From assembly GCA_002726945.1 (NCBI GenBank), contig PBTB01000129.1, positions 1 to 34,291 on the forward strand: a stretch of DNA of 34,291 nt, given 5' to 3'. The DNA comes from Deltaproteobacteria bacterium. GTDB taxonomy: Bacteria; SAR324; NAC60-12. Both the position numbers and the translations under genes were made by a program. Positions 1 to 34,291 of this stretch are shown here, in pieces (positions within the stretch are counted from its first letter, which is position 1; each line of letters begins with the position of its first letter). A model generated the notes under the pieces. It worked only from the letters and a program-made list of their open reading frames with translations. It did not search any database and was not told where the DNA came from.

Positions 1-145
1 AGATCTTGTTCAAAATAATCCCTGTCAAAAAACAGGGGAAATACAATCTAAATGTGCAATTGCAGGATTTAGGTAAAACAATGTAATTCCCAATTCCTGA
101 ATGTCCAGGACTTACGAAAATTTTTTCTAAAGCACTGATATTATG

Positions 146-304
146 ATAGTCGCCCTCTGGAGTGTTGTTCCTCTGAAAAATCGGGAACAATAACTGGAAA
201 CCGGGGGACACGCACCGGAAAACGCCGTCTCTTTGCAAAATCCCAACACTTGACAGGGTGACCCCTGCTGAGGACAGGCGTCAACACTCCAGAGGGGGGC
301 TGTC
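146..304 (+). repeat. Dispersed ~159-bp structured repeat, copy 1 (intact)
   Basis: Ends CTCTGGAGTGTTG ... CAACACTCCAGAG are perfect inverted complements; the interior (TGTTCCTCTGAAAAATCGGGAACAATAACTG...CCGGAAAACGCCGTCTCTTTGCAAAATCCCAACACTTGACAGGGTGA) matches three other copies in this window. Confidence 0.9.
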
Positions 305-375
305 CAGTTCTCAAACCCGAGTGCAACCCCGAACATTGCTAAAAACTCTCAAGTTCTTCACAGGGACGATATTTT

Positions 376-1146
376 CTAATCAACGCTAACCCCCTCCGCC
401 GTCAGTACGGGTTTTCCCAAATACTGAACCAACTCCTGAAACGCTCCCAGAATTTCCGAATCTGACTCGGGATAGCGTAACCGCAGGCTAACCTGTCCCC
501 AATGAGTTCCTGAGTGGGCGTAGATACCCAGACGTGCTTGCGGATAGTTTTCGTCAAACTGCCTCACGGCACCAGCAAGGTCGCCTTCCCGTGCCTCCAA
601 GCGGACTTCGGCTCGTTTTGTTGGAATGGCGGCTTGCACTCTCCCAAACAGTGGCAGAATTTGTGGAACCATCGCTTTGAGCATCTTTGGAAATCCGGGA
701 AACGCGAAAATGCCGGAGTGGTGGAACCCGGGGGCGCCATGGGGGTTCTTCAGCAATTCGCAGCCTTCCGGGAGCATCGTCATGTTCTGCCGACTCTCAT
801 TGAATTCTCCACCGTAACGTTCGGCCAGTAGCGCCCAGCAGTCCGGATGTGTGACCACCTGCACTCCCAGCGCCGCAGCAATGCCTTCACGGGTGCAGTC
901 GTCATGTGTGCCGCCGATGCCTCCGGAAACGCAGATCGGAAAGTGACTGGATCCCTTGAGTTGCTGAAGCCAGTGGGCGATCACCGCAATGTCATCCGGC
1001 AGGCTGAGTGCGACGTTGGCCGGGTGCCCCTGATCATGGAGCCAGTTGGTCAGCCATTGAGCGTTTTCATTACCCCGCTCTCCCAACACCAACTCATCCC
1101 CCACTGTTACCACCGCGGCACCAGCCTGATCCTCTTTTTTTGACAT
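376..1146 (-). CDS. CinA N-terminal / MoaB-Mog-like (molybdopterin-binding domain) protein
   Basis: MSKKEDQAGAAVVTVGDELVLGERGNENAQWLTNWL...CVSGGIGGTHDDCTREGIAAALG resembles CinA/MoCF domain motifs. Start placed at the ATG ending at 1146, because the longer ORF to 1299 runs into repeat copy 2. Confidence 0.8.
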   Translation of the reverse strand: MSKKEDQAGAAVVTVGDELVLGERGNENAQWLTNWLHDQGHPANVALSLPDDIAVIAHWLQQLKGSSHFPICVSGGIGGTHDDCTREGIAAALGVQVVTHPDCWALLAERYGGEFNESRQNMTMLPEGCELLKNPHGAPGFHHSGIFAFPGFPKMLKAMVPQILPLFGRVQAAIPTKRAEVRLEAREGDLAGAVRQFDENYPQARLGIYAHSGTHWGQVSLRLRYPESDSEILGAFQELVQYLGKPVLTAEGVSVD

Positions 1147-1159
1147 GTTCAATTGCTGG

Positions 1160-1318
1160 TCGTCTCCCCCTCGAGGGTTGTTCCTCTGAAAATCGGGACC
1201 AATAACTGTAAACCGGGGGGAACGTACCGGAAAACACCGTCTCTTTGCAAAATCCCAACACTTGACAGGGTGAATCTTGCTGAGGACAGGCACCAACACT
1301 CAAGAGGGGGGGCTATCC
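1160..1318 (+). repeat. Dispersed ~159-bp structured repeat, copy 2
   Basis: Near-identical to copy 1 across its length (GGTTGTTCCTCTGAAAATCGGGACCAATAACTGTAAACCGGGGGGAACGTACCGGAAAACACCGTCTCTTTGCAAAATCCCAACACTTGACAGGGTGAATCTTGCTGAGGACAGGCACCAACACTCAAGAGGGGG). Confidence 0.9.
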
Positions 1319-1513
1319 AGATATTAAATATCTCTAATTTCACCGAGAGTCAAGCCCGATTGCACCATCCTTGGCGACTCCCTCCAACTGGAACCTCCGA
1401 CCCTGCCGATTTCCCCGTTGACTTGCTCAAATCAAGGTGATACTCCTAAAGCCAAAGTACCGGGAGAAGAATCCCCATTGTCCTCAGAAAATTCACTTGA
1501 CACTCGAACGGGG

Positions 1514-1880
1514 ATAGTTCCCCTCTTGAGGGTTGTTCCTCTGAAAATCGGGAAAAATAACTGAAATCCGGAGCAACGCTCCGGAAAACGCAGTCTATCT
1601 TGTGCTTGGCAGAAAATTAGTCAACTACATGATATTTAATGGTATTCACCTATTTTCAAGAAACGAGGATTTTGGGGAAACTCATCAAAAATCCCATTTT
1701 TTGCTGATTTTGGCCATCTGAACACGGTATCAAACAAATCCTCATCCTGTTAAATTCAAGAAATATCGTTTAATATCAGAAATTTGTGTATTTTATTCCA
1801 AGCACTATCTTGCAAAATCCCAACCCTTTACAGGATGAATTTTGCTGAGGACAGGCACCAACACTCCAGAGGAGGACTAT
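1514..1880 (+). repeat. Dispersed ~159-bp structured repeat, copy 3, interrupted by a 202-bp insertion
   Basis: Left half 1514-1602 and right half 1805-1880 match copies 1 and 2. Removing 202 bp plus one 8-bp duplication restores a repeat of about 159 bp. Confidence 0.88.
1603..1804. mobile_element. 202-bp non-coding MITE-like element with 8-bp target site duplication
   Basis: Starts TGCTTGGCAGAAAAT; the reverse complement of its end is TGCTTGGAATAAAAT (13/15 terminal inverted repeat). Flanked on both sides by CTATCTTG (1595-1602 and 1805-1812). AT-rich interior without an ORF. Confidence 0.85.
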
Positions 1881-2050
1881 CGACTTTTTACGAGCCCATC
1901 AAATGTAAAAACCAGAAGACGTTATAGCACGGTTGCACCTCCAGAAGACCGCTTTGAAGCCAGCACTCACTTCGGTCATGGCCGGAGCTTTCATGTCCTT
2001 CAGGTTGACGTTCGCCTCCTGAATCCATAACCTCAACAAGGAGTATGATC

Positions 2051-3628
2051 ATGTCCAAAAAAACCACGATCCTTGCCATCGCACTTGCGTTTTGCACGTC
2101 ATTGTTCGCCGCGAATCCGGTGTCGGCAGAATCCACCCTCCGAGTGGTGATGCACTCGGATCTGAAGATCGTTGACCCGGTCTGGACCACCGCTTACATG
2201 TCCCGGAACTACGGATACATGGTGTATGATACACTGTTTGCACTTGACAGCAACCTGCACGTCCAGCCGCAAATGGTGGGGGATTATTCGGTGAGTGACA
2301 ACAAACTCACCTACACCATGACTTTGCGCGACGGACTGATGTTCCACGACGGCGCACCTGTCACTGCCGCAGATGCTGTGGCTTCTCTCAAACGTTGGGG
2401 GCAAAAAGACGGGATGGGGCAAATGTTGATGGAATACACTGCCGATTTGAGCGCAGTCGACGACAAGACTCTGAAATTGATCTTGAAAAAGCCGTTCGGG
2501 CTGGTGCTGGACGCGCTGGCGAAGCCGAGTTCCAACGTGCCCTTCATCATGCCCAAGCGTGTGGCGGACACTCCGGCGTCGGAACAGATCAAGGACCACA
2601 CGGGTTCCGGACCCTTCATCTTCAAGGAGGACGAGTGGAAACCAGGCGACCGCACGGTGTTCGTGAAGAACCCGAACTACAAGGCACGGAGTGAGCCGTC
2701 GAGTTGGATGTCAGGCAGCAAGGCCGTGAACGTGGACCGCGTGGAGTGGATTTCCATCAAGGACCACCAGACCGCCGTCAATGCCCTGCTCGCAGGCGAG
2801 ATTGATTACATGGAATCGGTCCCGCATGACCTGCTTCCGTTGCTGGACGCGGACCCGAATGTCCAGACAGCGGTGCTGAATCCGCTGGGGAATCAGTACA
2901 TGTACCGCATGAACCATCTGCATCCGCCGTTTGACGATGTCCGGGTTCGCCGTGCCGCCATGTGGGCTGTCAACCAGAAGGACTTTCTGCAAGGCGTGAT
3001 CGGCAATCCGAAGTACTACAAGGAATGCGCCGCCATGTTCTTCTGCGACACCCCGCTGGCCACGGACAAGGGAGCGGAGATCATGATGCGCTCGGACTAC
3101 GAAAAGTCGAAGGCGCTGCTGAAGGAAGCCGGCTACGACGGCACCCCGATTGTGCTGATGCACTCCACCGACCTGAATGTCCTTGCCAATCTGGCCCCCG
3201 TGGCCAAGCAGAATCTGGAACGCGGCGGTTTCAAGGTGGACATGCAGTCAATGGACTGGCAGACCCTTGTCTCCCGGCGTTCCAAGCAGGATCCTCCGGG
3301 GAAGGTCGGCTGGAACCTCTTCATGACTTCCTGGCAATCTCTGGACATCCTCAATCCTATCATGGCAGCAGGTTACCGGGCAAACTGTAACAAGGCGTGG
3401 TTCGGCTGGCCCTGCGACACGACAATGGAAGTTCTACGCAAGGCCTTTGCCGAGGAGCCGGATCCGGCACAACAGAAGGCCATCGCCGAGGCGATTCAGA
3501 TCCGTGCTATGGAGTACGGCACTCACGGTCATGGAGGTCAGTGGCTGGATGTCACGGCATGGCGCAAGGATCAGATTTCCAATGTCCCAAATGCTCCGCT
3601 TCCGGTGCAATGGAGCATTTCAAAGTAA
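2051..3628 (+). CDS. Peptide/oligopeptide ABC transporter substrate-binding protein (SBP_bac_5 family)
   Basis: Signal peptide MSKKTTILAIALAFCTSLFAANPVSAE; ESTLRVVMHSDLKIVDPVWTTAYMSRNYGYMVYDTL is SBP_bac_5-like; AAGGAG at 2038-2043 fits the ATG at 2051. Confidence 0.92.
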   Translation: MSKKTTILAIALAFCTSLFAANPVSAESTLRVVMHSDLKIVDPVWTTAYMSRNYGYMVYDTLFALDSNLHVQPQMVGDYSVSDNKLTYTMTLRDGLMFHDGAPVTAADAVASLKRWGQKDGMGQMLMEYTADLSAVDDKTLKLILKKPFGLVLDALAKPSSNVPFIMPKRVADTPASEQIKDHTGSGPFIFKEDEWKPGDRTVFVKNPNYKARSEPSSWMSGSKAVNVDRVEWISIKDHQTAVNALLAGEIDYMESVPHDLLPLLDADPNVQTAVLNPLGNQYMYRMNHLHPPFDDVRVRRAAMWAVNQKDFLQGVIGNPKYYKECAAMFFCDTPLATDKGAEIMMRSDYEKSKALLKEAGYDGTPIVLMHSTDLNVLANLAPVAKQNLERGGFKVDMQSMDWQTLVSRRSKQDPPGKVGWNLFMTSWQSLDILNPIMAAGYRANCNKAWFGWPCDTTMEVLRKAFAEEPDPAQQKAIAEAIQIRAMEYGTHGHGGQWLDVTAWRKDQISNVPNAPLPVQWSISK

Positions 3629-3666
3629 GGCGCTCCGGAACCTTAGCGAAGAGATCCCAACGGACC

Positions 3667-4608
3667 ATGCTTGGTTTTCTCGTCCGTCGTATTTTGGCCA
3701 CCATTCCGGTCTTGGCAATGGTGGCCCTCTTCGTGTTTTTCATGCTGCGACTCACGCCGGGAGACCCTGCTGCGATTCTGGCGGGAGACAACGGCGAGCC
3801 GCATCAAATCGAGGCCATCCGCGAAGCACTGGGCCTGAACGAACCCATCCTCACCCAACTCACCATCTGGCTGGGCAACATCCTGCAAGGTGATTTGGGC
3901 GAGTCGTTCTTCTTCAACAAGAAGGTGACGGAACTGATCGCCATGCGGGTGGACGCGACCCTCTCGCTGGCCATCGTGACGCTGATCATCACACTGGCGG
4001 TAGCGATTCCACTTGGAGTGTTGGCGGCTTACCGACACGGCTCGTGGGTGGACCGGTTGGTGATGGGCTTTTCCGTGCTGGGATTCTCCGTCCCCATTTT
4101 TGTGTTGGGATATTTTCTCATCTTCATCTTCTCGGTGAAGCTCAACTGGTTTCCGGTGCAGGGCTTCAAGAGCATCAGTGATGGCTTCTGGCCGTTCCTG
4201 CACCACCTGATTCTGCCTAGCCTCACCCTCAGCGTCATTTACATCGCACTCATTGCCCGCATGACCCGCGCCAGCGTCATCGAGGTGCTGAACGAGGACT
4301 ACATCCGCACCGCCTACGCCAAGGGTTTGAGCAACATGGTGGTGTTGATGCGTCATGCCTTGCACAATGCGGCGGTCCCGATCGTCACCATCACTGGAAT
4401 TGGCGTCGCCCTGCTGATCGGCGGGGTGGTCGTGACCGAGAGCGTGTACAACATTCCGGGCTTGGGGCGGCTCACCGTGGACGCTGTGCTGGGTCGGGAC
4501 TACCCTACGATTCAAGCATTGATCCTTGTGTTCTCCTGTGTTTACGTCGTGATCAACCTGTTGATTGACCTCTCCTACACCCTGCTCGATCCGAGGATCC
4601 GGTATTGA
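3667..4608 (+). CDS. Peptide ABC transporter permease (DppB-like)
   Basis: MLGFLVRRILATIPVLAMVALFVFFMLRLTPGDPAAILAGD, with C-terminal GLGRLTVDAVLGRDYPTIQALILVFSCVYVVINLLIDLSYTLLDPRIRY typical of DppB/OppB. Confidence 0.93.
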   Translation: MLGFLVRRILATIPVLAMVALFVFFMLRLTPGDPAAILAGDNGEPHQIEAIREALGLNEPILTQLTIWLGNILQGDLGESFFFNKKVTELIAMRVDATLSLAIVTLIITLAVAIPLGVLAAYRHGSWVDRLVMGFSVLGFSVPIFVLGYFLIFIFSVKLNWFPVQGFKSISDGFWPFLHHLILPSLTLSVIYIALIARMTRASVIEVLNEDYIRTAYAKGLSNMVVLMRHALHNAAVPIVTITGIGVALLIGGVVVTESVYNIPGLGRLTVDAVLGRDYPTIQALILVFSCVYVVINLLIDLSYTLLDPRIRY

Positions 4609-5555
4609 GTGCCCCTGAGGAATCCCCCATAGCACTGGAGGTGGACAGCGCGGCCAGTGCTGCGGCAGTCTCCCGGCCCCGGACCGTCTTGCAGATGCTG
4701 GTCCGCAACCCCAGCGTCTGTTTTGGCGGTGTGGTGCTGGTGGTGATGCTGCTGACGGCTCTGCTGGCACCGTTTTTGGGTACGATCGACCCCAGCAACA
4801 TTGATCCAATTTACCGCAACAAGGTTCCGGGCACGGAGCGCATGCTGCGGCTGGACGACGGCAGTGAGGTGCCGATCACCCACTGGATGGGAACCGACAT
4901 GCTCGGACGCGACGTGTACAGCCGCGTGATTTACGGCAGCCAGATTTCACTTGTGGTCGGATTGGCGGTGGCGATTTTGAGCATCGCCGTCGGACTCACC
5001 ATCGGCTTGGTTTCCGGGTACATCCGTTGGCTGGATGGCATTGTCATGCGCATCATGGACGGACTGATGGCGATTCCAGGAATCCTGCTCGCGATTGCGC
5101 TGATGTCCTTGTTCAACGCGGGTTTGGGCACGGTGATTTTTGCGATCTTCATTCCGGAAATCCCACGGGTGGTGCGGCTCGTGCGCTCCATCGTGCTTTC
5201 GATCCGGGAGGAACCCTATGTGGAGGCAGCGATTTCCGTGGGCACCTCGGTGCCGCTGATCCTCATCCGGCATGTGCTGCCCAACACCATCGCCCCACTC
5301 ATCGTGCAGGGGACCTACATCTGTGCGTCCGCAATTCTGGTGGAAGCGATCCTCAGTTTTTTGGGGGTGGGCATCCCCCCGGAGATTCCAACCTGGGGCA
5401 ACATCATGGCCGAGGGCCGGATGCTGTTTCGCGTCTTCCCGCACAATTTGCTCTACCCCGGCATCTTTCTCGCCTTCACCATCCTCGCAGTCAACGTGCT
5501 AGGCGATGGTCTGCGGGACACCCTCGATCCGCGCATGGCGAAGCGGTTGGGGTAA
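4605..5555 (+). CDS. Peptide ABC transporter permease (DppC-like)
   Basis: TTG start overlaps the previous stop by 4 bp; HWMGTDMLGRDVYSRVIYGSQISL and GDGLRDTLDPRMAKRLG are DppC/OppC motifs. Confidence 0.93.
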   Translation: MSAPEESPIALEVDSAASAAAVSRPRTVLQMLVRNPSVCFGGVVLVVMLLTALLAPFLGTIDPSNIDPIYRNKVPGTERMLRLDDGSEVPITHWMGTDMLGRDVYSRVIYGSQISLVVGLAVAILSIAVGLTIGLVSGYIRWLDGIVMRIMDGLMAIPGILLAIALMSLFNAGLGTVIFAIFIPEIPRVVRLVRSIVLSIREEPYVEAAISVGTSVPLILIRHVLPNTIAPLIVQGTYICASAILVEAILSFLGVGIPPEIPTWGNIMAEGRMLFRVFPHNLLYPGIFLAFTILAVNVLGDGLRDTLDPRMAKRLG

Positions 5556-5559
5556 AAGG

Positions 5560-7182
5560 ATGCAACCTGTCCTGAAAATCGACAACCTCAGTGTGCAACT
5601 GCCCAAGGGCGCGGATCGGCAGCATGCCCTTGAGTACGTCAGTTTTGAGGTGCATCCCGGCGAAATCCTCTGCCTCGTCGGGGAGTCCGGTTCCGGAAAA
5701 TCGGTGACGGGCCTGAGCGTGATGGGCTTGCTGCCCAAGGGGCAGCTCACGCCCGTTTCCGGACAAATCCTGCTACAGGACGAGAATCTGCTCGAAGCCA
5801 GCGACGAGCGGCTGCGGGATTTGCGCTGCACCGGAATGTCGATGATCTTTCAGGAGCCGATGACGGCGCTCAACCCCGTGATGCGCTGCGGGGATCAGAT
5901 TGACGAGGTGCTGCGCACGCACATCCGGCTTGCTCCAAAAGAACGCACCCAGCGCATCCTCCGGATCATGGAGGAAGTCCGGTTGCCGGAGCCGAAGCGT
6001 CTGATCAACACCTACCCGCATCAACTCTCCGGAGGCCAGCGCCAGCGCATCATGATCGCGATGGCGCTCGTCCTCGAACCCGTGCTGCTGATTGCGGATG
6101 AGCCGACCACTGCCCTCGACGTGACCACGCAGGCGAGCATCCTCCAACTCATCCGGGACATCCAGCGGGATCACCAGACCGGGGTCTTGTTCATCACCCA
6201 TGACTTTGGAGTGGTTGCGGAAATTGCTGACCGTGTGGCCGTGATGCAATGGGGCAAGGTGGTTGAGTTTGGGGAAGCCAAGCAGGTGCTGTCCAATCCG
6301 CAACACGCCTACACGCGCATGTTGATCCGCTCGGTGCCGAGCATGACACCCAGCCAACGGGAACGGGATGCGTCCGCGCAGGTGGTGCTGAACACCTCCG
6401 GACTTTCCAAGACTTACAGCGAACGTGCATTCTTCCGAAGCACCCGCACCGTTCATGCCGTGCAGAAGGTGGACCTTGAGGTGCGGCGTGGGGAAACCTT
6501 GGGCATCGTTGGCGAATCCGGTTCCGGAAAAACCACGGTCGCCCGCTGCATCGCCAGACTGACCGACCCCTCCAGCGGCGAGATCTTTTTGGATGGCAAA
6601 GAAATCGGACGGCTCCGAACAGGACAACTGCGCCCCTACCGCCGTCGCATCCAAATCATTTTTCAGGATCCATACCGCTCCCTTAATCCGCGTCGGGTGG
6701 TGGGCGACTCCATTATCGAGGGGGCGACCAACTACGGACTCCCACGCGACAAAGCTTTGGAGCGGGCACGGTCCCTGATGGAATTGGTGCAACTCGACCC
6801 CAACGTGCTGGACCGCTTTCCACACCAGTTTTCCGGAGGACAGCGCCAGCGCATCTGCATCGCCCGCGCACTCACGATGGAACCGGAGGTCTTGATTGCA
6901 GACGAAGCGGTTTCCGCACTCGATGTTTCGGTGCAGGCCCAAGTTCTCAAACTGCTTGACGATGTCCGGAAGCACTTCAACCTCGCCCTGCTCTTCATTA
7001 CACACGACCTGCGCGTGGCCGCGCAAATCTGCGACACCATGGCCGTGATGAGCCAAAGCAAGGTTGTCGAGTACGGACTCACTCGCGACGTGTTCACCAA
7101 CCCTCAGCACGAGTACACCCAATCCCTGCTCAACGCCGCTCCCGGCAAGGGCTGGGACTTCGGCGCGTTCCTCGCGCCCTGA
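5560..7182 (+). CDS. Fused dipeptide ABC transporter ATP-binding protein (DppD-DppF/YejF/GsiA-like)
   Basis: Two Walker A motifs ([16 protein letters not shown]), two [16 protein letters not shown] signatures, two Walker B motifs ([24 protein letters not shown]). Confidence 0.94.
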
Positions 7183-7222
7183 GCGAAAACCGCAGTCACG
7201 TTCAATCTCCCACTGAGAAAAC

Positions 7223-7261
7223 CCTGGATAACAGTGTTCGGTTCTTAACGTCTTTTACTAT
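7223..7261 (-). mobile_element. Relic terminus related to the ~115-bp TA-type insertion at 15299-15413
   Basis: Minus strand ATAGTAAAAGACGTTAAGAACCGAACACTGTTATCCAGG against ATAGTAAAATCCGTTAAAAATCGAACACTATGATCTAGG in the insertion of repeat copy 4 (32/39 by manual alignment). Confidence 0.65.
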
Positions 7262-7919
7262 CAGTCCGTCCGAGCGTCTGTCCGGTCTTGGCCCAGTCGT
7301 CGAGGAAGGCTTTCAGCCCCTTGTCCGTGAGCGGGTGGTTGAAGAGTTGGAAGATGACCTTCGGGGGCGCAGTGAAGACATCGGAACCGATTTTTGCGGC
7401 AGCGAGGACGTGTTGCGGGCCGCGCACCGAGGCGGTGAGGATTTGTGTGTCAAAGCCGTAGTTGTCGTAAATCTCGCGGATGTCGGCGATGAGTTCCATG
7501 CCGTCCTGGCCGAGGTCGTCCAACCGTCCCACAAACGGGCTGATGTAGCGGGCACCCGCCTTGGCCGCGAGCAGGGCTTGGTTGGCGCTGAAGCAGAGGG
7601 TGACATTGACCGGATGTCTGTCCTGACTGAGCGTTTTGCAGGCCCGGATGCCTGCCGGAGTGAGTGGCACCTTGACGACCATGTTGTCCGCGATTTCCCG
7701 CAACCAGCGTCCTTCTCGGACCATCCCTTCCGCCTCGGTGGAAACGGTTTCTCCAGAAATGTCGCCGGGACAGATCGAGCAGATTTCCACCAGCACCTCC
7801 CGGATGTCGCGCCCGGACTTGGCGATGAGGCTGGGGTTGGTGGTCACACCATCAATGATACCCAAATCTTGGAGGACTTGGATTTCCTGGACCTCGGCGG
7901 TGTCGGCAAAGATTTTCAT
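7245..7919 (-). CDS. Transaldolase, small type (TalC / fructose-6-phosphate aldolase-like)
   Basis: [38 protein letters not shown]...VKVPLTPAG...[33 protein letters not shown]. Confidence 0.95.
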
Positions 7920-7984
7920 GAGTTGTTTGGGTTGGGGTTAGGAGCTTATGCATGAAAAAAGTCTCCTAGAATCGTCTTTCGTTT

Positions 7985-9520
7985 TCAAGAGGAATTGGCG
8001 CTTTGCTCAAACTGCGGGCAAAAACCGCCGTCTGCTTGCGGGACGAAGCGCAAAATGCGGTCAATGCAGGTGAGGGTATCCTCGGAGGCGTGGGTGATGT
8101 ACAGCACCTGCGTCGCGGTTTCGTGGCCGATGCGGTCCACAAGGCGCAGGATGCGCTCGCGATTTTGCGGATCCAACCCTTGACACGGCTCGTCAAGGAT
8201 GAGCAACTCCGGATGCTTGACCAGCGCCCGCACGAGCAGGAGCAGCCTCTGCTGACCGTAGGAGAGCTTTTGGTACTCGCCAGCGGCCAAGGTTTCCAGC
8301 CCAAGCGCGGCGACCCACGCTTCGGCTTGGGCGCGTTGGACGGGTGAGGCTTGGCGGTAAAGTCCGATGGAGTCGAAGAATCCGGAAAGGACAACGTGGC
8401 GGCCTTGGATTTCGTTGCGGTACTTCACCTGAAATTCCGAGGACACCAAGCCGATGCGCTGCTTGAGATCCCAGATGCTTTCACCAGAACCACGTTTGTG
8501 GCCGAAAATCCGGATGTCATTGGAGTACGCCTGCAAGTGCTCCCCGCAGATGAGGTTGAGCAGTGTTGACTTGCCTGCACCGTTCGGTCCCACCACCCTC
8601 CAGTTCTCTTTGGAGTGCACCGTCCAGTCCAGCCCGTTCAGCACCACCTTTTCGCCATAGCGCACGGTCACGTTGCACATCACCACCGGAGGTTCGGCGA
8701 GCGGGGATGCGGTTTCCGGCAGAGGCAGCGGGCGTTTCAATTTTGCATGAGCAGAACCCTGCACAAAAGTGGGATCGTACAAACCCCGCAGCACCTTTTC
8801 GCACAGCACCTCCTGCTGGGAACCCTGCTTGAAAATGCGCCCCGCCTTGAGCGCAAGCACATGCGAGATTTCCGGGACCACCTCGTCTGTACGATGCGTC
8901 ACCAGCAGCACGGGCAGACCGTTTTGGATGAGGGAACCGAGGGTCTGCTTGAGCCACGCGGTGCTGTTGGCGTCAAGTCCGTCAAAGGGTTCGTCGAACA
9001 GCAGCAACGCCGGATCGGCAAACAACGCCCGCAGCAGCAGCGTCTTGCGCAGTTCGCCATTCGAGAACTGCCGCAGCGGGCACTCCAGCAAATCGTCCAT
9101 CTGGAGCTGCGCCGCAAGCAGTTCCAAGCGCTGCGGACCGGGGTTCGATTCCTCAGTGATCAATTCCCGGCAGGTGAGGCCCGCCTGCTCCTTGCCGCTG
9201 TAGTCCTCCCAGCGCTCCTTGCGCTCCTCGCGGGCGATGAGTTGCTTTTGTTGATGGAGCGAGACATAGCCAATGCGCTCCGGCTTGAGCAATTCCGGAT
9301 GCCGGCGGATGGTGCCCTGAAAGTATGGACGTCGTTGGAGCAGCACCTGCACGAGCATTGTTTTTCCCGCCCCGTTGGGACCAATCAGCGCCCAGCTTTC
9401 GCCAGTCCGGAAGGTCCAGTTCAGTTTCGATAAAACCTCGTTTGCACCGAGCCGGGTGGAGACGTTTTCCAATGCAAGCAGGGCCATTCCAGTTTGGAGG
9501 ACAGACGCAGAATCGGGCAT
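7985..9520 (-). CDS. Tandem-domain ABC ATPase (ModF/PhrA-like)
   Basis: Two Walker A motifs (GPNGAGKTML, GPNGAGKSTLLNL), Walker B LLLFDEPFDGLD and LLILDEPCQGLD, signatures FSNGELRK and LSYGQQRL. ATG at 9520 lies 6 nt downstream of the preceding stop. Confidence 0.85.
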   Translation of the reverse strand: MPDSASVLQTGMALLALENVSTRLGANEVLSKLNWTFRTGESWALIGPNGAGKTMLVQVLLQRRPYFQGTIRRHPELLKPERIGYVSLHQQKQLIAREERKERWEDYSGKEQAGLTCRELITEESNPGPQRLELLAAQLQMDDLLECPLRQFSNGELRKTLLLRALFADPALLLFDEPFDGLDANSTAWLKQTLGSLIQNGLPVLLVTHRTDEVVPEISHVLALKAGRIFKQGSQQEVLCEKVLRGLYDPTFVQGSAHAKLKRPLPLPETASPLAEPPVVMCNVTVRYGEKVVLNGLDWTVHSKENWRVVGPNGAGKSTLLNLICGEHLQAYSNDIRIFGHKRGSGESIWDLKQRIGLVSSEFQVKYRNEIQGRHVVLSGFFDSIGLYRQASPVQRAQAEAWVAALGLETLAAGEYQKLSYGQQRLLLLVRALVKHPELLILDEPCQGLDPQNRERILRLVDRIGHETATQVLYITHASEDTLTCIDRILRFVPQADGGFCPQFEQSANSS

Positions 9521-9525
9521 AGCGG

Positions 9526-11358
9526 TCAAACAACCGGGGCAAGTTGGGACGCTTGTGGAGTTTCCGGAGCGGGACTCCCGTTTTGCAGCCGCCACATTTG
9601 CTGATAGTCGCCGGGTCGCCGGACGAGTTCGGCGTGGGTGCCCTGATCAACAATACGCCCTTCGTCAAGGACGAGGATATGATCGGCCCGCTCCATCGAG
9701 GTGACGCGATGCGAGACGATGAGCAGCGCCTGCACGAGTGCTTTACCGTCGGCGTCAGGACGCAGCAATTGGTGGACTTCGCGGAGCAGGAAACGCTCGG
9801 TTTCGTAATCCACAGCGGAAAGCACGTTGTCAAGGATGAGCAGATCGCAGGGTTCGGTTATCGCACGGGCGAGGCTGATGCGCTGCTTCTGCCCTCCGGA
9901 GAGCATGATGCCCTTCTCGCCGACCAGCGTTTCGGTTTGCTTGGGGAAACGCTGCACCTCCTCCTTCAGCGCGGCGGTGTGGAGCACGCGGACGAGAGTT
10001 TTCTCTGAACTGCCGTCTGCTTCCGGAAGCGTGAAGCGGATGTTTTCGCGCACGGTGTCCGAGAACAGAAACGGCTCCTGCGTGACCGTCCGGATGCTGC
10101 GGCGCACATCGGAAAAACTCAATTCGTCAAGCTTGCGGTCACCGAGTTTCACACTTCCTGGAGGCGGGACGAGGTAGCGGTTCAGGCAGTTGACGAGCGT
10201 GCTTTTTCCAGAGCCGATGCGCCCGAGGATGCCGATGACCTGTCCGGGCTGGATGGAGAACGAGACCGCCTGCAACACGTCCGAGGAGCCGTCCGGAAAG
10301 CGGTAGCTGAGATTTTGCACGGTCAGTCCACCTTTGGAAAACAGCGCACGTGATTCGACTTCGGGCAGGTCCGGAGTTGCTGAGAGTGGTGTTTTTTCGG
10401 CAAGCACGGTGCGCACGCTCTCCAGCCCGACCAGGCCCTGCTGGATCATCGTCGTCACCCACCCCAGCGCCATCAACGGCATCGTCAGTAAGACGGCGTA
10501 GGTGATGAAGGCGGTGAGTTGGCCGAGCGAGAGGTTTTCCTGAATCACCAGCATCCCGCCCACGAGCAGGATGAGCAGTTTGAGGAGGTGTTCGAGGTTG
10601 GAGAGGATCGGCATCATGAAGGAGCGCACCCACGAGATGCGTAACGCCCGTGTGACCATCTCTTCGCTTTCCACACCAAAGCGACCCAAAGCCCACGGGG
10701 GCATCTCGTAACTCTTGATGACGTCGATACCGGAGAGCGAAGCCGCCGAGAACGCAGAGAGCCGCTGCAACGCCTGCATCCGTGCCCGCATGTTGCGGAC
10801 CAGCACACGCATTCCCAGTCGGACGATGGCGAAGACCACGATGATCGGCAGGATGCAGTAGAGCGTGAGCTTGGGAGAAAGCTGCCACATCTTCAGCGGC
10901 GTGAGCGAGAGCATCGTGGCGATATTGAACGCCTGCATCATTGCAAACCCGTAGATCATGCGGATGCCCATGATGTCGTTGTTGACCTTGGAGATGATAC
11001 CGCCGGAGGGGTTTTTGTCGTAGTAATCCTTCTGGAGCGCCATCAGCTTGTGGAACATGTCGTTCTTGATCTGACACTCAATGGCGCGTCCGGGGTTGAA
11101 GAAGAGGATGCGCGAGAGCGTGCGCACCACGATCATGCTCACGGCAAGGGCCAGCATGATCAGCAGGTTGTCGGTGAGCCGTTGCGGCTGGTTGCTCAGG
11201 TTCTCCCCCAGCAGGTCAATGCTGACCTGGATGTAGTGGGGAATGCTGACGGCGATCCAGTTGGTACAAATGATCGCCACCACGCCCAAGCTGTAGGAAA
11301 GCCAATGCTGGCGCAGGTAGTGAAGCAGCAGTGGGAGGGTGCGGTCAGCCGGGGGCAC
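9526..11358 (-). CDS. ABC exporter (ATP-binding/permease fusion, MsbA/LmrA-like)
   Basis: N-terminal membrane domain followed by GRIGSGKSTLVN, LSGGQKQRISLARAI and LLILDNVLSAVD. Confidence 0.92.
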   Translation of the reverse strand: MPPADRTLPLLLHYLRQHWLSYSLGVVAIICTNWIAVSIPHYIQVSIDLLGENLSNQPQRLTDNLLIMLALAVSMIVVRTLSRILFFNPGRAIECQIKNDMFHKLMALQKDYYDKNPSGGIISKVNNDIMGIRMIYGFAMMQAFNIATMLSLTPLKMWQLSPKLTLYCILPIIVVFAIVRLGMRVLVRNMRARMQALQRLSAFSAASLSGIDVIKSYEMPPWALGRFGVESEEMVTRALRISWVRSFMMPILSNLEHLLKLLILLVGGMLVIQENLSLGQLTAFITYAVLLTMPLMALGWVTTMIQQGLVGLESVRTVLAEKTPLSATPDLPEVESRALFSKGGLTVQNLSYRFPDGSSDVLQAVSFSIQPGQVIGILGRIGSGKSTLVNCLNRYLVPPPGSVKLGDRKLDELSFSDVRRSIRTVTQEPFLFSDTVRENIRFTLPEADGSSEKTLVRVLHTAALKEEVQRFPKQTETLVGEKGIMLSGGQKQRISLARAITEPCDLLILDNVLSAVDYETERFLLREVHQLLRPDADGKALVQALLIVSHRVTSMERADHILVLDEGRIVDQGTHAELVRRPGDYQQMWRLQNGSPAPETPQASQLAPVV

Positions 11359-11411
11359 AAAGGGTGAGGAGTGAAGGGTGAAAGAAGCCGTGAGCTAAGC
11401 AGGTGTGGAAA

Positions 11412-11876
11412 TCATGCGTACTCGGCCTGAAGTTCGCTGCCCATGCGAATGAGGTTGTGCATCTTGCGCTTCCAGACGATGCCCTCGCTGGCCCAGCGGA
11501 TGGAGATGCGGACGTATTCGCGCCCGAGGCCGAGCTTGCGGCCCGTCGTGAGCAGGAAGTCGATTTCGTTGGTCCCCAGCACGTTGTCCGCGCAGACGAT
11601 GAGCAACAGTTCAATGAAGATCTGCACCTCCACTTGGCGGGTGCCCTCCGGAAAGCGGTCGAGCTTGGGGAGTTTCTGATCCTTGACCGCTTGAATGATC
11701 TTGCTCTCCTCCGCCTTGGATTCGAGGAATCCCAAGGCCCGCTCCATGTACTGGATCTCTTCGGGGGCGATGTTGCCATCGGCGGTGATCGCGCTGCAAA
11801 TTGCAATCGCCAGCCAGTGTTTCTGGGTTTCGTTGAGCGTGTCAGGTTCCAGACCTGTTGGCAGTTGCGTACTCAT
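11412..11876 (-). CDS. TerB-like family protein
   Basis: LAIAICSAITADGNIAPEEIQYMERALGFL resembles the TerB helix pattern with an acidic ADGxIxxxE motif. Confidence 0.6.
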   Translation of the reverse strand: MSTQLPTGLEPDTLNETQKHWLAIAICSAITADGNIAPEEIQYMERALGFLESKAEESKIIQAVKDQKLPKLDRFPEGTRQVEVQIFIELLLIVCADNVLGTNEIDFLLTTGRKLGLGREYVRISIRWASEGIVWKRKMHNLIRMGSELQAEYA

Positions 11877-11891
11877 GAGCTTTTCCTTGTG

Positions 11892-12635
11892 TCAGGCGGC
11901 AGCCGCCGGAAGTTCCCCGGCCAATTCCCGGAGTTGGGTTTCCACCTCGTTCATCAGGTCCGCCCGCTGGCGGGAGGAGTAGCACGATGCGTCCACCGGA
12001 CGCCCGATGTGCAGTTCCACCTCCTGATTCCAGTGAAACTGCAGCGTGTCCGCAGGCATGACCACGCCTGTGCCCCGGATGCCGACCGGCACGATGGACG
12101 CGCCCGCTTGCTGGGCCATCATGAAACCGCCCTTCTTGAGCGGCAACATTTCGCCGCCACGAGCGCGGGTGCCTTCCGGGAAGATCATCACGGCGATTCC
12201 ACTCTCCATCCGCGCCATGGCTTCCTTGATGGAGGCCGCTGCTCCAGCAGGGTTCTTGCGATCCACCTTGATGAACTCTCCGGCTTCAAGCCCAAGCTTC
12301 CAGATGGGCAGCTTGAACAGTTCAGCCTTTGCGACCATCCGGAGTCCGTGAGGGAACGCCATGAAGAGCAGGGGGATGTCATAATAGCTGCGATGGTTGC
12401 TCATGACAACCCACGGGTGTCCGGGGGTGAGTTCCACGCCAAAGGGATTCTTGATGCGGAAGCGTACCTTGAGGAGCGCCAGCAGGTCGCGTGACCAGTC
12501 ACAGAGGATTTGGTCGGCCGCTTCCCGTGTCAGCCGCTTGCGCTGGATGGACACGAGCGTGGCCACCACATACCTCAAGGTGGTCCAGTTCACGCGCAAG
12601 AGAACGCCAAGGCTTGACAGGGTGCGTATGATCAT
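11892..12635 (-). CDS. 1-acyl-sn-glycerol-3-phosphate acyltransferase family (PlsC-like)
   Basis: NHRSYYDIPLL (HX4D-type box as NHRSYYD), FPEGTRARGGEMLPLKKGGFMMAQQAGASIVPVGIRGT. ATG at 12635 preferred; the upstream extension reads through a repeat-like hairpin region. Confidence 0.85.
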   Translation of the reverse strand: MIIRTLSSLGVLLRVNWTTLRYVVATLVSIQRKRLTREAADQILCDWSRDLLALLKVRFRIKNPFGVELTPGHPWVVMSNHRSYYDIPLLFMAFPHGLRMVAKAELFKLPIWKLGLEAGEFIKVDRKNPAGAAASIKEAMARMESGIAVMIFPEGTRARGGEMLPLKKGGFMMAQQAGASIVPVGIRGTGVVMPADTLQFHWNQEVELHIGRPVDASCYSSRQRADLMNEVETQLRELAGELPAAAA

Positions 12636-12715
12636 CAATCCTTTACAAGGTTTGCCTCCGGGCGTGGCTTGTTGGCCCTCGGAGTTGAGTTCAATCTCTT
12701 TCGGGTCTGATTCCC

Positions 12716-12729
12716 CGCAGCTTGCTGCG
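12716..12729. repeat. Short hairpin CGCAGCTTGCTGCG
   Basis: CGCAG-CTTG-CTGCG inverted repeat in the context ATTCCCCGCAGCTTGCTGCGTC. Confidence 0.7.
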
Positions 12730-12770
12730 TCAAGAAATTCGCGGGAGGTCGCTCTCAATGGAGAAGCATT

Positions 12771-12808
12771 CAGGAGTCAGGACCCCCCATTTGGACTCCT
12801 GACTCCTG
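12771..12808. repeat. 12-bp perfect inverted repeat (CAGGAGTCAGGA / TCCTGACTCCTG)
   Basis: Arms 12771-12782 and 12797-12808 are exact complements with a 14-nt loop. Confidence 0.9.
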
Positions 12809-12824
12809 CATTCTGGATTCTCAA

Positions 12825-12856
12825 GACCCCGCTGCTCTGCGGCGGGGTCGTTTATT
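12825..12856 (+). terminator. GC-rich hairpin followed by a short T-rich run, terminator-like
   Basis: GACCCCGC (12825-12832) / GCGGGGTC (12842-12849), followed by GTTTATT. Confidence 0.5.
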
Positions 12857-12868
12857 AAAAAACCTAAC

Positions 12869-13780
12869 TTGGAGCCGCATATTCCGCAAGTTTTCCAGTC
12901 CGGTCCTGCCGAGGCCAGCGAGGCGTACTCGGGCTTCCGGACGCTCTCTGTGAAGCCAGCGCAGTTGCAGGAACTGGAGAGCACCGGGGCTCTGCGCTTG
13001 GACCCCAACCCTCCACTGCAACCCAACGAAGGGGTGCTGCTCCACTCCGATCAACCCGATGCCGAAGCCCTCACGCTCTATGAGGCCACGTCCGGACAAC
13101 TCCGCAAGCTGGAGGGCAGTCCCACGCTCTGGGGGATGGAGGCACGGAACCCGGAGCAGTGCTTTGCCCTGCACCTCCTGATTGATCCCAGCATCTCGAT
13201 CGTCACGCTGAGCGGCAAGGCCGGAACCGGAAAGACACTGCTGGCCTTGGCTTCCGGACTGCATTCGATGCTCATGGAGCAGCGCTACTCCCGGATGCTC
13301 GTCTCCCGCCCGATCTTCCCGATGGGACGCGACCTGGGCTACCTGCCGGGAGAAGTGCAGGACAAGCTGGCACCGTGGATGCAACCCATTTTCGACAACC
13401 TCGAATTGCTCATCTACCAGCGCGGGGGGGACCGCAGGGGGCGGCAGGGGTATCAGGAACTGATCGAGCAGGGCTTGCTGGTCGTGGAACCCCTCACCTA
13501 CATCCGGGGCCGCAGCATCCCCAACCAGTACATGATTGTGGACGAGGCGCAAAACCTCACCCCCCACGAGATGAAGACCATTGTCACGCGGGTGGGCGAG
13601 GGCACGAAGATCGTCTTGACGGGCGACCCGCACCAGATTGACAACCCCTATGTGAACTCGAATTCGAACGGACTCAGCACCCTCGTTGAACGCTTCAAGT
13701 CGCACCCGATTGCCGGGCACGTCACCTTGTGTCAAGGCGAACGCTCAGAGCTTGCCGAGTTGGCTGCAAACCTTTTCTGA
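12869..13780 (+). CDS. PhoH-family ATPase (C-terminal PhoH domain of the PIN-PhoH type, PIN domain absent)
   Basis: YSGFRTLSV linker, [99 protein letters not shown]. Only a TTG start is available. Confidence 0.88.
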   Translation: [303 protein letters not shown]

Positions 13781-13891
13781 ACCCCTCAGCCCCTTTTGCT
13801 GAAAGCCGCTTGGAAAAGCGAAGCGTTCATGCTTGTATACGGAGTTTGACAAGACACCCAACCTGCATGGAATCTTCACAAACACTCTAAC

Positions 13892-15133
13892 ATGGACTGG
13901 ATTCAAAACCCACCGCCTTCCTCGGAACTTGCGGATCGCGACATCAAGCAGACCGGAACTCACCTTGCTGGCCAGCGCATCGCCCTGCTGATCACGGGCA
14001 GCATTGCGGCCTACCGCACTCCGGACCTGATCCGCGACCTGCGCCGCGAGGGGGCCGAGGTGTTCGTGTACGCCTCCCGTGAGGCACTGTCCTACGTCAC
14101 CAAGCAGACCTTGGAGTGGACCTCGCTGCATCCGGTCTGCGATTCCTTCACAGGCGAGGCCGAGCACCTTTCCGAATCCCACCCGTTTGACGCCTACCTC
14201 GTCGCCCCGGCTTCCTACAACACGATCAACAAGGCGGCACTCGGCATCGCCGATTCCGTAGTGACCACCACTCTCGCCTCGGCACTCGGACGGCAGGAAA
14301 TGGAACAGGCGGTGGTGCTGTTCGCCCCGGCAATGCATGGAACGCTGCACAACCGCATCCTCTCCGAATCGCTTGCACGCTTGCAGGCACTTGGAGCCAC
14401 CCTCATCCCGCCCCGGCAGGAGCAGGGGAAAAACCACCTTGCCCCGCTCGAAACGCTGGTCGCCGCCACCATCCGCGCCCTCAGTGGCCAGCCCTTGCGC
14501 GGAAAAAAAATCATCGTCACCGGAGGCCCCACCCCGGTGCCCATTGACCATGTGCGACGCATCACCACCGTGTTCACCGGTGGCTTGGGTATCGAACTCA
14601 CCTGCGAGGCGTGGCTGCGTGGCGCGAGCAGCGAACTCGTGCTGGGCAAGGGATCCGCCATCGCTCCGGAGTATTTTCCGACCCACAACATCTCGACCTA
14701 CAACGACTATGTACGCGTGTTGCAGGAACGACTGGACGCCGGAGGCATGGACTGGGGTATCTTTACGGCGGCGGTGGCGGATTACCAACCCAAGACGGTG
14801 TATGACGGGAAACTCCCCAGTGGGCAGAATTTGAACTTGCCGCTGGTTGCCACCCCAAAGGTCGTGCGGATGATCCGGGAACGCTATCCCAAGCTCGGCA
14901 TGGTCGCCTTCAAGTACGAGGAGGGTCACAGCCACGAACACTTCATGGACACCGCCAAGAACTTCCTCGCCCAAGGGGGCTTCCAACTCGTGGTCGCCAA
15001 CCGTGGAGAGGAATGCTCCGAGGCCGGGCAGCACATCGCGTGGTTGATCTCCCCGGATGCCCAACCCACCCGGCACCTTGGCAAACCCGCCATCGCTGCT
15101 GCCCTGCTCGACTGGATCGCAGCGCGTTCGTGA
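13892..15133 (+). CDS. CoaBC-like flavoprotein (phosphopantothenoylcysteine decarboxylase / phosphopantothenate-cysteine ligase), divergent
   Basis: IALLITGSIAAYRTPDLIRDLRREGAEVFVYAS, APASYNTINKAALGIADSVVTTTLA, APAMHGTLHN, IIVTGGPTPVPIDHVRRI, FTAAVADYQPKTVYDGKLPS. Confidence 0.85.
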   Translation: MDWIQNPPPSSELADRDIKQTGTHLAGQRIALLITGSIAAYRTPDLIRDLRREGAEVFVYASREALSYVTKQTLEWTSLHPVCDSFTGEAEHLSESHPFDAYLVAPASYNTINKAALGIADSVVTTTLASALGRQEMEQAVVLFAPAMHGTLHNRILSESLARLQALGATLIPPRQEQGKNHLAPLETLVAATIRALSGQPLRGKKIIVTGGPTPVPIDHVRRITTVFTGGLGIELTCEAWLRGASSELVLGKGSAIAPEYFPTHNISTYNDYVRVLQERLDAGGMDWGIFTAAVADYQPKTVYDGKLPSGQNLNLPLVATPKVVRMIRERYPKLGMVAFKYEEGHSHEHFMDTAKNFLAQGGFQLVVANRGEECSEAGQHIAWLISPDAQPTRHLGKPAIAAALLDWIAARS

Positions 15134-15183
15134 GGGCGTGTGTCCTGCTGGACACACTTCGTTTTTCCCAACTTCAGAAACCG

Positions 15184-15461
15184 GATAGTCCCCCTCTTGA
15201 GTGTTGGTGCCTGTCCTCAGCAAAATTCGTCCCCTGTAAAGTTTGGGATTTTGCAAAGAGACGGCGTTTTCCGGTACGTTTCCCCCGGTTTACAGTTATG
15301 GTAAAAGCTACTAGTTATAGGACAAATTTAGACTGGGATACAAACAGTCAAACAATTGATATTAAAGAATATTTACCTAGATCATAGTGTTCGATTTTTA
15401 ACGGATTTTACTATATTGTTCCCGATTTTCAGAGGAACAACACTCAAGAGGGAGACTATCC
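15184..15461 (-). repeat. Dispersed ~159-bp structured repeat, copy 4, inverted and interrupted by an AT-rich insertion of about 115 bp
   Basis: GGATAGTCCCCCTCTTGAGTGTTG ... CAACACTCAAGAGGGAGACTATCC. The interior reads as the reverse complement of copies 1-3 on both sides of the insertion. Confidence 0.9.
15299..15413. mobile_element. ~115-bp MITE-like insertion with TA (or TAT) duplication
   Basis: Uninterrupted copies read CAGTTATTGTTCCC. Here the sequence is CAGTTA[TGGTAAAAGC...GGATTTTACTA]TATTGTTCCC. Short terminal inverted repeat TGGTAAAA / TAGTAAAA. Confidence 0.75.
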
Positions 15462-15496
15462 GACTCCAGAAGGGAAAGAAAACAGCAATCCTGCTT

Positions 15497-15640
15497 TTAT
15501 CTGGAATCCTGTTCAGAGTGGGCTTTGGAGTGGTTTTCTGAAGATTCCGGTTGGAAGTGGGCGTCCACCAAGTCAAGGACGAAGAGGATGGCTCCAATGA
15601 CAGCGAAGCAGATGAGGTAGTTGCGGAGAATGCGGGGCAT
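15497..15640 (-). CDS. 47-aa predicted single-pass membrane micro-protein downstream of the Hsp20-like gene
   Basis: MPRILRNYLICFAVIGAILFVLDLVDAHFQPESSENHSKAHSEQDSR. GGAGGA lies 5 nt before the ATG and overlaps the upstream stop region; one hydrophobic segment. Below the size cut-off of the ORF track. Confidence 0.65.
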   Translation of the reverse strand: MPRILRNYLICFAVIGAILFVLDLVDAHFQPESSENHSKAHSEQDSR

Positions 15641-15641
15641 G

Positions 15642-16097
15642 TCAATCCTCCAACAGCTTTGGGGAATCCGCCGGATCGGAGGTTGGCAGGAGGATCAATT
15701 TCAAGCGGATCTGCAAGACCCCGTTTGCCAGCACAAACTCGTGCGACCCCACCTGTTGCGCTTCCGGAGTCACGAATTCGCAGCGGAACGTTCCCTGGGC
15801 TCGGCTGGAGTGCAGGCGGGTGGTTTCGATCTCCAGCACTTCCGGGAAGCGGCCCGTGACCACAAGGCGCTGGGCGTCCAGCGAGACCTCCAGATCGGAC
15901 GACAGCACCCCCGGAAGCTCAATGCTCAAAATCAGTTCGCCGTTGCGGTGGAAGAGATCGTAGGGCGGATGAAAGCGCGTCGGTGCGTTTTTGCCTTCAG
16001 CAACGGAAGCTTGCAGCAGTTCCGTGAGCCGCTCATCATTGCTGCGCTTGCGCAGCAGCAGTTCGTCCAGCGCTTGTGTTGGTGCAGAAACAGGCAT
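15642..16097 (-). CDS. Hsp20/alpha-crystallin-like protein
   Basis: FHPPYDLFHRNGELILSIELPGVLSSDLEVSLDAQRLVVTGRFPE is an Hsp20-type beta-sandwich pattern. Confidence 0.75.
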   Translation of the reverse strand: MPVSAPTQALDELLLRKRSNDERLTELLQASVAEGKNAPTRFHPPYDLFHRNGELILSIELPGVLSSDLEVSLDAQRLVVTGRFPEVLEIETTRLHSSRAQGTFRCEFVTPEAQQVGSHEFVLANGVLQIRLKLILLPTSDPADSPKLLED

Positions 16098-16176
16098 GGA
16101 ATGGAAAACTTGCAAAACGTCAACGAAAATACTAAGTTATCGCCTTCCTCCTGTGAATGCAACTCCAGAACAGGGT

Positions 16177-17784
16177 ATGTGCGAGTCTGTTAACAAATGG
16201 ACCCATTTTCAGCAATGGTGTCTTGAGATTCCAGGGTTGCAACTCACGCTCGACCTGAGTCGGTCTGGATTGACGCAGGAGGCTCTCGCGGCCTTTGAGC
16301 AGCCCTGTGCTGATGCACTGGCGAGCATGGCGGAGTTGGAAGCAGGCGCACTTGCGAATCCTGACGAACAGCGGCAGGTGGGGCACTACTGGCTGCGGAA
16401 TCCGGAGCTTGCGCCCACCTGCGAGATCACGGAGGAGATCCGCAACGCCTGGGCTGCGCTCAACGAATTCACGCAGGCAGTTCATGCAGGAACCCTGGTT
16501 TCGTCCACGGGCGCTTGTTTCCGGGACCTCCTGCTCGTCGGCATCGGCGGATCGGCGCTGGGACCGCAACTGGTGCATCATGCGTTCCGGGCGGCTTCCG
16601 ATCCGTTGCGGGTTTGGTTTCTCGATAACACGGATCCGGACGGCTTTGACCGGGTGCGTGCAGACCTCGGAGCAGACCTCACCGCAACCCTTGTGGTGGT
16701 GGTGTCCAAATCCGGTGGCACCAAGGAAACCCGCAACGGCATGCTGGAGGTGCAGGCGTGGTTTGCGGAAGCCGGACTCGACTTTGCGAAACACGCGGTT
16801 GCCGTGACCGGGGACGGAAGCGAACTGGACTGCGCGGCTGAATCGCAGAACTGGCTGCGGCGCTTCCCGCTGTGGGACTGGGTGGGCGGACGCACCTCCG
16901 AACTTGCGGTGGTAGGATTGCTGCCCGCCGCGCTCCAGGGGGTGGACTGGCGGCAACTCCTTGCAGGGGCGCGTGAAATGGACGTGCAAACCCGGAACCC
17001 GAAGCTCGCCAGCAATCCGGCGTTGCTGCTCGCAGTCGCATGGCATCTTGCCGGAGAGGGGCAGGGCAAACGGACGCTGGTGGTCTTGCCGTACAAGGAT
17101 CGGCTGGAGTTGTTCGGGCGCTACCTGCAACAGTTGGTAATGGAATCACTGGGCAAGGCTCGTGACTTGTCCGGAGCGCTGGTCCATCAGGGCTTGACGG
17201 TTTACGGGAACAAGGGCTCGACCGATCAGCACGCCTACGTCCAGCAACTCCGGGAGGGGCCGGATGATTGCTTTGTGACCTTCCTTGCGGTGCGGGAGGA
17301 TCGTCGGGGCACAAGCCGGGAAGTGGAACCGGGCATCACGTCCGGGGACTACCTGCACAGCTTCTGGCTGGGAACGCGAGCCGCGCTGACCGAGGCTGGA
17401 CGCCGCTCGGTTTCGCTGGTGCTGGACCAGTTCACGCCCCGGACGTTGGGGGCGTTGATCGCGCTGTTTGAGCGCACCGTCGGCTACTACGCGGCGCTAA
17501 TCAGCATCAATGCCTATCACCAGCCCGGAGTCGAAGCCGGAAAGGCCGCCGCCAACGAGGTGCTGCAACTTCAGCAGAAACTACTCGGCGTTTTGCGTGA
17601 CCGTCCGTCACAAGGCTGGAGTGCGGAAACCCTTGCGGAAACCCTTGCACAGCCGCAGTCCGTGGAGTTGGTTTTTCATTTGCTGGAACACTTGGCGGCC
17701 AACCAGCGACTGCTCCGGGAAGCGGGGCAAACGCCGTTTGACGCCACGTTCCGAATCAGCGGTCAGCCAACTCCAGCTTTGTGA
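16177..17784 (+). CDS. pgi: Glucose-6-phosphate isomerase
   Basis: LLVGIGGSALGPQLV, FLDNTDPDGFDRV, VVVSKSGGTKETRNGM, FPLWDWVGGRTSELAVVG, NAYHQPGVEAGKAAANEVL. Confidence 0.92.
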   Translation: MCESVNKWTHFQQWCLEIPGLQLTLDLSRSGLTQEALAAFEQPCADALASMAELEAGALANPDEQRQVGHYWLRNPELAPTCEITEEIRNAWAALNEFTQAVHAGTLVSSTGACFRDLLLVGIGGSALGPQLVHHAFRAASDPLRVWFLDNTDPDGFDRVRADLGADLTATLVVVVSKSGGTKETRNGMLEVQAWFAEAGLDFAKHAVAVTGDGSELDCAAESQNWLRRFPLWDWVGGRTSELAVVGLLPAALQGVDWRQLLAGAREMDVQTRNPKLASNPALLLAVAWHLAGEGQGKRTLVVLPYKDRLELFGRYLQQLVMESLGKARDLSGALVHQGLTVYGNKGSTDQHAYVQQLREGPDDCFVTFLAVREDRRGTSREVEPGITSGDYLHSFWLGTRAALTEAGRRSVSLVLDQFTPRTLGALIALFERTVGYYAALISINAYHQPGVEAGKAAANEVLQLQQKLLGVLRDRPSQGWSAETLAETLAQPQSVELVFHLLEHLAANQRLLREAGQTPFDATFRISGQPTPAL

Positions 17785-18553
17785 TTTGGTGCTGGGTTTT
17801 CCCTTCGTGGAATTCCAGCAGATGGTGCGGAGGTTCGGCGGCGAGGACCAGTGTGAACTCGGATTTCTCCTTGGGAAGCAAGACGCGCAGGGTCCACGAA
17901 TCGGGGTAGAGTCGTAGCGTGTGGGCCTCGTGGGAACCAATGCGGGTGCTGAAGACTCCGGAACGCTCGCGCACCACACGCATACGCACCAAACTCATGG
18001 ACTGCGCCAAGGCACCAGATTCGAGTTCGATGGCGAGTGCGGGCAGGTAGAGTGTGAAGACGAACGGCTTGTCGCTTGAAGTGTTGAGGATGCCCCCAAG
18101 CTGCTTGCGGAGGTAGTCGAAAACGAACTCGAAGGCGGCAAAGCGTTCGCGGGGCACCTCCAGTTCAAACGTCCGGGACTCGTTCCCGTGCCGAAGTTCG
18201 GTGCGGATGGAGCCGGAACCGTAGGTGTTGGTGATGAACAGGTTTTCGCGGAGGTCTTCCTCCTCGTAGCGTAGCGGTTCTCCGCTCTTGGCATCGAACC
18301 AGAGCCGCTTGCGGGAAAAGGCTTCGCTGTCCGGATCGGTGTTTTCACTGCGCTCAACGAGGCATTCCTGTCCGCCACAGGATGCTACCGCATAGTGCAA
18401 GTGGGAGAAGCCCGTGACTTGCTGACGCTCCACATTCCAGTGCTGGTAGCTCAGACGGGTTCCGGGGTCCGGGAGCAAGGCTTGGGCAGTGGCGATTTTG
18501 GCAGGGCCCCCCAACACGCAAACCATGAAGACTCCAAGGATGAAGTGCGTCAC
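17756..18553 (-). CDS. Predicted exported protein, DUF3108-like
   Basis: Hydrophobic N-terminus VVTHFILGVFMVCVLGGPAKIATAQA; RKRLWFDAKSGEPLRYEEEDL and LYPDSWTLRVLLPKEK. Overlaps the pgi 3' end by about 29 bp, convergently. Confidence 0.6.
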   Translation of the reverse strand: MTHFILGVFMVCVLGGPAKIATAQALLPDPGTRLSYQHWNVERQQVTGFSHLHYAVASCGGQECLVERSENTDPDSEAFSRKRLWFDAKSGEPLRYEEEDLRENLFITNTYGSGSIRTELRHGNESRTFELEVPRERFAAFEFVFDYLRKQLGGILNTSSDKPFVFTLYLPALAIELESGALAQSMSLVRMRVVRERSGVFSTRIGSHEAHTLRLYPDSWTLRVLLPKEKSEFTLVLAAEPPHHLLEFHEGKTQHQITKLELADR

Positions 18554-18557
18554 AACC

Positions 18558-18782
18558 TCAGTCCGTGAGCTTGACCAGCCGATTGCGGTAGGCGGTCTGA
18601 AGCGAGTACTTGGGAAGTTCCGGCTCGTCCTCGGAGGTGTACCAAAACGCGGAGTTCTCGGAGTCCACATGGAGGATTGTGAAAACGCGACCTGTGTGTT
18701 CCTCCGGACTGCCGTACAGTGCACGGTCGTTCACTCGGAGGGGCTTGCCGTCGCGGTCTAGAAATTCGGTGGTGGTGGTCAT
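18558..18782 (-). CDS. Small conserved-looking hypothetical protein (74 aa)
   Basis: MTTTTEFLDRDGKPLRVNDRALYGSPEEHTGRVFTILHVDSENSAFWYTSEDEPELPKYSLQTAYRNRLVKLTD; compact arrangement immediately upstream of the next minus-strand gene. Confidence 0.6.
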   Translation of the reverse strand: MTTTTEFLDRDGKPLRVNDRALYGSPEEHTGRVFTILHVDSENSAFWYTSEDEPELPKYSLQTAYRNRLVKLTD

Positions 18783-18807
18783 ACTGGGTGATGGTGTGCG
18801 CAAATGT

Positions 18808-18996
18808 TCAGTTGTACGCTCCCTCGCATTTGCGGCAGAGCAGGTCGCGCTTGCGCATCATGGAGGATCGTGACCGGCAACGCCGGCAAACCACCTCGTT
18901 ACAGCGAACGCAAATGAGGATGTGTGACTGAAACCTGCTCAGCGGAAATCCGCAGAGAAAACAGGCTTCCGAAAGGAGACGGTGGACTTCCAGCAT
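18808..18996 (-). CDS. Small zinc-ribbon/treble-clef-like protein (62 aa)
   Basis: MLEVHRLLSEACFLCGFPLSRFQSHILICVRCNEVVCRRCRSRSSMMRKRDLLCRKCEGAYN carries four CxxC motifs. Confidence 0.65.
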   Translation of the reverse strand: MLEVHRLLSEACFLCGFPLSRFQSHILICVRCNEVVCRRCRSRSSMMRKRDLLCRKCEGAYN

Positions 18997-20407
18997 GAGT
19001 GCAGTGACAGAGAGATCAATTGAACTACCATACGAGCCCTTGATGGGACTTGCAAAACCAAAGCAGCACCGCCCCCGGCTCCGCAAGCAAAATGCCTCGG
19101 CGATTTCGGTGCGGGAGCAGGTGTTGGCCGATTTCGGCGCGTTCCAGCAATCAGGGCGCTGGAACCCGAATCCTTCCGGAAAGCTGGGAGACGAGCGCGA
19201 CCGTCGGCTCTACACACAACTCCTGCAAGGGTTGGCGAGGCACCATCGGTTGCTGGAGGCCGTGGTGCAGGAACGTCTGCATCGCGGGATTCATCTGGAC
19301 CCGAAAGTCGCGGCAACTCTCGCACTGGGGGTGTTTGAACTGCTACACATGGAGCGGATTCCGGCTCACGCCACACTGAACGAACTTGTGGGGGGGGTCC
19401 GTCAGCAGTTGGGCATCGCCCCCTCCCGGTTGGTGAACGGGGTCCTGCGCAATCTCCAGCGTGACTTGGAAACCGACAAACCCGTTCCGGGAGAACAACC
19501 GCTAGCTGTCCGCACCTCCCATCCGGACTGGATGGTCGAGCGCTGGATGCAAAATTACGGGACAGAACAAGCCGTGCGGATTTGCGAAGCGAACAACCGT
19601 TTTGCCGGAATCACGATTTGCCCGGGCCTTGGGTTGAACGGGAGAGCGCTGCAGCAATTGCTTGCGGAAGAGGGAGTGCAAGCCCCCCCTCATCCCCGGG
19701 TTCCGGAGGCACTGCTTGTGGAGCAATCGGCAGGTCTTTGGGAAACTCGTGCCTATGAGGAAGGGCGGTTCTGGGTGCAGGACACCTCTTCGCAGGTCAT
19801 CACCCATCTGCTGGCCGAACGGCTGGAAGGGTCGGTGCTGGATGTCTGCGCGGCTCCGGGAGGAAAGTCCCTTGGACTGGTGCGTAACGGTGTGCGTGTG
19901 CAAGCGGTCTGCGACCTCTCGACAAGGCGGATGCGGCGGGGGCGGAACAATTTTGAACGCTGCCAAGTGCCGTGCCCCCCGCTGCTGGTGGCGGACGGGA
20001 CCACCCTGCCGCTACCTACTGGCTCGGTGGATGCGGTGCTGCTCGATGTCCCCTGTTCGGCGACAGGGACGATTCGCAAGAACCCGGACATCAAGTGGAC
20101 CCGCAGTGCAACGGAATTGCTGAAGTGGCTGCCACTCCAGAGCCAGCTTCTGCATGAAGCGGCACGAGTAGTGCGTCCTGGAGGCGTGATCGCCTATGCA
20201 ACCTGCTCGCTTGAACTGGAGGAGAATGTCCGGCAAGTTCAATCTTTTTTGGAGGAGATGCCCAAGTTCGTGCTTGAGCCTTGGTCCATCAGCAAACCCC
20301 TGCCCACCGCTTGGGCGGGTTGGGAAACCCGTGAGGGGGTTTGGCACATGCTGCCGGACGACACGACGATGGGATTTTATGCCGCATTTTTGCGGTGTGT
20401 CGAATAA
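18995..20407 (+). CDS. rsmB: 16S rRNA (cytosine-C5)-methyltransferase RsmB/Sun
   Basis: NusB-like N-terminus; VLDVCAAPGGKSLGL, DAVLLDVPCSATGTIRKNPDIKWTRS, VIAYATCSLELEENVRQVQSFL. Confidence 0.9.
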   Translation: MSAVTERSIELPYEPLMGLAKPKQHRPRLRKQNASAISVREQVLADFGAFQQSGRWNPNPSGKLGDERDRRLYTQLLQGLARHHRLLEAVVQERLHRGIHLDPKVAATLALGVFELLHMERIPAHATLNELVGGVRQQLGIAPSRLVNGVLRNLQRDLETDKPVPGEQPLAVRTSHPDWMVERWMQNYGTEQAVRICEANNRFAGITICPGLGLNGRALQQLLAEEGVQAPPHPRVPEALLVEQSAGLWETRAYEEGRFWVQDTSSQVITHLLAERLEGSVLDVCAAPGGKSLGLVRNGVRVQAVCDLSTRRMRRGRNNFERCQVPCPPLLVADGTTLPLPTGSVDAVLLDVPCSATGTIRKNPDIKWTRSATELLKWLPLQSQLLHEAARVVRPGGVIAYATCSLELEENVRQVQSFLEEMPKFVLEPWSISKPLPTAWAGWETREGVWHMLPDDTTMGFYAAFLRCVE

Positions 20408-20420
20408 ATTGGAACTTTTC

Positions 20421-20448
20421 TTGCTACGGGATTTAGCCTCGCTATATT
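20421..20448 (+). promoter_or_regulatory. Sigma70-type promoter candidate for the DksA/TraR gene
   Basis: TTGCTA (20421-20426), 16 bp spacer, TATATT (20443-20448). Confidence 0.55.
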
Positions 20449-20457
20449 GTGTGGCAT

Positions 20458-20472
20458 CCTGAACCATTCAGG
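20458..20472 (+). promoter_or_regulatory. 5'-UTR hairpin or operator CCTGAA-CCA-TTCAGG
   Basis: Perfect 6-bp inverted repeat at the predicted transcript 5' end. Confidence 0.5.
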
Positions 20473-20483
20473 ACGGAGATCGA

Positions 20484-20876
20484 ATGGAAGACATCAAACA
20501 AAAGCTACAGGAGGAAAAGGAGCAGATCCTCGTGGAGTTGCAGGCGCAAAGAGCGTTCAACCAAGACGACTCCCGCAAGGATGTGGGGGACGAGGTGGAC
20601 AGCTCCGTGAATGAACAAGAGCGCGAACTGAGTCTGCTCATGCGCGACCGCGGCCGCGACCGTCTGGAGGCGATTGAGGAGGCGATCCAGCGCATGCAAG
20701 CCGGAGACTACGGTTTTTGCGAGGAATGTGGGGATCCCATTCCCAAGCGGCGCTTGATCGCCATGCCGTTGGCGCGGATGTGCGTGAACTGCCAGCAGGA
20801 TCAGGAGCGGGCTAACATCGCCCTGAGCGCGACCTCAAGCACCATGCACCTCAACTCCCTGCCGCGCGAGGACTGA
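20484..20876 (+). CDS. DksA/TraR-type zinc finger protein
   Basis: AIQRMQAGDYGFCEECGDPIPKRRLIAMPLARMCVNCQQDQE. Confidence 0.93.
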   Translation: MEDIKQKLQEEKEQILVELQAQRAFNQDDSRKDVGDEVDSSVNEQERELSLLMRDRGRDRLEAIEEAIQRMQAGDYGFCEECGDPIPKRRLIAMPLARMCVNCQQDQERANIALSATSSTMHLNSLPRED

Positions 20877-20883
20877 GCGGCAA

Positions 20884-20900
20884 CCGGAACCCGGTTCCGG
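20884..20900. repeat. Palindrome CCGGAACC-C-GGTTCCGG between the dksA-like gene and fliR
   Basis: 8-bp perfect arms around a single central C. Confidence 0.8.
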
Positions 20901-20920
20901 AGGGGCGGAACCACTCAACC

Positions 20921-21715
20921 ATGGCCGACCTGCTCAATTACAACGCGACCCAGCTTCTGGTGTTCGTTCTGGTGCTGGTGCGTGTCAGTAGCATCATTGC
21001 AACCGCACCGATGCTCGGCAGCAACTCGATGCCGGTGCAGGTCCGCGTAGTCCTCGCGTTGGTGCTGGCTTTGATTATCCAGCCCTTCACTCCCACCCTC
21101 ACCGTTTATCCGGACCAGCCTTCCGAATACCTGCTACTGATCGCCGGAGAACTGCTCATTGGGCTGGTGCTGGGCATGATCGGGCAAATGCTCTTTGCCG
21201 CCGTTGAGTTCGCCGGAACCGTGGTGGGGTTCCAGATGGGCCTGAGCATGGCAAACATCTTCGATCCGCAGTCCCAAGAACAGGTTTCGCTGGTTGGGCA
21301 GTTCAAGCGCATCTTTGCCGCCCTGATCTTTGTGGCAATGGACGGGCATGTCATCGTTGTGCAAACCATCGTCCGCAGCTACGAACTGCTGCCTCCAGGC
21401 GGGGCGAGCTTTAGTGATCCGCTCACACAGGAAATGATCCGCTTGTCTTCCGGAGTGTTCACGCTGGGTTTCCAGCTTGGTGCTCCACTCATCACCGCGC
21501 TCTTCTTGGCCAACCTGACGATGGCACTGCTCGCCCGTTCCGTGCCCCAGATTCAGATTTTCATTGTCGGTTTTCCCCTCACCCTGTTGCTGGGCTTCGT
21601 GATGCTCATGTTCGGCGTCCCGTTTTTTGCCCAGGCGCTCCACCGCATGTTTGAGATGTATGATGATCAACTGCTCAACATGCTGCGTATCCTCGCCTTG
21701 CCGGGCACTCCCTAA
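20921..21715 (+). CDS. fliR: Flagellar export apparatus protein FliR
   Basis: RVSSIIATAPMLGSNSMPVQVRVVLALVLALI, LIGLVLGMIGQMLFAAVEFAGTVVGFQMGLSMANIFDPQSQ, followed directly by flhB. Confidence 0.95.
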   Translation: MADLLNYNATQLLVFVLVLVRVSSIIATAPMLGSNSMPVQVRVVLALVLALIIQPFTPTLTVYPDQPSEYLLLIAGELLIGLVLGMIGQMLFAAVEFAGTVVGFQMGLSMANIFDPQSQEQVSLVGQFKRIFAALIFVAMDGHVIVVQTIVRSYELLPPGGASFSDPLTQEMIRLSSGVFTLGFQLGAPLITALFLANLTMALLARSVPQIQIFIVGFPLTLLLGFVMLMFGVPFFAQALHRMFEMYDDQLLNMLRILALPGTP

Positions 21716-21721
21716 CTCCAG

Positions 21722-22789
21722 ATGGCCGAACAGCAGGGGCAGGAAAAAACCGAGCAGCCGACCGAGCGCAAGCGGCAGAAGGCACGGGACGAGGGGCAAG
21801 CCACCTTCAGCAAGGAGTTGTCCTCCGCCGCCCTGCTGGGCGCAGCGACCCTCACCCTCTACTTCGCCAGTGCGTGGCTGCTGGATGGATTCCGGGAGTT
21901 GATGCGCGGGAGTTTCACCGAACTGCGCCCCGAACAGGATTTCACGATCACTGTGCTCTACCGGACTGTGGGGGATGCGTTTTCGGCAATGGCTCCGGTG
22001 CTGTTGGTGTTGTCCGTCGTGATTGTGTCGGTCGCCTTTCTCAGTTCCGTGATTCAAGTCGGGTTCCGGTTCACCCTCAAGCCTCTCGCGCCCAAGTTCT
22101 CCAAGATCAGTCCGCTCACGGGGATCAAACGGCTCTTTTCCACCCAGGGGCTGGCAGAGTTGCTCAAGAGCTTGGCCAAGCTCGCAATCATCGGGCTGAT
22201 CGGCTATTTCACCTTCGTGGACTTGTTGAGAGAGGCGAACAGCCTTGCCGTTCTGCCTCAGGAGGCGATCATCATCTTCAACTTCAAAGCCGCCACTGAG
22301 ATCACGGGGAAGATCGTACTCGCGCTCTTTGCCCTCTCCGTCTTCGATTACTTCTACCAGCGCTGGCAGCAGGAACAGCAGATCAAGATGACCAAGCAGG
22401 AAGTCAAGGAGGAGACCAAGGAGACGGAAGGGGATCCGCAACTCAAGGCCCGCATCCGTCAGATTCAGCGCGAGATGTCCAATGCGCGCATGATGCAGGA
22501 GGTGCCCAAGGCAGATGCCCTAGTGGTCAATCCGACCCACTTCTCTGTGGCCCTGCTCTATGACCGGGAGGTGATGGAGTCGCCACAGGTGATTGCCAAG
22601 GGTGCCGACTTTCTGGCGCTGCGGATGCGGACCATTGCCAACGAGAACGCGGTGCCAATTGTGGAAAAACCCGCTTTGGCGCGTGAATTGTACGCCTCTG
22701 TTGAGGTTGGGGAGTCGATTCCGGAACGCCTCTTCAAGGCAGTTGCCGAAATCCTTGCCCAAATCTACCGATTACGACCACAACGCTGA
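21722..22789 (+). CDS. flhB: Flagellar export protein FlhB
   Basis: EKTEQPTERKRQKARDEGQATFSKEL; autocleavage motif NPTH in ADALVVNPTHFSVALLYD. Confidence 0.96.
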   Translation: MAEQQGQEKTEQPTERKRQKARDEGQATFSKELSSAALLGAATLTLYFASAWLLDGFRELMRGSFTELRPEQDFTITVLYRTVGDAFSAMAPVLLVLSVVIVSVAFLSSVIQVGFRFTLKPLAPKFSKISPLTGIKRLFSTQGLAELLKSLAKLAIIGLIGYFTFVDLLREANSLAVLPQEAIIIFNFKAATEITGKIVLALFALSVFDYFYQRWQQEQQIKMTKQEVKEETKETEGDPQLKARIRQIQREMSNARMMQEVPKADALVVNPTHFSVALLYDREVMESPQVIAKGADFLALRMRTIANENAVPIVEKPALARELYASVEVGESIPERLFKAVAEILAQIYRLRPQR

Positions 22790-22928
22790 ACAGCGCGTCT
22801 GCATGAAAATGGCTTCGGACTTGATCTTTCTTGTCGGAAGCGTCAGATTACGCTGAACCCAGACTCGACGGTCATCGGAAGACCCACTGAACAGGCCTGC
22901 GTGGCCCACCTTTGCCTAAGGACCAGCC

Positions 22929-25031
22929 TTGGCGGCAAGCACCCAAACTCTCCCTCTCAACGGGGTCATCCGGAACACGGACGTCATTCTTGCGACTGGG
23001 GTCATCGGGATGTTGTTCATCATGGTGGTGCCGTTGCCGCAGATCATCCTCGATCTGCTGCTGGCGATGAGCATCTCCATTGGTGTGTTGATCCTCTTCG
23101 TCGCGCTTTTCACGGCCAGTTCGCTGGAGTTCTCGTCCTTCCCCACCGTTCTCCTCATTTCCACCCTCTTTCGGCTTTCGCTCAATATTGCCTCCACCCG
23201 GCTCATTCTGCTGGAGGGGCATCAGGGATCACACGCCGCCGGAGCGATCATCAAAGCGTTCGGCGAGTTCGTTGTGGGGGGCAACATCATTGTGGGGATC
23301 ATCGTCTTCCTGATTTTGGTGATCATCAACTTTGTCGTGATCACGAAGGGGACCGGGCGGATCGCCGAAGTCGCCGCCCGCTTCACCTTGGACGCCATGC
23401 CCGGCAAGCAGATGGCCATCGACGCTGACCTTAACGCCGGCTTGATCGATGATCAGGACGCCAAAAACCGCCGCAGCAAAATCCAGCGCGAATCCGATTA
23501 CTTCGGGGCACTGGATGGAGCCACCAAGTTTGTGCGCGGAGATGCCGTTGCCGGATTGATCATCACCTCCATCAACATCCTTGGTGGCCTCTTGATCGGC
23601 ACCACCCAATACGGCATGTCTGCTGGAGATGCATTCGATTCCTATGCGACATTGACGGTTGGAGACGGTCTGGTTTCGCAGATTCCAGCATTGATCATCT
23701 CGATTGCCGCTGGTATCGCCGTCACCAAAGCCTCGTCCGAAAACCGCATTTCGGAGGATTTGAAGAGTCAGGTTTTCAGCAACACGCAGGCGCTGTTTGT
23801 GGTCTCTGCCGTGCTGCTGCTCTTCGCGCTGATTCCGGGGCTGCCGCCCGTTCCGTTCCTGATGCTGGCGATCCTGACCTTCTTCCTCGCACAAGTGTCT
23901 CGGAAAGCGCAGGTGCAACTTGAGTTTGAACAGGAGCAGGAACAGCAACTTGAACTGCAACGCGAACTCACGGGAGAACCGGAAGACGTTGCGGAACTGC
24001 TGCCGATTGACGTGCTGGGGCTGGAGTTGGGCTACGGCCTGATTCCGCTCGTGGACGAGGAACAGGACGGGGAACTGCTCAAGCGTATCAAGGCGATCCG
24101 TCGGCAAACCGCCCTTGATTTCGGCTACATCGTCCCGCCCATCCACATCAAGGACAACCTTGAACTGTCTCCGGGCGAGTACTCAATCACAATCAAGGGC
24201 ATTGAGGTCGCCCGTGCCGAATTGATGGTCGGGCACTACCTTGCCATGAAGACCGGCGACGTGGACGAGGAGATTCCAGGAGTGGACACGGTGGAACCGG
24301 CCTTTGGGCTTCCGGCGATCTGGATCGCTGCGGAAGACGAGGAACGCGCGCAATTTGCGGGCTACACGGTGGTGGACCAACCGACCGTCCTCGCCACGCA
24401 CATCACCGAAATTCTCAAAAACCACGCCCACGAGTTCATTGGCCGTCAGGAAACCCAGCGGCTGCTCGACAGCTTTGCCAAGAACGAGCCGAAGATTGTA
24501 GAAGAACTGGTTCCAGGACAACTCCCGCTCGGCACGGTGCAGAAGGTCATCCAGAACTTGCTGCGCGAACAGGTCTCCATCCGCGATCTCCACACCACGC
24601 TTGAAACCCTTGCGGACGCCTCCTACGTTACCAAGGACGCGGATCTGCTCACCGAACACGTCCGGCAAGCCCTTTCCCGGCAGATCACCCGGCAATACCA
24701 GACGCCGGACGGCATGTTGCCCCTCATCACCTTCAGCCAGGAACTGGAAAACCAAATCGCGGCGGCCATCCAGGATTCCGGACAGGGATCGTACTTGGGA
24801 CTCAACCCCAACGTGGCCCAGACGGTCATCACCCGCATTGACGGGCTTTTGGAGCAGTTCACGATTAACAACTACCAGCCCATCCTGTTGTGTTCCCCGC
24901 TGATTCGACCGCATGTGAAAAAGCTGGTGGAGCGCTTCATCCCCAATCTGGTTGTGATCTCCCACAACGAGGTCGCCCCGGACGTGCGCATTGAAGCGCT
25001 TGGCATGGTACAATTGGGCGGAGAGGAGTGA
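22929..25031 (+). CDS. flhA: Flagellar export protein FlhA
   Basis: LDLLLAMSISIGVLILFVALF, GTGRIAEVAARFTLDAMPGKQMAIDADLNAGLIDDQDAKNRRSKIQRESDYFGALDGATKFVRGDAVAGLII. Confidence 0.96.
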   Translation: MAASTQTLPLNGVIRNTDVILATGVIGMLFIMVVPLPQIILDLLLAMSISIGVLILFVALFTASSLEFSSFPTVLLISTLFRLSLNIASTRLILLEGHQGSHAAGAIIKAFGEFVVGGNIIVGIIVFLILVIINFVVITKGTGRIAEVAARFTLDAMPGKQMAIDADLNAGLIDDQDAKNRRSKIQRESDYFGALDGATKFVRGDAVAGLIITSINILGGLLIGTTQYGMSAGDAFDSYATLTVGDGLVSQIPALIISIAAGIAVTKASSENRISEDLKSQVFSNTQALFVVSAVLLLFALIPGLPPVPFLMLAILTFFLAQVSRKAQVQLEFEQEQEQQLELQRELTGEPEDVAELLPIDVLGLELGYGLIPLVDEEQDGELLKRIKAIRRQTALDFGYIVPPIHIKDNLELSPGEYSITIKGIEVARAELMVGHYLAMKTGDVDEEIPGVDTVEPAFGLPAIWIAAEDEERAQFAGYTVVDQPTVLATHITEILKNHAHEFIGRQETQRLLDSFAKNEPKIVEELVPGQLPLGTVQKVIQNLLREQVSIRDLHTTLETLADASYVTKDADLLTEHVRQALSRQITRQYQTPDGMLPLITFSQELENQIAAAIQDSGQGSYLGLNPNVAQTVITRIDGLLEQFTINNYQPILLCSPLIRPHVKKLVERFIPNLVVISHNEVAPDVRIEALGMVQLGGEE

Positions 25032-25089
25032 GGTGGGCCGCTGGAGCGGATCCCCGACTTGCTGATCTCCCCGGCCTGCTAAGCCGTTC

Positions 25090-26403
25090 ATGAACCTAAA
25101 ACGCTACCGAGTCACCAACATCCAGGAAGCCCTCCAACTCATCAAGCGTGACTTGGGACCGGAGGCGATCATCGTCTCCACCCGTCAGGTGAAGGAGGGG
25201 AAGGGCACCTTCGGACTGTTCGGCAAGACCGTCCTTGAAGTCACTGCCGCCCGTGACGACAAGCCCAAAGCCACCCTTTCCTCGGCGTTGGGCCGCAACC
25301 TCAACGGGCAGCCGTCACTGGACGTGGAGGAAATCGCTCCATCCACTGAGGTTGAAGAGCCGTCACTCCGTAGCCCGTCTCCACTGCCGCCCTCACCAGC
25401 GGTTGCGCCGTTGCCTTCCTTGGATTCGAGGGCTTTGCAGCCCATTCGTCAGGAACTGCAAGGACTCCGGGAGGTGGTGGAGGAGTTGAGTAACCGCACT
25501 TCGGCGTTTGAGGAGTTCTCCAACAACCAGCTTCGGCACGAGTTGGGCGAGATGCGGCACATGCTGCACCTAATGGCGAGCCGTTCCTCCCTGCCGGACG
25601 ATCTCGATCTTCCGGAAAACCTGATGATGCTCTACCAGCAGTTGAAATTCGGAGGGTTGGAGGACAAGTTCTCACGTCGGCTGGTGCTGGAGGCCCAGAA
25701 AAACATTTCAGACGAAGACCTTCAGAATTTCTCTTACGTCAAGATTTTCCTTGCCCGGATGCTCATGAAGATCATTCGGACCACCGAGGGCATCGAGTAC
25801 ATCACCGCTCCGCAAAAGGTGGTTGCGCTCATCGGACCCACGGGAGTCGGCAAGACCACCACTGCGGCGAAAATCGCCTCCGACCAGATGCTCAAGCGTA
25901 AGCGGCGGGTGGGGTTGATCACGGTGGACACCTTCCGAATCGCAGCGGTCGAACAATTGCGGACCTACGCGAAAATCATCAACGTGCCGCTGCGCATCGT
26001 CTCAGACCGTCAGGAGATGGACAAGGCGGTGGAGAGTTTCTCCGATTGCGATGTGGTGGTCATCGACACCGGCGGCTGCTCCCAGCGCGACGAGGGGCAG
26101 ATGTTCGAACTCCGGGAAATCTTCGATGAGCGTGGGCGCATCCACAACCTGCTCGTCCTCAGTTCCACCACCAAGGACAACGACCTCAACGAAATCACCC
26201 GCAAATTTGGCGTGATGCCCATTGACGGCGTGATCTTCACCAAGCTCGACGAAAGCGCGTCCTACGGGACTATCTTCAACCACGCGATCCGCTTCAAAAA
26301 GCCGGTCTCCTTCCTGAGCACCGGGCAGAAGGTTCCGGAGGACATCGAGATGGCCACCAAGGAGCGCATGGTTGATTTGCTGCTCAACATCTCCGGAAGC
26401 TGA
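25090..26403 (+). CDS. flhF: Flagellar biosynthesis SRP-like GTPase FlhF
   Basis: MNLKRYRVTNIQEALQLIKRDLGPEAIIVSTRQVK; GPTGVGKTTTAAKIAS; FTKLDESASYGTIFN. Confidence 0.95.
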   Translation: MNLKRYRVTNIQEALQLIKRDLGPEAIIVSTRQVKEGKGTFGLFGKTVLEVTAARDDKPKATLSSALGRNLNGQPSLDVEEIAPSTEVEEPSLRSPSPLPPSPAVAPLPSLDSRALQPIRQELQGLREVVEELSNRTSAFEEFSNNQLRHELGEMRHMLHLMASRSSLPDDLDLPENLMMLYQQLKFGGLEDKFSRRLVLEAQKNISDEDLQNFSYVKIFLARMLMKIIRTTEGIEYITAPQKVVALIGPTGVGKTTTAAKIASDQMLKRKRRVGLITVDTFRIAAVEQLRTYAKIINVPLRIVSDRQEMDKAVESFSDCDVVVIDTGGCSQRDEGQMFELREIFDERGRIHNLLVLSSTTKDNDLNEITRKFGVMPIDGVIFTKLDESASYGTIFNHAIRFKKPVSFLSTGQKVPEDIEMATKERMVDLLLNISGS

Positions 26404-26407
26404 CCCC

Positions 26408-27322
26408 GTGCCCGCTGTGACTGTCACCACCGATCAGGCCGCATCCCTCCGCAAGCTGGTCAGCGATTCGAAAATCACCGCCGCGCCGCGCAAGGGCCGT
26501 GTCATCAGCATAACCAGCGGCAAGGGCGGTGTGGGCAAGACGAACATTTCCATCAACCTCGCCTACGCGCTTGCGTCAATGGGGCGACGGGTGTACCTGC
26601 TCGATGCCGACCTTGGACTGGCAAACATTGACGTGCTGCTCAACCTCACCCCGGCATACACCATTGACGATGTGCTGTCGGGCGAGATGGAGTTGCGCGA
26701 CATCATCGCGGACGGTCCCGGCAACATCAAGGTGCTGCCCTCCAGTTCCGGAGTGGTCGAAATGGCGGAGTTGGACGAGGATCGCCAAGCCCAGTTGCTC
26801 GAAAAGCTCAAGGACCTCGATGACGACATTGACTACCTGATCATCGACACGGGGGCCGGAATTGCTTCCAACGTGCTGCGCTTCAACGTTTGCGCCGATG
26901 AGATCATCCTCGTCGTCGCCCCAGAACCGTCCTCCATGACGGACGCCTATTCTGTGATCAAGGTGATGGCCAGCCGCTATGACATTCGCAGTTTCAACCT
27001 GCTCGCCAACTCGCTGGAGTCGCCTAAGCAGGGGGAGCGGGTCTTTGAGCATCTTCAGAAAGTCTCACGGGATTTCCTGCAACTGGAACTGAATTACCTC
27101 GGCGGCATTCCCCGCGACCCCAAACTGATCAAGGCGGTCCGGTCCCAGCGTCCCCTGCTTGAAATGTTCCCGGATGCTCCGGCGGCAAAGAGCATCAAAG
27201 CTCTGGCGCAACACATTGAAACCTCCGCAAGCGTCCCTCGTTCCCTGGCGGAAACTCCACGGAAGGACAAGCCACTCCGCTTCTGGGAGCGCATTTTGCA
27301 GTGGCGTGAGAAGAAGAACTGA
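26408..27322 (+). CDS. flhG: MinD-like flagellar number regulator FlhG/FleN
   Basis: ITSGKGGVGKTNISINLAYALASMGRRVYLLDADLGLANIDVLL; follows flhF with a 4-nt gap (GTG start). Confidence 0.93.
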   Translation: MPAVTVTTDQAASLRKLVSDSKITAAPRKGRVISITSGKGGVGKTNISINLAYALASMGRRVYLLDADLGLANIDVLLNLTPAYTIDDVLSGEMELRDIIADGPGNIKVLPSSSGVVEMAELDEDRQAQLLEKLKDLDDDIDYLIIDTGAGIASNVLRFNVCADEIILVVAPEPSSMTDAYSVIKVMASRYDIRSFNLLANSLESPKQGERVFEHLQKVSRDFLQLELNYLGGIPRDPKLIKAVRSQRPLLEMFPDAPAAKSIKALAQHIETSASVPRSLAETPRKDKPLRFWERILQWREKKN

Positions 27323-27388
27323 ACCCGCAATCCCCTGAGATGGGAGAGTCCCTGTCCAGAAAAACAGGGAGCGACCGCAACTTTCGGC

Positions 27389-28300
27389 ATGTCAACCGCA
27401 GCCCCAAAACCGGATCAAGACGAAGAGCTTCAGGAGCACCCCATCACGGGGCTTCCTGACCTGCCCAGCGCGCAAACTCCGGATGAGTCTGACGAGTTGC
27501 GTGAATCAGCATCCCCCCCGCCGGCAGCGACGGGAAACAAGGTTGCCAAGCCGAACCCCTATGCCAAGAAAACACTGCACGAACGCGAAGCACAGGTGCT
27601 CGAACACACCCCGCTGATCAAGCGAATCGTCACGCGCATGGCGGCCCGCTTCCCTCCGGGCGTGAATCTGGAGGATCTGTACCAAGCCGGGATGATCGGC
27701 TTGCTGGATGCGGTGGACAAGTTTGATGCCAGCAAGGACGTTCAGTTCAAGACCTATGCGGAGTTCCGAATCAAGGGTGCGGTGCTGGACGAATTGCGCT
27801 CGATGGACTGGGTGCCACGGTCCGTTCGTGCGGCGGCAAGCGACTGGGAGACCGCTTGGCGCACGAAGGCTTCAGAAGTGGGGCGTGAACCCAATGACTC
27901 GGAAATGGCCGAGCAGATGGGTCTGTCGCTGAAGGAGTACCACGATTTCCTGATCAAGTCCCGGCCCATCCCCCTGCTTTCCATCGAGGAATTCAACCAG
28001 CGCACCAGCGACGAAGAGCAGGCCAACCTGCTGGACGTGTTCACGGACCCCACCGGGAAGGATCCGTTCCAAGTACTCTCGCTCCAGCAAATGCAGGGCA
28101 AGCTCGCCGACACGATCAAGGAGCTTTCTGAGCAGGAGCAAATGGTGCTGTCCCTCTACTACAACGAGGAACTCAATCTCAAGGAGGTTGGGGAGGTGCT
28201 ACACGTGGTGGAATCCCGCGTTTCGCAAATCCGCACCAAGGCGATTCTCAAACTGCGGGCCAAGCTCCGGGGGGTCATTCTCAACGAAGGCAAGGGTTGA
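27389..28300 (+). CDS. fliA: Flagellar sigma-28 factor FliA
   Basis: RMAARFPPGVNLEDLYQAGMIGLLDAVDKFDASKDVQFKTYAEFRIKGAVLDELRSMDWVPRSVR is sigma-28 region 2; C-terminal LSLYYNEELNLKEVGEVLHVVESRVSQIRTKAI. Confidence 0.95.
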   Translation: MSTAAPKPDQDEELQEHPITGLPDLPSAQTPDESDELRESASPPPAATGNKVAKPNPYAKKTLHEREAQVLEHTPLIKRIVTRMAARFPPGVNLEDLYQAGMIGLLDAVDKFDASKDVQFKTYAEFRIKGAVLDELRSMDWVPRSVRAAASDWETAWRTKASEVGREPNDSEMAEQMGLSLKEYHDFLIKSRPIPLLSIEEFNQRTSDEEQANLLDVFTDPTGKDPFQVLSLQQMQGKLADTIKELSEQEQMVLSLYYNEELNLKEVGEVLHVVESRVSQIRTKAILKLRAKLRGVILNEGKG

Positions 28301-28304
28301 GTGC

Positions 28305-28535
28305 GTGGAGGCTTCAGAGTCCGCTCAGCTTCTGGAAGGCATGGTGGCGCGGCAACGCGAAAAGCTGCTCAAGGTCGCCCGTGAACTCGTGCCGAATGCC
28401 ACCTCGGAGGACATCCGCAACCCCCAGGATTTCTCCGAGTTGCTCAACGATCCCCTCTTCAACTACGAAGACGGCCTGCTTGTCGGCTTGCTGAGCGCTC
28501 AAGCTGCCCTGCGCACAAGCGCTCCGATTTCCTGA
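28305..28535 (+). CDS. Small hypothetical protein (76 aa) downstream of fliA
   Basis: GTG start 4 nt after the fliA stop; VEASESAQLLEGMVARQREKLLKVARELVPNATSEDIRNPQDFSELLNDPLFNYEDGLLVGLLSAQAALRTSAPIS. Confidence 0.6.
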   Translation: MEASESAQLLEGMVARQREKLLKVARELVPNATSEDIRNPQDFSELLNDPLFNYEDGLLVGLLSAQAALRTSAPIS

Positions 28536-28913
28536 TCAGCCGAGAAACCGACTCCGGATGGGTTCCTCCCATTCCGCTGGAAACTCCGAGTTGCACATGC
28601 GCTTGAGCAGGTGTTGCAGCAGGGCGTCATCCGTATGATCCTCAATGGTCCGAGACCCCTTGAAGCGGCCCACTCCCTGATCCGATTCCGGAAGGTTCCG
28701 GTTGGTCTGCCCCAACCGCACCCCGTGTTCGGGAAACCACTCCAGCATCACCTCGTCAAAAATGAACTGCATATAGTGCGGTCGGTTTTGCGCATCCACC
28801 CAGAGAAACCCGTAGGTGTCCGGATGGTTGTCGCAACCCATGCTGATTTGATGAAGGTCATCCACGGTTTCTTCTGATTTCCGGCTGCGGACCACATAGT
28901 AGCTGCGTTGCAT
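28536..28913 (-). CDS. Hypothetical protein (125 aa)
   Basis: MQRSYYVVRSRKSEETVDDLHQISMGCDNHPDTYGFLWVDAQNRPHYMQFIFDEVMLEWFPEHG; protein-like composition, converges exactly on the preceding gene. Confidence 0.65.
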   Translation of the reverse strand: MQRSYYVVRSRKSEETVDDLHQISMGCDNHPDTYGFLWVDAQNRPHYMQFIFDEVMLEWFPEHGVRLGQTNRNLPESDQGVGRFKGSRTIEDHTDDALLQHLLKRMCNSEFPAEWEEPIRSRFLG

Positions 28914-28989
28914 GGTGGGGGACGGCTTGAGTTTTACCGAGTTTGAGTTAGTTTGACAGGTCTATCAAGAATCCCAAGCATAGGCAAGA

Positions 28990-29730
28990 TTGAACGTGAA
29001 CGCAATATCAGTGTTGGTGAACGGTGCCCAAGGCCGCATGGGACAGGAAGCGGTGAAAGCCATCACAGAGGAGTCCGGGCTGGAATTGGTCGCCCAAACG
29101 GACCTTGGTGACGACCTTCCTGCGGTGCTGCGAAATTCCGGGGTGCAGGTGGCGGTGGATTTCACCACCGCAACGGTGGCTTACGACAACGCCCGGACGC
29201 TCATCGAGTGCGGCGTCCGGCCCGTGATCGGGACCAGTGGGCTGCTTCCGGAGCAAGTCGCCGAACTTCAGGCCCTTTGCCAGGCCAAACAAATCGGCGG
29301 GGTGATCGCCCCAAACTTTGCCATCGGTGCGGTGCTGATGATGAAATACGCTGTAGATGCCGTGAAGTACCTCCCGCATGTGGAGGTCATCGAACTGCAC
29401 CACGACCGCAAGGCCGATGCCCCCTCCGGAACCGCCGTCAAAACCGCCAATCTGCTTGCCGAAGCCCGCGCCGAAATCCCTGCACCACTTGACGAAAAGG
29501 AGTTGATCCCTGGTGCTCGCGGGGGCAAAACCCAAGGCATCCCCGTGCATTCGATTCGGCTGCCTGGACTGGTGGCGCATCAGGAAGTGATCTTCGGCGG
29601 CAAGAGCGAAACCCTCACGATCCGTCACGATTCCATCCACCGTGAATCCTTCATGCCCGGCGTCTGCCTCGCCTGCAAAAAAGCCGTCGCTTTGAACGAA
29701 CTGGTGTACGGACTGGAACATGTGCTGTAG
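28990..29730 (+). CDS. dapB: 4-hydroxy-tetrahydrodipicolinate reductase
   Basis: VLVNGAQGRMGQEAVKAI, IGTSGLLPEQVAEL, APNFAIGAVLMMKYA, EVIELHHDRKADAPSGTAVKTANL. Start is TTG 28990 or GTG 28996. Confidence 0.94.
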   Translation: MNVNAISVLVNGAQGRMGQEAVKAITEESGLELVAQTDLGDDLPAVLRNSGVQVAVDFTTATVAYDNARTLIECGVRPVIGTSGLLPEQVAELQALCQAKQIGGVIAPNFAIGAVLMMKYAVDAVKYLPHVEVIELHHDRKADAPSGTAVKTANLLAEARAEIPAPLDEKELIPGARGGKTQGIPVHSIRLPGLVAHQEVIFGGKSETLTIRHDSIHRESFMPGVCLACKKAVALNELVYGLEHVL

Positions 29731-29889
29731 GTGAAGATCTTCTGACTCCCGGACGCGCTGTACGGCTCATGCATTCGCTCGGCGGAACTTCGGACACCAA
29801 GATGACTCCGGGCACCGTCCACTCCGCTACCAGCTGAACGGGTACACGCAGGGCATCCATTTTGCAGGATACGGGATTTGCCAGAGTCC

Positions 29890-29950
29890 TAGCGCACCAG
29901 AACACTAAGAGAAAAAACAGCTCTCTGTGCCTCTTGTGCCTCTGTGGTCC
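29890..29950 (-). repeat. Low-complexity accACAGAGGCACA-type intergenic repeat
   Basis: Minus strand reads GGACCACAGAGGCACAAGAGGCACAGAGAGCTGTTTTTTCTCTTAGTGTTCTGGTGCGCT: iterated CACAGAG/GGCACA units with partially complementary flanks. Confidence 0.45.
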
Positions 29951-29996
29951 ATCCAAAACAAAAGCACCCCCGCATTCCACCACCACCCACCAGAAA

Positions 29997-30491
29997 ATGG
30001 CTTCCAGCAGTTCTTTTGATATCGTTTGCGAGATGAATCTCCAAGAGGTCACCAACGCGGTGGACCAAGCCCGCCGCGAGGTGGCGAACCGCTACGATTT
30101 CCGGGGATCAAAGTGCGAGATCGAGTTGGACCGGCAGGACAACTCCCTGCGGCTCACCGCCGATGACGAAATGAAGATGCAAACCCTCATTGACATCCTG
30201 CTCACCAAACTCGTCAAGCGCGAGGTGCCCACCAAAGCGCTGGTTTACGGGAAGACCGAACCGTCCGGAAAGGTGCTGAAGAAACAGATTTCGGTGCAGA
30301 ATGGACTGTCCAAGGACCAGTGCAAGGAGATTACAAAACTGATCAAGGCCACCAAGATTAAGGTACAGGCACAGATTCAGGGCGATTCGGTGCGCGTCAC
30401 CGGGAAGAAGAAGGACGAACTGCAGGCCGTGATGCAGGAGTTGGAATCCCGGGATTTGGATTTCGACATACAGTTCACGAACTACCGCTGA
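29997..30491 (+). CDS. YajQ-family nucleotide/c-di-GMP-binding protein
   Basis: MASSSSFDIVCEMNLQEVTNAVDQARREVANRYDFRGSKCEIEL ... VQAQIQGDSVRVTGKKKDELQAVMQELESRDLDFDIQFTNYR. Confidence 0.95.
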   Translation: MASSSSFDIVCEMNLQEVTNAVDQARREVANRYDFRGSKCEIELDRQDNSLRLTADDEMKMQTLIDILLTKLVKREVPTKALVYGKTEPSGKVLKKQISVQNGLSKDQCKEITKLIKATKIKVQAQIQGDSVRVTGKKKDELQAVMQELESRDLDFDIQFTNYR

Positions 30492-33108
30492 CCTGCGGCT
30501 GCCAGAAGCGCAGCGTTCTCCGCAGCGTCAAGCCCGACTTGCCGCGCAGCAACACCTCCAGGCGGTTGAGTCCGGGCCTGCCCACCAGTTCCAAGACCGT
30601 TTCGGGGTCCGCGTTTTCGGGTGTTTCGTAAAGCTGGTACCGCACCTTGTGTCCGTTGAGAAACACCACGATATCTTGGAGTTGTGCCCGGTTTTTCGGC
30701 ACAAAGCGGAGCCACCGCTGTCCGGAATCCTGGGCTTCCGAGCCGTGATCCACGGCCAACACCTCAAAGGCGGGAACCTCCGCCTTCCTGAGTCCCGCCA
30801 ACTCGGACAACGAGAACTGCCACGTCACCTGAGTGTCTGGAAACGCGGGACTGCGCAGGTGCAACCGTAGCGGCTCGTCAGGCCATTCAGGGTCCGGAAC
30901 CGCAAGGCGCAGTGTCTCCGTCACGACTTGCCCGGAATCCAGCACTTCCCACTTCACATGCCCTCGGTGGATGCGCACGTTTCCAGTGCGGTCGTGTAAT
31001 TCTACGGTGAACGCCCCGAGGGTTTGTGCTGCCGTGTTTTCCACTCGCAGTTTCAGCGCAAGGGTTTCTCCAGGATCAGGCTGGCCGTTGCCGTTGCCGA
31101 CACTTCCGAAGTTGCCATCCTCATGAAAATCCATGCTCAGCCCGAGCGCGAGTTTTCGGGTGGGCACGGGAAACACGAGCGTGTGGACCTCGCCAATTTT
31201 TTTGCCGGAGTGATCCAGCAGTTTCAGGCGGATGGGTGCAGTGTAGGCGGGTTCGTGCCTGAAAAGCGGAAGCGTCAGCGTGAGGTCGCAGGTGCCACCT
31301 CCCGGAATTCGGCCCACACCCCACTGCCGCTGGTCGATAGTTTCCAGTGGACTGTGCAACACGCCCACGACGCGATGCACCGGATGGGCGCTGTCGTTGC
31401 GCACGGTGAGGTGCAACTCCAGTGCTGCGGGTGAACGGCGTTGCACTTGCAGGCGGGCTGAGACTTCCGGGGCAATTTCCGCTTCCGCAGGCAGGGACCA
31501 GTCGATGTTCTGGACCGCCATGGCTTTGGTAAACTCGGTTTCCTGCTCGTGCCCCGTCTGCTTCACGAGATCGGCCAGTGCTTGCGCAGGCAAGGTTCCG
31601 GATTGCCGAGCCTGCTGGAGCAGTCTCCATGCCAGCGTAATCGTGTTGTCCTGCGGTTGTGGATCGTTGCTCGTTGCTTGCGGCGGTTTGGAGAGCAACC
31701 GCAGTCGGTGGGCGAATACCGTCGGTTTTCCGGAGGATGAAGGCGGATCGAGTTCATCCGGACTCCACCACACAAATTGCTCGGTGTCGGGATGGACAGG
31801 GACCAGTTCCACATCCGGAATCACGCCGATGCTGTGCAGGGACGAACCGTCCGGGGTGAGGTATTGCCCGATGGTGAGCTTGAGTCCGGAGCCGTCCTGA
31901 TGGGGCCAGGTTGTCTGGATTGTGCCCTTGCCGTAAGTGCGCTGCCCTAGCACCACCCCGCGTTTGTGCTGCTGGAGCGCCGCTGCCAACACTTCGGAGG
32001 CCGAGGCGCTGGCGTTGTTCACGAGCACCACCAGCGGAACCGTTCGCCAAGCTTCCGGATCAAGGCGGTGGCGGGATTTGACGCCGCGGGGGACCAACGC
32101 TCCCTGTGTGGAAACGATCTCCAGACCACCGGGGAGCAGCAGGTCGGCGACTTCGGTGGCGGCTTCAAGGATGCCGCCCGGATTGCCCCGCAGGTCGAGG
32201 ATCAGCCCGTCCTGTTGAGTGAGCCCCTGAAGGTGGGCCTGCACCTCCTCGGCGGTGCCCTGCTGGAAACGCTCCAGCCGGAGTAGCCGGATTTTCCCGA
32301 CCGTTTCCTGAAGGTCCACCACCTCAACGCTGGGGGATTCCACCACTGCACGGACAAGCTCAAAGCGTATCGGCTCGTCCACCCCCGGACGCGACATTTC
32401 CAGCGCAATCATTGTGCCTGCCTTGCCACGCAGACGCCGCAGGATTTCCTCCTGCGTCATGTGCGCAACGGCTGCGGTGCCGATCTTGACAAAGCGATCT
32501 CCAGGCTTTATCCCTGACATTTTAGCAGGGCCACCGTCCATCAGTTCGATCACCTCAAGCTGGCTTTCCCGCAGGCCCACGACCACTCCCAGCCCGGCGT
32601 ACTCCCCGGTGACATTGCTGCGGAATTCCCGAAAGGCCGCTTGCGGCATCCACACGGAATACGGGTCGAGCGCCTTGCTCAAACCACGGGCCAGTGCCAA
32701 TTCCACACGCTGCGGTGAGTGCGGTGGAGACGAATCGCGCAGGGCTTGTGCCAGCCGCTGCAAGGCGTGGTACGCCTGTTCCAGCGTAGCTGGATTGGCG
32801 ATGGGCAGCAGGGTTTCGACTTCCGCGCTACGCAGCCGGATTTGTGCTTTTTCCAGAGAGGCGTGCAAGTGCAACTCCAACTCTGCAAATTCGCGCTCCA
32901 GTTCGCGCAAGACCGAAGTGATCAGTGTTTTCGGGTCGAGACTGTTGCGATCAGAGTAGTCGAGTTGGAGGTGCAGGAAGACCTCGGAAAGCGTTTGCGA
33001 GGCTCCGGGAACCGCAGGGGGCGGGCTGGGTGGCTGTGGGGAAACCACGCATCCGGCAAGGGGCACGATCAGCCCCAGCATCCACCCAAAACACAGGGAA
33101 TTCTTCAT
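30475..33108 (-). CDS. S41-family C-terminal processing peptidase with PDZ domain and long C-terminal extension; predicted lipoprotein
   Basis: Lipobox MKNSLCFGWMLGLIVPLAGC; PDZ GLGVVVGLRESQLEVIELMDGGPAKMSGIKPGDRFVKI; GLILDLRGNPGGILEAA; SASASEVLAAALQQHKRGVVLGQRTYGKGTIQT. Confidence 0.9.
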   Translation of the reverse strand: MKNSLCFGWMLGLIVPLAGCVVSPQPPSPPPAVPGASQTLSEVFLHLQLDYSDRNSLDPKTLITSVLRELEREFAELELHLHASLEKAQIRLRSAEVETLLPIANPATLEQAYHALQRLAQALRDSSPPHSPQRVELALARGLSKALDPYSVWMPQAAFREFRSNVTGEYAGLGVVVGLRESQLEVIELMDGGPAKMSGIKPGDRFVKIGTAAVAHMTQEEILRRLRGKAGTMIALEMSRPGVDEPIRFELVRAVVESPSVEVVDLQETVGKIRLLRLERFQQGTAEEVQAHLQGLTQQDGLILDLRGNPGGILEAATEVADLLLPGGLEIVSTQGALVPRGVKSRHRLDPEAWRTVPLVVLVNNASASASEVLAAALQQHKRGVVLGQRTYGKGTIQTTWPHQDGSGLKLTIGQYLTPDGSSLHSIGVIPDVELVPVHPDTEQFVWWSPDELDPPSSSGKPTVFAHRLRLLSKPPQATSNDPQPQDNTITLAWRLLQQARQSGTLPAQALADLVKQTGHEQETEFTKAMAVQNIDWSLPAEAEIAPEVSARLQVQRRSPAALELHLTVRNDSAHPVHRVVGVLHSPLETIDQRQWGVGRIPGGGTCDLTLTLPLFRHEPAYTAPIRLKLLDHSGKKIGEVHTLVFPVPTRKLALGLSMDFHEDGNFGSVGNGNGQPDPGETLALKLRVENTAAQTLGAFTVELHDRTGNVRIHRGHVKWEVLDSGQVVTETLRLAVPDPEWPDEPLRLHLRSPAFPDTQVTWQFSLSELAGLRKAEVPAFEVLAVDHGSEAQDSGQRWLRFVPKNRAQLQDIVVFLNGHKVRYQLYETPENADPETVLELVGRPGLNRLEVLLRGKSGLTLRRTLRFWQPQVSGSS

Positions 33109-33188
33109 GCCCGTTCCCGGATTGGTTTGCTTCCGCAGACCTGTTTTGACATAGTGTTGAACACTTTCTTGCGTTTCCAGCCGTCCCT

Positions 33189-33941
33189 GTGTTTCCACTT
33201 GTCTTCATGGTCGCCCACGTTGGGGTTGAACGCCCAGCGACCATCCAACTCATTTCAAAGCGGTGGGTCGAGGGACTGGAAGACAAGCATCTGGACCTAT
33301 GTTACGCAAGCTACCAGAAAACCCTACTGAGCTACAGGCGAAAGCGGTTTTGGCCTCTGCTGATGGTGGTGGCGAGCGTCTGGCTGGTGCTGCCCGCAGT
33401 GTTCTGGCAACGCTGGCGTCGTCGGCTTCCGGAGTGGCAAACCCTCAACGAAATGCGCACGGAAATCCGGGAAGTCCGCAAGCAGCGCCGCCGCCGTACG
33501 TTCTGGAACCGCATCCGCCGTCAGCGCAATCGCATTGAATCCGAGCATCCGGAGGACTTGCGCCGCTTCTACCGCACCCTCGCCAGCGCCGCCCGGCATT
33601 TCAACACCCGCGTCCGTTTGCTCGATTTCACCCTTGACCGCCAAGCTAAGCAACTCGACCCCCCCTTCACGGTCCGGGAGTTTGAACAGATCGAAGTCAC
33701 CTTCCGGAGAATCCGCGACGAGTTAAGCAGTGCCTTCCAACTCCTGGCACTCGCCGAGCAGGATGCCGAAATCGACCTTGTGCGGCTCATGCGTGACGAA
33801 TATGGCGGGCTCCCGCTCAACACCGACTACCTGGATCAGTCTGCTGATCTCGGACAGGCGGGGCAGCTCGTCTACGACCTGTTGTGCTTTGAGAGCGCCC
33901 TGCGCGATGACCTCGCCCGGCTGGTCCCCGCCGCCCCGTGA
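33189..33941 (+). CDS. Hypothetical protein with one hydrophobic segment and an Arg-rich region
   Basis: FWPLLMVVASVWLVLPAVFWQRW hydrophobic segment followed by KQRRRRTFWNRIRRQRNRIE; divergent from the S41 gene. Confidence 0.6.
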   Translation: MFPLVFMVAHVGVERPATIQLISKRWVEGLEDKHLDLCYASYQKTLLSYRRKRFWPLLMVVASVWLVLPAVFWQRWRRRLPEWQTLNEMRTEIREVRKQRRRRTFWNRIRRQRNRIESEHPEDLRRFYRTLASAARHFNTRVRLLDFTLDRQAKQLDPPFTVREFEQIEVTFRRIRDELSSAFQLLALAEQDAEIDLVRLMRDEYGGLPLNTDYLDQSADLGQAGQLVYDLLCFESALRDDLARLVPAAP

Positions 33942-34291
33942 CCCGGGATGCTGGTTTGACAGGAGATTCCACGCCGGTTCAGAAATCCCCAAGCTGTTGA
34001 ACTCTCCGCAACAACCGGGAACCTCTCCACAAAACAAGCAGCCATCTCCTCCAGAAGAGGAGTCCCGGAGTGCATCGTGACACCCACAGGCTGCGCCGCA
34101 TCCGCATGCGCATGCGGAGACGTTGCTGACGGGAGGCACGTGCCTCCCTGCGTTTGCATGTGGAGAAACCCTGCTTTCTGTAGTTTCTCCAGGTTGTTCT
34201 CACAACCCTCCTTGCAGCAAGTATAGTCAAAACCAATCCTGCACCTGACAAACCGCTTGCCCTGAAGTCCAGAGGGGTGGTGGAATTCACC
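33872..34291 (-). CDS. Possible 3' end of a gene entering from the right edge (open frame, unassigned)
   Basis: Frame stays open from the window edge: ...GKRFVRCRIGFDYTCCKEGCENNLEKLQKAGFLHMQTQGGTCLPS... Could be spurious. Confidence 0.25.
   Translation of the reverse strand, partial: GEFHHPSGLQGKRFVRCRIGFDYTCCKEGCENNLEKLQKAGFLHMQTQGGTCLPSATSPHAHADAAQPVGVTMHSGTPLLEEMAACFVERFPVVAESSTAWGFLNRRGISCQTSIPGHGAAGTSRARSSRRALSKHNRS
34101..34118. repeat. 18-bp perfect palindrome TCCGCATGCGCATGCGGA
   Basis: Self-complementary with no loop; read directly. Confidence 0.9.
34131..34148. repeat. 18-bp perfect palindrome GGGAGGCACGTGCCTCCC
   Basis: Self-complementary with no loop; read directly. Confidence 0.9.
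34162..34190. repeat. Inverted repeat GGAGAAAC ... GTTTCTCC
   Basis: 8-bp perfect arms 34162-34169 and 34183-34190 with a 13-nt loop. Confidence 0.8.

Follow-up and report, generated by a model that had tools for sequence, protein, structure and literature searches.

A decayed 204-bp MITE copy nested in another repeat of a SAR324 bacterium belongs to a multicopy family with 6-bp target duplications

The window, i.e. the whole stretch of 34,291 nt that was analyzed, is contig PBTB01000129.1 of a Deltaproteobacteria bacterium (GTDB lineage SAR324, NAC60-12). Near its left end are three copies of a host repeat of ~159 bp, at positions 145–304, at about 1159–1317 and, in interrupted form, at the location given in Table 1. 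A further copy lies in inverted orientation at positions 15183–15302. The repeat is present at at least 40 places genome-wide. It has inverted ends of ~23 nt (GATAGTC...CTCTGGAG) and is MITE-like as well. A 15.3 kb region of the window (positions 74–15366) is found twice in the assembly. The other occurrence is at G000:C140:26320–41612 and displays 99.95% identity, with the match ending at window position 74. This duplicated region is a strain variant or a product of redundant binning.

The third copy of the host repeat is split by an insert that starts with GTGC and ends with GCAC. The insert is AT-rich, with a GC content of 0.32 compared with about 0.5–0.6 in the surroundings, and it carries near-perfect terminal inverted repeats, the right one being altered to GTGCTTGGAATAAAA. 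An initial annotation had described a 202-bp segment here. Its AT-richness and near-perfect inverted repeats are borne out, but the length is 204 bp, with one more base at each end. Over the first 193 bp, its identity to the 205-bp consensus of the family (see below) is about 94%. The insert is an old, decayed copy of a small non-coding mobile element.

The initial annotation also placed the insert within the host repeat, and this nesting holds. Deletion of the insert together with one TATCTT leaves a 158-bp repeat, which aligns to copy 1 with 132 of 156 matches and to copy 2 with 135 of 155. In other copies of the host repeat the sequence at the insertion point is mostly GTCTCTTTGC, GTCTCCTTGC or GTCTATTTGC; the re-joined third copy has GTCTATCTTGC, which is one base longer. 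At two other loci the ~159-bp repeat adjoins a broken copy of the 205-bp element (L021, G000:C153:1–220, and L058, G000:C35, about 150–245). This suggests that nesting of the two repeats has happened in the reverse order too.

Table 1. Coordinates of the nested element, its ends and its flanking sequences in the window.
Feature	Position	Strand	Remarks
Whole decayed MITE copy	1602–1805	+	204 bp
Left terminal inverted repeat	1602–1616	+	GTGCTTGGCAGAAAA (consensus GTGCTTGGCCGAAAA)
Right terminal inverted repeat	1791–1805	-	GTGCTTGGAATAAAA, decayed
Left target-site duplication	1596–1601	.	TATCTT; identical to 1806–1811; 6 bp set by three other complete copies
Right target-site duplication	1806–1811	.	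TATCTT
Third copy of the ~159-bp host repeat, split by the MITE	1515–1882	+	Re-joined flanks align to the other two copies

The host draft genome (2.60 Mb in 156 contigs, 89.5% complete) was searched by BLAST with window positions 1595–1812, a check that the initial annotation had proposed. Further copies were found: there are 23 significant places, a number far above chance. With duplicates removed and contig ends paired, these represent about 18–20 insertions of the 205-bp family, about five of which are truncated or decayed. The C140 occurrence was not counted as a separate copy since it lies in the duplicated region described above. Many of the places are contig ends, which fits a repeat at which short-read assembly breaks. 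The 205-bp MITE accounts for many of the contig breaks in the host draft.

The better-preserved copies are 205 bp long, start with GTGCTTGGCCGAAAA, end with TTTTCGGCCAAGCAC and have a perfect 15-bp inverted repeat. In the consensus an imperfect palindrome extends about 70 bp inward, and over this distance one half aligns, imperfectly, with the inverted other half. When the 15-bp ends are set aside, the remaining inverted alignment scores 34, compared with a mean of 21 and a maximum of 40 for shuffled sequences, and is thus by itself not above all shuffles. The whole consensus folds far better than its shuffles (z of -4.9 as DNA and -4.3 as RNA), to which the perfect ends contribute. A 167-bp variant is found at L054 1501–1667 (G000:C14:13311–13477), where the middle is replaced by a two-hairpin segment (ACTACCCCGCAGCAAGCGGCGGGGTAGT, GATTCGCAGCAAGCTGCGGTGAATT). 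This variant resembles palindrome-associated elements of IS200/IS605 type.

That the segment has no open reading frame, as had been stated, agrees with the analysis, since the window copy contains none longer than 39 aa. The 205-bp consensus shows one stop-free frame of 56 codons on the minus strand, a length reached by 17% of shuffles, and this frame has no match in Pfam, NCBIfam or plasmid sequences. The longest frames of the element gave no transposase match. A reading of the 56-codon frame as a transposase remnant is unsupported, as the frame is within the shuffle range and has no family match.

Duplications of exactly 6 bp, measured between GTGC and GCAC, flank all four complete full-type copies in the host genome, the window copy included: TATCTT in the window, TAGCTA in C80, and TAACTA in both C38 and C147. 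Three pairs of contig ends have a 6-mer in common, i.e. TAGTTA (C92/C16), GAGTTA (C85/C125) and TAAATT (C123/C56). The pairs were matched by this 6-mer and not by reads, hence C85/C125 and C123/C56 are weaker evidence on duplication length; C92/C16 is the exception, as it is additionally matched by a restored open reading frame. Over 18 sites in the host genome the target is TANNTA, with T at the first position in 15, A at the second in 17, T at the fifth in 17 and A at the sixth in 14. The flanks of the C14 variant match over 2 bp only and show no clean duplication.

The MITE copy at the end of C92 and the start of C16 is inserted in a gene that encodes an amidase domain. When the two contigs are re-joined, the open reading frame is re-opened and a Pfam Amidase match spans the site (E-value = 1.8e-23). 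The insertion probably leaves this gene inactive in the strain that was assembled.

The end sequence was also scanned across 84,980 species genomes. This gave scattered single matches, plus four contig ends in the MAG Nitrococcus sp. 48_S62. At least three types of repeat in this MAG, termed A, B and C, have GTGCTTGGCCGAAAA or GTGCCCGRCCGAAAA ends, and a second genome of the Nitrococcus order has one repeat type with such ends. All 19 target 6-mers in these two genomes begin with TA, and their fifth base is T. Contigs C33 and C158 of the Nitrococcus MAG have the 6-bp duplication TATTTA in common, and re-joining them re-opens a YrhK-domain open reading frame. Types A, B and C are like the host element in the type of their ends, in the TANNTA target and, where the contig ends can be paired (type A), in the 6-bp duplication; however their interiors have no recognizable similarity to it. 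Four contigs of G058 (L195, L196, L198 and L202) carry another multicopy Nitrococcus repeat, which begins near TACTAAGGAATACGCT and has an apparently partly inverted end; in C160 it adjoins a type C element.

A complete MITE of 135 bp is found at positions 193–327 of L209, a metagenomic viral contig from IMG/VR. It has GTGCCTGAACGAAAA / GTGCTTGACCGAAAA ends and a 6-bp duplication (TATCTA) like the host element, but differs in its interior and its length. Three other IMG/VR contigs (L210, L211 and L212) stop shortly past TANNTA plus GTGCCTGACCGAAAA. In G009, a genome from the host's own GTDB family, TAGTTA followed by GTGCTTGGCAGAAAA is found at a contig end, and the bases beyond it match an isolated end remnant in host contig C85 over about 55 bp.

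Other matches to the end pattern were discarded. Those in Poribacteria, Methyloceanibacter, Idiomarina, Chryseobacterium and others are single ends without a partner, and the Poribacteria match (L109) is inside a long open reading frame. The single end matches in the Nitrococcus order (54 genomes) and in its phylum (399 genomes) lack an inverted partner flanked by a 6-bp duplication; the one formal pair, at L145 (GCGCGG, 69 bp), is without a TANNTA target and was taken as chance. End matches in IMG/VR without TANNTA were rejected, as was one on a microvirus-like contig (L171). A wider end pattern gave no pairs, and comparison of the element and its relatives with plasmids and phages gave no useful match.

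An autonomous element with these ends was not found in the host genome or in 41 genomes of its order, drafts which break at these repeats. The same was the case in the 54 Nitrococcus-order genomes, the 399 of its phylum and IMG/VR, where drafts break likewise. A missing transposase is thus weak evidence, as drafts break inside the elements. According to the initial annotation, its reading would fall if there were neither other copies nor a transposon with matching ends. Copies and same-ended elements do exist; a full-length transposon was not found.

The duplication had been reported as the 8-bp sequence CTATCTTG, which would place the element among insertion sequence families that duplicate 8 bp, e.g. 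IS66, IS1595, ISL3 and IS6. Taken alone, the window copy gives this picture, as CTATCTTG flanks TGCTTGG...CCAAGCA. This is due to the base before TATCTT being C, which is also the last base of the element, and the base after it being G, which is also the first. In the other complete full-type copies however the duplication is 6 bp only, and there the outer G and C belong to the element. The 8-bp reading is hence hardly tenable, and families with a duplication of 8 bp (8–9 bp), i.e. IS66, IS1595, ISL3, IS6 and IS1, are excluded by the 6-bp length and were the wrong place to look. The IS630/Tc1-mariner elements duplicate only the TA dinucleotide and are excluded as well, since six bases rather than two are duplicated here. 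It is also very improbable that the family is a structural or regulatory repeat, i.e. an RNA gene or a protein-binding repeat that was spread by recombination and is not a transposable element. Strong fold-back and high copy number fit such a repeat, but precise target duplications at independent sites do not; nor do the insertion that disrupts a gene and the elements of distant bacteria that combine the same ends with unrelated interiors, and Rfam gave no convincing match for the element.

A further alternative refines the MITE reading and does not contradict it. The element may derive from a catalogued insertion sequence family that duplicates about 6 bp, for which IS1634-type or ISDol1-type elements are candidates, with the parent copy merely missing from the draft assembly. 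The chances of this are about even. In the host genome, in Nitrococcus and in G094, contig breaks fall within the elements, so one would expect the bins to lack a full-length parent; the sampled contigs of G009 are all >7 kb, and a short insertion sequence contig is therefore unlikely among them. Against such a parent, the draft host genome has no match to DDE_Tnp_1 (PF01609), and a search of the open literature with the end sequences gave only unrelated papers. A PF01609 locus in Nitrococcus was rejected as the parent as its ends do not match. It is possible, although rather unlikely, that the elements of distant bacteria that have GTGCYYGRMCGAAAA ends and duplicate 6 bp at TANNTA constitute an undescribed insertion sequence family with its own transposase. 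The signature of GTGCYYGRMCGAAAA ends, TANNTA target and 6-bp duplication is common to small elements in unrelated bacteria, and can be used to search for the transposase in long-read genomes.

We consider the 204-bp insert to be a member of a genuine MITE family, with a probability of roughly 0.93, presumably mobilized in trans by a transposase encoded elsewhere. The initial annotation had likewise proposed a nested, non-coding, MITE-like element dependent on a distant transposase; the copies, the exact duplications and the gene-restoring empty sites support this, and the transposase itself was not found. Past mobility, the ends, the duplication length and the target preference are established. 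The family is short (204–205 bp) and AT-rich (GC 0.32 in the window copy), has 15-bp inverted repeats that are perfect in the consensus and no transposase gene, and occupies many unrelated sites; the four complete full-type copies have target-site duplications of 6 bp, the C14 variant a match of 2 bp only. Lengths of MITEs range from about 50 to 1000 bp (PMC4596501).

By analogy with MITEs that share their ends with an insertion sequence of the same genome (PMC4596501), the transposase would be supplied in trans, probably as a DDE-type enzyme. It would bind the shared ends, cut or copy the element and insert it at TANNTA with a 6-base stagger, and repair of the single-stranded gaps would then create the 6-bp duplications. 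The element may have arisen by internal deletion or by end capture, the source being an autonomous insertion sequence whose ends it shares. In the open literature and collections searched, the family is apparently undescribed as a named family; it is ordinary in kind.

Bacterial MITEs have been reviewed (PMC10969869) and include BrickBuilt of Porphyromonas gingivalis (PMC4596501). Like these, the host element is short, AT-rich and multicopy, and has terminal inverted repeats and target duplications but no transposase gene. In P. gingivalis, the ends of BrickBuilt and of further MITEs are also those of insertion sequences of the same genome, whereas no parent was found for the host element. In addition, BrickBuilt duplications vary in length, whereas those of the host element are a constant 6 bp at a TANNTA target.
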